Source: Pseudomonas sp. NC02 (GTDB lineage: Bacteria; Pseudomonadota; Gammaproteobacteria; Pseudomonadales; Pseudomonadaceae). From it: DNA of 64,000 nucleotides. Location of the stretch: NCBI RefSeq assembly GCF_002874965.1, contig NZ_CP025624.1:4030001-4094000 (forward strand). Reading direction: 5' to 3'. The position numbers and the translations under genes are program-made. The notes under the pieces were generated by a model. It ran no database searches. It was not told the origin of the DNA and saw only the letters and a program-made list of their open reading frames with translations. Shown here piece after piece: positions 1-64,000 of the stretch. Position 1 is the first letter of the stretch; the number at the start of each line of letters is the position of its first letter.

Positions 1-28
1 CTTCTTTGATCGCAGCTTTGCCGAATAA
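1..28 (+). CDS. Possible 3' end of a gene entering from the left
   Basis: From base 2 the plus strand reads an open frame of eight codons ending FFDRSFAE and a TAA stop. It would be the tail of a gene lying outside the window and convergent with the SDR gene. Eight codons are too few to identify a family, so this is only a guess from reading frame and from the REP element that follows. Confidence 0.25.
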
Positions 29-62
29 GACCAAGCCCCCTTCCCGGGGCAATGAAGATCAA

Positions 63-154
63 CTGTGGGAGCGGGCTTGCTCGCGAATGCGGAGTGTCAG
101 TCGCCGGCTAGATTGACTGATACAACGCTTTCGCGAGCAAGCCCGCTCCCACAG
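63..154. repeat. REP inverted-repeat element, copy 1
   Basis: Perfect 25-base inverted arms (63-87 and 130-154) surround a 42-base centre. The arms carry the core GTGGGAGCGGGCTTGCTCG seen at four other places in this window. This is the paired-REP (REPIN/BIME) arrangement typical of fluorescent pseudomonads. It lies directly downstream of the SDR stop codon, where it could act in mRNA 3' end stability or termination. Confidence 0.9.
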
Positions 155-190
155 TTTTGATCTGCGATGGTTCGAGGAGCTGCGTCCCGC

Positions 191-964
191 TCAATTCATC
201 CAGTTGCCGCCGTCGACGTTGTAGGTCTGGGCAACCACGTAGTCGGCCTCTTTGGACGCGAGGAAAACCGCCATTCCGGTCAAATCCTCGGCAGTCCCCA
301 TCCGCCCAAACGGTACCTCTGCTCCTACGCGCTTTTTCTTCTCGCCCAGCGGCAGCCCTTCGTGCTTGGCAAACATCGCGTCCACCCCGTCCCAATGCTC
401 GCCGTCCACCACTCCCGGCGCGATGGCGTTCACGTTGATGCCCTGCTTGATCAGATTCAGCCCCGCCGATTGCGTGAGGCTGATCACCGCCGCCTTGGTC
501 GCGCAGTACACCGCCACCAGAGGCTCACCCCGGCGCCCGGCCTGGCTGGCCATGTTGATGATCTTGCCGCCATGCCCCTGCTTGATCATCTGCCGGGCCG
601 CCGCCTGCAAGGTGAACAACGTACCGGCGACGTTGATCGAGAACAACCGGTCGAAGCTCTCGCGGGTGATGTCGGTGATGGGCGCCAGGTCGAACAAGGC
701 GGCGTTGTTGATCAGGATGTCGAGCTTGCCGGCCTGCGCCACCACGGCGGCAATCGCGGCATCGATGGACGCCTGGTCGGTGACATCCATCGCCACCGCG
801 TAGGCTTTCGGGCCCAGCTCCGTGGCGGTGGCCCGCGCCCGCTCCAGGTTGATGTCGGCGATGGCGACGGTCGCGCCTTCGTTGATGTAGGCCTGGGCAA
901 ACGCCCGGCCAATGCCCCGCGCGCTGCCGGTGACCAGCGCACTTTTACCTTCCAGTCGTTTCAT
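191..964 (-). CDS. SDR-family dehydrogenase, sorbitol/polyol dehydrogenase-like
   Basis: A 257-residue classical short-chain dehydrogenase. The N-terminal cofactor motif TGSARGIG (about residues 12-19) is followed by NNAA near residue 85 and the active-site Ser and YCATK (YxxxK) near residues 140-157. Such enzymes oxidise a hydroxyl group with NAD(P)+. The gene lies 22 bases behind a polyol-type binding-protein gene, so a polyol such as sorbitol or mannitol is the likely substrate. That is inferred from context. ATG at 964 is preferred over the in-frame TTG three bases upstream. A REP element follows the gene. Confidence 0.85.
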   Translation of the reverse strand: MKRLEGKSALVTGSARGIGRAFAQAYINEGATVAIADINLERARATATELGPKAYAVAMDVTDQASIDAAIAAVVAQAGKLDILINNAALFDLAPITDITRESFDRLFSINVAGTLFTLQAAARQMIKQGHGGKIINMASQAGRRGEPLVAVYCATKAAVISLTQSAGLNLIKQGINVNAIAPGVVDGEHWDGVDAMFAKHEGLPLGEKKKRVGAEVPFGRMGTAEDLTGMAVFLASKEADYVVAQTYNVDGGNWMN

Positions 965-986
965 CAATGCAGTGTCCCTGAGGTGA

Positions 987-2297
987 TTATTTCGGGTAGC
1001 CGGCGCGTTTCATTTCACGCTCGGTGGTGGACTGCGCCTCGGCCAGTGCCTTGTCGACCGTCATGCCGCCGGTGAGCGCTGCCGAAAACAGCTTGCCCAC
1101 CGAGGTGCCGATGGCCTGGAACTCGGGGATCGTCACGTATTGGATGCCCACGTACGGCACGGGTTTGGCCGACGGGTGCGCGGGGTCGGCGTGTTGCATC
1201 ATCTGCAAGGTCACCTTGGCGAACGGCGCTGCGGCCAGGTACGCCGCGTTGTAGGTGGACTGGCGCGTGCCCGGCGGTACGTTGGTGATGCCGTCCTTAT
1301 CCGCTACCAGCTGGATGTATTCCTTGGAGGTGGCCCAGGTGATAAAGGCTCTGGCGGCGTCCTTGTGCTTGGAGGTGGCCGGGATCGCCAGGGACCAGGC
1401 GTACAGCCACGACGAACCCTTGTCGGTGACCTCGGTGGGTGCGGCGGCAAAACCCACGCTGTCGGCGACTTTGCTTTGGGTTTTGTCGGTGGTGAACGAG
1501 CCGGCAACGCTGGCGTCGACCCAGATCGCGCATTTGCCGCTGTTGAACAGCGCCAGGGTTTCGTTGAAACCGTTGCTGGAGACGCCCGGCGGGCCATAGT
1601 TTTTCAGGGTGTTGACGTAGAAGTTCGCCGCCGCCGTCCACTCGGGACTGGTCAGCTCGGGTTTCCATTGTTCGTCGAACCAGCGCGCACCAAAGGCGTT
1701 GGCCATGGTGCTCAGCAACGCGATGTTTTCACCCCAGCCGGCCTTGCCCCGCAGGCACATGCCGTATTGGTCCTTGGCGGGCTGGTTGAGCTTGGCGGCG
1801 AACTCGCCCAGCTGGGTCCAGGTCGGATGCTCGGGCATCGCCAGGCCGGCCTGCTTGAACAGGTCGGTGCGGTAATAAGTGACGGTGCTTTCGCCATAGA
1901 ACGGCAACGCGTAGAGGGTGTTGTTCACCGACAGGCCCTGGCGTACCGCGGGGAAGATGTCTTCCACGTCGTAGTCGGCGGGCAGCGGCGTGATCGGTTC
2001 CAGCCAGTGCTTGGCGCCCCACAACGGGGTTTCGTAGGTGCCGATGGTCAGCACATCGAATTGGCCGCCCTGGGTCGCGATGTCGGTGGTGAGGCGTTGG
2101 CGCAGGACGTTTTCTTCGAGCACCACCCAGTTTAGTTTCACCTCGGGGTGCTGCTCTTCGAACACCTTGGACAGGCGCTGCATGCGGATCATGTCGCTGT
2201 TGTTGACCGTGGCGATGGTCACGGTTTCGGCAGCATGGGTGGCCATCGCGAGCGTGAGGCCGGAGAGCAGGAACAGCGCTTTCGGAAGCTTGAACAT
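987..2297 (-). CDS. Periplasmic sugar/polyol ABC transporter solute-binding protein (MtlE/SmoE-like)
   Basis: A 436-residue family 1 extracellular solute-binding protein. It begins with a signal peptide (MFKLPKALFLLSGLTLAM, cleaved near THA-AE). Overall it resembles the mannitol/sorbitol binding protein MtlE of pseudomonads. It would capture a polyol in the periplasm for an ABC permease. Purine-rich GGAAA sits about 7 bases before ATG 2297, which is preferred over an upstream GTG at 2309. The usual permease and ATPase partners (mtlF, mtlG, mtlK) are absent: the next gene is an SDR dehydrogenase and then a REP. The protein either uses permeases encoded elsewhere or belongs to a reduced cluster. 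Confidence 0.85.
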   Translation of the reverse strand: MFKLPKALFLLSGLTLAMATHAAETVTIATVNNSDMIRMQRLSKVFEEQHPEVKLNWVVLEENVLRQRLTTDIATQGGQFDVLTIGTYETPLWGAKHWLEPITPLPADYDVEDIFPAVRQGLSVNNTLYALPFYGESTVTYYRTDLFKQAGLAMPEHPTWTQLGEFAAKLNQPAKDQYGMCLRGKAGWGENIALLSTMANAFGARWFDEQWKPELTSPEWTAAANFYVNTLKNYGPPGVSSNGFNETLALFNSGKCAIWVDASVAGSFTTDKTQSKVADSVGFAAAPTEVTDKGSSWLYAWSLAIPATSKHKDAARAFITWATSKEYIQLVADKDGITNVPPGTRQSTYNAAYLAAAPFAKVTLQMMQHADPAHPSAKPVPYVGIQYVTIPEFQAIGTSVGKLFSAALTGGMTVDKALAEAQSTTEREMKRAGYPK

Positions 2298-2335
2298 GGC
2301 GGTTTCCACTTATTGTTTTTGTTGTTGACGGCCCG

Positions 2336-2364
2336 ATTACAGCAGCTTGCCCAAGGCCGGACAA
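2336..2364 (-). promoter_or_regulatory. Candidate sigma-70 promoter of the solute-binding protein operon
   Basis: Reading leftward, TTGTCC (2359-2364) and TGTAAT (2336-2341) are separated by 17 bases, placing a start site about 30 bases before the ATG at 2297. The weak boxes fit an activated promoter. The inverted repeat at 2384-2428 lies just upstream. Confidence 0.45.
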
Positions 2365-2383
2365 ACGACTGGCGGATGCCCGG

Positions 2384-2428
2384 CTGATACTTTTTTTAAC
2401 CGCATCGCCAAGATCAAAAAAGTATCAG
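2384..2428. promoter_or_regulatory. 13-bp perfect inverted repeat, candidate operator
   Basis: CTGATACTTTTTT (2384-2396) is repeated in perfect inverse orientation (2416-2428) with a 19-base spacer. It lies in the divergent gap between the AraC regulator and the solute-binding protein, about 20 bases upstream of the candidate -35 box. The position suits an activator site for the neighbouring AraC protein. This is inference; such proteins more often use direct repeats. Confidence 0.5.
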
Positions 2429-2512
2429 TGGCGGGCAAAAACCGGGGTAGCGGCTACTTGGACAAAGGGCGTATTTTGGTGCCATTCCAAAAAGCCCAGA
2501 AGGGCCAAGCCC

Positions 2513-3460
2513 GTGCCTGCAAGCCGATCCGCCCTTTTCGAGCAGCGCCCCGCCGAGCTGGAAGTGATTCTGGCCGAGCCCGAGCATGGCTTTCGCTGGT
2601 ACGAACATGACTATCCGTTCGAGCTGGCCCGCTGGAACCATCACCCCGAATTCGAAATCCACCTGATCCGCCACGGCAGCGGCAAGCTCGTGGCGGGCGA
2701 CTATATCGGTGCGTTTGGCGCCGGCCATGTCGCACTGATCGGCCCCGACCTGCCCCACGACTGGATCGGCGACCTGGCCCCCGGCGAGTACCTGACGGGG
2801 CGCGATGTGGTGTTGCAGTTCGACGGCGCCGCACTGCTGGCCCTGCGCACCACGCTGCCCGAGCTGGGCGACCTGCAAGGCCTGTTTGACCGGGCCCGGC
2901 GCGGCCTGGAATTCACCGGCGAGACGGCACTGAAGGCCGCGCAACTGCTGGAATCCATCGGCCCTGCTCAGGGGCTCGCGCGCCTGATTCTGTTCATCCA
3001 GTTACTGCATACCTTGGGGCAGGCGCCCTCCGGGGAAGCCCATTGCCTGGCCAGTGCCTGCTACACGCCAAGCCTGGATGCCCGCAGCTCGGAGCGTATC
3101 CACAAGGCCTTCGAATACCTGATGACGGAATTGACCGGCGACCTGCGGCTGTCGGTGATCGCCCAACGGCTGGACATGAGCGAACCGGGCTTCTCGCGTT
3201 TTTTCAAGCGCGTCACCGGCCACGGCTTTATCGACCTGATGCGCAAGTTCCGGGTGCAGCGCGCCTGCCGCCTGTTGCTGCAAAGCGAGATGTCAGTGGC
3301 CGATATCTGCTTTGAAGTGGGCTACGCCAACCTCTCCAACTTCAACCGGCACTTTCGCATCGAGATGAACCAGACGCCCAGCGAATATCGCCGGGAAACC
3401 GCGATGTACCTGTTTAACCGCAATGGCGATCAGGCGCTGCCGTTTACCAAGGCGCATTGA
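2513..3460 (+). CDS. AraC-family regulator, MtlR-like
   Basis: A 315-residue regulator with an N-terminal cupin-like sensing half (HHPEFEIHLI near residue 45) and a C-terminal double helix-turn-helix AraC domain (about residues 205-300; ICFEVGYANLSNFNRHFR signature). It resembles MtlR, the activator of Pseudomonas mannitol/arabitol uptake genes, and is divergent from the MtlE-like gene, which it probably controls. It starts with GTG after a GAAGGG ribosome-binding site. Its last 31 bases overlap the tail of the convergent kinase gene. Confidence 0.88.
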   Translation: MPASRSALFEQRPAELEVILAEPEHGFRWYEHDYPFELARWNHHPEFEIHLIRHGSGKLVAGDYIGAFGAGHVALIGPDLPHDWIGDLAPGEYLTGRDVVLQFDGAALLALRTTLPELGDLQGLFDRARRGLEFTGETALKAAQLLESIGPAQGLARLILFIQLLHTLGQAPSGEAHCLASACYTPSLDARSSERIHKAFEYLMTELTGDLRLSVIAQRLDMSEPGFSRFFKRVTGHGFIDLMRKFRVQRACRLLLQSEMSVADICFEVGYANLSNFNRHFRIEMNQTPSEYRRETAMYLFNRNGDQALPFTKAH

Positions 3461-4239
3461 GCCAGGCGTGCCACTTCCAGCTCCCCATCGGCGCGGTGTC
3501 GCTGGTCATCCTCCAGAAACCACGCCGCCGACAAACCGGCGTGCGCCACCACCCATTGCAACAGGCGCTGGCGCTCCAGGCCCGCAGCCCCGGCGATGAT
3601 CTCGACCTGGCGTGTAAATCGCGCCGGATCGGTGCAAGTGGGCAAATCCGGATTGCAGATCAAATTCGCGTAGTCATAGCCACGCTCGCCGGCCACCCGC
3701 TTGGGATCAATCGCCAGCCAGCCCCGGGGGCCGAAATCGAGGATGTTGTCGTGGTGCACATCACCGTGCAGCACCACCGGTTCCTGAGGTGACGCCAGCA
3801 GGCTGCGCGCCGTGGCGGCACACTCGCGTATCCGCCCGCCTTTACCCTCAGCGGCGAGCCACAGGGAGCGGAACCAGAGCTCCAATGAGTGCAAGCCCGC
3901 CGGTGGCGACGGGCGCGGCGCATGCAACAACGCCACGGTGGCGCAGGCAATGCGGCTGGCTTCATCGTCCTGGCCGTTGAGGGCCATGTGCATCAGCGAA
4001 CCCGGGCCGGTTGCGCGCTCCATCACCACGGCATCGCCGTCATGGAAAAACACGCGGGCGGCGCCCTTGCCGGCCCACCAAGTCATCAACTCGCCGCCGA
4101 GCTTTTCCTCGGGCTCGCGGGCGATCTTGAGCATCGCCGGCTGCCCGTCCCAGCGCACCGGCAGCAGGTCGCTGCCGGGGGTGATGATGGCGTCACCCTC
4201 GGGTGTCAGGTTCCAGCGTTTCAAATAGTGATCGAACAT
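3430..4239 (-). CDS. APH-family small-molecule kinase (aminoglycoside/hydroxyurea phosphotransferase type)
   Basis: A 269-residue protein of the APH_6/hydroxyurea phosphotransferase family. The catalytic loop VVLHGDVHHDNIL (near residue 170) and the metal-binding IDPKRVAGERGYD (near residue 190) are both present, so it is probably an active ATP-dependent kinase. Members include streptomycin 6-kinases, but most chromosomal copies have unknown substrates, so resistance should not be assumed. ATG 4239 is chosen because GGGAG precedes it by six bases; an upstream in-frame start at 4311 lacks a site. The 3' end overlaps the AraC gene by 31 bases, tail to tail. Confidence 0.8.
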   Translation of the reverse strand: MFDHYLKRWNLTPEGDAIITPGSDLLPVRWDGQPAMLKIAREPEEKLGGELMTWWAGKGAARVFFHDGDAVVMERATGPGSLMHMALNGQDDEASRIACATVALLHAPRPSPPAGLHSLELWFRSLWLAAEGKGGRIRECAATARSLLASPQEPVVLHGDVHHDNILDFGPRGWLAIDPKRVAGERGYDYANLICNPDLPTCTDPARFTRQVEIIAGAAGLERQRLLQWVVAHAGLSAAWFLEDDQRHRADGELEVARLAQCALVNGSA

Positions 4240-4352
4240 CGGCGACTCCCAGTGCGAGGTCCTGCAGGATGCCACACACGCCTTTACCCGGTCCGTTACG
4301 TTTCTGACCAAAAGGCCGACTATTTCCCACTTTTCTCAATTCCTTCATGCAA

Positions 4353-4388
4353 TTGACACAAATTGGTACAACCTGTGCAAACGTTTGC
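4353..4388 (+). promoter_or_regulatory. Promoter with PurR-like palindrome upstream of the nucleoside uptake genes
   Basis: A TTGACA -35 box at 4353-4358 is followed, at the expected -10 position, by the perfect 12-base palindrome GCAAACGTTTGC (4377-4388). The palindrome equals the core of the E. coli PurR site (ACGCAAACGTTTNCNT). A LacI-family repressor bound there would block the promoter of the Tsx porin and nucleoside permease genes. The sequence match is direct; the identity of the repressor is unknown. Confidence 0.65.
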
Positions 4389-4462
4389 GGAACGAACTTG
4401 GCAACCAGGTTCACCTCAACCCGAAGAATCGGGCCCCAACCGCGTACGAACAGGGATTTTCA

Positions 4463-5419
4463 ATGCAACCCACTTCCAGACGATCCGCGTCGGCTACCCC
4501 TTTTGCTGTTTCCCTGCTACTGGCTGCCGTTACGGGAGTACTCAGCGGACCCATTTTGGCGCAGGAAAAACCCACCGATGACTCAGCACAGGGCGAAGCC
4601 CTGGCCCCGGAAGCCAGCCCGTCGAAAAAAGGCGTGTACCTGTCGGACTGGTTCAACCAGGACCTGACGGTGATCGGCAGCAAAGACATCAGCTTCGGCC
4701 CCAAACCCGCCGATGACGTGTACCTGGAGTACGAATACTTCGGCCGCAAGGGCCCGTTCGAACTGTATGGCTACGTCGATATCCCGAAGATCTTCGGGAT
4801 CGGCAACAGCAATGACAAAGGCGCGTGGGACCACGGCTCGCCGGTGTTCATGGAGCACGAACCGCGCATCTCCATCGACTACCTGGCCGGTCGCAGCCTG
4901 GCCATCGGCCCGTTCAAGGAATGGTATGTGGCGTTTGACTGGATCTACGACCACGGCAGCAACAAGGACAACCGTGCCAACACCTTGTACAGCGGCCTGG
5001 GCACCGACATCGAGACCCACTCGCGGGTCAACCTGTCGGCCAACTTCTATGGCCGTTACCAGTGGGAAAACTACGGCGCCAGCAACGAATACTCATGGGA
5101 CGGCTACCGTGCACAGATGAAATACATCGTGCCCATCGGCAGCTTCGACAATGGTGCGTCGCTGACCTATATCGGCTTCACCAACTACGATTTCGGCTCG
5201 GATCTGCACAAAGACAACCCCGCGCGCACCGCCAACTCCCTGGTTGCAACAAACGTGCTGTTGTATTCGTTCACTCACCTGCGTTTCACCCTGGTAGGCC
5301 GTTACTTCCACAACGGCGGCAACTGGGAAGACGGCAGCGAGCTGAACTTTGGCGACGGTAATTTCCGCGCCCGCTCCAACGGCTGGGGTTACTACGCCGG
5401 TGTGGGCTATCAATTCTGA
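4463..5419 (+). CDS. Tsx-family nucleoside-specific outer membrane channel
   Basis: A 318-residue outer membrane protein. It has a long signal peptide (cleavage near ILA-QE), a short low-complexity stretch, then alternating aromatic beta strands and the terminal Phe typical of porins (GYYAGVGYQF). The segments WNEP-like DWFNQDLTV and DVYLEYEYFGRKGPFELYGY are characteristic of the Channel_Tsx/OmpK family. Role: passage of nucleosides across the outer membrane. The ATG at 4463 is chosen because the signal peptide follows directly. A nucleoside permease lies 20 bases downstream, and a PurR-like palindrome lies about 75 bases upstream. Confidence 0.88.
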   Translation: MQPTSRRSASATPFAVSLLLAAVTGVLSGPILAQEKPTDDSAQGEALAPEASPSKKGVYLSDWFNQDLTVIGSKDISFGPKPADDVYLEYEYFGRKGPFELYGYVDIPKIFGIGNSNDKGAWDHGSPVFMEHEPRISIDYLAGRSLAIGPFKEWYVAFDWIYDHGSNKDNRANTLYSGLGTDIETHSRVNLSANFYGRYQWENYGASNEYSWDGYRAQMKYIVPIGSFDNGASLTYIGFTNYDFGSDLHKDNPARTANSLVATNVLLYSFTHLRFTLVGRYFHNGGNWEDGSELNFGDGNFRARSNGWGYYAGVGYQF

Positions 5420-5439
5420 GTGTGAACAAGGAGCAGTAG

Positions 5440-6477
5440 ATGAAGACCTTTACCCGCCTTTCAATCGCCATCGGCCTGGCCGCCGGGGCGCTGTTGCCGC
5501 ACGTCGTGCTGGCTGATGCCCCGGCCCCGATCAAGCCCAAGGTGATGCTGATCACCATGTTCGCCCCCGAAGCGCAGAACTGGATCGACCGCCTGGAACT
5601 CAAGCAGGAAGTTCGCGTGCCGGGCCTGTCGGCCGAGTATCCAGTGATCCGCTGCAATACCCAGGACGTGTGCCTGCTGGTCACCGGCATGGGCCAGACC
5701 AACGCTGCCGCCTCGACCCTGGCGCTGGCGTTGTCGCCCAAGTTCGACCTGCGCCAGAGCTACTTCCTGATCGCCGGGATCGCCGGGATCAACCCGCACC
5801 ATGGCACCATCGGCACCGCCGCGTGGGCCCATTACCTGGTGGAATTCGGAACCCAATGGGAACTGGATTCACGGGACGCGCCGAAGGACTGGCCGACCGG
5901 CTATATCGGCATCAATACCAAGGGGCCGAACGAGAAGCCGCCGCTGGACTACAAGACCGAAGTGTTCGAGCTCAATCCCAAGCTGCAAGCCAAGGCGTTT
6001 GCGCTGTCGCAAAAAGTCGAGCTCAGTGAAAGCAAGGAGTCCACGGCCTGGCGCAAACACTATCCGTACGCGCCGGCCAATCAGCCGCCGCAGGTCACCC
6101 AGTGCGACACCCTGGCGGGCAATACCTGGTTCTCCGGGACGCGCCTGAGTGAGCGCGCCGAGGTCTGGACCAAATTGCTGACGGACAATAAAGGCGTGTA
6201 CTGCACCACCCAGCAGGAAGACAACTCCACCTATGAAGCGTTGCTGCGGGCCAGCCGTGAAGGGTTGGTGGATATCAATCGCCTGGCGGTGGTGCGGGCC
6301 GGTTCCGACTTTGATCGGCCGTACCCGGGCTACAGCGAAGTGGACAACCTGCTGAAGTATGCGGACCAGGGCGGATTTGTGCCGGCGCTGGAGAACCTGT
6401 ATCGCACCGGTAATCCGCTGGTGCAGGCAATTCTGAAGAACTGGTCGGCGTGGGAAAAAGGCGTTCCCGAAGCCTGA
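5440..6477 (+). CDS. Exported purine nucleoside permease (NUP family)
   Basis: A 345-residue protein with an N-terminal signal peptide (LAAGALLPHVVLADA) followed by a NUP-family domain, including LLVTGMGQTNAA and FLIAGIAGINPHHGTIG. NUP proteins share the purine nucleoside phosphorylase fold. The fungal member transports purine nucleosides; in bacteria the protein appears periplasmic, and its exact activity is uncertain. AAGGAGCAG precedes the ATG. It is co-oriented with and close behind the Tsx channel, so the two probably form a nucleoside uptake operon. Confidence 0.85.
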   Translation: MKTFTRLSIAIGLAAGALLPHVVLADAPAPIKPKVMLITMFAPEAQNWIDRLELKQEVRVPGLSAEYPVIRCNTQDVCLLVTGMGQTNAAASTLALALSPKFDLRQSYFLIAGIAGINPHHGTIGTAAWAHYLVEFGTQWELDSRDAPKDWPTGYIGINTKGPNEKPPLDYKTEVFELNPKLQAKAFALSQKVELSESKESTAWRKHYPYAPANQPPQVTQCDTLAGNTWFSGTRLSERAEVWTKLLTDNKGVYCTTQQEDNSTYEALLRASREGLVDINRLAVVRAGSDFDRPYPGYSEVDNLLKYADQGGFVPALENLYRTGNPLVQAILKNWSAWEKGVPEA

Positions 6478-6489
6478 ACAAAGATCAAA

Positions 6490-6610
6490 TGTGGGAGCGG
6501 GCTTACTCGCGAAAGCGGTGGATCAGTGCCGAATGTATTGGCTGACACACCGTATTCGCGAGCAAGCCCGCTCCCACACAAGCCCGTTCCCACACAAGCC
6601 CGCGCCCACA
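6490..6610. repeat. REP inverted repeat, copy 2, with three tandem 16-bp tail units
   Basis: Arms at 6490-6513 and 6555-6578 form the standard Pseudomonas REP pair with one mismatch. The right arm's terminal 16 bases are then repeated twice more: units at 6563-6578, 6579-6594 and 6595-6610 differ only at the positions reading GCT, GTT and GCG. This looks like local tandem duplication of the REP end. It lies between the convergent nucleoside permease and MDR genes. Confidence 0.88.
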
Positions 6611-6619
6611 ATAAGCGGG

Positions 6620-7579
6620 TCAGGGCAGGAAGATAATCTTGTCGGCACTGCCCTGGTTCACTTGCTCAAAGCACTTCACACCGTCGGCCAGCGACACTTC
6701 CCGCAAACCGGTCGGCAGCGGCAACAAGTCCTCATCGAAGAACCGCCCGAACTGCTCCAGCATCACGGCGCATTGCTCGCAGTTGTAGAGCAGCGAATTG
6801 ATCCCCACCACCGAACCACCCTTGCGATACAACGCCAGGGCCGGCAGTTGCACGTGCCCGTCCACCGGCGCGGCGATGATCGCGATACGGCCAAAAGGCG
6901 CCAGCGCCGCCACCGCTGCCGGCAACCAGAAGCCGGTGGTGTCAAAGATCACATCGGCGCCCGTACCGAACAGCGCATTGACCTGCCCTCCCAGCGCTTC
7001 CGGCTGGCCCAGTAACAGCCCCTCGAAACCCTGCTCGCGCAAGGCCTCGACCTGTTCCGGCCGACGCACGGCCCCGAGCACCTGGGCCCCACGAATCTTC
7101 GCCAGGGCCAACGCCGCGCTGCCTACAGCCCCATTGGCACCAATCACCAATAAGCGAGTGCCTTTGCCGACACCGCTGCGCTCAAGGGCATCCCACGCCG
7201 TGGTGTACGGTACGCCGAGACTGGCGGCCTGGGCAAAGCTCAGATGGCTGGGCTTGTGCGCCACGCCCTTGGCCGACACGGTGAGGTACTGGGCGTGGGA
7301 ACCGTCAGCGAAAAAACCCAGGTCGCGACCGGTGCCCCAGACTTCCTGGCCGACCAGTTCCTGTGGGCCTTCCACCACCACCCCGGCAAAATCACGGCCG
7401 GGAATGCGTGGCAACGTGGTGTAGGGGAAACGCCCGAGCACGTTCTTCACGTCGCTGGGGTTCAGCCCGGCAGCCTTGATCTGCACCAGGACTTCACCGG
7501 CCGCCGGCACCGGCGTGGCGACATCAACGTAAGCAAGGGCAGCGAGATCGCCGGTGGCGGAAAATTGCAGTGCTTTCAT
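6620..7579 (-). CDS. Zinc-independent MDR oxidoreductase, quinone reductase-like
   Basis: A 319-residue medium-chain dehydrogenase/reductase. The N-terminal GroES-like half contains AGLNPSDVKN and GRDFAGVV, and the NADPH-binding half contains GANGAVGSAALALAK. The structural zinc cysteines of alcohol dehydrogenases are lacking, which points to the quinone oxidoreductase/enoyl reductase branch. It probably reduces quinones or reactive carbonyls in the cytoplasm. ATG 7579 is chosen over TTG 7585. It follows the XapX gene by 30 bases and is probably co-transcribed with it under the AraC regulator encoded upstream. Confidence 0.82.
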   Translation of the reverse strand: MKALQFSATGDLAALAYVDVATPVPAAGEVLVQIKAAGLNPSDVKNVLGRFPYTTLPRIPGRDFAGVVVEGPQELVGQEVWGTGRDLGFFADGSHAQYLTVSAKGVAHKPSHLSFAQAASLGVPYTTAWDALERSGVGKGTRLLVIGANGAVGSAALALAKIRGAQVLGAVRRPEQVEALREQGFEGLLLGQPEALGGQVNALFGTGADVIFDTTGFWLPAAVAALAPFGRIAIIAAPVDGHVQLPALALYRKGGSVVGINSLLYNCEQCAVMLEQFGRFFDEDLLPLPTGLREVSLADGVKCFEQVNQGSADKIIFLP

Positions 7580-7609
7580 GACCAATATCCATCGAGGTTA
7601 AAAAGGGTT

Positions 7610-7783
7610 TCAGGAGAACCAGGCGCTGACCATTTGCCGGCCCATGGGCCAGAGCTTCTCGCCCATCAGCATGCCCATCAGCCCGATCAGGGCGATGGCA
7701 GGAGGCGCAGGCGAGCGAAAGTCCAGGGCACCGTAAATCACGCCGACCAACAGGCCGATGGCCAAGGAAATCAGGTAATTCAT
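7610..7783 (-). CDS. XapX domain small membrane protein
   Basis: A 57-residue protein, MNYLISLAIGLLVGVIYG followed by a short SPAPPA turn and a second hydrophobic helix (IALIGLMGMLMG). Two membrane segments around a proline-rich turn are the hallmark of the XapX (DUF1427) family, whose function is unknown. The ATG is preceded by GGAGTG. It lies between an AraC regulator and an MDR oxidoreductase on the same strand, with a candidate activator site and promoter directly upstream. Confidence 0.8.
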   Translation of the reverse strand: MNYLISLAIGLLVGVIYGALDFRSPAPPAIALIGLMGMLMGEKLWPMGRQMVSAWFS

Positions 7784-7814
7784 GGAACACTCCGCAGCAA
7801 GGGTTGATGCGGTC

Positions 7815-7870
7815 AGTGTAGGGGGGCTGAAACCGAAGCATCGGCCAAGTACTTCAGGATTTCGGCCAAG
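7815..7870 (-). promoter_or_regulatory. Candidate AraC-activated promoter with 21-bp-phased direct repeats
   Basis: TCGGCCAAG occurs at 7841-7849 and again at 7862-7870, exactly 21 bases (two helical turns) apart. Reading leftward, the nearer copy overlaps a poor -35 box, and TACACT at 7815-7820 makes a -10 box. Direct repeats of this phasing overlapping -35 are the classical layout for AraC-family activation. The AraC gene ends three bases from the far copy. Confidence 0.55.
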
Positions 7871-7872
7871 CC

Positions 7873-8637
7873 TCAGACGGGATACTGCGACGGCGCCATC
7901 CCCAGTTCACGGCGAAACATGTCGCTGAAACTGCTCGGCGAATAACCCAGGGAACGGGCGATCGCGCTGACCGACTGGCCCTGGATCAACTCGGCCACGG
8001 CGGTGGCCAACTGCACCTGGCGGCGCCACTCGGCAAAGCCCATGCCCAGGCTGTTCTGGAACAGCCGGGCCAGGGTGCGTACGCTGGCGCCGGCGGCTTC
8101 GGCGTGCTGTTCAAAGGGAATGTCCAGGGACGGTGACGCCATCACCGCCTGGCAGGCGCTGGTCAGGCGTCGGTCGGCGCCCACGGGCAAGGCAATGCGG
8201 ATCGGCGAGCGCCGGGCCCGTTGCAGTTCCAGCAGGGCCAGGCCGACCACGGCCTCGTAGTAGGCCTGGTCCCCCTTGTCGCCCTGCTCCACCAGCGCCA
8301 CGATCAGTTCGCGCAGCAGCCCGCCGACCTCGATCACTTGCACCTGGCTGTCCAGGGTCGCTGCCAGCGCCGGGCGCAGGTAAATGTTGCGCATCTGCAA
8401 GTCCGACACCACGCGAATCCCATGCTCGACACCCGGCGGCAGCCACACCGCGCGCTGGGGCGGCACCACCAGCGCTTCCCGGGGTGTCTCGACCCACATC
8501 ACGCCGCTCATGGCATACAGCAACTGGCCCCAATCGTGTTGATGGGGCTCGACATACAACCCACGCGGGTAGGTGCGCGCCAAGGGTTGCACGGGGACGG
8601 CGTGATCACTGAGGTCGGGAGGCGCGGCAAGGGCCAT
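7873..8637 (-). CDS. AraC-family regulator with cupin sensor
   Basis: A 254-residue regulator. An N-terminal cupin (VEPHQHDWGQLLYAMSG near residue 35) precedes a C-terminal AraC helix-turn-helix pair ending SIARSLGYSPSSFSDMFRRELGMAPSQY. It probably senses a small molecule and activates the XapX-MDR genes just downstream, given the 21-bp-phased repeats in between. ATG 8637 is preferred; GTG 8646 and TTG 8655 are possible alternatives, and none has a clear ribosome-binding site. Confidence 0.82.
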   Translation of the reverse strand: MALAAPPDLSDHAVPVQPLARTYPRGLYVEPHQHDWGQLLYAMSGVMWVETPREALVVPPQRAVWLPPGVEHGIRVVSDLQMRNIYLRPALAATLDSQVQVIEVGGLLRELIVALVEQGDKGDQAYYEAVVGLALLELQRARRSPIRIALPVGADRRLTSACQAVMASPSLDIPFEQHAEAAGASVRTLARLFQNSLGMGFAEWRRQVQLATAVAELIQGQSVSAIARSLGYSPSSFSDMFRRELGMAPSQYPV

Positions 8638-8753
8638 GGAAGACACATCGTTCAAGTATGGAGCGCCATGATAAGACGTGAACCGGATGATCCGAGTGAA
8701 TTTTTACCACCTGCGCAGGGTCACTTAAAGACACAAGGAGGGTTTACGGATCC

Positions 8754-8996
8754 ATGACTAACGCAAAACTTTTCGTGATCGACTACACGCTGCATGGCCA
8801 GCCCAAGTCATTCATCATCCGCCTGGAAAAACTCGACAACGCCGAAGCCTGGCATTGGGCGAGCTGCGACGCCGGCGTAGGCCGCATCGGGCGCTTTGCC
8901 CGTGAGCAGGTGAAGAAGACGAGCCAGCCCCAGGCCGAGAAATTCGGCATCGAAAACGTGCAATGGCGCCGCTCGGATGCGCGCCCCAGCGCGTGA
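8754..8996 (+). CDS. Small conserved Pseudomonas protein (DUF6555-like)
   Basis: An 80-residue soluble protein with FVIDYTLHGQPKSFIIRLEKLDNAEAW at the N-terminus and a basic C-terminus. It has no signal peptide or membrane segment. It resembles the small DUF6555 proteins common in Pseudomonas, whose function is unknown; I recognise it only at that level. A strong AAGGAGGG precedes the ATG by about 11 bases. It is divergent from the AraC gene and followed immediately by a REP element. Confidence 0.65.
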   Translation: MTNAKLFVIDYTLHGQPKSFIIRLEKLDNAEAWHWASCDAGVGRIGRFAREQVKKTSQPQAEKFGIENVQWRRSDARPSA

Positions 8997-8998
8997 AA

Positions 8999-9100
8999 CT
9001 GTAGGAGCGAGCTTGCTCGCGAAGGTCGTTAACGATGACGCGGGGCACCTGGTGCTCCGCGTCGCTCTCGGGTGTTTCGCGAGCAAGCTCGCTCCTACAG
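8999..9100. repeat. REP inverted-repeat element, copy 3 (GTAGGAGCGAGC variant)
   Basis: Perfect 25-base arms at 8999-9023 and 9076-9100 carry the variant core GTAGGAGCGAGCTTGCTCGC rather than GTGGGAGCGGGC. It fills the space between the small DUF6555-like gene and the metallothionein gene, which are convergent. Confidence 0.9.
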
Positions 9101-9113
9101 GAGGCAGCCAGCG

Positions 9114-9284
9114 TTAGCCGTGCGCCGACTTGGCACACTCGCACCCGGTCGCCGAAGCACAAGGCTCGCCATGGGCATGATGCTCGGCGCAGCCTTGGCA
9201 GCAATAGCCCTTGCCATCCTTCATCACCGCGTTTTTCCCCAACTGGCAGTTGCAGTGGGGGCAGGCACATGTTTTCTCTTGCAT
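9114..9284 (-). CDS. bmtA: Bacterial metallothionein
   Basis: A 56-residue protein with ten cysteines and five histidines. The start is MQEKTCACPHCNC, with CCQGC in the middle and CECAKSAHG at the end. The TCxCxxCxC and YCCxxC patterns match BmtA/SmtA metallothioneins, which sequester zinc and cadmium in the cytoplasm. The ATG at 9284 follows AAGGAG by eight bases; the longer frame to 9341 has no family support. Confidence 0.9.
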   Translation of the reverse strand: MQEKTCACPHCNCQLGKNAVMKDGKGYCCQGCAEHHAHGEPCASATGCECAKSAHG

Positions 9285-9376
9285 GGTCAGACTCCTTTTT
9301 CGTGGTCGTCCAGATGCGGCGAACGCCGACACCTCAAGCAATGACTATAGGCAACGATTCAAGGTTCATAGGCCCG

Positions 9377-9832
9377 TCAGTCAGCCCGACGAGCGTTGCT
9401 GCGGTACATGAACACCAGGGCCAGCGCGAGGCACAGCATCGCCACGATGCGGCTGCCGGACAGTTCGATCGCCGGGTTGCCGAGCCAGCCGAAGTTATCG
9501 ATCAGCATGCCCATGCCCAACTGCCCGACAATCACCGCCACCGTCGCCACTGCCGTACCGACAATCGGGACCGCGCCGACCATCACCATCATGTACACCA
9601 CCCCGAACAACGCCCCGGTCAGTTGCCACTTCGGCACGTCCAGCAGGCTGACCGCGTGGGCGGGCTCAAAGAACAGAATCAGCAATCCGGTACTGATCGC
9701 GCCCACGACAAAGGTCAGCAGGCTGCTGCGCAATACGCCCACCGCCTGCCCGAGGCGGCCATTGATGGCGGCCTGCACACTCAATACCGCACCGGCGGCC
9801 ACTACCAATACCAACAACAGAATCAGGTTCAT
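9377..9832 (-). CDS. DMT-type membrane transporter half, DUF606/YdcZ family (second of a pair)
   Basis: A 151-residue protein of five predicted membrane helices with the family signatures AINGRLGQ, PKWQLTGALFGVVYM and GQLGMGMLIDNFGWLG. DUF606 proteins belong to the drug/metabolite transporter superfamily, and substrates are generally unknown. It starts four bases after the stop of a second DUF606 gene, so the two probably form a heterodimeric transporter. ATG 9832 is chosen because it opens directly into the first helix. Confidence 0.85.
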   Translation of the reverse strand: MNLILLLVLVVAAGAVLSVQAAINGRLGQAVGVLRSSLLTFVVGAISTGLLILFFEPAHAVSLLDVPKWQLTGALFGVVYMMVMVGAVPIVGTAVATVAVIVGQLGMGMLIDNFGWLGNPAIELSGSRIVAMLCLALALVFMYRSNARRAD

Positions 9833-9836
9833 CGCC

Positions 9837-10322
9837 TTAACCTCGCGCAATCAAAACAAGTGCTACCACGATCAACGCCAATGCAATCCAGCGCTCCACG
9901 TTGACCCGCTTGCGGGCAGTGCCAAACCAGCCGAAGTGGTCGATCAGCACGCTCTTGCCTACCTGGCCCGACAAGATCGCAATCATGGTCATCGCGATGC
10001 CGATATGTGGCGTAGCCAGGGTCAACACCACCACGTACATCGGCCCCAGGAAGCCACCGATCAATTGCCAGCGCGGCAGGTCGGTCAACGCCGGGCCCTT
10101 TTGCGGGCCGCTGAACAGCAACAGCAGGAACAGGATCGCCGAGCCGACGCCGAAGATGCTCAAGGTCGCCCACAAGTGGCCGACCTGCACACCCAGCGGG
10201 CCCAGCAAGCCGGCCTCCACCGACAAGCCCATGCCGGCGAAGATCACCAGCGGCAATAGCAACAACCGAAGAAACGTCTTGGGCTTGGCCTGAGCCACAC
10301 CCGCCACTGAAGAAGCCTGCAT
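9837..10322 (-). CDS. DMT-type membrane transporter half, DUF606/YdcZ family (first of a pair)
   Basis: A 161-residue membrane protein. PRWQLIGGFLGPMYVVVL and GQVGKSVLIDHFGWFG match the same motifs in the downstream partner at about 9377-9832. The two diverged copies in tandem suggest opposite-topology halves of one carrier, an arrangement common in small DMT transporters. A divergent LysR gene lies 118 bases away and is the likely regulator. Confidence 0.85.
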   Translation of the reverse strand: MQASSVAGVAQAKPKTFLRLLLLPLVIFAGMGLSVEAGLLGPLGVQVGHLWATLSIFGVGSAILFLLLLFSGPQKGPALTDLPRWQLIGGFLGPMYVVVLTLATPHIGIAMTMIAILSGQVGKSVLIDHFGWFGTARKRVNVERWIALALIVVALVLIARG

Positions 10323-10440
10323 ACATCACCTGCGCGTTAGAGAGAGGAACAATGGCGCGTATTATCCGGTGGCACTGCTGTGCGATAAATGGGAGCATGC
10401 CGACAACACCTTTGCGCAATACGCACAGCATGGAGTGATG

Positions 10441-11373
10441 ATGCAGGGTTTGAACGAACTGAGCTTCAAGGCGCTTCGCCTGTTTGTCGCGGTATTGGAC
10501 TACGGCAGCTTCTCCGAAGTCGCACGCCGCGAAGGCCTGGCGCCCTCCTCCATTTCCCGGCAGGTGCAGTTGATGGAGCAGGCCCTGGGCCAACAGTTGC
10601 TGTACCGCCATACCCGTGCGGTCAGCCCTACCGAAGCCGGTCGCCTGCTGGGCCGGCATGCGCGATTGATGCTGGAGCAACTGGAAGCCGCCGGCCAGGC
10701 GTTGCAGGAACAGGAAAGCGAACCCAGCGGCCTGGTGCGCATCAATGCGCCGATGGTGTTTGGCCAACGCCACCTCTCGCCGTGGCTTGGGGAGCTGTGT
10801 CGGCGTTACCCGAAGCTGCAACTGGATATCCAGCAAACCGACACCTACGTCGACCCGTTGCAAGACGGCACAGACCTGCTGTTTCGCATCGGTGTGCTGA
10901 ACGATTCCGGCATGCAGGCGCGAATCTTCGCCCCCCAGCGCTTTCGTCTCGCTGCCAGCCCCGGCTATCTGGAGCGTTTCGGTACGCCCCGGCATCCGGA
11001 CGAACTGGTGAACCACCAGTGCCTGGCCTACAAGGGCGTCACCGGCCAGCAGCGCTGGTTCTTCCGCCGCGACCAGGGCGACTGGACGTCCTACAGCGTC
11101 AAGGGCCCGATCACCGGCAACCACGCCGACACCCTGACCCACGCTGCCGAACAAGGCCTGGGGCTGGTGGTGTTCCCGTCATGGTTGATCGGTGAAGGCC
11201 TGCGCGCCGGCACGCTGCAGGCGGTGCTCAGCGACTATGAAGTGGCGACGACCCTGGAGCCGCAACAGATTGCTGCGCTGTGGCCGGGTAGCCGGCGGCT
11301 GTCGTTGAAGGTGCGGACCGTGATTGATTACTTCGTCGAGTGTTTTGGGGCAGTGCCTTACTGGGACCGTTGA
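10441..11373 (+). CDS. LysR-family transcriptional regulator
   Basis: A 310-residue LysR protein. The N-terminal winged helix-turn-helix reads FVAVLDYGSFSEVARREGLAPSSISRQ (about residues 15-41), followed by a substrate-binding domain of the GcvA/PecT-like group. GGAG lies five bases before ATG 10441, so this start is preferred over the ATG at 10438. It is divergent from the paired DUF606 transporter, which it probably regulates. Confidence 0.86.
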   Translation: MQGLNELSFKALRLFVAVLDYGSFSEVARREGLAPSSISRQVQLMEQALGQQLLYRHTRAVSPTEAGRLLGRHARLMLEQLEAAGQALQEQESEPSGLVRINAPMVFGQRHLSPWLGELCRRYPKLQLDIQQTDTYVDPLQDGTDLLFRIGVLNDSGMQARIFAPQRFRLAASPGYLERFGTPRHPDELVNHQCLAYKGVTGQQRWFFRRDQGDWTSYSVKGPITGNHADTLTHAAEQGLGLVVFPSWLIGEGLRAGTLQAVLSDYEVATTLEPQQIAALWPGSRRLSLKVRTVIDYFVECFGAVPYWDR

Positions 11374-11590
11374 GCAACTGTGGGAAACTATTCGGCCCGC
11401 ACTGTCGGGAAAAATCCCCCTCCAAGTAAGTCCGATCTGATTTTCCACAACACGGGTCAAAAACCGCTTGCACTCGGGCAGACTTCGAGGAATTCCTTCA
11501 GGAGAGACGTCATGGATGCCAGTCATTACCCGTTCGGAAACCTGCAATCGTCCCCGCAAAAATCACCCTCCGCCAGCAGTCGGTTGATCT

Positions 11591-11628
11591 TTGCCTGCTT
11601 ACGAAATTTTGGCTATATTTGGCCAAAA
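11591..11628 (+). promoter_or_regulatory. Promoter and operator of the Phd/PIN toxin-antitoxin operon
   Basis: TTGCCT (11591-11596) and TATATT (11614-11619) are separated by 17 bases. The inverted repeat TTTTGGC/GCCAAAA (11607-11613 and 11622-11628) encloses the -10 box, as expected for autorepression by the antitoxin. The antitoxin ATG is 15 bases further on. Confidence 0.65.
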
Positions 11629-11643
11629 CCTCGAGAAGACCAA

Positions 11644-11883
11644 ATGATTACCGTACCGTTGGGTGAAGCAAAAAATAATTTATCAAAACTGGTCGATGAT
11701 GCCGCCGCCGGCCAAATCATCACCATAGCCAAGCATGGGCGGGCGATGGCTCGCCTTGTTCCTGTCGGGAAACCGACAGGCCGGCGAATCGGCGCGATGA
11801 AGGGCAAACTGGTGGTGCCGGATGACTTCGATGCGCCATTGCCAGACGTCATGCTGGATGCGTTTGAGGGAAACCACCCATGA
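11644..11883 (+). CDS. Phd/YefM-family antitoxin
   Basis: A 79-residue protein starting MITVPLGEAKNNLSKLVDDA, the canonical Phd/YefM DNA-binding N-terminus, with a C-terminal toxin-binding tail. Role: bind and neutralise the PIN toxin and repress the operon. The start at 11644 follows GAGAAG and lies just behind a promoter with an operator palindrome. An in-frame ATG at 11513 with a good AGGAGAG site could add 44 residues, but the promoter lies inside that extension. It overlaps the toxin start by four bases. Confidence 0.88.
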   Translation: MITVPLGEAKNNLSKLVDDAAAGQIITIAKHGRAMARLVPVGKPTGRRIGAMKGKLVVPDDFDAPLPDVMLDAFEGNHP

Positions 11884-12257
11884 GAATACTGCTGGATACC
11901 CACATCCTGCTTTGGGCCCTGAGCGATGATCCAAAACTGCCAGCGAAGGCCAGAAAGCTGATCGAGAACGCGGCTGAAATTTACGTCAGTGCCGCCACAT
12001 TCTGGGAGCTGGCGATAAAGGTCGGGCTCGGGAAGCTCAACGTAAACCTGGACGAAATTCGCGAATACTGCCTGGAAAGCGGCTACGTGGAACTGCCCAT
12101 CACCTCGGAGCACGCCATCGCGGTCAAGGACCTTGAACACCATCACAGGGACCCGTTTGATCGGCTCATCATTGCAACGGCTATCATTGAGCCGATGAAG
12201 TTAGTGACAGCCGACCCGATGGTGGCGAAATACACATCATTGGCCGTTTTGACTTAA
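11880..12257 (+). CDS. PIN-domain (VapC-type) ribonuclease toxin
   Basis: A 125-residue PIN protein. The acidic metal-binding residues are visible: LLDTHILLW (Asp6), FWELAIKVGLGK (Glu near 43) and DPFDRLIIATA (Asp near 99), followed by VTADPMVAKY. Such toxins cleave RNA in the cytoplasm until bound by the antitoxin. ATGA overlap with the Phd-like gene implies translational coupling. It is convergent with mntH ten bases away. Confidence 0.9.
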   Translation: MRILLDTHILLWALSDDPKLPAKARKLIENAAEIYVSAATFWELAIKVGLGKLNVNLDEIREYCLESGYVELPITSEHAIAVKDLEHHHRDPFDRLIIATAIIEPMKLVTADPMVAKYTSLAVLT

Positions 12258-12267
12258 TTCACTTCGC

Positions 12268-13587
12268 TCAAAACAACCACTGCCCGATCAGCCAGGCATT
12301 CGCCCCGCTGATCACCACAAACAAGCTCCAGGCCAGCAGCCGCGTAGGCAAGCTGTTGACGAACGGCCCCATCAGGCGCTTGTCACCCGTCATGCGGATC
12401 AGCGGAAACAACGCAAACGGCAACTGCAGGCTCAACACCACCTGGCTGAGGATCAGCAGCTTGCCGATGGCATCATCCCCCATCAGCCACACCCCGAGGA
12501 ACGCCGGGATCAGCGCCAGGCCACGGGTGATCAGGCGTCGCTGCCAGCAGGGAATGCGCAGGTTGAGGTAGCCTTCCATGATCACTTGCCCGGCAATGGT
12601 GCCGGTGAACGTGGAGCTCTGGCCCGAAGCCAACAGCGCAACACCGAACAGCACGCTGGCGAACGCGCCACCCACCAGCGGGTCGAGCAAGTGATAGGCG
12701 TCCTGGATTTCCACCACATCAGTGTGGCCGGTCTGGTGGAACGCAGCGGCGGCCAGTATCAGGATTGCCGCGTTGACCAGCAGTGCCAGGGACAGGGAAC
12801 CGATGGTATCGATACGCGCCAATTTCACCGCGTCCTGGCGGCTGGCCAGGTCCTTGCCGACCAGCCGGGTTTGCACGATGGAGCTGTGCAGGTAGAGGTT
12901 ATGGGGCATCACCGTGGCCCCCAGTATGCCAATGGCCAGGTACAACGGTGCGGCATCACTGATGGCGGACAACGACGGGGTGAAACCACGAAACACGTCG
13001 GGCCAGTAAGGCTTGATCAGCACCAGCTCGATGAAGAAACACACGCCGATAGTCGCCACCAGTGCCAGCATGATCGCTTCCAGCCGGCGGAAGCCTCGAT
13101 TTTGCAGGGCCAGGATCAGCAAGGTATCGAAGGCAGTGATGACAATCCCGGTGGTCAGTGACACGCCCAGCAACAGGTGAAACGCCAGGGCGCAGCCGAG
13201 GACTTCGGCGAGGTCGGTGGCGATGATCGAGATTTCCGCAAGGATCCACTGCACGAACGACGAGCGCCGGCTGTAGCGCTCGCGGCTCAGTTGCGCCAGG
13301 TCCTTGCCGGTGGCGATACCCAGCCGTGAGCACAGGCACTGCACCGCCATCCCCGCCAGGCTCGCCAGCAGCACCACGAACAACAGGTTGTAGCCGTAGC
13401 GCGAACCGGCCTCGATGGCGGTGGCCCAGTTGCCCGGGTCCATATAGCCGATGGAAATCAGCAAGCCAGGGCCGGCAAACATCAGCGCACGTTTGAAAAA
13501 CGAGGCACGGGGATCAACGACGATGGAGCCGGCGACTTCCGGCGGGCAGAACGGGGCGGTAGCGATTTTGGGCAGGCTGAATTTCAC
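12268..13587 (-). CDS. mntH: NRAMP-family Mn2+/H+ symporter
   Basis: A 439-residue inner membrane protein of about eleven helices. The metal-binding motif GYMDPGNWATAIEAG in helix 1 and GATVMPHNLYLHSSIV in helix 6 define the NRAMP family. It imports Mn2+ (and Fe2+) with protons. The start is uncertain: GTG 13587 opens into MKFSLPKIA-like sequence typical of Pseudomonas MntH, while a TTG at 13611 would add eight residues. Neither has a clear ribosome-binding site. Confidence 0.9.
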   Translation of the reverse strand: MKFSLPKIATAPFCPPEVAGSIVVDPRASFFKRALMFAGPGLLISIGYMDPGNWATAIEAGSRYGYNLLFVVLLASLAGMAVQCLCSRLGIATGKDLAQLSRERYSRRSSFVQWILAEISIIATDLAEVLGCALAFHLLLGVSLTTGIVITAFDTLLILALQNRGFRRLEAIMLALVATIGVCFFIELVLIKPYWPDVFRGFTPSLSAISDAAPLYLAIGILGATVMPHNLYLHSSIVQTRLVGKDLASRQDAVKLARIDTIGSLSLALLVNAAILILAAAAFHQTGHTDVVEIQDAYHLLDPLVGGAFASVLFGVALLASGQSSTFTGTIAGQVIMEGYLNLRIPCWQRRLITRGLALIPAFLGVWLMGDDAIGKLLILSQVVLSLQLPFALFPLIRMTGDKRLMGPFVNSLPTRLLAWSLFVVISGANAWLIGQWLF

Positions 13588-13628
13588 GCGGGGTACCAGG
13601 CTTTCACACAAGACGTGAACGCAGCTTA

Positions 13629-15182
13629 TCAGTCAGACGCAACGGTACGCATCACCGTCTCCCGGGGCAGATCAAATGCCTCTACCACCTGGACCACCAG
13701 ATCCATCTCCTGGTTCAGTGCTTCACGCTCCAGGCGCTCGCGAATCACCCCGATCACCAGCACCGCCAGGGTGGTGATGGAATACGCGGGGCCGGAAAAC
13801 GCCCGCACGCCGGTCACCAGCAGCATCGCCGCCGCGAGCGCCTGCCCCACCACCGGAATGGCCGTGGCCGCGCCCCGGCGCAGGATAAACCCGGTCAACC
13901 CGGCCAGCGCGGTCCCGCTGAGGGCAGTGGTGGCTGAGCGCCCGACATCGAAACGATTGAAAAAACCCTGTTCCTTTTGTGCCGCAGCCTTCAACTCTGC
14001 CTCGAACACTTGGCGATCAGCCTGGCTGAGCTTGTCCTTGTATTGCTCGATCAGCCGTTCGGCAACCTGCAGTTCCAGATCAGCAAGGGCCACTTTCTCG
14101 ATCGGTTGATCAAACTTGATACCCACCCGCTGCGCCACGTCCTGGGCGATTTCGCGATAGCTCACGCCATGACCACGGGCCAGGTTCATAAAGGTGTCGC
14201 CGCCCATGCGCTGCAACTCGATGGCCAGCTTCAAGGGCTCGCGCACGGTGGCGTCGATAGAGGCACTGCGCTTTTGCGCCATCAGCTCGGCGAAAAACTG
14301 CAACTCCTCCGGCCGCGCCTGCACCAGCAGCGGGAACAGCTCGACATCCTCTTCCGCAAAGCGCACTTCGCTGCTGCGTTGATCGGCGCGGATCATGCCC
14401 CGGCGTTCCTGCAGCAGGTCGGTGTACTGCACCACCGTCTTCAGTTGCGGCCAATACGCGGCGTGGTCGAACGTGGCCAGGTGCACGTTGGCGACCTTGG
14501 CCTTGAGCGCCGGTGTCAGCGGGATCGCATAACGACCGATGCAGCGCTCGGTGTCCGGCTTGAGCGCCAGCGCCCAATCCTTGCTCGAGTGGCAGTTGAT
14601 CACCCGACCGCTGAGCGGCGCCGAGACCAGGTCCCAGGGGCTGGAGGTACAAATCGCACCGCCCATCAGCAGCAGGTTGTTCAGCGGCAACTCACGGGCC
14701 ACCTCAGGGCTGGCCAGCAGGCTCTTGACCAGGATCCGCGCGCCCAGGGAGTGGCCGATCAGGTTGATCTGCCGCACCTTGATCGACTCGCCATGGAGGT
14801 AGTTGGCCAATTCGGGCAGCAGGCTTTTGGCGACCTCATCCACCCGCGCCTCGACGCTTTTGTAGTGGTCGAGGAAATAGGCAATCGCCTTGCCCACCCC
14901 GATGGTTGCGGCACCCAGGCTGCCGCCACCCAACATCGAGGTAATCACATCCTTGAACGGCGCAAACAGGTTTTCCAGGAAATGCCCTGCCGGCCAGAAC
15001 AGCATCAGGTTGGTGGAGCCTTCGATGGTTGCCAGTTGCCGGGAGAAACTACCCAGTTGTTGCTGGTTGAAGAACGCCGAATAACCATGCACGTAGAGAT
15101 TGAGCACATCCCCCTGGGGCTCGCCACACAACACAAACGTGGGCTTGCGGGTGCGGTGCATTTCATCCCACTGGTGTTGCAT
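13629..15182 (-). CDS. DUF726-like alpha/beta hydrolase fused to a YaaW-like domain
   Basis: A 517-residue two-part protein. Residues 1-260 form an alpha/beta hydrolase with the nucleophile elbow NLIGHSLGARIL (Ser145). Asp202 (SSKDWAL) and His240 (FDHAAYW) are likely triad partners, as in the DUF726 family. Residues about 276-480 resemble E. coli YaaW: an acidic start, LQRMGGDTFMNLARGHGVSYREI near 323-345, then two hydrophobic segments near 440-480. The YaaW function is unknown. AGGAG lies about 11 bases before ATG 15182. The fusion suggests a membrane-associated lipase or esterase; substrate unknown. Confidence 0.75.
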   Translation of the reverse strand: MQHQWDEMHRTRKPTFVLCGEPQGDVLNLYVHGYSAFFNQQQLGSFSRQLATIEGSTNLMLFWPAGHFLENLFAPFKDVITSMLGGGSLGAATIGVGKAIAYFLDHYKSVEARVDEVAKSLLPELANYLHGESIKVRQINLIGHSLGARILVKSLLASPEVARELPLNNLLLMGGAICTSSPWDLVSAPLSGRVINCHSSKDWALALKPDTERCIGRYAIPLTPALKAKVANVHLATFDHAAYWPQLKTVVQYTDLLQERRGMIRADQRSSEVRFAEEDVELFPLLVQARPEELQFFAELMAQKRSASIDATVREPLKLAIELQRMGGDTFMNLARGHGVSYREIAQDVAQRVGIKFDQPIEKVALADLELQVAERLIEQYKDKLSQADRQVFEAELKAAAQKEQGFFNRFDVGRSATTALSGTALAGLTGFILRRGAATAIPVVGQALAAAMLLVTGVRAFSGPAYSITTLAVLVIGVIRERLEREALNQEMDLVVQVVEAFDLPRETVMRTVASD

Positions 15183-15363
15183 GTGACGGTGACTCCTGGC
15201 GACGACGGAGGGCGATAGTAACAAAGGGCGGGCTACGGGAATGTGAAAAACTGATACTCGGACTATCCATATCGCTGCACAGTGATGACAAAAAACGCGG
15301 ATTTTGTTCGCAGATTCAGTCCATTAACCTTTGTCGGGTCAACCACTGAAACCGAGGAACACC

Positions 15364-15765
15364 ATGAGCAAGCCCGAGTTTTTCATCACACCCGGTTACG
15401 GCGACATTGCACGCGAAACCCTGCATTACACCCAGGCGGTCAAAATCGGCAACCGCGTCGAAACCTCGGGCCAGGGCGGCTGGGATGACGAGTTCCAGAT
15501 TCCCGAATCCCTCACCGACGAGATCGCCCTGGCCTTTCAAAACCTCGAACGCACCCTGGCGGCAGCCGGCGCCGGCTGGGAGCATGTGGTACACGTCAAT
15601 TCCTACCACGTGGGAGGTTTCCCGCCGGAGGTGAACGAGCAGATGGTCAAGTGGTACCGCCATTACATGCCCAATCACGCCCCCATCTGGACTGAGCTGG
15701 GAGTAGAAGCCCTGGGGCTGCCGGCAATGCGCATTGAAATCCGCGTGACAGCGATTATTGCCTGA
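15364..15765 (+). CDS. RidA-family protein
   Basis: A 133-residue Rid/YjgF-like protein. VETSGQGGWDD near residue 34, a conserved NLERTLAAAGAGWEHVVHVNSY stretch and the C-terminal MRIEIRVTAII fit the family, which hydrolyses reactive imine/enamine intermediates of PLP enzymes. It deviates from archetypal RidA in the final segment, so it probably belongs to a Rid subfamily other than the deaminase proper. GAGGA precedes the ATG. The 3' end overlaps the convergent LysR gene by 11 bases. Confidence 0.82.
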   Translation: MSKPEFFITPGYGDIARETLHYTQAVKIGNRVETSGQGGWDDEFQIPESLTDEIALAFQNLERTLAAAGAGWEHVVHVNSYHVGGFPPEVNEQMVKWYRHYMPNHAPIWTELGVEALGLPAMRIEIRVTAIIA

Positions 15766-16651
15766 CGCCGAACCGCTCGATCACCCAGTCGATAAACACC
15801 TTCAGCCGGGCGTTCTGATGGCGATTGGGTGGATAGATGACGTGCAACGGCGTGGCGGGCCGGGTCCAGTCTTCGAGTACCGGGACTAACTGGCCTGCCT
15901 CGACGTAGTAGTCAACGATGGTCTTGAAATGCTGCCCGACGCCCAGGCCGGCGAGCAGCATTTCCTTGAGGCCGTTGCCTTCGTTGGTGGAAAACGCGCA
16001 GTTGCCTACCTCATACCGAGTCGCGCCCTTCTCGAAAATCAACGGCTCCGGCTTACCCGACCCGGCAAAGAAATACCCCGCCTTGAGGTGGTTCTTCTCG
16101 AGGTCCTCGGGAGACACGGGAGTACCCATGCGCTCCAGGTAGCCGGGGGCCGCGCAAGTGACGTACTCGAGGTCGACAACCTTGCGGGCGATCATTGCCA
16201 TGTCATCGAGCTTGCCAGCGCGCAGCACGCAATCCACACCCTCCCCCACGATATTCACGGCGCGGTCGCTGATGCCCAGGGCGATGGTGATCTCAGGGTA
16301 CTCACGATGAAAATCCACCAGCGCCGGGATCAGCAGGCAATTGGCAAAGGACGCCGGCGCATCCACTTTCAGGTGGCCGCCGGGCTTGAGCTTCTGCCCG
16401 CGCAGGGCATTGTCCAGTTCATCGAGTTCCGCCACCAGGCACAGCGCGTGGCTGTAGTACTCCAACCCCTCCGGCGTCGCCGCCAGCGCACGGGTGGTGC
16501 GATGCATCAACTTGACGCCAAGGTGCTTCTCCAGGTCCGTGATGAGTTTACTGACGGTGGAACGCGGCAGTGCCAACTGGTCGGACGCGCGGCTGAAGGA
16601 GCCGGTTTCGACGACACGGACGAAGGCACGCATGGCGAGGAGTTGGTTCAC
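15755..16651 (-). CDS. LysR-family regulator
   Basis: A 298-residue LysR protein starting with the winged helix-turn-helix (MRAFVRVVETGSFSRASDQL). The helix-turn-helix continues LPRSTVSKLITDLEKHLG. The substrate-binding domain is of the CrgA-like type. GTG 16651 is chosen because GGA lies upstream and the domain begins within ten residues; upstream in-frame codons lack support. It may control the convergent ridA gene, but no divergent target is present. Confidence 0.83.
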   Translation of the reverse strand: MNQLLAMRAFVRVVETGSFSRASDQLALPRSTVSKLITDLEKHLGVKLMHRTTRALAATPEGLEYYSHALCLVAELDELDNALRGQKLKPGGHLKVDAPASFANCLLIPALVDFHREYPEITIALGISDRAVNIVGEGVDCVLRAGKLDDMAMIARKVVDLEYVTCAAPGYLERMGTPVSPEDLEKNHLKAGYFFAGSGKPEPLIFEKGATRYEVGNCAFSTNEGNGLKEMLLAGLGVGQHFKTIVDYYVEAGQLVPVLEDWTRPATPLHVIYPPNRHQNARLKVFIDWVIERFGVRQ

Positions 16652-16730
16652 GTTGATGTCCGATGAGGGCAAGAATGGCGAGTATTGTCCATTAAGCTGC
16701 ACAATGACGACAGGCATTCAGCGAACAAAA

Positions 16731-16753
16731 AAGCCCGGCGCATGGCCGGGCTT
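16731..16753 (-). terminator. Rho-independent terminator of the higBA-like pair
   Basis: A 9-bp stem (16731-16739 with 16745-16753, loop GCATG) is followed, on the minus strand, by TTTTTTG. It begins 17 bases after the antitoxin stop codon, an excellent intrinsic terminator for the toxin-antitoxin transcript. Confidence 0.85.
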
Positions 16754-16769
16754 TGACGGAGCGGATGAC

Positions 16770-17075
16770 TCAGTGGGCAAAGTTCTCGATCTTTACCTGG
16801 CCATCAGGAAACGTAGCGACAATCTCCAGTTCTCCTCCCATGGCGCGGATATAGTTACGCAGCGTGCTGATATACATGTCGGTACGCCGCTCCATTTTGG
16901 ACACTGCCGCCTGATTGATATTCAGCGCCTTGGCCAGCGTATCCTGGCTCATCTGTTGCGCCTTGCGCAGTTCATGCAGGGGCATTTCTTTCAGGTGTTG
17001 CTGGAAGATGCGCTCTGCATCGGCCCGGGCTTGCGGTGTCATGCGAGCCTGCAGCTCACTGAATTTTTTAGCCAT
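16770..17075 (-). CDS. XRE-family antitoxin (HigA-like)
   Basis: A 101-residue protein with an XRE helix-turn-helix in the C-terminal half (MSQDTLAKALNINQAAVSKME, about residues 42-62). The end, RAMGGELEIVATFPDGQ, is typical of HigA-type antitoxins paired with phage-derived Gp49/HigB toxins. It binds its toxin and represses the operon. It is encoded second, overlapping the toxin gene by eight bases, and is followed by a strong terminator. Confidence 0.88.
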   Translation of the reverse strand: MAKKFSELQARMTPQARADAERIFQQHLKEMPLHELRKAQQMSQDTLAKALNINQAAVSKMERRTDMYISTLRNYIRAMGGELEIVATFPDGQVKIENFAH

Positions 17076-17433
17076 GGTGACGGCCCTCTTTAAGCAGTGT
17101 TTCCAAATGTTCGTCATACAACTTCTCAGCCAGCGGGACGTATTCGTCATACCACCGGCCTCGACCGGTTTTATCCCCGCCAATCAGCAACAAGGCACAC
17201 CGGCGCGGATCAAATGCATACAGGACGCGGTAAGGCCGCCCGGCATGTTGCACCCGCAACTCTCGCAGGCAGCCATGCCTGGAGCCCTTGATGTCACTGC
17301 TGTGGGGGAAGCCAAGGCCTGGCCCCAGAAGGCCCAGTAAATCCACACTGGCCGATACTGAGGATTGCTCCTTTGCATCCAGACCCCCCCACCAGATTCC
17401 AAACTCGTCCGTGTATTCAACGTCCCAACCCAT
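17068..17433 (-). CDS. RelE/HigB-family toxin (Gp49/DUF891 type)
   Basis: A 121-residue protein. VEYTDEFGIWWGGLDAKEQ at the start, then RELRVQHAGRPYRVLYAFDP and LLLIGGDKTG match the HigB/Gp49 mRNA interferase fold, with basic residues on the core strands. The ATG at 17433 is the first that opens the domain; frames further upstream look non-coding. Toxin-first order with an overlapping XRE antitoxin is the higBA layout. Confidence 0.88.
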   Translation of the reverse strand: MGWDVEYTDEFGIWWGGLDAKEQSSVSASVDLLGLLGPGLGFPHSSDIKGSRHGCLRELRVQHAGRPYRVLYAFDPRRCALLLIGGDKTGRGRWYDEYVPLAEKLYDEHLETLLKEGRHHG

Positions 17434-17792
17434 GCAAATATGCCATCCATGGAATATAAACTCAAGGGCATAACTGTAGGAGTTCCTGGCGTGTACAGGC
17501 TTCCGTCTGTCCCGGAAAAGTGTTTGTAGATTATTCCCGCACAATGCTCAGACCATAAAAAACCACCCTTTCGCGCGGCTGAAGACACGACCATAGCGCC
17601 GGCACCACGGATGATCCCGACCGCCACGTGCATAAAACTCATTGAAATAAATGGTATTAATAGTTTGGAGAGTGCCGCGAAAGAACCGGACGACATCCAA
17701 TGAACCCGGAGGCGAAGGCCTTGGGACCTGCAAAGCAAGCTCGCTCCTACAGGAAAACCTGTTGATTCAGCAAAACGATCCCGGAGTCCCCA
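17434..17792. other. Intergenic region of 359 bases, no convincing gene
   Basis: No reading frame here shows family features. A locally AT-rich patch around 17625-17665 may hold the leftward promoter of the toxin-antitoxin pair. A solitary half REP lies at 17735-17752. The rightward Kef gene starts at 17793 without an obvious strong promoter. Confidence 0.6.
17735..17752. repeat. Degenerate half REP
   Basis: GCAAGCTCGCTCCTACAG matches the right arm of the variant REP at 9076-9100, but the opposite arm is missing. It is probably a decayed or solitary REP copy. Confidence 0.7.
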
Positions 17793-19601
17793 ATGCCCCA
17801 TGAAGGCAACCTGTTACAAGCGGCCGTTGTATTCCTGCTCGCTGCCGTCCTGACCGTGCCCCTGGCCAAGCGCCTGCAACTGGGTGCCGTGCTGGGTTAC
17901 TTGCTGGCCGGGGTGATCATCGGCCCATCGGTGCTGGGCCTGGTGGGCAACCCGCAAAGCGTCAGTCAGTTTTCCGAACTTGGGGTGGTGTTGCTGCTGT
18001 TCATCATTGGCCTGGAGTTGTCACCGAAGCGTCTGTGGGTGATGCGCAAGGCAGTGTTCGGTGTAGGCCTGGCGCAGGTGTTGCTGACGGGCACCGTGAT
18101 CGGCGTGGTCGCGCTGTTCGTGTTTGGCCAATCATGGAACAGCGCGATTGTGCTGGGCCTTGGCCTGGCGCTCTCCTCCACCGCGTTTGGCCTGCAAAGC
18201 CTCGCCGAGCGCAAGGAACTCAACCAGCCCCACGGGCGACTGGCCTTTGCGATTCTGTTGTTCCAGGACATCGCCGCCATCCCGTTGATCGCCATGGTGC
18301 CGCTGCTCGCGGGCAGCGATCATCCCGCCACCACCTCCCAGGGCCTGCGACACGGCCTGGAAGTACTGGGCAGCATCGCCGTGGTGATCATCGGCGGGCG
18401 CTATCTGTTGCGGCCGGTGTTTCGCATCGTCGCCAAGACCGGCCTGCGGGAGGTCTCCACCGCCACCGCGTTGCTGGTGGTGATCGGCACCGCATGGCTG
18501 ATGGAGCTGGTGGGCGTGTCCATGGCCCTCGGCGCCTTCCTCGCCGGGTTGCTGCTGGCAGACTCCGAATACCGGCATGAGCTGGAATCGCAGATCGAAC
18601 CGTTCAAGGGCCTGCTGCTGGGTCTGTTTTTTATCAGCGTGGGCATGGGCGCCAATATCAGCCTGCTGTTCAGCGCGCCGGTGATCGTGCTGGGGCTGAC
18701 CCTGCTGCTGATCGCCATCAAGTTGCCGCTGCTGTTTTGCGTGGGTCGCCTGGCAGGCGGCCTGAACCCTGAAAGCGCGCTGCGCCTGGGCGTGGTGCTG
18801 GCAGCCGGTGGTGAGTTCGCATTCGTGGTGTTCAAGATCGGCCGCGACCAAGGCCTGTTCGAGCCGCACCTCTACGACATCCTGGTGTTGACCATCACCC
18901 TGTCCATGGCCGTGACGCCATTGCTGCTGTTGCTCTGCCCGAAGCTGTTCAAGCCCAAGGCCAAGCCGGTGGAAGTGCCCGAGGAATACCGTGCCATCGA
19001 AAGCGATGCGCCACGGGTGGTGATCGCCGGGATGGGCCGCATGGGGCAGATCGTGGCGCGGATCCTGCGGGCACAGAACATCTCGTTCATTGCCCTCGAC
19101 ACCTCGGTGGAAACCATCGAACTGACCCGCAGTTTCGGCGGCATGCCGGTGTTCTACGGCGACCCGCAGCGCCCGGAAATCCTTCACGCAGCGAAAGTCG
19201 ACCAGGCCGAGTTTTTCGTGATCGCCATGGACGACCCCGAGATCAACATCAAGACCGCCGAGCTGGTGCGCAGCCTCTACCCGCACATGAAGATCATCGC
19301 CCGCGCCCGTAACCGCCAGCATGTGCACCGCCTGGTGGACCTCGACGCGTCACCGGTGCGCGAGACGTTTTACTCCAGCCTGGAAATGAGCCGCCGCACC
19401 CTGGCGGGCCTTGGCTTGACCCAGGCCCAGGCCGACGCGCGCATCAGCCGCTTCAAAAACCATGACCTGCAATTGCTGGCGGCCCAACACGCCGTGTATG
19501 ACGACGCGGCCAAGGTGATGCAGTCTGCCCAGGAAGCCCGGACGGAACTGGCACGGCTGTTTGAGATGGACCGGATCGAGGAAGAGTCCGACAAGGTGTA
19601 G
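17793..19601 (+). CDS. Kef-type K+/H+ antiporter (CPA2 family)
   Basis: A 602-residue protein. An N-terminal CPA2 exchanger of about 12-13 helices (GYLLAGVIIGPSVLG; LLLFIIGLELSPKRLW; LFQDIAAIPLIA) is followed by a cytoplasmic RCK/TrkA-N domain with the nucleotide motif VVIAGMGRMGQIVARIL near residue 410. KefB/KefC proteins release K+ in exchange for protons, acidifying the cytoplasm during electrophile stress. No separate KefF/KefG ancillary gene is adjacent. The last 100 residues are a charged, helical tail. Confidence 0.9.
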   Translation: MPHEGNLLQAAVVFLLAAVLTVPLAKRLQLGAVLGYLLAGVIIGPSVLGLVGNPQSVSQFSELGVVLLLFIIGLELSPKRLWVMRKAVFGVGLAQVLLTGTVIGVVALFVFGQSWNSAIVLGLGLALSSTAFGLQSLAERKELNQPHGRLAFAILLFQDIAAIPLIAMVPLLAGSDHPATTSQGLRHGLEVLGSIAVVIIGGRYLLRPVFRIVAKTGLREVSTATALLVVIGTAWLMELVGVSMALGAFLAGLLLADSEYRHELESQIEPFKGLLLGLFFISVGMGANISLLFSAPVIVLGLTLLLIAIKLPLLFCVGRLAGGLNPESALRLGVVLAAGGEFAFVVFKIGRDQGLFEPHLYDILVLTITLSMAVTPLLLLLCPKLFKPKAKPVEVPEEYRAIESDAPRVVIAGMGRMGQIVARILRAQNISFIALDTSVETIELTRSFGGMPVFYGDPQRPEILHAAKVDQAEFFVIAMDDPEINIKTAELVRSLYPHMKIIARARNRQHVHRLVDLDASPVRETFYSSLEMSRRTLAGLGLTQAQADARISRFKNHDLQLLAAQHAVYDDAAKVMQSAQEARTELARLFEMDRIEEESDKV

Positions 19602-19673
19602 GGATGGAGATGAACGATCTTGCGAATTTTCTGACAGAATACGGCGCAATTTCGTTCATCCCTGGAGAGCTTC

Positions 19674-20252
19674 ATGGCCACCCTCAGCAAGACCGCAGCC
19701 CTCTTGGCCCTCGCGCTGGCCGCCGGGTTCGGCGCCAGCCAAGTCCTCGCCGCCAGCAAGCCAGCGGCGCAGAAGACCGCCACCCAGACCATCTCCACCC
19801 TGGATGGCAAGTTCAGCTTCAACCTGCCCAAGTCCTACCTGGCCGACCCACTGCCGGCCGGTGATGCCGAGCACGGCACCGCAGGCGCCAGCGGCACGAT
19901 GTACAGTGACCAGGCCACCAAAAGCGTGATCTTCGTCGTCGAAAAACCGAGTGTCGCCGGCCTGATCAAGGACAACGACCCGCAGTTCCTCGACGGTGCC
20001 GTGGCGGATTTCGTCAAGGAACAAAGCGCCGCCCTGCCGGACTTCAAGAAAGGCGCCGAGAAGAAACTCACCGTGAAAGGCCTGGCCCTGCGCCAGGTCG
20101 ACAGCACCGCGACCATGGGCGGTGGCAAGACACTGAGTTCCACCTTCCTGACGGGCTCCGGCAGCCACCAATTGGTGGTGCAGGCCATTTCCCGGGCGGA
20201 TGATGAAGCCGGTCATGCACTGTTGGTGAAGCAGATTATCGGCGGTAAATAA
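19674..20252 (+). CDS. Exported protein of unknown function, possibly DcrB-like
   Basis: A 192-residue protein with a signal peptide (ALLALALAAGFGASQVLAAS). The mature part (FSFNLPKSYLADPLPAG at its start; VKGLALRQVDSTATMGGGK later) has the alternating pattern of the DcrB/PsbP-like fold found in periplasmic proteins. I do not recognise a specific function. GGAGAG precedes the ATG. It lies 72 bases after the Kef gene and is followed by a REP. Confidence 0.6.
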   Translation: MATLSKTAALLALALAAGFGASQVLAASKPAAQKTATQTISTLDGKFSFNLPKSYLADPLPAGDAEHGTAGASGTMYSDQATKSVIFVVEKPSVAGLIKDNDPQFLDGAVADFVKEQSAALPDFKKGAEKKLTVKGLALRQVDSTATMGGGKTLSSTFLTGSGSHQLVVQAISRADDEAGHALLVKQIIGGK

Positions 20253-20279
20253 CCCGATTTACCTGACAATGAAAATCTA

Positions 20280-20371
20280 ATGTGGGAGCTGGCTTGCTCG
20301 CGAAAGCGGTGTTTCAGTCAACACATGTATTAACTGACCCACCGCTTTCGCGAGCAAGCCCGCTCCCACAT
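20280..20371. repeat. REP inverted-repeat element, copy 4
   Basis: Arms of 31 bases (20280-20310 and 20341-20371) pair with a single mismatch, with a 30-base centre. It separates the convergent exported-protein and esterase genes. Confidence 0.9.
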
Positions 20372-20396
20372 TTTGACCGCGTCCACATCGCCGGAC

Positions 20397-21116
20397 TCAG
20401 TGCAGGCTCTTTTCCAGCCACTGCTTCAAGTCCAGCAACTCCGCCTCACCGACGGTATGAATCATCCCCGGGTAGCCGTGGAATTCCGGGGTGAGGCCAA
20501 TCCCCTGCAATACCTCGTTGGCCCGCGTTGCCGAGTAGTACGGCAGCGCCTGGTCCAGCGTCCCGTGACCGATGAAAATCGCCAGCTTGCCCAGTGGCGC
20601 ATCCGGCTTGAGTTCGGCCTTGAGTACCGGCAGCAGGCTGCCGCTCAACGCCGCAATCCCGCGCAGGGTTTCGGGATGTCTTAACCCGACTTCATACGAC
20701 ATGATCGCACCCTGGCTGAACCCCACCAGAAACACCCGCTCAGGTTGGGTGTGGTACTTGGTGGTGGCCTGGGCGACGAAGGCTTCGATCAGCTTGGCGC
20801 TGCTCTGCAGGTCGGCGGTCTCGCCATCAAAATCGCCATCGCCCGGCTTCTTGCGAAACCAGCGATAACCACCGCCCTCCACCGGCATCGGTGCCCGTGC
20901 AGACAGGTAGGTCCAGGTCGACGGCAAGCGGTCCTTGAGCCCGAACAGGTCGGCCTCGTCACTGCCATAACCGTGCAGGAAGATCACCAGCGGCTCGTTG
21001 CGGGCATCACTTTGAGTCTGTTCCAGATAAGGCAGCGGCAGGTCTGTGTGCAATACGTCTTCGGCCTGTGCGGCGCCGGTAAACAGCGCTACCGTCAGGG
21101 CAATCAGTTTGAGCAT
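20397..21116 (-). CDS. Secreted alpha/beta hydrolase (phospholipase/carboxylesterase family)
   Basis: A 239-residue protein with a signal peptide (MLKLIALTVALFTGAAQA) and an esterase domain: FLHGYGSDEADLFGL, the nucleophile elbow VGFSQGAIMSYE near residue 132, GHGTLDQALPYY (Asp) and a His in GYPGMIH. It belongs to the carboxylesterase/acyl-thioesterase family, here exported to the periplasm. AGAGG lies nine bases before ATG 21116; ATG 21122 and TTG 21125 are alternatives. It starts right after the cobF stop and may be co-transcribed. Confidence 0.82.
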   Translation of the reverse strand: MLKLIALTVALFTGAAQAEDVLHTDLPLPYLEQTQSDARNEPLVIFLHGYGSDEADLFGLKDRLPSTWTYLSARAPMPVEGGGYRWFRKKPGDGDFDGETADLQSSAKLIEAFVAQATTKYHTQPERVFLVGFSQGAIMSYEVGLRHPETLRGIAALSGSLLPVLKAELKPDAPLGKLAIFIGHGTLDQALPYYSATRANEVLQGIGLTPEFHGYPGMIHTVGEAELLDLKQWLEKSLH

Positions 21117-21128
21117 GAGCATCAACCT

Positions 21129-21884
21129 CTAGGGTTTGCGCAACAAATAGGTATCCATGATCCAGCCATTGGCCTGGCGCGCCGCCTTGCGCACACGTTC
21201 AATCTCTTCGGCAACCTCGGCCACTTTGCCGCTGATCAGGATTTCATCCGGTGTGCCCAGATAGGCGCCCCAGTAGATATCCAGGTCCTGATCGGCCACG
21301 GTGCGGTAGGAATCTTCGGCATCGAGCATGACAACCAGGGTGTCGGCATCACTCGCCTGCCCCGCCGCCAACCGGCGCCCGGTGGTGATTTCGATGGAGA
21401 GACCGATGCGGTTCAGCGGCACTTTGTGCTGCGCCGCCAACGCCTGGACGCTGGTGATCCCGGGGATCACTTCAAATTCGAATTCGCAGCTGCCGCTGGC
21501 GAGGATCGCCTGCAGGATACGAATGGTGCTGTCGTACAGTGCGGGGTCGCCCCAGGCCAGGAATGCGCCCACTTCGCCGTCGGCCATTTCTTCATTGATC
21601 ATCCGTTCGAAGGTCTGCTGCTTGTCGCGGTTCAGGTCCTTCACGGCGGTGGTGTAGTCGATATCACCGCGCACCCGCTCGGGGCAATCGGCCTCGACAA
21701 AGCGGTAGGCGTGATCGGTGATGTAGGTCTCGCAGATTTCCCGGCGCAGGTCGATCAGCTTGTCCTTGCTCTGGCCCTTGTCCATCAGGAAAAACACGTC
21801 GGTGCGGTTGAGCGCCTTGACCGCCTGCATCGTGATGTAGTCAGGGTTGCCGGCGCCAATGCCGATGATCAGGATGCGTTTCAT
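21129..21884 (-). CDS. cobF: Precorrin-6A synthase (deacetylating)
   Basis: A 251-residue SAM-dependent methyltransferase of the CobF family. The tetrapyrrole methylase motif ILIIGIGAGNPDYITMQ opens the protein, followed by GAFLAWGDPALYDSTIRIL and VIPGITSVQALAAQHK. CobF methylates precorrin-5 at C-1 with loss of the C-2 acetyl group, in the aerobic cobalamin pathway. ATG 21884 is chosen because it opens directly into the motif. It follows the histidine phosphatase gene by 58 bases. Confidence 0.92.
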   Translation of the reverse strand: MKRILIIGIGAGNPDYITMQAVKALNRTDVFFLMDKGQSKDKLIDLRREICETYITDHAYRFVEADCPERVRGDIDYTTAVKDLNRDKQQTFERMINEEMADGEVGAFLAWGDPALYDSTIRILQAILASGSCEFEFEVIPGITSVQALAAQHKVPLNRIGLSIEITTGRRLAAGQASDADTLVVMLDAEDSYRTVADQDLDIYWGAYLGTPDEILISGKVAEVAEEIERVRKAARQANGWIMDTYLLRKP

Positions 21885-21942
21885 GGGAAAGTCTTCATGG
21901 GGGGTCTCGGTGCGGGGAACGGATTTTGCCATGTTCGGGACG

Positions 21943-22506
21943 TCAGGCGTGAGTTTCCAGGCGCAGGCGCCAACGGCCATTGAAGCGTAACTCGGTGGAT
22001 GACAGCGGTTCCACGTCGATCAGGTTGAACATGGCGGGTGGGCATTGCATGACATGCAGCAGCGCTGCGCGGATCACAAATGGATGCGTCACCGCCACGA
22101 CATGCCCCGGGGATTGCTCAAGGGACTGCAACCACTGCCCTATCCGCTCACACAGTTGCACTACCGACTCGCCGCCGTGGGGCGCCGAGGTGCTGTCGGT
22201 CAACCAGGCCTGAAGCGCTTCGGGTTCGGCCTGCTGAACCCCCTCGATCGCCAACCCTTGCCAGCGGCCAAAATCACAATCGCGCAGGGCTGTTTCAACC
22301 AAAGCATCGTCGGCAAACAGCGCCGCCGTCTGCCGGGTCCGCGCCTCCGGGCCGCACAGCACCAGGGGTGCACGCTTGAAGCGTTGCCCCTGGGAAAGCG
22401 CCGCCTGCTGCCAGTCCATCTCCACCGACTCATCCAGCGCAAAGCGTGCCTGTTTCTGGGCACGGGTGCTGGCGTGGGCAACAAGGGTCAAACGGGTGGC
22501 CTGCAT
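21943..22506 (-). CDS. Histidine phosphatase-family protein with altered RHG motif, cobalamin-linked
   Basis: A 187-residue protein of the histidine phosphatase fold. The catalytic RHG motif reads AHA (TLVAHASTRAQKQ), keeping the phospho-accepting His but not the Arg. The downstream PEARTRQTAALF and the second catalytic His in VAVTHPFVIRA are kept. Family members near cobalamin genes include CobC (alpha-ribazole phosphatase). Loss of the Arg leaves activity in doubt. It is co-directional with cobF and divergent from the riboswitch-controlled cbtBA. Confidence 0.75.
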   Translation of the reverse strand: MQATRLTLVAHASTRAQKQARFALDESVEMDWQQAALSQGQRFKRAPLVLCGPEARTRQTAALFADDALVETALRDCDFGRWQGLAIEGVQQAEPEALQAWLTDSTSAPHGGESVVQLCERIGQWLQSLEQSPGHVVAVTHPFVIRAALLHVMQCPPAMFNLIDVEPLSSTELRFNGRWRLRLETHA

Positions 22507-22559
22507 GACAAATCGCTCTGGTTTTAAGGTGCAGTCAGCGTAGACTTGCAAAGTTGTTT

Positions 22560-22690
22560 CAACATGTTTCAACCATTCTGCAACAGGAAGCCGGTTCAAT
22601 GCCGGCGCGGTCGCGCCACTGTATTCGGCCTTTTAGCCGTAAGCCAGACCCTGTTTCAGCCAACTCGCTATCCATTTCGGGACGCGTCAT
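22560..22690 (+). ncRNA. Cobalamin riboswitch upstream of cbtB
   Basis: The leader holds the conserved B12 elements: CAGGAAGCCGGTTCAATGCC (22583-22602), the B12 box core GCGCCACTG ending at 22621, and AAGCCAGACC (22641-22650). It ends 15 bases or so before the cbtB start, near its GGAGG site. Adenosylcobalamin binding would lower expression of the cobalt transporter genes. Outer limits are approximate. Confidence 0.88.
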
Positions 22691-22704
22691 CCCTGGAGGT
22701 TCTC

Positions 22705-22917
22705 ATGGCTTATACCGCTGCAACTGGCTCCGACGTTTCAATACCGTCCATTCCCCTGGGCGAAATCCTGCCCTGGGCGATCTTCGGCGGCCTGCTGCTA
22801 TTGCTCGCGATTTACTTCGTCGGCGCCGAGCAAGGCGCGACGGCCGTGTTCAAAGGCATGTACGTGCATGAGTTTGTGCATGACGGTCGCCACCTGCTGG
22901 GTTTCCCCTGCCATTGA
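22705..22917 (+). CDS. cbtB: Cobalt transporter subunit CbtB
   Basis: A 70-residue protein with one membrane helix (ILPWAIFGGLLLLLAIYFVG) and a His-rich C-terminus (HEFVHDGRHLLGFPCH), the hallmark of CbtB. With CbtA it forms a predicted cobalt uptake system in organisms with B12 synthesis. GGAGG lies before ATG 22705. Control is by the cobalamin riboswitch directly upstream, and cbtA starts 15 bases downstream. Confidence 0.92.
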   Translation: MAYTAATGSDVSIPSIPLGEILPWAIFGGLLLLLAIYFVGAEQGATAVFKGMYVHEFVHDGRHLLGFPCH

Positions 22918-22932
22918 TTGGAGCGTGACGAC

Positions 22933-23661
22933 ATGACAGGGCATTTACTCGTTCGCGGGATGCTGGTGGGCCTGCTCGCCGGCATCTTGGCCTTCGGCTT
23001 CGCCAAGACCTTTGGTGAGCCGCAGATCGACAAGGCCATCGCCTTCGAAGATCAGATGGCACAGATGCACGGCGATGCGCCGGAAGAAGAACTGGTGAGC
23101 CGCGAAGTACAAAGTACCTTCGGCCTGTTCACCGGCGTGGTGGTGTACAGCGTCTCCCTGGGTGGCATTTTCGCCTTGGTGTTCGCCTACTCCCTGGGCC
23201 GCATCGGCAAGGTCGGCCCCCGTGGCTTGGCAGCGCTGCTGGCATTGGCGGCGTTTGTGACGATCATCGTGGTGCCGGGGCTGAAGTATCCGGCCAACCC
23301 GCCATCGGTGGGCGACCCGGCCACCATCGCGCAACGCACCAAGCTGTTCTTCCTGATGCTGCTGGTGTCGGTGGCGGCTGCGGTGATTGCGATCAACGCG
23401 GCGCGCAAGCTGATTGCCAGCCGTGGCCTATGGGCAGGCGCGATCCTCGGTGTGGCGCTGTACATCGTGATCGTGTCGGTGGCCGGCAGCTTGTTCCCGA
23501 CCATCAACGAAGTGCCGGAACAGTTCTCGGCAGTGTTGCTGTGGAAATTCCGGGTGGCCTCCCTGGGGATTCAACTGGTGCTGTGGACCACCCTGGGCCT
23601 GGTGTTCGGCGCCGTGGCCGAGCGCAAGCTGAGCCAGCCTCAGGCGCGTCTCAATTCCTGA
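22933..23661 (+). CDS. cbtA: Cobalt transporter subunit CbtA
   Basis: A 242-residue membrane protein of about six helices, starting MTGHLLVRGMLVGLLAGIL. The family-typical FGLFTGVVVYSVSLGGIFALVF and VVPGLKYPANPPSVGDPATI are present. It is the permease-like partner of CbtB in cobalt uptake for cobalamin synthesis. The ATG at 22933 follows GGAG. It is in one transcription unit with cbtB under the B12 riboswitch. Confidence 0.92.
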   Translation: MTGHLLVRGMLVGLLAGILAFGFAKTFGEPQIDKAIAFEDQMAQMHGDAPEEELVSREVQSTFGLFTGVVVYSVSLGGIFALVFAYSLGRIGKVGPRGLAALLALAAFVTIIVVPGLKYPANPPSVGDPATIAQRTKLFFLMLLVSVAAAVIAINAARKLIASRGLWAGAILGVALYIVIVSVAGSLFPTINEVPEQFSAVLLWKFRVASLGIQLVLWTTLGLVFGAVAERKLSQPQARLNS

Positions 23662-23669
23662 CGGTACAG

Positions 23670-23695
23670 GTAGCCGCCGACGCATCGGCGGCTAC
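23670..23695. terminator. Hairpin between convergent cbtA and DUF4865 genes
   Basis: An 11-bp perfect GC-rich stem (23670-23680 with 23685-23695, loop CGCA) begins eight bases after the cbtA stop codon. It lacks a run of T on either strand, so it may terminate weakly or protect the mRNA end. Confidence 0.55.
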
Positions 23696-23701
23696 CGGCA
23701 T

Positions 23702-24259
23702 TCACACCCCGGGCCGCGCCAGGTAGAACACCTCGTAGCCATTGCCCGGATGGTTCACATCCAGCGCCTTGGCCGACAAGGTAATTCGCACCAGCTTCCA
23801 CGCCTGCACATCCAGCGCCAGAAACACCGCGAAGTTATCGCTGCTGTCCGCGAGCTGCTGGTTGCGGGCCTTTTCTGCGGCGAGGATTTGCCCGCGGTCC
23901 GCCCCCGGCGCCAGCGCCCACTCCTCCCGATACAGGCTCAAGGCGTCTTGCGCCGGACCTCGCTGCACGTCCAGCGGTAACCAGGACTCAATGTGCGGCT
24001 GGCCAAAACTGTCGAGGACCTTCTGGAAGCGCTCGCCGAGCAAGAAATCCGCAGCCTGCAAAGGATCCGACCACAGATAAACCGACGAATACAGGTTACC
24101 CACCCCCGGCCCCTGCCCTCGCTCCTGGGCGATAAACGCCTTGAACAGCAAACCCTCGGCATGATCCCACAACGGCCCCAGGCGAGCGGCCCGCTCACGG
24201 ATGACACCCATGTCGTAATCGGCTGGCAAGCGGTGTGAATACTGTTTGGCAAACATCAT
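23702..24259 (-). CDS. DUF4865-family protein
   Basis: A 185-residue soluble protein starting MMFAKQYSHRLPADYDMGVI. NLYSSVYLWSDPLQAADFLLGERFQ and the rest of the pattern fit DUF4865, a family of unknown function often next to LysR regulators. The AGGAG site is five bases before ATG 24259. It is divergent from the LysR gene, with an 89-base shared promoter region, and is the probable target of that regulator. Confidence 0.78.
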   Translation of the reverse strand: MMFAKQYSHRLPADYDMGVIRERAARLGPLWDHAEGLLFKAFIAQERGQGPGVGNLYSSVYLWSDPLQAADFLLGERFQKVLDSFGQPHIESWLPLDVQRGPAQDALSLYREEWALAPGADRGQILAAEKARNQQLADSSDNFAVFLALDVQAWKLVRITLSAKALDVNHPGNGYEVFYLARPGV

Positions 24260-24348
24260 GGCGCTCCTGTTCAGATGAGTGCCCAGCTTGCGCAGCGCCC
24301 ATGATTTCCGCAAGATATCACCGGATATAGGTGTGATAAGGAACTGAA

Positions 24349-25215
24349 ATGACCGACGCACTCAAGCCGCTGGATATCGACACCGTGCACGCCTTTGTCC
24401 TGGTCGCCGATTTCGCCAGCTTCACCCGCGCGGCCCAGGCACTGGACACCTCGCAGGCAGCCATCAGCCTCAAGCTCAAGCGCCTGGAAGAACGCCTCGG
24501 TTATCGCCTGCTGGTTCGTACACCGCGGCATGTGCGGCTGTCGCCCCAGGGCGAGCAGTTCATCGTCGCCGCCCGCGCATTGCTCAATGCCCACGAACGG
24601 GCGTTGGGTGACATGGGCAATGGCGCCCCCCGACGGTTGGTGATCGGCATCAGCGACCACGTGGCCGGGCCGGACCTGCCACTGTGGCTCAGCCGCCTGG
24701 CCGCCTATGACCCGCTGGTGATCCTGGAGGTGCGGATCGCTTCGTCCCGCGACCTGGTGGCGGCGTTCGACCGCAACGAACTGGACGCGGTGATCGTGCG
24801 CAACGAAGGCGATCGCCAAGACGGTGAGGTATTGGTGGTGGAGCGCTTTGGCTGGTTCGCCGCGCCTACCTGGCAGCACACGCCCGGCACGCCCCTGCGC
24901 ATGGCAACAATGGCCTCGCCCTGCGGCGTGCGACACCTGGCGGTGCGCGCGCTGGATGAGGCGCGGATTGACTGGACCGAAGTGTTTGTCGGCGGCGGCG
25001 TAATGGCGGTAGGTGCGGCAGTCAGCGCCGGCCTGGGTGTGGCGGCGCTGGCCCGGCGAGTGGCGCCGGCGGGCGCCGTAGACGTCAGCGAACAGTACGG
25101 ATTACCGGCATTGCCCGTCAGTGAAATCGTGCTGCATAGCCGAATCAGCGACGGCCGCTCCCGCGAGACATTGCGGGCGTTGAGCGCAACCTTCAGAGGG
25201 GTTCTGGAGCGTTAG
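24349..25215 (+). CDS. LysR-family regulator, divergent from DUF4865 gene
   Basis: A 288-residue LysR protein. The helix-turn-helix FVLVADFASFTRAAQAL followed by TSQAAISLKLKRLEERLG lies at about residues 14-45. The substrate-binding half follows (VIGISDHVAGPDLP near residue 98). Divergent orientation suggests it regulates the DUF4865 gene and itself. Its last 23 bases overlap the tail of the convergent EIIC-EAL gene. Confidence 0.86.
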   Translation: MTDALKPLDIDTVHAFVLVADFASFTRAAQALDTSQAAISLKLKRLEERLGYRLLVRTPRHVRLSPQGEQFIVAARALLNAHERALGDMGNGAPRRLVIGISDHVAGPDLPLWLSRLAAYDPLVILEVRIASSRDLVAAFDRNELDAVIVRNEGDRQDGEVLVVERFGWFAAPTWQHTPGTPLRMATMASPCGVRHLAVRALDEARIDWTEVFVGGGVMAVGAAVSAGLGVAALARRVAPAGAVDVSEQYGLPALPVSEIVLHSRISDGRSRETLRALSATFRGVLER

Positions 25216-27286
25216 ATTGCATCTGGGTATACCGCCCGCGCACGAACCGCTCCAGTTCATCGCCCGGCAGCGCCTTGCTGAAATACCAGCCCTGGATGAT
25301 CAGCTCCGAGCCCGACTGCAAAAACGCCAGTTGCTCGGCGGTTTCCACGCCCTCCACCACCACCCCGAGGTTCAACGCCTCACAGAACCGCAGCATCCCG
25401 GTCAACACCTGGGCGCCCTTTGGATCATGCTGGGCGACCACGAAACTGCGATCGATCTTGATGAAATCTACGGGGAACTGGTGCAGGTAACTCAGCGCTG
25501 AAAATCCGGTGCCGAAGTCGTCGATATACACCTTGGCACCAATCGCCTGGAGCTTCTCGATCATCTGCCGCGTGCCCTGGATATCGCCCACCAGCGCATC
25601 CTCAGTGATCTCCACCGAAACCTGCCCGTGGGCCTGGGCCAGTATTTCCACCAGCCGATCACCATACGCCGGGGTAGTCAGCGTGGCGCTGGAGATATTG
25701 ATCGTCATCGGCAAGGTAAACCCGACCTTCTGCCACTTCTGGTACTGGCGCACAGCCTGGGATGCCACCCACACATCCACGTCGGGCATCAACCTGGCAT
25801 GGGCCAGCCATTGCAGGAACTCCCAGGGTGAATGCACCGTACCTTCGGCGTCCCGGGCCCGCATCAACGCTTCGCAACCGGTGCATAGCCCGGTCCGGGT
25901 GGAAATCTGCGGCTGGAATTCGAGGTAGAACTCGTAGTCGCTGATCTGCTGGATATGGCTCAACTCGCTGACCTGGCGCGCCTGGGCCTTGTGGGACGCC
26001 ATCACCGGGTCCAGCTCCAGCAAGCGGCCTTTTTCTTCCAGGCCGCGAAAGGTCATGTCCAGCGACTTCAAATACACCGTGCCGCCCTCCGTGGCCTGGC
26101 GGTTGATCGCGCGCACATAGGGCGCATAGATCAGCATGCCTACCCCCAGCAACACCACCTGCAGCAACACTGCCGCAAGATCGCCGTGGGTGCTCAGGTA
26201 GGCGTTGAGCAACACCGGCGCAGTAAATGGCACGCTCACCACCGCAGGCGACACCCAGCCAATCTGCACCACCATCAACGCCAGTATCACGTTGAACGCC
26301 GGCACCACCAGAAAGGGAATGAACAGCCGCGGGTTAAGAATGATCGGCAAGCCAAACAACAGCACTTCACTGACATTGAACAACGACAACGGCAGGCTCG
26401 CCATCGCCACCAGTCGCATGGACCGGCTTTTGGAAAACAGCAGGATCGCCAGCAGCAGGCACAGGGCACCACCCGAACCGCCGATAAACGCGAAACTGCC
26501 CAGCAAGCCGCCATTCAGTAGATATTTGACCGGCTCGCCCGCGGCCACCGCCGCATTATTGAGCCCGACCGCCTGGTCCAGCACATCAAAAAACGGCTGC
26601 ATGGCGTAGACCCCATGGATCCCGAAAAACCACAGCAGCGAATTCATCAGGGTCACAAACAGGCCGCTGCCATAGGGCGTCTCCAGTGCATCGAGCACCT
26701 GCGGCCCCTGAAGCTGTGCCACCTGCGGAATCTGCAACAGCAACGACAGCACGAGCACCAGCCCGAGCGCCGTGATCGCCCCCGGCACCACCATATTGAG
26801 GGTGCCCTTGAGGTTGTGCCCCACCAGGTCTTCGTTGATCAACCGCGTCCAGCGACGCCGATGCAGCCAGGCGATGGCGGGCACATTGATCAGCGGTGAG
26901 GCGATGGCGATGAACAACACGAAGGTCGCCGAGGCTCGGGGAAAATCCCGCAGCACAAACGTGGCGATCACTACATGGGCCAGGCACAGGAACGCTACCG
27001 GAAGTTGCGGCAGGCGGTGCTGGATCGCGAGCATGTAACCGATGGAGGCTGCCACCAGCAGCGGGATCACCGAGCTGATCTGGTTGTGCAACCCCGCCAG
27101 GAAGGCCACCACCTGAGGGTCGAAACCCAGCACTCGGGCGCATTCGGACAGGACCAGGAAACCGGCCGATACCAGCAGGCACGGCAGGATCCACAACAGC
27201 CCCTCGCGTATGGCCCGCAACGACTCGGTACTGGCGAGGGCCGCCAGCCGCTGGGTGAAGAAAAGCTTGAACAGCGTTTGCGCCAT
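25193..27286 (-). CDS. PTS EIIC-like membrane sensor fused to an EAL c-di-GMP phosphodiesterase
   Basis: A 697-residue fusion. Residues about 20-390 form a Lac/cellobiose-type PTS EIIC membrane domain, with LLWFFGIHGVYAM and a sugar-site-like FNVSEVLLFGLPIILNP. Residues about 440-680 are an EAL domain with the metal and catalytic motifs CEALMR, NISSATL, VEITEDALVGD, IDDFGTG, IKIDRS and VEGVET, so it looks enzymatically active. There is no EIIA or EIIB domain. I infer a sugar-responsive c-di-GMP phosphodiesterase in the inner membrane. ATG 27286 follows AGGGACAGG; the longer frame to 27475 lacks domain support. Confidence 0.88.
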   Translation of the reverse strand: MAQTLFKLFFTQRLAALASTESLRAIREGLLWILPCLLVSAGFLVLSECARVLGFDPQVVAFLAGLHNQISSVIPLLVAASIGYMLAIQHRLPQLPVAFLCLAHVVIATFVLRDFPRASATFVLFIAIASPLINVPAIAWLHRRRWTRLINEDLVGHNLKGTLNMVVPGAITALGLVLVLSLLLQIPQVAQLQGPQVLDALETPYGSGLFVTLMNSLLWFFGIHGVYAMQPFFDVLDQAVGLNNAAVAAGEPVKYLLNGGLLGSFAFIGGSGGALCLLLAILLFSKSRSMRLVAMASLPLSLFNVSEVLLFGLPIILNPRLFIPFLVVPAFNVILALMVVQIGWVSPAVVSVPFTAPVLLNAYLSTHGDLAAVLLQVVLLGVGMLIYAPYVRAINRQATEGGTVYLKSLDMTFRGLEEKGRLLELDPVMASHKAQARQVSELSHIQQISDYEFYLEFQPQISTRTGLCTGCEALMRARDAEGTVHSPWEFLQWLAHARLMPDVDVWVASQAVRQYQKWQKVGFTLPMTINISSATLTTPAYGDRLVEILAQAHGQVSVEITEDALVGDIQGTRQMIEKLQAIGAKVYIDDFGTGFSALSYLHQFPVDFIKIDRSFVVAQHDPKGAQVLTGMLRFCEALNLGVVVEGVETAEQLAFLQSGSELIIQGWYFSKALPGDELERFVRGRYTQMQSNAPEPL

Positions 27287-27519
27287 CACCTGTCCCTCGG
27301 TCCCTGATGCCAGGGTCGCAAAATAACACCTGGCTGTCGCCTTATCACGGGGTAACGCTACACGCCCTGACACCGCAAGCGAAAGGCTTTTGCCGCCCCT
27401 GGCGCATTTATTCAGAATCACCGCAGGGGCTTGCTGCTTGTCGATTGGCTCGGGTTGGCCCATCCTTTGGCGCACTGGTTGTCGTAAAAAACGACGCCCC
27501 CCTCGAACGGACTCGACTG

Positions 27520-28836
27520 ATGCTGCGATTCACTCCCCTCATGGCCTGTGCGCTGCTTGGGCTGACCAGCCCGTTGGCCGGCGCCGCCACCCCGACCTTC
27601 GCCGATGCCCAGGCCAGCGACCCGGCCAGGCTGCAATGGATGGTCGGCGCACCGCCGCCGGCCGACCGCACCGTACGCTTTGAAGACGGCAGCTATTTCC
27701 GCTTCCCGGCGATGCGCTGGAGTGTCGCCAACTTTCGCCAATTGATGCCCACGGTTAACGTCTCCCGCGGGCTCGGCGCACCGCTGGCATTGCCACGCAA
27801 ACTCGACCCGGCACTCGACGCAATCCCCGTGCAGCCAGTGGGTGCAGCCCAGCCGCTGACCTGGCGCCAGGCCCTGGACGCCACCTACACCGATGGCATC
27901 GTGGTGATGCATCGCGGCACGGTGGTTTATGAGCGTTATTTCGGGGTGCTCAAGGAGGATGGGCAACACGCGGCCATGTCGGTCACCAAATCGGTGATCG
28001 GTACCCTGGGCGCGATGCTGGTGGCCGATGGCACCCTGGACCCACAGAAAAAGATCGTCGACTACGTGCCCGAACTCGGCGGTTCGGCCTTTGGCAGCGC
28101 CACCTTGCGCCAGGTGCTGGACATGACCACCGCCCTGGACTACAGCGAAGATTATGCCGACCCCAACGCCGAAGTCTGGGCCCACGCCCAGGCCGGCAAC
28201 CCGCTGCCCAAACCCAAGGACTACACCGGGCCGCGCAGCTACTACGAGTTCCTGCAAACGGTTAAGCAGCGCGGCGAACACGGGCGTGCCTTCGGCTACA
28301 AGACCGTCAATACCGACGTACTCGGCTGGGTGATTGCCCGCGCGACCGGGCGCAATGTCGCGCAACTGCTCAGCGAACGCATCTGGAGTCGGCTTGGCGC
28401 CGAACAGGACGCCTACTTCACCGTTGACTCCATCGGCACACCCTTCGCCGGTGGCGGCCTGAACACCGGGCTGCGGGACCTGGCCCGGTTTGCCGAGATG
28501 CTGCGCAACGGCGGGCGCTTCAATGGCCAGCAGATCGTGCCCGAAAACGTGGTGACGGATATTCGCCAGGGCGGCGACAAGCAGGCGTTCGCCCAGGCCG
28601 GCTACGCTCAATTGAAGGGCTGGAGCTATCGCAACATGTGGTGGGTAACCCACAATCCCGACGGTGCCTTCATGGCGCGTGGGGTGCATGGCCAGAGCAC
28701 CTACATCGACCCCAAGGCCGAAATGGTGATTGTTCGCTATGCCTCCCACCCGGTGGCCGGCAACGCCGCCAATGATGGGGTGACCTTGCCCGCCTATGCA
28801 GCCATGGCGGCTTTTTTAATGTCCAAGCCAGACTGA
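27520..28836 (+). CDS. Exported serine hydrolase of the beta-lactamase/6-aminohexanoate-dimer hydrolase type
   Basis: A 438-residue protein with a signal peptide (LMACALLGLTSPLAGAA). It is a class C-like serine hydrolase: the SxxK motif is SVTKS in AAMSVTKSVIGTLGA near residue 155, with a Tyr motif (GYKTVNTDVLGW) and HGQS near the C-terminus. It resembles NylB-like amide/ester hydrolases rather than true beta-lactamases; substrate unknown. ATG 27520 is chosen for the signal peptide, although its ribosome-binding site is weak. Confidence 0.8.
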   Translation: MLRFTPLMACALLGLTSPLAGAATPTFADAQASDPARLQWMVGAPPPADRTVRFEDGSYFRFPAMRWSVANFRQLMPTVNVSRGLGAPLALPRKLDPALDAIPVQPVGAAQPLTWRQALDATYTDGIVVMHRGTVVYERYFGVLKEDGQHAAMSVTKSVIGTLGAMLVADGTLDPQKKIVDYVPELGGSAFGSATLRQVLDMTTALDYSEDYADPNAEVWAHAQAGNPLPKPKDYTGPRSYYEFLQTVKQRGEHGRAFGYKTVNTDVLGWVIARATGRNVAQLLSERIWSRLGAEQDAYFTVDSIGTPFAGGGLNTGLRDLARFAEMLRNGGRFNGQQIVPENVVTDIRQGGDKQAFAQAGYAQLKGWSYRNMWWVTHNPDGAFMARGVHGQSTYIDPKAEMVIVRYASHPVAGNAANDGVTLPAYAAMAAFLMSKPD

Positions 28837-28863
28837 CCGTCTCTCTTACCGTGGAGTAAACCT

Positions 28864-29193
28864 TTGTCCCAACCCGGCGAAAACCACCAGCTAGCCCTGG
28901 ACCGATTCTTGAGTGAACACCCGGCCCTGGCCGCGGAATTGAATACATTGAACCCCCTGGCGGCCCAGGCCAAAGGGGAAACCATGGAGCAGTACCGCGC
29001 CGAGCGCCTGCATGAAGCCTTCGAGGCAGAAGCGGAGCAACAGGGCTTGTTCGCCTGGGAACTGACGCTGAAATTGACGGCGCATTCCCCGGCGGAGTTC
29101 GAGGCGCAACGCCTTGAGGTGCACAAGGAGGTGGCGCAAATGGCAGGCCTGAGTTGGTTCGAGTATTGCCAGCTGCACGACTTGCCCGTCTAG
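28864..29193 (+). CDS. DUF6388-like small Pseudomonas protein
   Basis: A 109-residue, acidic, helix-rich protein with no signal peptide. It resembles the small DUF6388 proteins of Pseudomonas, of unknown function. It appears to start with TTG, eight bases after GTGGAG. Its stop codon TAG forms the palindrome CTAG with the stop codon of the convergent stk1 gene, so the two genes overlap by four bases. Confidence 0.65.
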   Translation: MSQPGENHQLALDRFLSEHPALAAELNTLNPLAAQAKGETMEQYRAERLHEAFEAEAEQQGLFAWELTLKLTAHSPAEFEAQRLEVHKEVAQMAGLSWFEYCQLHDLPV

Positions 29194-30068
29194 AACCAGC
29201 GGCCCAGGCCCTTCCTGCGATCAGCGAGCACCGCGCGTAATTCATCAAGAGTAACGGCCCTGCGTTCAGGGTCAGCCGTCAACGCCGTACGCAATACAGG
29301 CCAGCAATGGCGAGGCAGTTGCCTGGGCCGGGCCGGCCTGTCACTGGCGTGGCGTCGGCCTTGTGCCAACTCGTACAATACACAGGCCACTGCATACAGG
29401 TCGGCGCTGGCCGACAGTGCTCCGCCAGCCAGCAACTCCGGCGCGGCGTACGCGGGCGTCCAGGCATTGAAGCGGCTGCGACTCAAGCCTGGAGAACCTG
29501 CCGGGGCCTGTCCGCAAGCCTCGCCCAGACCGAAATCGAACAAGCGCAACCCGCCGTCTCCCACCATGACATTGGCGGGTTTCACATCCCCGTGCAGCAC
29601 ACCCTGCTGATGGCTATGGCGCAACGCGTCGAGCAATTGCACGGCGATGCCTTGCAGCGCTTGCCAGGGTAAACCGCCGGGGCACTCCAGCAGCAACCGG
29701 TCCAGGGTCATGCCCTGGAGCAGTTCCATGGTAAAGAATGCGATCTGGCCGGGAGCATCCACTTCAAATGAATACACACGCACCACCTGCTCATGCCGCA
29801 GGCTGCGGGTCAGGGCAAACTCGTTGTACAGCAACACGTGGGCATCCGCAGACTCGCGGATGGCTTCGCCCAACACCTTGATCGCGACACTGGAACAGGG
29901 TTCGCCAAACTGTTCGTGCAGCAGGTCCCGCGCACGATAGACCACGCCCATGCCGCCTGCGCCCAACACGCGCTCGATCAGGTACCGCCCGGCCAGCAAC
30001 TCGGGGGCTCCGTCGCGCGGTGGGTTTATCGGGGCCTTGGCAAAGGCAAAGTGGGTCAGGTCGCGCAT
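29190..30068 (-). CDS. stk1: T6SS-associated serine/threonine protein kinase Stk1
   Basis: A 292-residue Hanks-type kinase without a membrane segment. Glycine loop LGAGGMGVVYRARD (near residue 35), catalytic Lys in VAIKVLG, catalytic loop VLHGDVKPANV (HGD instead of HRD) and metal-binding FDFGLGE. In the P. aeruginosa H2 locus the same last gene encodes Stk1, which phosphorylates Fha2. Here it overlaps stp1 by 13 bases, making a kinase/phosphatase pair at the end of the T6SS operon. Confidence 0.9.
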   Translation of the reverse strand: MRDLTHFAFAKAPINPPRDGAPELLAGRYLIERVLGAGGMGVVYRARDLLHEQFGEPCSSVAIKVLGEAIRESADAHVLLYNEFALTRSLRHEQVVRVYSFEVDAPGQIAFFTMELLQGMTLDRLLLECPGGLPWQALQGIAVQLLDALRHSHQQGVLHGDVKPANVMVGDGGLRLFDFGLGEACGQAPAGSPGLSRSRFNAWTPAYAAPELLAGGALSASADLYAVACVLYELAQGRRHASDRPARPRQLPRHCWPVLRTALTADPERRAVTLDELRAVLADRRKGLGRWF

Positions 30069-30793
30069 GACTGCACCACCACAGCGGTCAGGTTGTCGCC
30101 GGCCGTGCCGCGCAAGACACCTGCAAACAGCTGGTCCAGGACACGTTGCGGGTTTCCCTGGCTCAAGGCCTGGCCCAACTCAGAGTGGCTAAGCGCCTGG
30201 TACAGGCCGTCGCTACACAACAGAAACACATCCCCTGCCAAGGTACCGAGTTCCAGGACCTGCGGGCTCAGTGGTGCCCGCGAGCCGATGGCCCGGGTCA
30301 AGGCCCGTGCGTCTGGATGGGCCCTGGCCTGTTCCGGGCTCACCTGCTGGTCAATCAATTGCTCACACAGCGAATGGTCTCGCGACAGCTGGTACAGCGT
30401 CTGCCCGCGCCACAGATAGCAACGACTGTCACCGGCCCAGACACACGCAGCGCGATCGCCCTGAAGCAACAACGCCACGACCGTGCTTCCCATGATGGCC
30501 TCGGCGCCATGGGAGGCCAGCGTCAATTCATCGCCCAGCCGCCGGTTGAGCCATTGCAGGCAACGACAGGTCGCCTCGACGCGTTCATCCAGGCTGCCCT
30601 GGCCGGGCAATGACGCCAGGCCATCGACCACCAGCTGGCTGGCGATGTCCCCCGCCTGATGCCCGCCCATCCCGTCCGCCACGGCCCAGCAGCCCGTCCC
30701 GGGGCAATCGAGAAAGGCATCCTCGTTGCGTAAACGGACCTTTCCACGGTCTGTGCGACCGGCGCTGTGCCAGCGGTCGCGAGGTTGGCTCAC
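30056..30793 (-). CDS. stp1: T6SS-associated PP2C-type phosphatase Stp1
   Basis: A 245-residue PP2C phosphatase. The metal-binding motifs are complete: RLRNEDAF, VADGMGGHQAGD, WAGDSRCYLW, LLCSDGLYQAL and GDNLTAVVV. It reverses Stk1 phosphorylation. The GTG at 30793 is chosen because GGAG precedes it by five bases and GTGA overlaps the tssM stop codon, showing translational coupling. A GTG ten codons upstream is possible but lacks a site. Confidence 0.9.
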   Translation of the reverse strand: MSQPRDRWHSAGRTDRGKVRLRNEDAFLDCPGTGCWAVADGMGGHQAGDIASQLVVDGLASLPGQGSLDERVEATCRCLQWLNRRLGDELTLASHGAEAIMGSTVVALLLQGDRAACVWAGDSRCYLWRGQTLYQLSRDHSLCEQLIDQQVSPEQARAHPDARALTRAIGSRAPLSPQVLELGTLAGDVFLLCSDGLYQALSHSELGQALSQGNPQRVLDQLFAGVLRGTAGDNLTAVVVQSCAT

Positions 30794-33700
30794 AACTGCT
30801 CCGGCAGGCGAAAAGTTCGCCACTGCGCCATCTGAAATGGATTGGGGGTGCGTCGGCTGGTCAGCAGGTAGTTGGCGCGCAAGCCTGCCAGGTCAGCCTT
30901 GAGGATCAGCTCATCCTGCCCGCTGGAGGGTTCGTTCTGCATCAAGTCGAACAAGCGAAACAGGGACCAGGCCCCGGTATTTTTTTCGAGCCCCAACGCC
31001 CGCTCGCTGCCCCGCTCCAGCACCAGGCTGCTGCGACCATTCTCAGCCTCGGCTGGCCATTGCATCGCCATGGGGACAATCGGCCCGTGCCGGTACTCCA
31101 TCTGCTGACCACCCAAACGCAAGACCGCGCGACTCACCGACGGGTCCAGGCTATAGGGCGCGAGCGTGAAACGAACCTGCAAGTCCCCCGGCTCATCCGC
31201 AAAAAAACCGCGCCTGATCACCTGCACCTTCGCCTGCTGGTCGAGCAACGCCCGAGACATCGGCAAGCTGCGCCCATCCAGGCTACGCAGCCTGTAGCGC
31301 CCGGAATCACCGCTGACGAAAGGCTTCAGATAGCTGTCAAAGAATCGCGCCATGATCCCCTCAGGCTTGAAAAACTCCTGGAAGTCGTTGAGGGAAACGT
31401 CGCTGCTGGCGTGGGCATTGAACGGGAAACGCAGCTTGATCGCCCTGCTGTAGAAACCATATACCTCGCTCTGATAACGCTGGTTCACATGCCGATAAGC
31501 CTGGTCGAGCAGGCGGCGCCAATGCTCGTCGGCCAGGCTTTCGAACCAGCCCGCCAGCGGCAGCGGCAAACGCGCGGCCACGTTGCGCAGGTTACTCAGC
31601 GCATCCTGTTGCCCCTGGATCCGCCGCTTGACCATCTCGAACGCGACCGGCTCCGGCGCGCCTTCGCGATTCAAGCTCGCCAACTGCAGGTGCAAGTCGT
31701 TGAGCGCCTGTAACACGCCGGTCAACTCGACTCCCGGGTTCTCATGGTTGTCCAGCAACTGGTGCAAGGGCTCGAAGCGGCGCTGCATGGCTCGCCGTGC
31801 GCTGTCGGGCAAGGCATTGACCAGCCCGGCGGCGGTCGGCAACCGCTCTGCCGCAGGTCCAGGCAGCTTGGCAGCCAGCTCGTCGAGGCGCTCACTGGCC
31901 GACGGCAGGCGCGTGTGGTCACGAACCTGCTGCAACAACTGCAACAACGGCGACTGGGCCGACGTCAAGCTGGCGAGCTGTTCGGCGCCTTGCCTGGAGT
32001 TTTCAGTTTCACGCAGGCCAACCTGCCCAAGCGCCTCGCTCCAGGCATCGGCATACTCGCTGAAGTAGCGTTGTTCAAGCTCCACCATCAACCGTTGCAA
32101 ATCCATGGCGCTCAGGTCGGCGCCCTCTCCCAGCACCCAGTTGTCCTGGACGATGGTGTTCACCAGCCGCGCGCCCTGCGCTTCAAAATGCCGCTGGTAC
32201 GTGCGGGTATAAAACCCCGGAATGGAACGCTCGCCCCCCTCAAACACCCGCCCGTGTGCAAGGCGCAACGGTTCAAGGCCGCGAGCTTGTTCGCGCAGCA
32301 CCCGGTACACCACGTCAACCAGCGATTCGCCGCGCAACACGTGGCGCGCGCGGGCCACCAGCTCGTCATCGAGCGGCTGCACGAACGGCTGCTCAAGCAA
32401 GCGCGCGAAATGTTCATTCAACCGGTTTTGCACGGAGGGCTCACCGGCAAACCGTACAGACCAATGCCCCGCCACCCGCTCACGCAGCCAGCCGACATCC
32501 CGCCGCTCCCGCAGGTTGAGCATCAGGTACGCCCGGAGGTTATCCAGCAGCCGTTCACGATCTTCCAGGCTGCCGCGAACCTGTTCCTGTAGCATCTCGC
32601 TGACCTGGGACAGCAACAGCCGCCCCAAGGCACGCTCGTAGGCCTGCTCCAGCACCGGACGGCTGATACTGCCCTGATACAACCCCATCCGCTCAACCAG
32701 CCTGGCTTCGCCCGGCAAGGGGAAAATCCGCGTGGCCGCCAGGCGGCTGTCCAGCAGCGGCAGGAGTGCCTGGGTAGCGTCTGACCCAGGCTGCACGGGT
32801 GCGGGCTGTCGTGCCAGCGCCTGCAGTTGCTCCAGACGTTGATGATTGGAGGAGTAACTGTGGGTCCACAGCAAGCCCGCCGCCACGACGACCACTAGCG
32901 CGCCCAGGGCCAGCCCCCCCTGGTGCTGGCGGATTCGACGGCGCTCCTGGCTATCGAGGTCCGCCAGGTCGGCTTGCGCCAGAATCACCCGGCTGAACAA
33001 GCCCTGGATAAAGTACGCACGTGGTTCAAGTGCCTGTGGGCCACCGTCGGCGCTGGTCAAGTAGAAACCACGAAAGCCGTTGGTGTGCTGATAACGCGGG
33101 CCGCAAAAAGCAACGTCGATATAGAGGCTCAGGCGCTCGCCAATCCGGGCCGCCTGATGGGGGAAGTCGAGCATCCGTCCGCGCAGATCACTGTTGCGTT
33201 CCTGGTGCAGGCGCTGCACAAGCTCACCGCTCAAGCGCTGCAGCAGTGCTTCAAACGCCTGTCGTACCTGGGCAATGCCAATACCCGCTTTGCCTGGGAC
33301 GATAGATTCGCCCAACACCGCATCACTGCCTTCGCCCAACGGCCGCTCGAAGAACTCCGCAAACCCCGGCAGGCGGTCGGCCTGGGTCACCACCAGGTAG
33401 ATCGGCACCTCCACATGCAACGTCTGGCGGATCTCCAGCAACCGACTCTGGACTGCCCGCGCCTCATTCTCCAGCTCACGCTCGCTGCCATGGAGTAATG
33501 TGTCCGTGGACAGCGCCACCACCACACCGTTGAGCGGGCGTGTCCGGCGCCGCACCTTGAGCAGCTCCAGCAGCGTCGACCAACCCGCGCCATCGACCTG
33601 GCTGTCAGGCTGGGTAAGGTAGCGGCCGGCGACGTCGAGCAACACGCCGTCCTCGGCGAAATGCCAGTTACAGTCCCGCGTGGCACCGCCCTGCGTCGCT

Positions 33701-34176
33701 ACCGACGCGCCCTGATCCTGGAGCAACTGCAAGCCACTGGCGGCCAACATCCGGGACTTGCCACTGCCTTCCTTGCCGATCAGCAAATACCAGGGCAATG
33801 CATTACGCCAACGCGGGCTGCGCTCACCATAAATCCGGGAGTGTTTCAGGGTGTACAAAGCGTCCTTGAAGCGACCGCGCAGGTGCCGCTGCTCGTTTTC
33901 AACCTGGCCTTTGCGCGGGCGTGGTTCGCCGTCATCGACGGTTGATTGCCGAGCCATACTGCGCCAATTGGCATACACCATCGCCAGGCCCCACAACAAA
34001 AACAGCCCGCTGATTGTCAGCAAGCGCGATGCCGCCGCTTGCCAGAATCGATAGTCGTCGACAGCCAGCAGTGGCCCGAAGAACCACACGGCCATTGCGA
34101 CCGCGAGCACCAGCAGCAGGCTCCAGACCCAAACCCTGCCCAGCACGGCGCCCGCGCTCCTGAAGAATGCGTTCAT
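30790..34176 (-). CDS. tssM: T6SS inner membrane protein TssM (IcmF)
   Basis: A 1128-residue IcmF-family protein, the usual length. Two N-terminal membrane helices (about 15-37 and 52-72), a cytoplasmic NTPase-like region with Walker A GKEGSGKS near residue 132, a third helix (GALVVVVAAGLLW, near 430) and a long periplasmic part ending in the IcmF C-terminal domain. With TssJ and TssL it forms the membrane complex that anchors the T6SS. It starts 15 bases after tssL. Confidence 0.95.
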   Translation of the reverse strand: MNAFFRSAGAVLGRVWVWSLLLVLAVAMAVWFFGPLLAVDDYRFWQAAASRLLTISGLFLLWGLAMVYANWRSMARQSTVDDGEPRPRKGQVENEQRHLRGRFKDALYTLKHSRIYGERSPRWRNALPWYLLIGKEGSGKSRMLAASGLQLLQDQGASVATQGGATRDCNWHFAEDGVLLDVAGRYLTQPDSQVDGAGWSTLLELLKVRRRTRPLNGVVVALSTDTLLHGSERELENEARAVQSRLLEIRQTLHVEVPIYLVVTQADRLPGFAEFFERPLGEGSDAVLGESIVPGKAGIGIAQVRQAFEALLQRLSGELVQRLHQERNSDLRGRMLDFPHQAARIGERLSLYIDVAFCGPRYQHTNGFRGFYLTSADGGPQALEPRAYFIQGLFSRVILAQADLADLDSQERRRIRQHQGGLALGALVVVVAAGLLWTHSYSSNHQRLEQLQALARQPAPVQPGSDATQALLPLLDSRLAATRIFPLPGEARLVERMGLYQGSISRPVLEQAYERALGRLLLSQVSEMLQEQVRGSLEDRERLLDNLRAYLMLNLRERRDVGWLRERVAGHWSVRFAGEPSVQNRLNEHFARLLEQPFVQPLDDELVARARHVLRGESLVDVVYRVLREQARGLEPLRLAHGRVFEGGERSIPGFYTRTYQRHFEAQGARLVNTIVQDNWVLGEGADLSAMDLQRLMVELEQRYFSEYADAWSEALGQVGLRETENSRQGAEQLASLTSAQSPLLQLLQQVRDHTRLPSASERLDELAAKLPGPAAERLPTAAGLVNALPDSARRAMQRRFEPLHQLLDNHENPGVELTGVLQALNDLHLQLASLNREGAPEPVAFEMVKRRIQGQQDALSNLRNVAARLPLPLAGWFESLADEHWRRLLDQAYRHVNQRYQSEVYGFYSRAIKLRFPFNAHASSDVSLNDFQEFFKPEGIMARFFDSYLKPFVSGDSGRYRLRSLDGRSLPMSRALLDQQAKVQVIRRGFFADEPGDLQVRFTLAPYSLDPSVSRAVLRLGGQQMEYRHGPIVPMAMQWPAEAENGRSSLVLERGSERALGLEKNTGAWSLFRLFDLMQNEPSSGQDELILKADLAGLRANYLLTSRRTPNPFQMAQWRTFRLPEQL

Positions 34177-34191
34177 GCGTTGCTCCCTGCG

Positions 34192-35052
34192 TTAGAGCGG
34201 CGCCCGGAACATATCCGGCGCCACGAGTTGATACGGTTGCAACACCGCTTCACGCTGCTGGCCCAGCACCCAGGCAAATCCTGCATACAGGCTCAACAGG
34301 CTGGCGGCGACAAACACTGCAATCCAGGTGAGCGACACGACCCTCAGCCGTTTCCGGCGCGGCTGTTCCGGCCTGGGCGACGGCGCGCACGCCGCAGGCG
34401 TATCACCCCGCACATGCCGGATCTGCCGATACAGCGCGTCCCGAACCTGTTCAAGCTGCAACAACCCACGCTCCATGACCCGGTACTTGCCCTCAAACCC
34501 GAGGGACAGGCACAGGTACATCAACTCCAGCATCGCCAGGTGCTTGAAGGGGTCCCTCGACATGCGCTCAAGCAACTGGAAAAACTTCTCGCCGCCGAAG
34601 GTTTCGTTGTGAAAACTGCTCAGCAGGCTCATCTTCGACCAATCGCTCTGGCTGCCCCATGAGGTGGTGACCACTGCCTCGTCGATCACGCTGCACAGCA
34701 CATACCGCGCCGCCATGACCTCGCTGCCTTGGGCCCCGTCATGCCGGGCCCGCGTCTCGAACAGCGTGACTGCAGCCGAGAGTCGTTCATTCAGGGCGCG
34801 CAGGCTTTCCTCAGCGGTACTGCGCTTGAGGCGGACCACCTCGGACAACAGCTCCCAGGCAGGCGCCACCAAACTGTTCAGGCCAATGTCGAAATGCTCC
34901 GCGCCCTGCAAGCGGGCCGCGTAGATCATCCGGTCTTCCAGTTGTTCGAAACGCGGCGGCGATGCGAAGTCGGTCATCGGTCCCTGCGCCGGTCCGCGTC
35001 CCTGTCGATCAAGCAGGACGGTTTTCTCGTCCTGCGGGTATTCCCTGTCCAT
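34192..35052 (-). CDS. tssL: T6SS inner membrane protein TssL (DotU/IcmH)
   Basis: A 286-residue DotU-family protein: YVLCSVIDEAVVTTSWG near residue 120, FHNETFGGEKFFQLLER near 148 and one C-terminal membrane helix (WIAVFVAASLLSLYAGFAWVLG). It lacks the OmpA-like peptidoglycan-binding extension of some TssL proteins, so anchoring to the cell wall must come from another protein. It starts four bases after tssK. Confidence 0.95.
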   Translation of the reverse strand: MDREYPQDEKTVLLDRQGRGPAQGPMTDFASPPRFEQLEDRMIYAARLQGAEHFDIGLNSLVAPAWELLSEVVRLKRSTAEESLRALNERLSAAVTLFETRARHDGAQGSEVMAARYVLCSVIDEAVVTTSWGSQSDWSKMSLLSSFHNETFGGEKFFQLLERMSRDPFKHLAMLELMYLCLSLGFEGKYRVMERGLLQLEQVRDALYRQIRHVRGDTPAACAPSPRPEQPRRKRLRVVSLTWIAVFVAASLLSLYAGFAWVLGQQREAVLQPYQLVAPDMFRAPL

Positions 35053-35056
35053 GGTC

Positions 35057-36385
35057 TCAGTTCCTGATGGCCCAGAATTTCAGTTCCAGTTCGGCAAATT
35101 CACCGCTGACGTGGAAGGCAAATCCTCCCGACTGCTTCAACTGCTCAATGTCCCGGGCACCGAGTTCAAGCATGAAATAGGTGTTGGCGGCATGAAACGG
35201 TATCTGCCGGGGAGCCACCGGCAGCGGCTTGACCTTGATGCCCGCCAACTGCAGGTTGACCAACTCGCGAATCCGCTCCACAGGGCCGACCTTGAGGTGC
35301 GCCGGCAGCCGGTGACGAAGCTCCTCGGCGTCACAATGGGCGCTGGCGGCCAGAATGAAGGTCGCCGAACCCAGCAGGTTGAGATCGCTCACCGGGCACA
35401 CCAGCACCCCGTACTGGCGAAGCTGCAGCGCCAGCTCAATGGCATGCTGCTCAAGCACCATCGACAGCAGGCTGCGAATCGGCTCCATCAATCCACGAAA
35501 GCTGGCGCCCTGGTCGCTGTGCCGGTAATGCCCCTCGAAGTGCGCACGCTTGCTGTCGCTGGCAAACGTCGCGAGTTCACCCAGGATCGACAGCAATGTT
35601 CGATACAGCGTTTCAGGGCTGACCTGGCTCAGGCCCAGGTAGTGACGCAAGACCAGTTCGGTGCGATTGATCAATTGCAACATCAGGAAGTCGCCAACCT
35701 CCGCGCCGGCGGCGGTACCGTTGGCGCGAATCCGCTCGGCGATGGCATCCCCCCGGTAAGCGAGCAGGCTGATCACTTCCTTGAGGCAAGACAGCAGGTA
35801 GCCGGAGCCATGCAGGTGAATGAAGCTCGGGATAAAATCGGGGTCCAGGCTGACGCCCTCCTCGGTGCAACTGAGCACCTGGGCAACCTTGAGCTTCACG
35901 TAATGCGGGTCGCTGTGTTGCTCCCCCAGCAACAGGCGAAAATCCAGCTGCCCGCAATTGACCTGACGACGAGCTTCTTCCCCGGCGTTGGAGTCGCTGA
36001 CGTCTACCGCAAGAGTCTTGTAGCGCGCCAACACATCAATCTGCTCGGGTCGACGGGCTTCAACACAGTTACCTGTGGCCAGCGGCAAGGCCAGGTAGAT
36101 CGACTGCTTCCCGGTATTTTCCGGAACCTCCAGCACCAGCGACTCCATCGCGCCGCCCAGCTCGAACAGGCTGCCATCCGGCAATATGCCGCTGGCCTGG
36201 CTGATAACGACCTTGCCCATATTGAGGTATTGCACATCGATTTCCAGGGCCAGGAAGCCCCAGGCGTGACGGCACAACAGCTGGGTGCGGCGCGTGAGTT
36301 GCTGATCGTGGTACCGATCGTTTTGCTGGAAATGCTGAGGGCGCAGCAACATGCCTTCCTGCCAGATGACTTTTTGGCTGTACAT
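35057..36385 (-). CDS. tssK: T6SS baseplate protein TssK
   Basis: A 442-residue TssK protein opening with the signature VIWQEGMLLRPQHFQQNDRY. TssK is the trimeric adaptor linking the baseplate to TssL/TssM. ATG 36385 gives the canonical N-terminus MYSQKVIWQEG and lies one base after the tssJ stop codon; the longer frame to 36442 lies within tssJ and is rejected. Confidence 0.95.
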   Translation of the reverse strand: MYSQKVIWQEGMLLRPQHFQQNDRYHDQQLTRRTQLLCRHAWGFLALEIDVQYLNMGKVVISQASGILPDGSLFELGGAMESLVLEVPENTGKQSIYLALPLATGNCVEARRPEQIDVLARYKTLAVDVSDSNAGEEARRQVNCGQLDFRLLLGEQHSDPHYVKLKVAQVLSCTEEGVSLDPDFIPSFIHLHGSGYLLSCLKEVISLLAYRGDAIAERIRANGTAAGAEVGDFLMLQLINRTELVLRHYLGLSQVSPETLYRTLLSILGELATFASDSKRAHFEGHYRHSDQGASFRGLMEPIRSLLSMVLEQHAIELALQLRQYGVLVCPVSDLNLLGSATFILAASAHCDAEELRHRLPAHLKVGPVERIRELVNLQLAGIKVKPLPVAPRQIPFHAANTYFMLELGARDIEQLKQSGGFAFHVSGEFAELELKFWAIRN

Positions 36386-36386
36386 G

Positions 36387-36869
36387 TCAGTCGCCCGCCT
36401 TCGCGGGTTGCGGGTTGACCAACCGAATGCCGGCCTGATCAAGGATCAGTTCAGCGCCGGTCAATCGCTGCGCGGTCACCGGCAACACATAGCGCCATTG
36501 CGAGTGAGGCAAATCACGGTACGCCGCCAGCACACCGACATAACGACTGCCTGGCTCGAGGCTGAGTTTGAGCGTGGAGTGATCGCCGGGGCGCAACTCC
36601 AGCTCTTCGAGGTTCACCAGGTCCTTGGGCAACGTGTGCTCGGCATGAGCATAAAGGCTGAAAAAGTCCGCATTTTCAAAAGCCACGGGGTGTCGAAGCT
36701 CCATCAGGTGCACCACGATCGGCGACGGGCGACCATGGAGATCAGGGTTGACCCGTTCGCTGGCGGTCAGTGTCAGGTCCAGCTTGGTCAACTTCGAAAA
36801 GGGCGATAGGGAGCAACCACCCAGCAAACCCATTACAGCGCACAACAATGCAACGGTGACTCGGGACAT
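36387..36869 (-). CDS. tssJ: T6SS outer membrane lipoprotein TssJ
   Basis: A 160-residue lipoprotein. Signal peptide with lipobox GLLGGC (Cys near residue 19), followed by a small beta-sandwich domain (KLDLTLTASERVNPD at the start of the mature part). TssJ is the outer membrane part of the T6SS trans-envelope complex and binds TssM. AGGA lies about eight bases before ATG 36869; the ATG at 36878, overlapping the fha stop codon as ATGA, would add three residues. Confidence 0.92.
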   Translation of the reverse strand: MSRVTVALLCAVMGLLGGCSLSPFSKLTKLDLTLTASERVNPDLHGRPSPIVVHLMELRHPVAFENADFFSLYAHAEHTLPKDLVNLEELELRPGDHSTLKLSLEPGSRYVGVLAAYRDLPHSQWRYVLPVTAQRLTGAELILDQAGIRLVNPQPAKAGD

Positions 36870-36874
36870 GAAGA

Positions 36875-38056
36875 TCATCCTGGATAACGGTGAAGGGTTG
36901 AGATCAGACGAATCTGTTCCTCGTACGCCTTGGCGAAGTCGCTGCCCAGCAGGCGCTCGCTCAAGTGCTCGTCCTCGATCAGTGCCTGGTAATGGCGCTG
37001 ATACGCGCGCCAGCGGGCGCCACACCGGGGGATCAGCGGCGGCCTTGCCTGGCGTTCGAAGCACAGCAGCAAATGGCCGGGCGCAAAGGCTGCCAGAGCG
37101 CCGCGTACTGCCGCGCGGCAGGCCGCCAGCAAGGCCACCTCGTGAGCCTGCATGTCGCGGTACGCCCGCATGACAAGCATCTCGGCGGAAACCTGCCCCA
37201 GCTGCCCGACACCCAGCAGCGACCCCAAGGCCGCACTGGCGTCTGCGCTGTCTCTAAGTGGGTTGGGGCTTTGGAGCGGCGTCTGGGTGAGTGCCAGTTT
37301 CAGCTCTTGCCTGAGCTCGTTACGGGTGCCCAGGCTCTGTTGCAACCCTTCAGTCATTTGCCGGAGCAAGCTCGCGGCCTTGATCGCCAGGACTTCTCTT
37401 GCCGACTCATCGAGGTCGCCCAGATCAATACCGAGTGCCTGCGCAAACCCCAACCAGAATGGCCCTGAGCCGTGACCTGGAACGGGCGATTGCGGACTTG
37501 GGGCGACCTGGCGCGCAGGCTTCACAAGCTCGGGAACCGTCAGGTGATCCCGGTCCGCCGCCGCGTGGTCCGTCCAGCGCAATGTCTCGTAGGTGGTCAT
37601 GTTCAGGGCCGCCAGCTCTTGCGACCCGTCCTCGCGCTGCAGTTCGCTGGCCATTGCCCGCAGTGGGTCCAGCTCAAGGAATGCATCATCGGGAATCAGC
37701 CTGTGTAATCCGTCCTGGCCCTGTCCCAGCGGTGGGCTGACCAGTCGTGCGCGAATACTCAGCGGCCCCAGCTGAAATACCGCGCCGTCATCTATCGGTT
37801 GCTGCTGCCCCTCATGCAGACGCTCACTGCGGCCTGCCAGGCGGGTTCCATTGCTGCTGATATCCGTCAGGAAATACCGGCCGTCACGATAACTGATCAC
37901 CGCGTGACGACCGGAAACCTGGCGACTGGTGTCAGGCAGGGTCCAGTCGCAACCGGCCCCCCGGCCGATGACGCCCCCCACACCGTCAAAGACTTTGCGC
38001 AGCGCCGGCGCGGACTCTGCTGGCCCCGCAGGGCACACCTCAAACACTAGCTGCAT
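36875..38056 (-). CDS. fha: T6SS FHA-domain protein (TagH/Fha)
   Basis: A 393-residue protein with an N-terminal forkhead-associated domain (VIGRGAGCDWTLPD, VSGRHAVI and DISSNGTRL, about residues 30-72) that binds phospho-threonine, and a C-terminal TagH domain with a conserved EEQIRLI-type end. In P. aeruginosa, Fha1/Fha2 are substrates and readers of the T6SS kinases. Here the kinase Stk1 and phosphatase Stp1 end the same operon. The stop codon overlaps the upstream possible tssJ start. Confidence 0.92.
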   Translation of the reverse strand: MQLVFEVCPAGPAESAPALRKVFDGVGGVIGRGAGCDWTLPDTSRQVSGRHAVISYRDGRYFLTDISSNGTRLAGRSERLHEGQQQPIDDGAVFQLGPLSIRARLVSPPLGQGQDGLHRLIPDDAFLELDPLRAMASELQREDGSQELAALNMTTYETLRWTDHAAADRDHLTVPELVKPARQVAPSPQSPVPGHGSGPFWLGFAQALGIDLGDLDESAREVLAIKAASLLRQMTEGLQQSLGTRNELRQELKLALTQTPLQSPNPLRDSADASAALGSLLGVGQLGQVSAEMLVMRAYRDMQAHEVALLAACRAAVRGALAAFAPGHLLLCFERQARPPLIPRCGARWRAYQRHYQALIEDEHLSERLLGSDFAKAYEEQIRLISTLHRYPG

Positions 38057-38074
38057 GGCAGGACTCCTCCGCGC

Positions 38075-38206
38075 TCACAGGCCACGACCGGTGGACCGTG
38101 GATCACCCAGCGGACGGTAGTCATCGTCGTCAAAGACATGATTGGTGTTACAGCCACTCAGCAAAAACAACACAAGCACCAGGGCTTGCCACTGACTAAC
38201 AGGCAT
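38075..38206 (-). CDS. Small T6SS-locus lipoprotein (43 aa), at the position of HSI-II orfX
   Basis: A short gene encoding 43 residues: a signal peptide with lipobox LLSGC (LVLVLFLLSGCNTNHVFDD), then an acidic stretch DDDDYRPLGDPRS. GGGAG lies eight bases before the ATG at 38206. It sits between sfa and fha, 33 and 18 bases away, the same place as the small unnamed gene PA1664 in the P. aeruginosa H2 locus. The mature lipopeptide is only about 24 residues. Function unknown; it would be anchored in the cell envelope. Confidence 0.8.
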   Translation of the reverse strand: MPVSQWQALVLVLFLLSGCNTNHVFDDDDYRPLGDPRSTGRGL

Positions 38207-38239
38207 CAGGTATCTCCCGGAATTGAAAGGGTGTGCCAT

Positions 38240-39772
38240 TCAGCACTCTCCCTGGACTTCGCCAAACGGAATGTCCAGGCGTGCAAGGCGGTACAACAAC
38301 GTGCGCCGGGCGAGGCCCAGTTCACGGGCGGTGCGGGTTCGATTGCCACGGTTCTTGCGCAGGCAGTCGATCAGCACTACCCGCTCGACTCGCTCCATGC
38401 GCTGGCGCAGCGTTGCGTCGACAGCGGGCGCGGACAGGGTTGATGGCAGCGATAAATGCGCAGGCAGGATCACCTCGTCGTCGCACAGCAGCACCGCCCG
38501 CTCCACCATGCATTTGAGCTCACGAACGTTGCCGGGAAAGTGGTGGCTGGACAGTTGATCCAGGGCCGCACTCGACCAGCCCACCGTGGCTCGCCCCAAC
38601 AGTGCACAGGCCTTGTCGGCGAAATGCCGGGCCAGTTGCAGCACGTCCCCGTCCCGCTGGCGCAGCGCCGGCAACTCGATAGGAAACTGCGCCAGCCGGT
38701 AATAAAGGTCCTCGCGAAAGCTTCCTTCAGCCACCATGCTGGTGAGGTCCCGGTGTGTCGCCGCGACGATTCGCACGTCGACCTTGTGGGACGTGTTGGC
38801 ACCCAACGGCCGAATCTCGCCCTCCTGCAGGACCCGCAACAACTTGGCCTGCAGTGACAGCGGCATATCACCGATTTCGTCGAGCAGCAGCGTGCCGCCG
38901 TGGGCGGTGTCAAACAGGCCGGCGTGGTCTCTTTCGGCCCCGGTGAACGCGCCTTTGCGGTAACCGAACAACTCACTTTCGAGCAAGCCTTCGGGAAACG
39001 CTGCGCAGTTTTGCACCACAAATGCCTTGCTGCTGCGCGGGCCGGCAGCATGAATGGCCCGGGCGACCACCTCTTTACCGGTGCCGGTCTCGCCCCGGAG
39101 CAGCACGGTGTAGGGGCTATGCACCACCTTGCCGATCAGGCGGCACGTCTCGTCCATGGCCGTGCTGTTTCCGATCAAGCCGTAGGCGCTGGTGCTGCGG
39201 GTGCTGCGAACCACCTTCAACGCACCGGGAGCCCGGCGCATTCGCCGCAACAGGGCCAACTGGCTCAAGACAAAACTGCCCAATTGGCCCAGGGACGCAC
39301 CGTAGCCAGCCAGCTCCGTCGCTCGCAGGCTGGCACACAACACCATCCCGGATACCTGCTTGCTCGGCCCCGGTAACGGCACGCACAGGAGTGATTGCCA
39401 GGACGCCGCGCCCGCTGGCAGAAACCCCGTGTCATACACACTGCTGCCTGCCTCGGTGAGGTTGAACACGCGGTTCTGTTGCAGCACGTACTGCAACAGT
39501 TGCTCGTTCCGCAAATCCGCGCCCGAGCTCACAACCGCCCCTGGCGGCGACAGGCCCGGCAAATACTGGGCAGCCAGTTCGAGGCGGCCGGTGGCCTGGT
39601 CGAGCAAGTACAACTGGCCAAGCTCGCAGCCGCTCAATTGCGCGGCGCCTGCCGCAAAGTCATCGGCCAATGTCGATTCGTCACTATTGATGCCCAACCG
39701 GGTAAACCATCCCAACAAGGCAGCGGCGTAGTCCAGCGGGCTTGGCAACTGGGTAAACGGATTGTCCGCCAT
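38240..39772 (-). CDS. sfa: Sigma-54-dependent activator Sfa of the T6SS locus
   Basis: A 510-residue enhancer-binding protein. An N-terminal GAF-like region (about 30-170) is followed by the AAA+ domain with Walker A GETGTGKE (near 235), the sigma-54 contact loop KGAFTGAERDHAG, Walker B GGTLLLDEIGD and a C-terminal Fis-type helix-turn-helix (GNRTRTARELGLARRTLLYRL). It would drive RNA polymerase-sigma-54 at T6SS promoters. Its ATG overlaps the clpV stop codon by one base. Confidence 0.93.
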   Translation of the reverse strand: MADNPFTQLPSPLDYAAALLGWFTRLGINSDESTLADDFAAGAAQLSGCELGQLYLLDQATGRLELAAQYLPGLSPPGAVVSSGADLRNEQLLQYVLQQNRVFNLTEAGSSVYDTGFLPAGAASWQSLLCVPLPGPSKQVSGMVLCASLRATELAGYGASLGQLGSFVLSQLALLRRMRRAPGALKVVRSTRSTSAYGLIGNSTAMDETCRLIGKVVHSPYTVLLRGETGTGKEVVARAIHAAGPRSSKAFVVQNCAAFPEGLLESELFGYRKGAFTGAERDHAGLFDTAHGGTLLLDEIGDMPLSLQAKLLRVLQEGEIRPLGANTSHKVDVRIVAATHRDLTSMVAEGSFREDLYYRLAQFPIELPALRQRDGDVLQLARHFADKACALLGRATVGWSSAALDQLSSHHFPGNVRELKCMVERAVLLCDDEVILPAHLSLPSTLSAPAVDATLRQRMERVERVVLIDCLRKNRGNRTRTARELGLARRTLLYRLARLDIPFGEVQGEC

Positions 39773-42336
39773 CAGCTGAACTCACAGATTACGGTGCCGT
39801 TGGCATCCAGCCTGGCATGGACGAACTGCAGGGACTTGCCAACGGCCATCGCACCCAGCAGGCGATCCACCACCTGCGGCAACAGGTTTTCCTCGATCCA
39901 TTGGTCGACAAACCGCGCGCCACTCCCACTGCGGCTACAGTGCTCGGCCATGTGTGCGACAAGATCCCCTGCGTGACTGAATGCGAGCTTGCGCTGAAGC
40001 AGACGCTGGCCCAGGCGCTGAAGTTTGTGTTCAATCAGTTGGTGCAGCACCGCGCCTGCCACCGGGTAATACGGCACGACTCGCATACGGGCCAGCAGCG
40101 CCGGCTTGAAATGAGCTGTCAGTACCGGCCGGATCGCGGCGTGCAGTACTTCGACAGCCGGTCGTTGACTGTCGGCGCACAGCCCGGTGACAAGATCGCT
40201 GCCCAGGTTGGAAGTCATCAGGATCAGGGTATTGCGAAAGTCGATTTCACGTCCTTCTCCATCATTGGCTACCCCTTTGTCGAACACCTGGTAAAACAGG
40301 TTCAGGACATCCGGATCGGCCTTTTCCACCTCATCGAGCAGCACCACTGAATAGGGCTTTTGCCGCACCGCCTCAGTCAGCACCCCGCCCTCCCCGTAAC
40401 CGACATAACCCGGTGGTGCGCCGATCAGCCGGGACAGTGAGTGTTTCTCCTGGTATTCAGACATGTTGATCGTGGTGACAAAGCGCTCGCCGCCATACAA
40501 CAGGTCGGCCAGGGCGTGGGCTGTTTCAGTTTTGCCGACACCACTGGGGCCCACCAACAGAAATACCCCCACGGGGGCATCAGGCCTGTTCACGCCGGCC
40601 GCGACAGCCCGCAGGCAACGGTCCAGGACCTGCACGGCACCTTCCTGGCCGAGGATGCGACCACGCAGATCATCCGCAAAGTTCAGGACCTTCGCGCTGT
40701 GTTCGCGGGCAAGCTGCTCCAGGGGAATACCCGTCCAGGCGCTGATAACCTGTGCCACCAACCGTGGGCATACTTCGAAGCTGACCAATCGCTGTTCGTG
40801 CTGTATGGCCTGCAACGCCTGATGGTTCTGGGCCAGGAGCGAAGCGAGAGCCTCAGTGCTTTCGCCAAGGTTACCGGCGTCGGCCAGTTGCTGGCGCAGC
40901 GAGAGTACCTTCTCGGCCAGTTCGCGCTGGTGGGTCCAGCGTTGTTCAAGCTGGAACCGTGCGACTTCTACTTCTTCCAGTCTCCGGGTGAGGTGCTGCA
41001 GCACCTGTTCATCGATGGCCAACCCCGCGTCGGCATCCCTGCGCACGGCACGTTGCTGGCGCGTGCCCTCGGCCAGTTCGGCGCGCAACTGCTGCAGTTC
41101 GTCCGGCGCCGTGACCAGGCTGATCCGCACCCGGGCACAAGCGGTGTCCAGCACGTCCACAGCCTTGTCCGGCAACTGGCGGCCGGCCAGGTAGCGGGCA
41201 CTCAGCTGCGCGGCGGCGACCACGGCGTCATCGCGCACGTAGACTCCGTGGCTGGCCTCATACACCGGGACCAACCCACGCAAAATCGTCACGGCATCGT
41301 CAACCGTCGGCTCGTGCACCTGCACCGGCTGAAAACGCCGCGCCAACGCCGGGTCTTTCTCGAAGTACTTCTTGTACTCCGACCAGGTCGTCGCGGCGAT
41401 GGTACGCAACTCACCTCGTGCCAGCGCTGGCTTGAGCAGGTTGGCGGCATCGGAGCTGCCGGCCGAGCCGCCTGCGCCGACCAGGGTATGGGCCTCATCG
41501 ATGAACAGGATGACCGGTTGCGGCGAGGCGTTGACCTCATCGATCAAGCCTTTGAGGCGGCGCTCGAACTCACCCTTGATACTGGCACCGGCTTGCAGCA
41601 GGCCCATGTCCAGGGTCAGCAGGCGCACCTTCCTGAGCACCTCTGGCACTTGCGCGCTGACGATCCGCAGGGCCAGGCCCTCGACTATCGCGGTTTTCCC
41701 GACACCCGCCTCGCCCACCAGAATGGGGTTGTTCTTGCGCCGCCGCGCGAGCGTATCGATCATTTGCCGGACTTCGTTATCGCGACAGAGCACGGGGTCG
41801 AGTTTCCCGTCCCGGGCCTGGCGAGTCAGGTCATGGGTAAAGCGCTCCAGCAAGGAACTCCCCGCCTCAGCTGGAGCCGCCTGCGCGTTTTCACTCAAGA
41901 GAAATCCGAGCACACGCGGTGCATCAAGCGTGCTCATCACCGCCTGGTAACGGCTGCCAGCGTGCTGCATCGGGTTGCGCAACAAGGCGAGCAGCAAGGC
42001 GCCATGGTCCACTTCCCGTCGGCCCAGCTCCAGATGGGCAACCAGCAACGCCTGCTGCAGCCATTGCACCAGGGCGGGCGAAAACACCGGATTGCGGGAC
42101 GCGCTCTGGTCGACCCGAGGTTGCAGCACGGCCTGCAATTCCCCGGCATCCACGCCCGCATCCTGCAGCGCTCGCATAAGAACACCCTCGGGATGCTCCA
42201 GGAGCGTCAGCAGCAAGTCTTCCACCAGGACCTCGCCGCCGCCCCGGGTGACACAACGCTCGGCGCTGCGTTCCAGGTCGCGCCGTGTGGACGCCGTCAA
42301 TGCCTGGATAAGTTGTTGCAGATCCACATTCATCAT
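39772..42336 (-). CDS. clpV: T6SS AAA+ ATPase ClpV (TssH)
   Basis: An 854-residue ClpB-like unfoldase. N-terminal repeat domain, first AAA+ module (Walker A GEAGVGKT near residue 210, Walker B ILFIDEAHTL), middle coiled region, second AAA+ module (GPSGVGKT near residue 600, VVLLDEVEKA). It disassembles contracted TssBC sheath for reuse. Several start codons lie together; ATG 42336 is best spaced from AGGGA, with 42342 and 42333 as alternatives. Confidence 0.95.
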   Translation of the reverse strand: MMNVDLQQLIQALTASTRRDLERSAERCVTRGGGEVLVEDLLLTLLEHPEGVLMRALQDAGVDAGELQAVLQPRVDQSASRNPVFSPALVQWLQQALLVAHLELGRREVDHGALLLALLRNPMQHAGSRYQAVMSTLDAPRVLGFLLSENAQAAPAEAGSSLLERFTHDLTRQARDGKLDPVLCRDNEVRQMIDTLARRRKNNPILVGEAGVGKTAIVEGLALRIVSAQVPEVLRKVRLLTLDMGLLQAGASIKGEFERRLKGLIDEVNASPQPVILFIDEAHTLVGAGGSAGSSDAANLLKPALARGELRTIAATTWSEYKKYFEKDPALARRFQPVQVHEPTVDDAVTILRGLVPVYEASHGVYVRDDAVVAAAQLSARYLAGRQLPDKAVDVLDTACARVRISLVTAPDELQQLRAELAEGTRQQRAVRRDADAGLAIDEQVLQHLTRRLEEVEVARFQLEQRWTHQRELAEKVLSLRQQLADAGNLGESTEALASLLAQNHQALQAIQHEQRLVSFEVCPRLVAQVISAWTGIPLEQLAREHSAKVLNFADDLRGRILGQEGAVQVLDRCLRAVAAGVNRPDAPVGVFLLVGPSGVGKTETAHALADLLYGGERFVTTINMSEYQEKHSLSRLIGAPPGYVGYGEGGVLTEAVRQKPYSVVLLDEVEKADPDVLNLFYQVFDKGVANDGEGREIDFRNTLILMTSNLGSDLVTGLCADSQRPAVEVLHAAIRPVLTAHFKPALLARMRVVPYYPVAGAVLHQLIEHKLQRLGQRLLQRKLAFSHAGDLVAHMAEHCSRSGSGARFVDQWIEENLLPQVVDRLLGAMAVGKSLQFVHARLDANGTVICEFS

Positions 42337-42348
42337 ATCCATCAATCC

Positions 42349-43356
42349 CTAATGATTTTTACTGGCCAGGATGACCACGCCGTCTGCCCGCTCATGCCCC
42401 AGCCAACTGGTCCAGCCCAGGCGGCAGACGTTGTGCTCGCCAAGGTGCAACGGCCGGACCTCGCCCGCCGCCAACACCAGTCGCACGTCGTATTCCAAGG
42501 GGTCCCGGGCGGCAAAACGCACCAGCGCACACAGCGGCTCGTAACCCGCCCCGGTGGGCAAAAACTCGTGAAAACGCTGCCAGTCGAGTGCCAATACATG
42601 AACCCTGAACATGCCACTGCGGTCGATAAGGCACTCCCCCAGCACCAGGTCCGAACCCAACGAGCTATAGGCGCGACCAAGGTCATTGCGCTGCTCATGG
42701 TCGATCACTACCCTGCGCTCGACCCACTGCTCGATGACCAGCCGGTTGTGCTTGAAGTAATAACGCAGCACGGTCTCGATCAGCGCGGCGGAGTGCACGC
42801 GCAGGCTCAGCAGCCCCAGGTAGGGCAACAGGCGTTTCCAGTTCAGTTGAGCCGCGCTGCGAATCGCGCTGCCACCCAGGCCCACCCATGCAAACATCTG
42901 CTCGGAAAAGGGATCGCGGGCGCCCGTTTGAAAACTCGCCTGATAACGATATTTTCGCCAGATCGGCACTATCAGCCGGTGCAGGCGATGGTGAAAAAGA
43001 TCAAGAAATTCCCGCGTCGGATTACCGCCCGCTACCTCGGCAAAGGCTTGCTCGCCATAGAACGCCGGCAGCGGTGACCCTGTACCAAACAGGCCCAGCA
43101 CATTGAGGCGAAGCCGTGCCCGCAAATGGCCGTGCTCGACAAAAAACTCCACACGATCAATGTCGTTGCCGGGAAAGCCAAAGCCTGGGTTGGCCTGGAA
43201 CTCCAATTGATCGTAGAGCGCATCCTCGTCCAGCGAGGGATGCGCCTCGCGCAGGCGCTCGATAATCTGCGCGACCGCCTGAAACACCGAGTACTCGCGA
43301 ATCACTCGGGACAGTGCGGTTAAAGCAGGGGCTGCTGGCCCATCCGGGGTGGCCAT
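42349..43356 (-). CDS. tssG: T6SS baseplate protein TssG
   Basis: A 335-residue TssG (VasB/ImpH) protein. The family signature FQANPGFGFPGNDI near residue 52 and NVLGLFGTGSPLPAFYGEQ near residue 85 are clear. TssG forms a TssF2-TssG wedge with TssK in the baseplate. It overlaps the end of tssF by 37 bases, which implies coupled translation. Confidence 0.95.
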   Translation of the reverse strand: MATPDGPAAPALTALSRVIREYSVFQAVAQIIERLREAHPSLDEDALYDQLEFQANPGFGFPGNDIDRVEFFVEHGHLRARLRLNVLGLFGTGSPLPAFYGEQAFAEVAGGNPTREFLDLFHHRLHRLIVPIWRKYRYQASFQTGARDPFSEQMFAWVGLGGSAIRSAAQLNWKRLLPYLGLLSLRVHSAALIETVLRYYFKHNRLVIEQWVERRVVIDHEQRNDLGRAYSSLGSDLVLGECLIDRSGMFRVHVLALDWQRFHEFLPTGAGYEPLCALVRFAARDPLEYDVRLVLAAGEVRPLHLGEHNVCRLGWTSWLGHERADGVVILASKNH

Positions 43357-45095
43357 AGGTACACGTCTCCTTGTGTGCTGATGACTCGCAGTTCGTGGTA
43401 CGAGTTGAGGCTGGCGTAAAGCGCGAAGAACTCGTTGAGCACCGAGGCAAAGACGAACACGTCGCCCTCCCCCAGGTAGCCTTCAGGATCGATGGTGAGA
43501 TCAACCCGCAAGCCGCGAAATGGCAGGCCTCGGTGCAGCCGGTCTACGGGCTGGTGACTGATCGAACGGAGGGCGCCCAGCCTTCGCCTGCTGACCTTTT
43601 CCACCTGGCGGTCGTGATAACGCGGCAGGTCGTAGGTTTCGAGGATCACCCTCAAGGCGTTGATATCGGTCAATGACAGATAGTTGAGCGACATATTGCT
43701 GATCAGTCGCCACAGGAAGTCGCTGTCCAGGGGTGGCGCAAAGCTGGGGGTTGCCGCGGTGATGTTGCGAAACGAGAGAAACTCGGGCGTCTGTTCGCAC
43801 GCCTGATTGATATCGCCCACCTGCAGCAGGCGTGGCAGGTTGTGGTTGGTGCAGGTCAGTTCAATCGACAGGGTTTCCTGTTCATGCACTGGACACCGGT
43901 CGAAACTCAGCCAGGTATCCAGGCCGGCATGTTGCAGGGATGGCCGCTGGCGAACGCCATAGCTGGGCGCGGCGCTGCCAAAATCGTGCTCAAACGATTC
44001 GAACGGAACATATTCCTGGTACCCGAGGCCTCCCGGCCGCCATCCCGTGACCTTGTCGACGGAAAATACACCGCAGTTCCCCCTGGCGTATTCGCCAGGC
44101 AACAACAGGTATTCGTCCTGCTTGCCGTCCAGGCGAATCGGTACGCCGTCGTGCTTGAACAGATTGACGATGGGCGTGCAGTACAGCTTCACGTTGTCCA
44201 GGGTAGGCGCCATTCGCTCAATACCGCGACCACGCATGTCGAAGCGTAACGTCACGCCATGTACCTGCTTGAGTACGTCAATAGGCAACCTGCTCAGCGC
44301 GCCAAGGCCACTCACATCGACAAACAGGTATTTGTCGGGAAAGGCGAAGTACTCCTGCAAATGGCGATAGCCACGAAAGGTATTCAACGGATAAGGGATC
44401 AGTGCCTCATCCTCGGAAAAGCCCACAGGACTGATATCGTTGCTGGACAGACGCAATGAAACAGGCTCGCCGTCGGCGCCGATGACCGGCAGCCCGTCGC
44501 GCCCGAAAGGCTGCAACTCGAACCCGTCCAGGTGACGCAAAAGCCCCAGGTAAAGCGCCTGGCTGACGGGCTGCTCCCCCGCGAGATGCAAACGCAGGCA
44601 GTTCAGTTCCAGCTCACTGAAGTTGCCCTCGGCCGTCATCTCCAGACGCAGGCAGAGCAAAGCGCCCTCGCCCTGTACCGAGTACTCCATGGCGGCCAGT
44701 TGCAGCGGCAAGACCTGCGTCGGGTAACAGGTACGAAAACGGCAGCGTTCACCGTCGATCGCAATGCTTTCCACCGGTGTATCCCGCTCGACCCTGATGG
44801 CCGGCCCTGTGCGCTTGAGCGGATCAAACTGCAGCATGCTGAACGACGGCAGCGGCCGCATATAGTTGGGCCACAGCAGATGCATCAACGAGTGACTCAA
44901 CTCCGGCAATTGATCATCAAGCTTCTGCCGCAGGCGACCGGTGAGGAATGCAAAACCCTCAAGCAACCGTTCTACGTCCGGATCCTGGCCAGCGTCCCCA
45001 AGAAACGGCGCGAGTGCCGGGTTGCGCTCGCAGAACCGTCGCCCCAACTGTCGCAGTGCGCTCAGCTCGCCCTGGTAGTAGCGGTTAAACGACAT
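43320..45095 (-). CDS. tssF: T6SS baseplate protein TssF
   Basis: A 591-residue TssF (VasA/ImpG) protein with the typical opening FNRYYQGELSALRQLGRRF followed by DVERLLEGFAFLTGRLRQKLDDQLPE. It builds baseplate wedges with TssG and TssK. It overlaps tssE by 11 bases at its start and tssG by 37 bases at its end. Confidence 0.95.
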   Translation of the reverse strand: MSFNRYYQGELSALRQLGRRFCERNPALAPFLGDAGQDPDVERLLEGFAFLTGRLRQKLDDQLPELSHSLMHLLWPNYMRPLPSFSMLQFDPLKRTGPAIRVERDTPVESIAIDGERCRFRTCYPTQVLPLQLAAMEYSVQGEGALLCLRLEMTAEGNFSELELNCLRLHLAGEQPVSQALYLGLLRHLDGFELQPFGRDGLPVIGADGEPVSLRLSSNDISPVGFSEDEALIPYPLNTFRGYRHLQEYFAFPDKYLFVDVSGLGALSRLPIDVLKQVHGVTLRFDMRGRGIERMAPTLDNVKLYCTPIVNLFKHDGVPIRLDGKQDEYLLLPGEYARGNCGVFSVDKVTGWRPGGLGYQEYVPFESFEHDFGSAAPSYGVRQRPSLQHAGLDTWLSFDRCPVHEQETLSIELTCTNHNLPRLLQVGDINQACEQTPEFLSFRNITAATPSFAPPLDSDFLWRLISNMSLNYLSLTDINALRVILETYDLPRYHDRQVEKVSRRRLGALRSISHQPVDRLHRGLPFRGLRVDLTIDPEGYLGEGDVFVFASVLNEFFALYASLNSYHELRVISTQGDVYLWPPRMGQQPLL

Positions 45096-45510
45096 CCGGT
45101 TTGACCTCGACCCGTGCGCCGTGAGCCAGGCTGGCGCAAAAGGCGACCGCTTGCGTCATGCCATTGACTTCCATGGCCCCCTCGATGGAAAAAGCCAGCA
45201 CCATCGGGTCACGGTCCTGAGGCAATGCCTTGACACGGACATCCTTCAGACGGGGTTCGTAGGCCTGGATAAAGCGCTCAATCAGGAACCGAGCCTGGCT
45301 CAACGCGTCATGCAGGCTGAGGCGCATGTCATTCAGATCAGGTAACCCGTAATCAGGTAGCGTCTGGACACTGCCCGCACGGGTGCTGAGCATTTTCGCC
45401 AGATGACCCGCCACGGATTCCACGACGCAACCTTGCGGGCTGCGCCCCACGCCGGACTCCAGGCGCTCGAAAAGGCTGCGGTTTTGGCTAATCACGTGGC
45501 GGCGGCTCAT
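45085..45510 (-). CDS. tssE: T6SS baseplate protein TssE (gp25-like)
   Basis: A 141-residue protein of the gp25 lysozyme-like fold: SLFERLESG near the start, LPDYGLPDLNDM near residue 52 and IERFIQAYEPRL near 78. TssE is a baseplate component that nucleates sheath assembly. It overlaps the tssC stop codon by four bases (ATGA). Confidence 0.94.
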   Translation of the reverse strand: MSRRHVISQNRSLFERLESGVGRSPQGCVVESVAGHLAKMLSTRAGSVQTLPDYGLPDLNDMRLSLHDALSQARFLIERFIQAYEPRLKDVRVKALPQDRDPMVLAFSIEGAMEVNGMTQAVAFCASLAHGARVEVKPDVV

Positions 45511-46982
45511 TCTTTATCGAGCTTGCCGACGAGCGACAGAGTGAAGTCTGCCCCCATGTACTTGAAGTGCGGGCGAACGCTCAGGTTGACGCGATACCAG
45601 CCAGGCTCCCCGTCGACATCACTGACAACAATGCGCGCAGCCCGAAGCGGGCGCCGTCCACGCACTTCAGTGCTGGGGTTGCCCTGGTCGGCTACGTATT
45701 GGCGAATCCATTTGTTGAGTTCCAGCTCAAGGTCGGTGCGCTCCTTCCACGACCCCAGCTGTTCACGCTGCAGGACCTTGAGATAGTGGGCCAGGCGATT
45801 GACGATCATCATGTACGGCAATTGGGTACCGAGACGGTAATTCAGCTCGGCAGCCTTGCCTTCGGCACTGATTCCAAAAGACTTGGGTTTTTGCACCGAA
45901 CTGGCGGAAAAGAACGCTGCATTGTCACTGCCCTTGCGCATGGTCAGGGCAATGAAGCCCTCTTGCGCCAGCTCGTATTCGCGTCGGTCGGATACCAGCA
46001 CCTCGGTAGGAATCTTGGTTTCGATCTCGCCCATGCTGTGAAAGTGATGCAGCGGCAAGTCCTCAATTGCACCACCACTCTGCGGGCCGATAATGTTCGG
46101 GCACCAGCGATACCGGGCGAAACTGTCCGTCAAGCGGGTAGCAAAGGCATAGGCCGTATTACCCCACAGATAGTGTTCGTGGCTGCTGGCCACATGTTCC
46201 TGGTAGGCGAACGTCTTGACCGGACAATCAACGGGATCGTACGGCGTACGCAATAGAAAGCGCGGTACGGTGAGGCCGATGTAGCGGGCATCTTCGCTCT
46301 GGCGAAAACTCTGCCATTTGGCAAACTGCGGCCCTTCAAAATGGTCCTTCAGGTCCTTGAGGTCAGGCAGGCCGGTAAAGCTCTCCAGGCCGAAGAAACC
46401 AGGGCCGGCCGCCGCAATGAACGGTGCATGGGCCATGCAGGCCACGCTGGAAACATACTGCATCAGCCTGACATCGGGAGCACTGGGGGAAAGGAAATAA
46501 TTGGCGATGATTGCCCCTACGGGCTGGCCGCCGAACTGACCGTATTCGGCACTGTAGATGTGCTTGTAGAGTCCGGACTGAGTCACCTCCGGTGAGTCCT
46601 CGAAGTCATCCAGCAGATCCTGGCGGGAGACGCTGAGCAGTTCGATCTTGATGTTTTCACGAAAATTGGTGCGATCAACCAGCAACTGCAGGCCACGCCA
46701 GGAAGACTCCAGTGCCTGGAAGTCGGGATGGTGCAGGATTTCATCCATTTGCTGGCTGAGCCTTGCGTCAATCTCGGCAATCATCCGGTCAACCAGGCGC
46801 TTCTTGACCGGCTCGCCCTTGTTTTGCGGTTTGATCAGCTCCTCGATAAATGCCGAGACTCCGCGCTTTGCAATACTGTAGGCCTCGTCGTCGGCACTGA
46901 GGCGGGTCTGGGCAATGATGTTGTCGAGAATGCTGTACTCATCCGTGATGGGCGCATGCGACGGGCTTTGGCTGGTAGTCAT
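45507..46982 (-). CDS. tssC: T6SS sheath large subunit TssC (VipB)
   Basis: A 491-residue TssC protein. ESSWRGLQLLVDRTNFRENIKIELL near residue 90, YGQFGGQPVGAIIANY and PRFLLRTPYDP are typical. With TssB it forms the contractile sheath around the Hcp tube. It follows tssB by 28 bases. Confidence 0.96.
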   Translation of the reverse strand: MTTSQSPSHAPITDEYSILDNIIAQTRLSADDEAYSIAKRGVSAFIEELIKPQNKGEPVKKRLVDRMIAEIDARLSQQMDEILHHPDFQALESSWRGLQLLVDRTNFRENIKIELLSVSRQDLLDDFEDSPEVTQSGLYKHIYSAEYGQFGGQPVGAIIANYFLSPSAPDVRLMQYVSSVACMAHAPFIAAAGPGFFGLESFTGLPDLKDLKDHFEGPQFAKWQSFRQSEDARYIGLTVPRFLLRTPYDPVDCPVKTFAYQEHVASSHEHYLWGNTAYAFATRLTDSFARYRWCPNIIGPQSGGAIEDLPLHHFHSMGEIETKIPTEVLVSDRREYELAQEGFIALTMRKGSDNAAFFSASSVQKPKSFGISAEGKAAELNYRLGTQLPYMMIVNRLAHYLKVLQREQLGSWKERTDLELELNKWIRQYVADQGNPSTEVRGRRPLRAARIVVSDVDGEPGWYRVNLSVRPHFKYMGADFTLSLVGKLDKE

Positions 46983-47010
46983 GGTGTCAGTGTCCTTTTA
47001 ACTGAGAGAG

Positions 47011-47508
47011 TCATACGGCGGAGCTGTCCAGCCCCAATTCAGCCAATACCCGCTTGCGCGAATCGTCATCGGCGAGGGCATTTTCAATGGCCTTTCGAAA
47101 GCTCGGCGTGTTGCCCAGCGGCCCCTTGAGCGCCACAAGTGCATCGCGCAGGTCCATGAGCCTTTTCAGCTCGGGTATCTGCTCAACCAGCTGTGCAGGA
47201 TTGAAGTCCTTCATCGAATTGATCCTGACCCGGATCGCCAACTCGTCAGGTTCGGCTGAATCCTGCAGCCGGTTGGGGACGCTCAAGGCCAGGCCCAAGG
47301 CCTGCTTGGCCAGCACCTCGTCGAGGCTGTTCTTGTCGATGCCGACGGGCTTGCGGTCTTCGAGCTTGCGCAGGTCTTCACGCTGGGTGAAGTCACCAAG
47401 CACCAGCAATTTCAACGGCAGCTCGACCTCTTCCTGCGCAGTGCCGACGGCGGGTTTGAACGTGATATTGATGCGTTCCCTGGGGGCTACCGAACCTTCT
47501 TTCGCCAT
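47011..47508 (-). CDS. tssB: T6SS sheath small subunit TssB (VipA)
   Basis: A 165-residue TssB protein: VELPLKLLVLGDFTQRED near residue 28, RKPVGIDKNSLDEVL and IPELKRLMDLRDALVALKGPL are standard. Its helix is the binding site for ClpV-mediated sheath recycling via TssC. It starts 32 bases after tssA. Confidence 0.95.
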   Translation of the reverse strand: MAKEGSVAPRERINITFKPAVGTAQEEVELPLKLLVLGDFTQREDLRKLEDRKPVGIDKNSLDEVLAKQALGLALSVPNRLQDSAEPDELAIRVRINSMKDFNPAQLVEQIPELKRLMDLRDALVALKGPLGNTPSFRKAIENALADDDSRKRVLAELGLDSSAV

Positions 47509-47540
47509 GGTGTTTCTCCTTTTTCGGGGGGCTCGAAAGC

Positions 47541-49106
47541 CTATTCAAGTACCGCTTCGAGATCGAAGTGGCACAGCCTGCGATGGACATCTTCCTTGCG
47601 CTCACGCACGGAATGGCTCTGGGGCAATACGTCACAGCAGCCATGCAAGAGCTGCAGCACTTCAACCGCCAACTCGGGCTCCCAGCGCTGCAGGCCTGAT
47701 TGCTGCAGCTCGTGGTCCAGGTGATCGAGCTGGACTTTGGCCAGGTCATGCTTGCCTGCCAGCAAACACAACCTGGCCAGGCCAAGCCGCCAATGAAACC
47801 GGGCACGATCACCTGTTGCGGTTTGCATGCCCTGCTTGAGGGACCGCACAGCCACCTTGAACCCGTCCTTGCGCAGCACGGGCATGACGTCGTGCAACGC
47901 TTTGTCCCAAGGCGCAGCCGGGGCATCAGGTGCCGACCTGAGTGGGACCGGGGCTTGCAAATGGCGGGCAACCTGGGTGTTGATCCAGCCACGGGTGACG
48001 TCGTCGGCGAAGGGTGTTCCGTCGTGGAAGCGCAGCTGTGCAAGCCCCGGCAAGCGCTGGAGCAACAGCGCGAAGTGCACTTCCAGCTCGGTCATGGCCA
48101 GGTCGGCCTGGAGTGCCTGCAGGCACTCCCACACCCGGTACAAGCCGTCGAACCAGAAAGGTGCTCCGGCCAGGCTGCCCTCAAGCTCCAGCAGCAGGTC
48201 GGTATGCTGCCCTTGGGCAAAGCGCTCCTGATACCGCTTGAGCTTGTCGGGCGCCGGCCCGCGCAAAGGCGTTACCTGTTCGCTGTCACAGTCCGGAAGA
48301 CTGGTGATCGTCAGCCAGGTCAACGTTCGGTTCAGACGCAGTGCGCGCAGGTCAGTGGCATTCTGGCGCTGCCACCAGGCCGACAAGGGCCGGGCATGTT
48401 CCTGCAGCGTGCGCAGCAGCTTGTGGGCGTCCTTTTCGTTTTCCACAATGGGCTCGGGCGCCATCAACTGAGTCGCGACCTGTCTGATATGGGCGATCAC
48501 CCCTGTGCTACCGCCTGCTGGAGGTTCGCTTTCGGTGGACTGTTGCAATCGGTCCGACAGCTGCCTGCGAACCGGCAGTAACAGTGGCGCATCTTCGAGA
48601 AGGTGTTCGGTCCACAACTCGTCCAGCCGCGCCAGGTGTTCGAGCATGCAGTGGAACAAGGGCCGCTGATCCTTGAGCGAAACAGGTTGTGCAAGCACCT
48701 GCTCGAGGCGCGGGACCAGCCAGCCAAAGGCGGCACTGCGGGTACGCAGCTTGCCCGGATAAACGACCGCCCAATGATGCTCACAGAGGTAGCGCAGCAA
48801 TCCGAGGCCTGCGAGTAGCCCGGGGAAGGACTCGCGCTGATGCAAGGCCCAGGTCAACCAGACAGCGACCCGCAAGTCCTTGGACTGGTGGCGTAACAGC
48901 GCCTCGCTTTTTTCCACGACCCATTGCCAGTCAGGCTGACTGTTTCCGTGAATGGAGTGCGCCTTGCCCAGTTCAGTTTCAAGCGCCTCATACTCGGTCG
49001 AAAAACGCATATCGGCCCCCGCATAACTCGTTTTCGAGTTGGGTGCCTGCGCAAGTTCGAGGTAATAATCGGAAAGCCTGTCTGAGTAAACCATTATGGG
49101 CCGCAC
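47541..49106 (-). CDS. tssA: T6SS protein TssA
   Basis: A 521-residue TssA protein with an ImpA_N domain at the start (about residues 35-170; FSTEYEALETELGKA, AVWLTWALHQRESFPGLLAGL) and a VasJ-type C-terminal domain. TssA caps the growing tail and coordinates polymerisation with the baseplate. It is the first gene of the operon. GTG 49106 follows AGGA by seven bases; the ATG four codons in is an alternative. A sigma-54-type promoter lies about 190 bases upstream. Confidence 0.9.
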   Translation of the reverse strand: MRPIMVYSDRLSDYYLELAQAPNSKTSYAGADMRFSTEYEALETELGKAHSIHGNSQPDWQWVVEKSEALLRHQSKDLRVAVWLTWALHQRESFPGLLAGLGLLRYLCEHHWAVVYPGKLRTRSAAFGWLVPRLEQVLAQPVSLKDQRPLFHCMLEHLARLDELWTEHLLEDAPLLLPVRRQLSDRLQQSTESEPPAGGSTGVIAHIRQVATQLMAPEPIVENEKDAHKLLRTLQEHARPLSAWWQRQNATDLRALRLNRTLTWLTITSLPDCDSEQVTPLRGPAPDKLKRYQERFAQGQHTDLLLELEGSLAGAPFWFDGLYRVWECLQALQADLAMTELEVHFALLLQRLPGLAQLRFHDGTPFADDVTRGWINTQVARHLQAPVPLRSAPDAPAAPWDKALHDVMPVLRKDGFKVAVRSLKQGMQTATGDRARFHWRLGLARLCLLAGKHDLAKVQLDHLDHELQQSGLQRWEPELAVEVLQLLHGCCDVLPQSHSVRERKEDVHRRLCHFDLEAVLE

Positions 49107-49570
49107 TTTACTTTCCTGAACATGTTCAGTGAACTAATGGCCATTCAAGCGCACATCAGGACATTGATTAAAGTTTGCCTTCCCTACGAGAAGAGCACGA
49201 ACCTTATCCATGCAAAAAGCATTGTTCAAGCCACCAAATAGCAGTTAAGGAGTTTCCTACAAGAATAGAAAAATCGCCGACGCGCAAGAATTTGCGCAGC
49301 CAAGGCGCCAGGCATCATCATGAATGAGGTGAACTCTGCGAATAACACCGCCCATCAACATGAGCAACTAACTGCACACCCCTGCGCAAACAAATACAAC
49401 TAAATCGAATTAGAACCTTTAATGCAGCTCAAAATAAAAACCGATAAAACCTTAACCCCCTGCTTTCATTGACGCTCGAACTTTCCGGCACGCTTCTTGA
49501 TATCGAGCATTACCCGGCTGGCAAGTCCGTCGGCCGGGACGACCTCATTTATCAGGCAAGGAAAACCGTC
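49107..49570. other. AT-rich divergent regulatory region between tssA and hcp
   Basis: This 464-base gap is the longest in the window and much richer in A and T than the flanking genes, especially 49370-49460. It should hold the promoters of both the tssA operon and hcp. It contains a sigma-54-like site for tssA at 49296-49310, a 16-base palindrome at 49282-49297 and an imperfect rightward -24/-12 motif at 49486-49500. I see no convincing gene in it. Confidence 0.75.
49296..49310 (-). promoter_or_regulatory. Candidate sigma-54 promoter of the tssA-stk1 operon
   Basis: On the minus strand the sequence reads TGGCGCC-TTGG-CTGC, keeping the invariant GG and GC of the -24/-12 promoter at exactly the right spacing (consensus TGGCACG-N4-TTGC). 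It lies about 190 bases before tssA. The palindrome GCGCAA-GAAT-TTGCGC (49282-49297) overlaps the -12 end. Confidence 0.55.
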
Positions 49571-50086
49571 ATGCCAACACCCGCGTATCTATCCATCACC
49601 GGCACCAAGCAAGGCTTGATCACGGCAGGCACGTTCACCCAGGACTCGGTCGGCAACATTTACCAGGAAGGCCATGAAGACCAGATCCTGGTGGAGGCAT
49701 TCCAGCATCAGGTGATCATTCCCCGTGACCCGCAATCCGGCCAGCCCACCGGCCAGCGTGTGCACAAGCCCCTGATGATCAGCAAGGTATTCGATAAATC
49801 GTCGCCATTGCTGTTCAGCGCATTGACCTCCGGGGAAATGGTCAAGTGCCGCCTTGAGTGGTACCGAACCTCTTCAGCCGGAACCCAGGAACACTACTTC
49901 ACCATCGAGTTGGAAGACGCGATCCTGGTGGACATCCAGTCACGGATGCCCAATTGCCAGGACCCGAACAACGCACACTTCACGCACCTGGAGGATGTGT
50001 ATTTCACTTACCGGAAAATCGTCTGGACCCATGAGGTCTCCGGTACCTCTGGCTCTGATGACTGGCGCAGCCCGGTAGCCGGCTAA
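49571..50086 (+). CDS. hcp: T6SS tube protein Hcp
   Basis: A 171-residue Hcp1-family protein starting MPTPAYLSITGTKQGLITAG, with EDQILVEAFQHQVIIPRD and a long QSRMPNCQDPNNAHFTHLEDV stretch typical of H2-type Hcp. Hexamers stack to form the inner tube and carry effectors. AAGGAAAA precedes ATG 49571; the longer frame to 49469 is non-coding leader. It is divergent from the T6SS operon. No vgrG follows, which is unusual for an hcp gene. Confidence 0.95.
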   Translation: MPTPAYLSITGTKQGLITAGTFTQDSVGNIYQEGHEDQILVEAFQHQVIIPRDPQSGQPTGQRVHKPLMISKVFDKSSPLLFSALTSGEMVKCRLEWYRTSSAGTQEHYFTIELEDAILVDIQSRMPNCQDPNNAHFTHLEDVYFTYRKIVWTHEVSGTSGSDDWRSPVAG

Positions 50087-50098
50087 GCAGCCACCGAA

Positions 50099-50135
50099 AC
50101 AGAAACGGCATCGCCATGGACGGCACCGTTTCTGT
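50099..50135. terminator. Hairpin between convergent hcp and aldo/keto reductase genes
   Basis: ACAGAAACGG (50099-50108) pairs with its inverse at 50126-50135 across a 17-base loop. It lies just after the hcp stop codon, without a T run. It may terminate in both directions. Confidence 0.5.
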
Positions 50136-50141
50136 CGGCCA

Positions 50142-50963
50142 CTAGACCATCGCCAAAGGATGCTTGCGCTTCGGCGCCCCAAAAACCCGGTCAATCGCGT
50201 CCAGGTCGTGCTCATCAAGCACCAGCTTCGCCGCTGCGGCATTGAGCCGGACATGCTCTGGCGTAACAGCCTTGGGAATCGCGATCACACCGTCCTGGCG
50301 CAAGACCCAGGCCAGGGAAACCTGGGCGGGTGTGACCTCGTGGCGACGGGCAATTTGCTTGAGGGTCGGGCTGGCCAACAGCTCGCCACCCTGGGCGATG
50401 GGACAGTAGGCCATCAAGGGTAAATTGTGTTGCTGCCACCATGGCAGCAGGTCGAACTCGATGCCGCGTTCCTCGATGTTGTAGAGCACCTGATTGGTGG
50501 CACAGGCCGGGGAAGCCAGCTCCTGCAGGTCTGCCACATCAAAGTTGGACACACCCCAACGACCGATCTTGCCTGCCTCACGCAAGCGCTCGAAGGCTTC
50601 TACCGTTTCTTCAAGGGGGTATTGCCCACGCCAATGCAACAGATACAGATCAATGTAGTCGGTGCCCAGGCGCTGGAGGCTGGCCTCACATGCACGTGGA
50701 ATGCCCTTGTGGCTGGCATTGTGCGGGTACACCTTGCTGACCAGGAACACCTGGTCGCGCTTGCCGCGAATCGCCTCGCCGACGACTTCTTCGGCACCGC
50801 CTTCGCCATACATTTCAGCGGTATCGATCAGGGTCATGCCCTCATCGATACCCAGTTGCAACGCGGCCACTTCGGCGCTGCGCTTGCCGGGATCCTCGCC
50901 CATGCGCCAGGTCCCCTGGCCGATGACAGGGACGGGTACGCCGGCCAGATCAATGGTGCGCAT
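50142..50963 (-). CDS. Aldo/keto reductase
   Basis: A 273-residue AKR. The catalytic tetrad is visible: Asp and Tyr in DTAEMYGEGG, Lys in VSKVYP and His in LLHWRG. It reduces carbonyls with NADPH. It resembles the bacterial AKR5/DkgB- and YeaE-type enzymes; substrate unknown. A perfect AGGAGG precedes ATG 50963. It is convergent with hcp and not part of the T6SS operon. Confidence 0.86.
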   Translation of the reverse strand: MRTIDLAGVPVPVIGQGTWRMGEDPGKRSAEVAALQLGIDEGMTLIDTAEMYGEGGAEEVVGEAIRGKRDQVFLVSKVYPHNASHKGIPRACEASLQRLGTDYIDLYLLHWRGQYPLEETVEAFERLREAGKIGRWGVSNFDVADLQELASPACATNQVLYNIEERGIEFDLLPWWQQHNLPLMAYCPIAQGGELLASPTLKQIARRHEVTPAQVSLAWVLRQDGVIAIPKAVTPEHVRLNAAAAKLVLDEHDLDAIDRVFGAPKRKHPLAMV

Positions 50964-51071
50964 GACAACCTCCTGATGAATTTGCGAATTAACAGTGTGG
51001 CACCGACTGGACAAAAGGGTTCAATCGAAGGAAGGTGGCCCTTTCCATCCCAGCCATAGAAAGGGCCTGCA

Positions 51072-51566
51072 ATGCTGTTTGTGGTCATGTTGGGGGGTAA
51101 GCACCCCCGGGCGAAAATCGAAGTGCATGATGTGGTGTTCGCCGTCGCCGACACCCTGGAAGCCGCCTACCCGCAACTGCGCGAGGGCTGGTTTGGCAGC
51201 CAGAAAGGTGTGCATATCGACTCCTGGATGACGGTGGATGGCGTTGACGGCTGGAAAGTCCAGCTCAGCCACCTGGCGCCGAACGCCGGGGCGCCGCGCC
51301 TGTACTTCATCAACCTGGGCGGGTATGAATCGAACGTCTTTGGAGAGGCACACCACTACCTGCTGGTGGTTGCGCGCACGGCCAGGGAGGCGGCAGCCCA
51401 AGGCAAACAGCAGATGCTCACGCACTGGACGCAATCCCACACCGACGGCGTACTGGATATCGACGACTGCCTGCCCATCGACCTGGTAGACGGGCGCTAC
51501 ATCCACCTGGAACCCGGCGTACACCGCCCGGTCATCACGCGAAACGACTACATCGTACTGCCCTGA
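51072..51566 (+). CDS. DUF1543-family protein
   Basis: A 164-residue soluble protein starting MLFVVMLGGKHPRAKIEVHDVVF and containing LYFINLGGYESNVFGEAHHYLLVVA, the DUF1543 signature. Function unknown; no signal peptide or catalytic motif is recognised. It stands alone between the aldo/keto reductase and the polyamine-type binding protein. Confidence 0.78.
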   Translation: MLFVVMLGGKHPRAKIEVHDVVFAVADTLEAAYPQLREGWFGSQKGVHIDSWMTVDGVDGWKVQLSHLAPNAGAPRLYFINLGGYESNVFGEAHHYLLVVARTAREAAAQGKQQMLTHWTQSHTDGVLDIDDCLPIDLVDGRYIHLEPGVHRPVITRNDYIVLP

Positions 51567-51670
51567 CCGCCTCCTACCCGAACGGGGTATGGCGCCCCAC
51601 CCGCCACCTGCCTGAAAGTGCAATCAGCCCCTCGGCCTGACAACAAGCACAACATCAAGGTGGGTTCGCC

Positions 51671-52771
51671 ATGCATAAAGCCGTTATCGCCCTGTTCAGC
51701 GCTGTATTGCTTGCATCAACGTCCGTCAGCCAGGCCGCTGACGACCCGGGCAACACCTTGCGCATCTACAACTGGGCCGATTACATCGGGGAACACACCC
51801 TCGCCGACTTCGAGAAAGCCACCGGCATCAAGGTGATCTACGACACCTACGATTCCTACGAGACCGTGCAGGGCAAGCTGCTGTCCGGGCGCTCGGGTTA
51901 TGACCTGGTGGTGCTCAATGCGTCACTGGTACCGCTGCTGATCAAGGCCAAGGCCTTCCAGCCCCTCAACAAAGCGCTGCTGCCGGACTGGAACAACCTC
52001 GACCCGCAAGTGCTGAAAAGCCTGGAAACCCATGATCCGGGCGTGACCTATTCCGCGCCTTACACCTGGGGCAGCAATGGCGTGACCTACAACATCGACA
52101 AGATCAAGGAACGCATGCCGGATGCGCCCATCGGCTCCCTGGCGATGATCTTCGACCCCAAGATCGTTTCGCGCTTTGCCGACTGCGGCATCACCTTCAT
52201 GGACTCCCCCACCGACATGATCCCGCTGGCCCTGACCTACCTCGGCCTGGACCCCAACAGCGTGGCGCCCAAAGACCTCAAGGCCGCTCAGGACGTGCTG
52301 ATGGCCGTGCGCCCGTACATCCGCAAATTCGACTCCAGCGGCTTTATCAACGGCCTGGCCAATGGCGAGCTGTGCATGGCCACCACCTGGTCCGGCGACT
52401 ACGCCACGTCCCAGGCCCGGGCGGCGGAAGCCGGGGCCAAGGTCAACCTGAGTTACTTCATCCCCAGGGAAGGCTCGCTGATCTGGTTCGACAACTTCTA
52501 CATCCCGGCCGACGCGCCCCATGTGGCGAATGCCCACAAGTTCATCGAGTTCCTCCTGCAACCCGAGGTTATCGCCGGCGTCAGCAACACCATTCACTAC
52601 GCCAACAGCAACCTGGCCTCCAAGCCCTTTGTAAATGCCGATATACGCGACAACCCGGCCATCTACCCGGACTCGGCGACGATGCAACGCTTGTTCACCC
52701 AGAAAAGCCAGTCCCAAGCCGCCGTGCGCCTGATCACCCGTACCTGGAATGCCGTGAAGACCGGCAAGTGA
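51671..52771 (+). CDS. Polyamine-type ABC transporter solute-binding protein (PotF/SpuD-like)
   Basis: A 366-residue periplasmic binding protein with a signal peptide (LFSAVLLASTSVSQAA). The mature start LRIYNWADYIGEHTLADFEKATG is typical of PotF/SpuD/SpuE proteins, which bind putrescine or spermidine. The PotF-like acidic and aromatic ligand positions (WFDNFYIPADAPH) are present. No permease or ATPase genes are adjacent. The aminotransferase gene follows 25 bases downstream, suggesting linked capture and catabolism of an amine. Confidence 0.85.
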   Translation: MHKAVIALFSAVLLASTSVSQAADDPGNTLRIYNWADYIGEHTLADFEKATGIKVIYDTYDSYETVQGKLLSGRSGYDLVVLNASLVPLLIKAKAFQPLNKALLPDWNNLDPQVLKSLETHDPGVTYSAPYTWGSNGVTYNIDKIKERMPDAPIGSLAMIFDPKIVSRFADCGITFMDSPTDMIPLALTYLGLDPNSVAPKDLKAAQDVLMAVRPYIRKFDSSGFINGLANGELCMATTWSGDYATSQARAAEAGAKVNLSYFIPREGSLIWFDNFYIPADAPHVANAHKFIEFLLQPEVIAGVSNTIHYANSNLASKPFVNADIRDNPAIYPDSATMQRLFTQKSQSQAAVRLITRTWNAVKTGK

Positions 52772-52796
52772 AACCCAGCCATTGAAGGTAAACGCC

Positions 52797-54215
52797 ATGA
52801 CCCTGCCAAATCCTGACTTTTTCGCCCAGTTCGACCACGACCAACTGGACGCCGCCGACAAGGCCCATTACATGCACGGTTTTCATATGTTCGACGAACA
52901 CCGTGAACAAGGCTCACTGAATATCGCGGCGGGTGACGGCGCCTACATCTACGACACCGCCGGCAACCGCTACCTGGATGCGGTCGGCGGCATGTGGTGT
53001 ACGAATATCGGCCTGGGCCGCGAGGAAATGGCAGACGCCATCGCCAACCAGGTTCGCCAGCTGGCGTACTCCAACCCGTTCTGCGACATGGCCAACGTCA
53101 CCGCTATCGAACTGTGCGCCAAGCTTGCCAGCCTGGCTCCCGGCGATCTTGATCATGTGTTCCTGACCACCGGCGGTTCCACGGCTGTCGATACCGCCTA
53201 TCGTCTGGTGCAGTTCTATCAGAACAGTCGCGGCAAGCATGAGAAGAAACACATCATCTCGCGCTTCAGTGCGTATCACGGCTCGACGTTCCTCACGATG
53301 TCCATCGGCAACAAGGCCGCCGACCGCGCGCCGGAATTCGATTTCATGAGCGACTTGTTCCACCACATTTCGTGCCCCAACTACTACCGGGCGCCGCAGG
53401 GCATGAGCGAGGCGCAGTTCCTCGATTTCCTGGTGGATGAGTTCGAAGACAAGATCCTGACCATCGGCGCCGACAAAGTGGCCGCGTTCTTTGCCGAACC
53501 GATCATGGGCTCGGGCGGCGTGATCATTCCGCCCAAGGGTTACCACCGCCGCATGTGGGAAGTCTGCCAACGTTATGACCTGCTCTACGTGGCGGATGAA
53601 GTGGTGACGTCCTTCGGCCGGCTGGGAAAATTCTTCGCCTCCCAGGAAGTGTTCGACATGCAACCGGACATCATCACCACCGCCAAGGGCCTGACGTCCG
53701 GCTACCTGCCGTTGGGCGCGTGTATTTTCTCGGACCGCATCTGGCAAGTGATCGGCGAGCCGGGCAAGGGCCGCTGCTTTACCCACGGGTTCACCTACAG
53801 CGGCCACCCGGTGAGTTGCGTGGCGGCGCTGAAGAACATCGAGATCATCGAGCGGGAAAACCTGCTGGCCCATGTCGAAGACGTCGGCGTGTACCTCGAA
53901 CAGCGCCTGCAAACCCTGGCCAATCTGCCGCTGGTGGGCGACGTGCGCTGCCAGCGGCTGATGGCCTGCATTGAGTTCGTCGCCGACAAGCACACCAAGG
54001 CGCTGCTGCCGGACGCGGTGAACATCGGCGAGAAGATCCACCTGCGGGCCCAGGCCAAAGGCTTGCTGGTGCGTCCCATTGGCCACCTGAATGTGATGTC
54101 GCCGCCGCTGATCATCACCCATGCCCAGGTGGATCAAGTGGTGGAAATCCTGCGCCAGTGCATCCTCGACACCGCCGAAGAGCTGCGCCAGAGCGGTGAG
54201 TATCAAGGCCGATGA
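52797..54215 (+). CDS. Class III PLP-dependent aminotransferase
   Basis: A 472-residue omega-transaminase of the putrescine/beta-alanine/taurine-pyruvate type. Visible are YLDAVGGMWCTNIGLGR, the PLP-binding AYHGST and DEVVTSFGRLG, and the lysine in TTAKGLTSGYLPLGA that forms the Schiff base. It probably transfers an amino group from a polyamine or omega-amino acid to pyruvate. Substrate is inferred from the adjacent polyamine-type binding protein; it resembles SpuC but is not necessarily orthologous. AAGG lies before ATG 52797. Confidence 0.85.
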   Translation: MTLPNPDFFAQFDHDQLDAADKAHYMHGFHMFDEHREQGSLNIAAGDGAYIYDTAGNRYLDAVGGMWCTNIGLGREEMADAIANQVRQLAYSNPFCDMANVTAIELCAKLASLAPGDLDHVFLTTGGSTAVDTAYRLVQFYQNSRGKHEKKHIISRFSAYHGSTFLTMSIGNKAADRAPEFDFMSDLFHHISCPNYYRAPQGMSEAQFLDFLVDEFEDKILTIGADKVAAFFAEPIMGSGGVIIPPKGYHRRMWEVCQRYDLLYVADEVVTSFGRLGKFFASQEVFDMQPDIITTAKGLTSGYLPLGACIFSDRIWQVIGEPGKGRCFTHGFTYSGHPVSCVAALKNIEIIERENLLAHVEDVGVYLEQRLQTLANLPLVGDVRCQRLMACIEFVADKHTKALLPDAVNIGEKIHLRAQAKGLLVRPIGHLNVMSPPLIITHAQVDQVVEILRQCILDTAEELRQSGEYQGR

Positions 54216-54223
54216 GCCTGGGC

Positions 54224-54245
54224 GCCCCGGTGCTTTTGCCGGGGC
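54224..54245 (+). terminator. GC hairpin after the aminotransferase gene
   Basis: GCCCCGG (54224-54230) pairs perfectly with its inverse at 54239-54245 around the loop TGCTTTTG. It lies eight bases after the stop codon and has no T run. It may be a weak terminator or attenuator before the LuxR gene, and supports the later start chosen for that gene. Confidence 0.5.
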
Positions 54246-54271
54246 CCTGGCCGGCGGGTAGACTGGCCGGC

Positions 54272-55129
54272 ATGAACGAGCATGCCGATCACTGCCCTGC
54301 CCCGTCCTTCCAGGTGCTTGACGCCTGGAATGGTGCGTTGGCCCACGCCTTCGCCAGCGTCGACGAAGCGTCATTTCTCGAACACCTGGCCTGCGCCCTC
54401 AGTGCGCTGACCCCTATCGAATCGATGATGATCAGCCTGGAGCGCCAGGGTCAGGCGCCACACTTGCTCTACCAGCAAGGCATCCCCCGGCCGCACTACG
54501 AAGAGATCATCAACCGTTACTTCTCCCGGGGCTACCTGCTGGACCCGTTCTGTCTCGCGGTAGACAAGGGCCTGGCCGAAGGTTTCTACCACCTGGCGCA
54601 GATCGCCCCGGACGATTTCTTCAACAGCGAGTACTACAAAACCTACTACCTGCGCAGCGGCGGCGCCCAGGAGAGCTACTACATCGTCGACCTGTGCCCC
54701 AACAGCAAGATTTCGTTGTGCATGTTCCAGGGGCTGAGTGCCGGCCAGTTCAGCGACGAACAACTGGCACTGCAACGAACCGCCCAACCCATCGTGCGCG
54801 AACTGCTGCGCCGCTTCGGCACCACGGGCGGGCTGTGCAAGGTGATCAGCGACGAGGCCTTCACCCAGACCCAGGTGCATCAGCAGATTGAAGCGGCGTT
54901 CATGCATTTTGGCAGCGGCGTATTGACCGTGCGCGAACGGGAAATCGCCCACCTGATATTACGCGGGCACTCGGTGAAATCCACCGCGCAGGTGCTGGGC
55001 ATTTCCCCGGAAACCGTGCGCATGCACCGCAAGCATTTGTATACCAAGCTTGAAATCAACTCCCAGGCGGAGCTGTTTGCGCTGTTTATCGATTGGCTGA
55101 CCCACAGCGGCGTAATGGCCCGATCCTGA
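54272..55129 (+). CDS. LuxR-type transcriptional regulator
   Basis: A 285-residue protein with a C-terminal LuxR helix-turn-helix (LTVREREIAHLILRGHSVK, then ISPETVRMHRKHLYTKLEINSQAEL, about residues 210-265). The N-terminal 190 residues carry no recognised autoinducer or receiver domain. It probably regulates the preceding binding-protein and aminotransferase genes. ATG 54272 is chosen because a hairpin separates it from the aminotransferase; ATG 54212, overlapping that gene's stop codon as ATGA, would add 20 residues. Confidence 0.82.
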   Translation: MNEHADHCPAPSFQVLDAWNGALAHAFASVDEASFLEHLACALSALTPIESMMISLERQGQAPHLLYQQGIPRPHYEEIINRYFSRGYLLDPFCLAVDKGLAEGFYHLAQIAPDDFFNSEYYKTYYLRSGGAQESYYIVDLCPNSKISLCMFQGLSAGQFSDEQLALQRTAQPIVRELLRRFGTTGGLCKVISDEAFTQTQVHQQIEAAFMHFGSGVLTVREREIAHLILRGHSVKSTAQVLGISPETVRMHRKHLYTKLEINSQAELFALFIDWLTHSGVMARS

Positions 55130-55217
55130 ACCGTCCATGCAACCCGGGGGAACTTTGCCAGGAAATAACCACCTGAATCCGGTACGCTCAGCATTTTTAC
55201 CCAAGGAGATACCCCTC

Positions 55218-55499
55218 ATGGCCAAAGCCACCGCCCGTCACATCCTCGTTGCCACCGAAGACAAGTGCAACGAACTGAAAGCGCAAATCGAAGGCGGCGC
55301 CGACTTCGCCGAAGTTGCCAAAGCCAACTCGTCCTGCCCGTCCAGCCGTCAAGGCGGCGACCTGGGTTCGTTCGGCCCGGGCCAAATGGTCAAGGAATTC
55401 GACACCGTCGTATTCAGCGCCCCGGTCAACACCGTGCAAGGCCCAGTGAAAACCCAGTTCGGTTATCACCTGCTGGAAGTAACCAGCCGTCAGGACTGA
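55218..55499 (+). CDS. ppiC: Parvulin-type peptidyl-prolyl isomerase PpiC
   Basis: A 93-residue single-domain parvulin without signal peptide: ARHILVATEDKCNEL, SSCPSSRQGGDLGSFGPGQMVKEFD and TQFGYHLLEVTSR are the family signatures. It catalyses proline cis/trans isomerisation in the cytoplasm. AAGGAG precedes the ATG. A strong hairpin follows, so it is a single-gene unit. Confidence 0.93.
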   Translation: MAKATARHILVATEDKCNELKAQIEGGADFAEVAKANSSCPSSRQGGDLGSFGPGQMVKEFDTVVFSAPVNTVQGPVKTQFGYHLLEVTSRQD

Positions 55500-55523
55500 T
55501 CCAGTCCGCGCTAATGTTTAAAA

Positions 55524-55551
55524 CAACGGCCCACCCTTTGGTGGGCCGTTG
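55524..55551 (+). terminator. Strong terminator-like hairpin after ppiC
   Basis: A 12-bp perfect stem (CAACGGCCCACC, 55524-55535, with 55540-55551) around the loop CTTT. It lies 24 bases after the ppiC stop codon. AAA precedes it, but only GTGCATCTGT follows, so termination may be partly Rho-dependent or bidirectional. Confidence 0.75.
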
Positions 55552-55639
55552 TGCATCTGTGACAGTGTGATGACTGGCGAGGCGTACGCGCATAGCGTAC
55601 AAATCCCTTTACCTCTTCACCCGGCGCCCAAGGCTGATA

Positions 55640-57499
55640 ATGCGAGTCGCTTTTTCTACCCTGTTTTGCTCCACCCTGGCCCTGTTGCTGGCCAGCACCG
55701 CCGTGATCGCCGCGCCGCAATCGGCATTGACCGTGTACGGCGAGCCGGCCAAATACCAACCCGGCTTCACCCATTTCGACTACGCCAACCCCAATGCCCC
55801 CAAGGGCGGCAGCCTGCGGCGTTCGGCGATCGAAATCGGGCGCTACGACCATGTACTGCCTTATGGCGACAAAGGCATCGGGGTCAGCCAGGTCGATGGC
55901 TGGCTGTATTCGCCGCTGGCCCTGCGTTCGCTGGACGAGCCCTACACGGTCTACGGCCTGGTGGCGGAAAAGATGGAGCGGTCAGATGACGGTCTGTCCC
56001 TGCGTTTCTACCTGAACCCCAAGGCGCGTTTCGCCGATGGCCAACCGATCACCGCCGAAGACGTGCGTTACTCCTTTGACCTGCTGATGACCCAGGGCAG
56101 CCTGCGCTACCGCACGCTGTTCGCCGACGTCAAACACGTCGAAGTCGAAGGCCCGCGCCAGGTGCGCTTCGATTTCGCAAGCAATGAAAACCGCACCCTG
56201 CCCCTGGATGTCGCGACCCTGCCGGTGTTCCCCGAGCATTGGTGGAAGACCCGCAACTTCGCCGACGGCGGCGGCTACGAGATTCCCCTCGGCAGCGGCC
56301 CCTACACCATCAGCAAGGTGGATGCCGGCAACACCATCACGTTCAAGCGTGACCCGAACTGGTGGGGCAAGGACCTGCCCATCAGCCGCGGCCTGTACAA
56401 CTTCGATCACCTGAGCCTGGAATACTTCGGCGACACCGAAGTCGCGCGCCAGGTCCTGCGGGGCGGTGCCTACGACTTCAACCGCGAATTCTCCGCCACC
56501 GGCTACTCCATCGGCTACAACGGCCCGGCCCTCGATGATGGCCGCCTGCAACGCGCGCACCTGGCCAAGGAGGCACCGCAGCCGGCCCAGGGCTACGTGT
56601 TCAACGTGCAAAAACCGATGTTCAAGGACCGCCGCGTGCGCCAGGCCCTGGCCATGCTGTGGGACTTCGAGTGGGCCAACCGGCAGATGATGCGCAACAT
56701 GTACATCCGCCAGCAGAGCTTCTTCTCCAACAGCCCGCTGGCGGCGACCCAACTGCCGGATGCCCAGGAACTGGCGATTCTGGAACCTTTGCGCGGGCAG
56801 ATTCCCGACGAAGTCTTCACCCAGGTGTTCAAGGCCCCCACCACCGACGGTACCGGGATGATCCGCGACAAGCAGCTGCAAGCCCTGGCCCTGCTGGAAC
56901 AGGCCGGCTGGAAGCCCGACGGTGACAAGCTGGTGAATGCCGAGGGCGAGCCGCTGGAGTTCACCTTCCTCAACGCCCAGAACGGCCTTGAGCGCCTGTT
57001 GTTGCCGTACAAGCGCAACCTGGCGCAGATCGGCATCACCCTCAACATCCGCCGCATTGACTCCTCGCAATACGTCAACCGCCTGATGGCCCGCGACTAC
57101 GACATGATCGTCACCGGCTTCCCGGTTACCACTTCGCCGGGGATGGAGCTGTACAACTACTTCGGTTCGGCCGCCGCGTTTGATACCGGCGCCAACAACT
57201 ACATGGTGCTGAAAGACCCGGCCGTCGACAGCCTGATCAACGGCCTGGTCAAGGCTGATACCCAGTCGCTGATGCTCAGTTACGCCCACGCCCTGGACCG
57301 CGTGCTGCAATGGAATTACCTGTGGATCCCCAACTACTACCCGCCGGGCACCTCCGCCGCGTGGTGGAACCGCTTCGGCCGCCCGGCCGTGGAAGCCAAG
57401 ACCGATGAGGCCCTGGAAACCTGGTGGGAAATCAGCCCCACACCGCTCACTAACGAGCAGATGAAAGCCGAACTGACCAAACGCCCGGGAGCCCGCTGA
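55640..57499 (+). CDS. yejA: Peptide ABC transporter solute-binding protein YejA-like
   Basis: A 619-residue family 5 extracellular binding protein with a signal peptide ([13 protein letters not shown]). [20 protein letters not shown] at the mature start is characteristic of YejA, which binds the peptide moiety of microcin C and other peptides. The stop codon overlaps the yejB start by one base. It opens a four-gene transporter operon. Confidence 0.9.
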
Positions 57500-58560
57500 T
57501 GTTTGCCTATATCGTGCGGCGCTTGCTGCTGATCATTCCCACCCTGGTGATTATCCTGCTGGTGAATTTCGTTATCGTGCAGGCCGCGCCCGGCGGGCCG
57601 GTGGAACAGGCCATCGCCCACCTGCAAGGCATCGGTGGCGGTGGCGTCGGCGGCTCGTCTGCCGAAAGCCTCAGCAGCGGCTCCCGGGCCAGCCGTGGCC
57701 TGGACCCGAAACTGATCAAGGACATCGAAAAACAATACGGCTTCGACAAGCCCGCGCCGGAACGCCTGTGGCTGATGCTCAAGAGCTACGCCCAGCTGGA
57801 CTTCGGCAACAGTTTCTTCCGTGGCAAAAGCGTGACCGACCTGATCCTCGAAAAGATGCCGGTGACCATTTCCCTCGGCCTGTGGGCCACCTTGATCACC
57901 TACCTGGTGTCGATCCCGCTGGGGATTCGCAAGGCGGTGCGCCATGGCAGCAGTTTTGATGTGTGGAGCAGCACCGCGATCGTGATTGGCTATGCGATGC
58001 CGGCGTTCCTGTTTGCGATGTTCCTGATCGTGGTGTTCGCCGGCGGCACCTCGTTGAACTGGTTCCCCGTACGCGGGCTGGTCTCGGAAGACTTCGACCA
58101 GTTGAGCACCGTCGGCAAGATCGCCGATTACTTCTGGCACCTGGTACTGCCGGTCAGCGCCCTGGTGATCGGCGGCTTCGCCACCTTGACCATCCTCACG
58201 AAAAACTCGTTCCTCAATGAAATCACCCGCCAGTACGTGGTCACCGCCCGGGCCAAAGGCTTGAGTGAACGCCGGGTGCTTTACGGGCATGTGTTTCGCA
58301 ATGCCATGCTGCTGGTGATCTCGGGGATTCCCCAGGCATTTATCGCGGTGTTCTTTGCCGGCTCGCTGCTGATCGAGGTGATCTTCTCCCTCGACGGCCT
58401 CGGTCGCATGAGCTACGAAGCTGCAGTTTCACGGGATTATCCGGTGGTGTTCGGTTCGTTGTTTATCTTCACGCTGTTTGGCCTTTTGATAAAACTCATC
58501 GGTGACCTCTGCTACACCCTGGTGGACCCGCGTATCGACTTCGCCGCGAGGAACGCCTGA
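57499..58560 (+). CDS. yejB: Peptide ABC transporter permease YejB-like
   Basis: A 353-residue inner membrane permease. About six helices, with the first in [20 protein letters not shown]; the cytoplasmic EAA-type loop reads [20 protein letters not shown] near residue 248. With YejE it forms the channel for peptide import. The start and stop overlap neighbours by one base each (TGATG). Confidence 0.92.
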
Positions 58561-59582
58561 TGCTCAAGCTCTCTCCCGTGGCCCGTCGGCGCTTTGAACG
58601 CTTCAAGAAAAACCGCCGCGGCTGGTGGTCGCTGTGGCTGTTTATCGGCCTGTTTATCCTGACCCTCGGCGGCGAGTTGATCGCCAATGACAAACCCCTG
58701 GTGCTCAGCTACCAGAACGAGCTGTATTTCCCGGTGTTCAAGCGCTACACCGAGCAGGAGTTCGGCGGGCAACTGCCGTTCCAGGCGGATTACCGCAGTG
58801 AATACGTGCAGAACCTGATCAAGAAGGACGGCGGCTGGATGCTGTTCCCGCCAATCCCGTTCAGCGACGACACCCCCAACTATGAACTGACCCGCCCTGC
58901 CCCCAGCCCGCCTTCCAGCGTGAACTGGCTGGGCACCGATGACCAATCCCGCGACGTGCTGGCGCGGGTGATCTTCGGCGCCCGGGTGTCGATCCTGTTT
59001 GCCCTGGCCCTCACCGCCATCAGCGCCGCCATCGGCATCGCCGCCGGTGCCTTGCAGGGATATTACGGCGGCTGGGTCGACTTGCTCGGGCAACGAATAT
59101 TGGAAGTGTGGTCCGGGCTGCCGGTGCTGTATCTGTTGATCATCCTGTCAGGCTTTGTCGAACCGAATTTCTGGTGGCTGCTGGGGATCATGGCGCTGTT
59201 TTCCTGGCTGGCCCTGGTGGACGTGGTGCGCGCCGAGTTCCTGCGGGGGCGCAACCTGGAGTACGTCAAGGCCGCGCGGGCGTTGGGCCTGGGGGACGGC
59301 AAGATCATCCGCCGGCATATCCTGCCGAATGCGATGACCGCCACCCTGAGCTACTTGCCGTTCATTTTGACCGGGGCGATTTCTACCCTGAGCGCCCTGG
59401 ATTTCCTCGGTTTCGGCATGCCCGCCGGCAGCGCGTCATTGGGTGAGCTGATCGCCCAGGGCAAGCAGAACCTGCAAGCGCCGTGGCTGGGACTGACCGC
59501 GTTTTTCACCCTGGCGCTGATCCTGTCGTTGCTGGTGTTTATCGGCGAGGCGTTGCGTGACGCCTTCGACCCACGCTCATGA
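58560..59582 (+). CDS. yejE: Peptide ABC transporter permease YejE-like
   Basis: A 340-residue permease opening [21 protein letters not shown], the YejE signature, with a periplasmic loop (residues about 45-120) and the EAA-type loop LEYVKAARALGLGDGKIIRRH near residue 230. It pairs with YejB. It overlaps yejB by one base. Confidence 0.92.
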   Translation: MLKLSPVARRRFERFKKNRRGWWSLWLFIGLFILTLGGELIANDKPLVLSYQNELYFPVFKRYTEQEFGGQLPFQADYRSEYVQNLIKKDGGWMLFPPIPFSDDTPNYELTRPAPSPPSSVNWLGTDDQSRDVLARVIFGARVSILFALALTAISAAIGIAAGALQGYYGGWVDLLGQRILEVWSGLPVLYLLIILSGFVEPNFWWLLGIMALFSWLALVDVVRAEFLRGRNLEYVKAARALGLGDGKIIRRHILPNAMTATLSYLPFILTGAISTLSALDFLGFGMPAGSASLGELIAQGKQNLQAPWLGLTAFFTLALILSLLVFIGEALRDAFDPRS

Positions 59583-59593
59583 AGGCCGTTGAG

Positions 59594-61161
<1,568 letters not shown>

Positions 61162-61165
<4 letters not shown>

Positions 61166-62559
61166 GCACCACTGGCAGCCTCAAGGATTACCAATACGTT
61201 CGCGGCCTGGCGATCCAGTCGCTGTTCGAGATCATCGAGCAGTCCAGCGAAGGCACGGTGATTGTCGACGGTGACGCGAACATCGTCTGGATGAACGAGC
61301 GCTACGCCAAGCGCTTCGGCCTGAAAAGCGCCGACGAAGCCATCGGGCAACCCTGCGAGCAGGTGATTTCCAACAGCCTGTTGCGCCAGGTGGTGCGTAA
61401 CGACCAGCCGATATTGCTGGATATCCAGGACACGCCCAAAGGCCCGCTGGTGGTGATGCGCCTGCCGATCCATGACGACGCCGGCAAGGTGATCGGCGCC
61501 ATCGGGTTTGCGTTGTTTGATGAGCTGCGCAACCTGTCGCCGCTGATCGAGCGTTACCTGAGCATGCAGCAGGAACTGGCTTCCACTCGGTCGCTGCTGA
61601 GGTCGCGGCAGAGTAAATACAACTTCGCGCACTTTATCGGCACCAGCGCGGCCAGCCTGGAAGTCAAACGTCGGGCGCGGCGCAGTGCGAGCGCGGAGTC
61701 GCCAGTGTTGCTGCTGGGGGAAACCGGGACCGGCAAGGAGCTGCTGGCCCAGGCGATTCACGGTGCATCGCCTCGCGCCCATAAAGCTTTCGTCAGCATC
61801 AACAGCGCAGCCATCCCGCATGATTTGCTGGAGGCGGAATTCTTCGGCACCGCGCCCGGCGCATTTACCGGTGCCGACCGCAAGGGCCGCCCCGGCAAGT
61901 TGCAGATTGCCCAGGGCGGCACGCTGTTTCTCGATGAGATCGGCGACATGCCGCTACCACTGCAAAGCAAATTGCTGCGGGTGTTGCAGGAGAAAGAGTT
62001 CGAGCCGGTGGGCTCCAACGAGATGATCCACAGCGATGTGCGGGTAATTGCGGCCACGTCCATGGACCTGGAAGCGGCAATCAAGCGCGGGGAGTTTCGG
62101 GCGGACCTGTATTACCGGCTGAATGTGCTGCCGATCCAGGTGCCGCCGTTGCGCGCGCGGCTGGATGATTTGCCGGCGTTGAGCGAGGCGATTCTGGAGG
62201 AGTTGCGCAGCCAGCATGAGCTGGACCGCGAGGCCTTGGCGTTATTGGCGCAGCATGCGTGGCCGGGGAATATCCGCGAGCTGCGCAATGTGCTGGAGCG
62301 GGCGGCACTGTTGAGTGATGACCTGGTGCTGGATGCCAGTGAAATTCGCGCAGCAATTGGTACATTCAGCCCGGTTGAGCAGAGTTCGGTAGAGACCGTT
62401 GAGGGCGAGAGTTTCAGCGCGGCCCGGGAGCGGTTTGATCGGCAGGTGATTGGGGCGGCGTTGAAGCACTGTGAGGGGAATGTGGTGGAGGCGGCGAAGC
62501 GGCTGGGGCTGGGTCGGTCGACCTTGTACAAGAAAATGGTTGCCTTGGGCATCGCCTAG
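61162..62559 (+). CDS. hbcR: Sigma-54-dependent activator, HbcR-like
   Basis: A 465-residue enhancer-binding protein: PAS domain (about 20-125; SSEGTVIVDGDANIVWMNERY), AAA+ domain with Walker A GETGTGKE, APGAFTGADRKG and GGTLFLDEIGDMP, and a Fis-type helix-turn-helix (GNVVEAAKRLGLGRSTLYKKM). HbcR of P. aeruginosa (PA2005) activates 3-hydroxybutyrate catabolism and sits beside a GntP-type permease gene, as here. It overlaps yejF by four bases, so it is translated with the peptide transporter. Confidence 0.8.
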
Positions 62560-62599
62560 TCTCCAAAAAGAGACACAATTCCAAATACAGAGAAAATCC

Positions 62600-62692
62600 A
62601 ATGTGGGAGCGGGCTTGCTCGCGAATGCGGTGTGTCAGTGCCTGAATTACTGCCTGATACACCGCATTCGCGAGCAAGCCCGCTCCCACATT
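62600..62692. repeat. REP inverted-repeat element, copy 5
   Basis: The best copy in the window: perfect 34-base arms (62600-62633 and 62659-62692) around a 25-base centre. It lies in the 296-base gap between the HbcR-like regulator and the GntP permease gene, upstream of the latter's promoter. Confidence 0.92.
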
Positions 62693-62705
62693 TGATCTCC
62701 AACAG

Positions 62706-62731
62706 TCTCAAATTCGGGACAAAACTTGAGA
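62706..62731 (+). promoter_or_regulatory. Candidate enhancer site for the sigma-54 activator
   Basis: TCTCAA (62706-62711) is repeated in inverse at 62726-62731 with a 14-base spacer. It lies 52 bases upstream of the -24 box of the permease promoter, a plausible place for an HbcR-like activator. The arms are short, so chance is possible. Confidence 0.35.
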
Positions 62732-62782
62732 ACACTCTCACAGATCAAGAATTTCTCTATATATTTCAACAGGTTAACAACT

Positions 62783-62797
62783 TGGCACACATCTCGC
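62783..62797 (+). promoter_or_regulatory. Sigma-54 promoter of the GntP-family permease gene
   Basis: TGGCACA-CATC-TCGC matches the -24/-12 consensus (TGGCACG-N4-TTGC) with the invariant GG and GC at the correct spacing. Transcription would start near 62809, about 47 bases before the ATG. The adjacent sigma-54 activator gene fits. Confidence 0.8.
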
Positions 62798-62855
62798 TAA
62801 AGCCCCTCCCCACCGCCTCACCCCCACAAAAATAACAATCAGATGGAGACACACC

Positions 62856-64000
62856 ATGAGTGTGATCATTGCCCTAGCGGCCCTGGCGCTGCTGATGCTG
62901 GCCGCCTACCGTGGCTACAGCGTCATCCTGTTCGCCCCCATCGCCGCCCTCGGCGCCGTGCTGCTCACCGACCCTTCCGCCGTCGCTCCCGCGTTCACCG
63001 GGGTGTTCATGGAGAAAATGGTCGGCTTCCTCAAGCTGTATTTTCCGGTGTTCCTGCTCGGCGCGGTGTTCGGCAAGCTGATTGAAATCTCTGGCTTCTC
63101 GCGCTCCATCGTCGCCGCCGCGATTCAGTTGCTCGGCACCCGCCAGGCGATGCTGGTGATCGTGCTGGTGTGCGCCCTGCTGACCTACGGCGGCGTGTCG
63201 CTGTTCGTGGTGGTGTTCGCGGTGTACCCGTTTGCGGCCGAGATGTTCCGCCAGAGCAATATCCCCAAGCGCTTGCTGCCGGCGACCATCGCCCTCGGCG
63301 CGTTCTCGTTCACCATGGACGCCCTGCCCGGCACGCCGCAGATCCAGAACATCATCCCCAGCACCTTCTTCAACACCACCGCCTGGGCCGCGCCGTGGCT
63401 GGGGCTGATCGGCACGATCTTCGTGTTCTGCGCCGGCATGCTGTACCTGGCCCGCCAGCGCAACAAGGCCCAGCGCGCCGGTGAAGGCTATGGGACCGAG
63501 CTGCGCAACGAGCCGGAAACCGCCGAAGACATCAAGCTGCCCAATCCTTGGATCGCGCTGTCGCCGCTGTTGCTGGTGGGCATCATGAACCTGCTGTTCA
63601 CCCACTGGATTCCGCTGTGGTACGGCAAGACCCACACCCTCAGCCTGCCGGGCATGAGCGCGCCGGTGCAGACCGAAGTCGCCAAGCTCACGGCAATCTG
63701 GGCGGTGCAGGCGGCGTTGCTGGTGGGGATTATCGTGGTACTGGTGTTCGGCTTCTCGGCGATTCGCAGCAAGCTCGCCGAAGGCAGCAAGAGCGCGGTC
63801 AGCGGTGCACTGCTGGCGGCGATGAACACCGCTTCGGAATACGGTTTTGGTGCGGTGATCGCCTCGCTGCCGGGCTTCCTGGTGCTGGCGGACTGGCTCA
63901 AGGGCATTCCCAACCCACTGGTCAACGAAGCGATTACCGTGACCCTGCTGGCCGGCATCACCGGTTCCGCCTCGGGCGGCATGAGCATCGCGCTGGCGGC
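62856..64000 (+). CDS. GntP-family permease, probable 3-hydroxybutyrate transporter (partial)
   Basis: At least 381 residues, open at the window end. It is a polytopic membrane protein of the GntP family (LKLYFPVFLLGAVFGKLIE, TYGGVSLFVVVFAVYPF, TMDALPGTPQIQNIIPSTFF, TASEYGFGAVIASLPGF). Family members import organic acids with protons. The place next to an HbcR-like activator matches P. aeruginosa PA2004, linked to 3-hydroxybutyrate use, so that substrate is likely. TGGAGA precedes the ATG. The missing end and any dehydrogenase gene lie beyond the window. Confidence 0.85.
   Translation, partial: MSVIIALAALALLMLAAYRGYSVILFAPIAALGAVLLTDPSAVAPAFTGVFMEKMVGFLKLYFPVFLLGAVFGKLIEISGFSRSIVAAAIQLLGTRQAMLVIVLVCALLTYGGVSLFVVVFAVYPFAAEMFRQSNIPKRLLPATIALGAFSFTMDALPGTPQIQNIIPSTFFNTTAWAAPWLGLIGTIFVFCAGMLYLARQRNKAQRAGEGYGTELRNEPETAEDIKLPNPWIALSPLLLVGIMNLLFTHWIPLWYGKTHTLSLPGMSAPVQTEVAKLTAIWAVQAALLVGIIVVLVFGFSAIRSKLAEGSKSAVSGALLAAMNTASEYGFGAVIASLPGFLVLADWLKGIPNPLVNEAITVTLLAGITGSASGGMSIALA

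Follow-up and report, generated by a model that had tools for sequence, protein, structure and literature searches.

A lactose/cellobiose-type EIIC domain fused to an EAL domain in Pseudomonas: a candidate PTS-independent sensor for c-di-GMP hydrolysis

Transporter domains can be joined to signalling enzymes, as in CbrA, where a transporter domain is fused to a histidine kinase. A phosphodiesterase that responds to sugar is PdeS (VC1710) of Vibrio cholerae, which is described, in the excerpts of its report at hand, as a PAS-EAL protein controlled via bound EIIA-Glc and the phosphorylation of EIIA-Glc (PMC6877527). The membrane component EIIC of the PTS appears in a review of 2022, the available passages of which place PTS_EIIC among the domains found with GGDEF, EAL or HD_5 and call it rare and a phosphoreceiver domain (PMC8846402). 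No functional study of any EIIC-EAL protein was found in the open-access literature searched, most subscription papers lying outside it. Here we describe such a protein encoded in a 64,000-nucleotide stretch of the Pseudomonas sp. NC02 genome (contig NZ_CP025624.1, positions 4,030,001 to 4,094,000; referred to as the window), together with its relatives.

The EIIC-EAL gene and its surroundings

The fusion gene is located on the minus strand of the window at 25193..27286 and consists of a single open frame of 697 aa that begins with ATG. An alternative start, GTG, lies upstream at 27475; the ATG at 27286 is favoured because the 119 other relatives among the best 120 of 607 database matches have lengths of 688-695 aa, and their alignments cover 98-99% of the 697-aa form. 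A sequence-only reading of this DNA had described an EIIC membrane domain joined to an EAL domain, with no EIIA or EIIB domain. This was borne out by a Pfam scan up to E 0.01, in which only PTS_EIIC (aa 28-329, minus strand 26300..27205; E 4.1e-24, 85.7 bits against a cut-off of 30.7) and EAL (aa 447-671, minus strand 25274..25948; E 4e-57, 193.7 bits against a cut-off of 31.3) were detected, and no EIIA, EIIB or PAS domain. The AlphaFold2 model of the protein was confident (pLDDT 89.1) and contained both an EIIC of the ChbC fold and an EAL fold. Within the linker (aa 401-446, minus strand 25949..26086) pLDDT values and DSSP indicated a segment of low confidence at about residues 403-425, followed by a predicted helix (427-449) that runs into the EAL domain.

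The closest subfamily of the EIIC half was that of the lactose/cellobiose permeases, with 167.3 bits each for TIGR00410 (aa 17-398, minus strand 26093-27238) and TIGR00359, scores that lie below the curated cut-offs of the two models (236 and 434, respectively). In phmmer this half matched the ChbC structure 3QNQ (E 3.2e-26), which was the sole PDB sequence matched up to E 0.1 and the only EIIC structure among the matches listed by Foldseek and VIA, the others being mostly EAL structures, so that we attach no weight to the absence of further EIICs there. Residue equivalences were counted by hand in the printed phmmer alignment. H224 of the GIHG motif (aa 222-225, minus strand 26612..26623) aligned with ChbC H250, and E307 of the FNVSEVLLFG motif (aa 303-312, minus strand 26351..26380) with ChbC E334, both of which we take to be sugar-contacting residues; the EIIC features that the earlier reading had associated with sugar binding are thus kept. 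The EAL half contained the motifs EALMR, INIS, VEITE, IDDFGTG, IKIDRS, VVEGVE and QGWYFS, in which the catalytic positions are presumably E472, N530, E559/E562, D589, D590, K610, E645 and Q665. A promoter scan found none, terminators were at chance level, and Rfam gave nothing at the gathering threshold.

The gene is flanked by a convergent LysR regulator (24349-25215), which overlaps the end of the fusion by 23 bases and has LrhA as its best NCBIfam match (123 bits, cut-off 530), and by a divergent serine hydrolase of the beta-lactamase family (27307-28836; Pfam PF00144). An internal start in the hydrolase frame that resembles the beginning of a signal peptide (about 27520) would leave a longer intergenic region. 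The interval 21943-23661 holds a CbtA cobalt transporter gene, preceded by a small frame that may be CbtB, and also a histidine phosphatase; alpha-ribazole phosphatase is among its NCBIfam matches, with a score under the cut-off. Beyond the adjoining hydrolase, type VI secretion genes were observed at 29190-34176 (IcmF/TssM of 1128 aa, a PP2C phosphatase and a Ser/Thr kinase). Among 10 loci from close relatives in the genus, 6 had a homologue of the window's IcmF close to the fusion gene, and the adjacency looks like a shared position and not a shared function. A wider survey covered 21 loci, and 20 neighbours from loci outside the close relatives were scanned for families. Neither a PTS gene nor a glycosidase gene was present among the 17 neighbours with a family, the other three having none; the families seen included PEP carboxylase, DNA polymerase II, class-I adenylate cyclase, two-component systems and others. 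We rejected the neighbourhood as a clue to the ligand, since the genes scanned give no hint of a sugar.

Distribution and origin of the architecture

At least 359 distinct proteins with both an EIIC and an EAL domain, the window protein included, were obtained from three database lists, the best 120 of each being used. The closest matches carried NCBI names such as 'EAL domain-containing protein', and the named ones all came from Pseudomonas or Pseudomonadales (best 120 of 607). A profile of seven diverged fusions led to Vibrio, Photobacterium, Marinobacterium, Achromobacter and Thauera (best 120 of 141). When a fusion from another class was used as the query, a second large family was found in Nisaea, Caballeronia, Paraburkholderia, Rhodocyclales, Paludibacterium and Pokkaliibacter (best 120 of 470). 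Longer forms were also seen in this last search: the precomputed database domains were PAS, EIIC and EAL in a protein of 942 aa (P0252), and PAS, EIIC, EAL and GGDEF in one of 1058 aa (P0287).

Proteins named by NCBI 'PTS sugar transporter subunit IIC/EAL domain-containing protein', from Pseudomonas, Vibrio, Achromobacter, Marinobacterium and others, have the same architecture; we saw no difference between them and the window protein, which is an ordinary member of the group. The novelty implied by the sequence-only reading was therefore overstated, given the number of such proteins in databases, the existing NCBI name and the listing of PTS_EIIC in the review. The architecture is already known and named, and what is added here is evidence on its mechanism.

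Among genomes of the same genus an orthologue was found in 51 of 298 (E <= 1e-120). A draw of 398 genomes across the phylum gave matches in 23, in 18 as a full-length fusion and in 5 over the EAL part only. A class-wide draw yielded a Lac-type EIIC (E <= 1e-15) in only 1 of 369 genomes, the window's own. One match to the Lac-type EIIC in another genus (G241) was not counted: it was split over two frames, had an apparent EIIB start and a glycosidase adjoining, and, as read from the sequence, probably belongs to a contaminating contig. Contig searches, the patterns of which lay in the EAL part, gave 80 kept loci, of which one was a fusion (L029, Pseudomonas piscis) and the others were matched by EAL alone. 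The distribution of the fusion is wide but patchy, and the draws disagree. Two genomes (G489 and G547) each contained three fusion-length EIIC frames (689-752 aa) beside 9 and 7 standalone Lac-type EIICs, respectively, the fusion having expanded there alongside full PTS systems.

The fusions fall into two types, referred to here as type 1 and type 2, and we compared trees of both domains with regard to their origin. The first EIIC tree had a branch that separated 26 fusions from 16 standalone EIICs (93/85). A 65-row EIIC tree with 49 fused EIICs and the 16 standalone rows, which come from five genomes only, separated type 1, type 2 and standalone EIICs into three groups (100/99, 100/100 and 98/93); it cannot be rooted and is undecisive on origin. 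The EAL trees were built with comparison domains that resemble the window's EAL. The first, with 23 fusions and 50 of 81 other EALs, united 22 of the fusions in a single clade (98/86) and placed the lone type-2 protein beside Bradyrhizobium EALs. The second had 65 rows, namely 17 type 1, 12 type 2 and 36 of 76 other EALs, six of them deliberately chosen, after the removal of five long-branch rows. Here type 1 and type 2 formed separate clades (100/93 and 100/100) with other EALs between them, and type 2 stood beside the EAL L088 (92/75), so that type 2 has a different nearest neighbour in each of the EAL trees. The two types were united in 0% of 200 bootstrap trees, and a single clade was not rejected by the AU test (p 0.17). 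As judged from these trees, two separate fusion events would be the favoured account.

PTS partners, pocket residues and the proposed mechanism

Four EIICs were found in the window's genome, namely that of the fusion and those of three EII systems which, by reading of their sequences, are N-acetylglucosamine-like, trehalose-like and fructose-type. EIIA-lac (PF02255) was absent from this genome up to E 0.1, and PTS_IIB (PF02302) was represented by two domains, both inside the fructose-type EII. Searches with these two families thus revealed no cognate EIIA-lac and EIIB for the fusion EIIC, which answers the proposal to look for lone EIIA or EIIB genes elsewhere in the genome, and many relatives gave the same picture. 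Of the 18 further fusion genomes examined, 14 came from the phylum draw and lie outside the genus, and 4 were taken from the 19 other same-genus genomes that had given a match. In 13 of them the fusion was the only TIGR00410 match (E <= 1e-10) and EIIA-lac was absent. The other five (G489, G547, G611, G617 and G636) had separate standalone Lac-type EIICs and EIIA-lac, so contact with the PTS is possible there. No PTS_IIB domain was detected (E <= 0.001) in 7 of the 13 genomes without EIIA-lac; in six of these the fusion was the only PF02378 EIIC and PF00367 EIIB was absent as well, and the seventh (G506) had one other EII. The searches covered PF02255, PF02302, PF02378 and PF00367, with mannose-family and other EII types outside their scope, and all four families gave matches in the controls E. 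coli, B. subtilis and L. lactis. By the known mechanism of the PTS, phosphorylating uptake requires an EIIB of the same class as the EIIC, and the EIIC must therefore serve another role in those genomes where no EIIB of its class is present.

Residue conservation was determined in 79 type-1 representatives below 80% identity, taken from 237 proteins that are mostly nearer relatives drawn from the best 120 matches of each search; 5 of 242 had been left out, four shorter than 640 aa and the divergent P0122. E307 and N304 were kept in 79/79 and H224 in 77/79 (2 N). All nine catalytic positions (E472, N530, E559, E562, D589, D590, K610, E645 and Q665) were unchanged in 79/79, in agreement with the earlier statement that the EAL half has all its main catalytic motifs. 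Among 23 fusions taken from whole genomes, which form a broader set, the E307 position was E in every protein and the H224 position was H in 18, N in 4 and Q in 1. For type 2 (75 representatives of 120 proteins) the E307 position was E in 65 and D in 10, the H224 position was H in 66, N in 5 and another residue in 4, and the listed EAL catalytic positions were unchanged in 75/75. The position aligned with ChbC W382 was F in 52, L in 23, W in 2 and another residue in 3 of 80 type-1 representatives, whereas W was present in 75/75 type-2 representatives and in 13/16 standalone EIICs. This alteration of the type-1 pocket suggests that type 1 and type 2 may bind different ligands.

Ratios of dN/dS against nine close orthologues were 0.063-0.120 for EIIC and 0.044-0.082 for EAL, and against a 61%-identical orthologue 0.348 and 0.248, respectively, values to be read with synonymous distances of 0.6-1.3 in both domains, which are near saturation. 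Both halves are under purifying selection. Since this is so and orthologues occur in about a sixth of the same-genus genomes, the fusion gene is not a chance joining.

The sequence-only reading took the EIIC for the sensory input of the enzyme, and the absence of cognate EIIA and EIIB together with the retained pocket signature and EAL motifs lends support to that idea. We assign a probability of roughly 0.6 to the reading that a permease has been turned into a PTS-independent sensor gating c-di-GMP hydrolysis, the protein being a membrane-bound phosphodiesterase with a Lac/cellobiose-type EIIC as its input. The input domain would derive from a Lac/cellobiose-type PTS permease, the old substrate pocket of which most likely continues to accommodate a small ligand, probably a di- or oligosaccharide. 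On binding its ligand the EIIC would move from one transport-like (elevator) conformation to another, a shift that the cytosolic linker with helix 427-449 may relay to the EAL domain. The activity of EAL domains usually depends on how two copies pair. Phosphodiesterase activity of this EAL domain, the direction of its change and the behaviour downstream, for which the sequence-only reading proposed control of biofilm or motility by a particular saccharide, are what we infer.

The EIIC could instead be a mere membrane anchor or dimerisation platform, or could sense the state of the membrane or a non-sugar solute, with the pocket residues persisting for structural reasons. This alternative we regard as doubtful, although several observations fit it. 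With F or L prevailing at the W382 equivalent of type 1 and H224 replaced by N or Q in 5 of the 23 broader-set fusions, the pocket is altered, perhaps to the point of no longer binding sugar, and the conserved pocket residues could reflect the fold instead of binding. Glycines and prolines account for many of the most conserved EIIC columns, and the scanned neighbours include no sugar genes. The residue following E307 was Pro in 0/80 type-1 representatives and in 16/16 standalone EIICs, which is weak evidence, as ChbC, named a transporter, has Met there and 7 of the 23 broader-set fusions retain Pro; as a mark of lost transport we dropped it for the same reason. An anchor, however, needs much less than the unchanged E307 and N304 and the nearly unchanged H224 of the 79 representatives, since a short membrane helix would be enough.

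We consider it rather improbable that the EIIC still transports by borrowing the phosphorylated EIIB of another PTS, so that uptake or the phosphorylation state of the PTS drives the EAL domain. The three other EIIC-bearing systems in the window's genome and the Lac-type EIIA in 5 of the 18 fusion genomes would allow for this, and the term phosphoreceiver domain, in the available passages of the review, agrees with it (PMC8846402). The seven genomes without PTS_IIB, six of which also lack PF00367 EIIB in the searches for these two EIIB families, argue against it. In the PTS, moreover, the phosphoryl group is carried by EIIA and EIIB, and EIIC carries none. A sensor is favoured over a transporter because several fusion genomes are without the partner proteins that such a permease needs. 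The flow of information could also be reversed, with the EAL domain serving as a receptor for c-di-GMP and controlling the EIIC, which would act as a facilitator. Some EAL proteins, such as FimX and LapD, do act as c-di-GMP receptors, but degenerate EAL receptors have lost catalytic residues, whereas these were unchanged here in all representatives of both types, and we hold this arrangement to be very unlikely.

Beyond the sensor reading of the single protein, we put forward tentatively, and with clearly less confidence, that EIIC-EAL proteins may form a class of PTS-independent sugar receptors. Having lost its phosphorylation partners, a PTS permease would have become a ligand-gated switch, probably on two occasions within Proteobacteria, with elevator position coupled to c-di-GMP hydrolysis even in bacteria that have no other EIIC of that superfamily. 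Such a class would be at odds with the published description of EIIC in c-di-GMP proteins as a phosphoreceiver, and the orphan genomes do speak against a phosphorelay for EIIC-EAL. If true, a specific nutrient would be linked to attachment or dispersal, and a transporter would have been reused as a receptor in genomes unable to use it for PTS transport. Owing to the orphan pattern the sensor hypothesis is sharp and easily tested, and the six genomes that have no EIIC of the superfamily besides the fusion are the strongest test beds. For many c-di-GMP enzymes the signal is not known; here, as a structure from the input family has been solved and the kind of ligand is known, a sugar panel offers a direct way to look for it.

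Comparison with known systems

The fusion EIIC resembles ChbC and the other Lac/cellobiose EIICs of TIGR00410 in its Pfam EIIC domain, the predicted ChbC fold, the His of GIHG and the Glu of FNxxE. It differs from them in its score (167.3 against 236 bits), in being fused to an EAL domain and in residing in a genome without cognate EIIA and EIIB. From the standalone Lac-type EIICs (n = 16, five genomes) the 49 fused EIICs are distinct in the tree (98/93). With CbrA the protein shares a transporter-like membrane domain as the input of a signalling enzyme; the transporter family and the output are different. PdeS, as far as the excerpts of its description go, is likewise an EAL enzyme under the control of sugar availability (PMC6877527). 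It has a PAS domain where the fusion has EIIC, and the fusion does not share the PAS-EAL architecture. PdeS is the nearest tested system and represents another route to the same kind of control.
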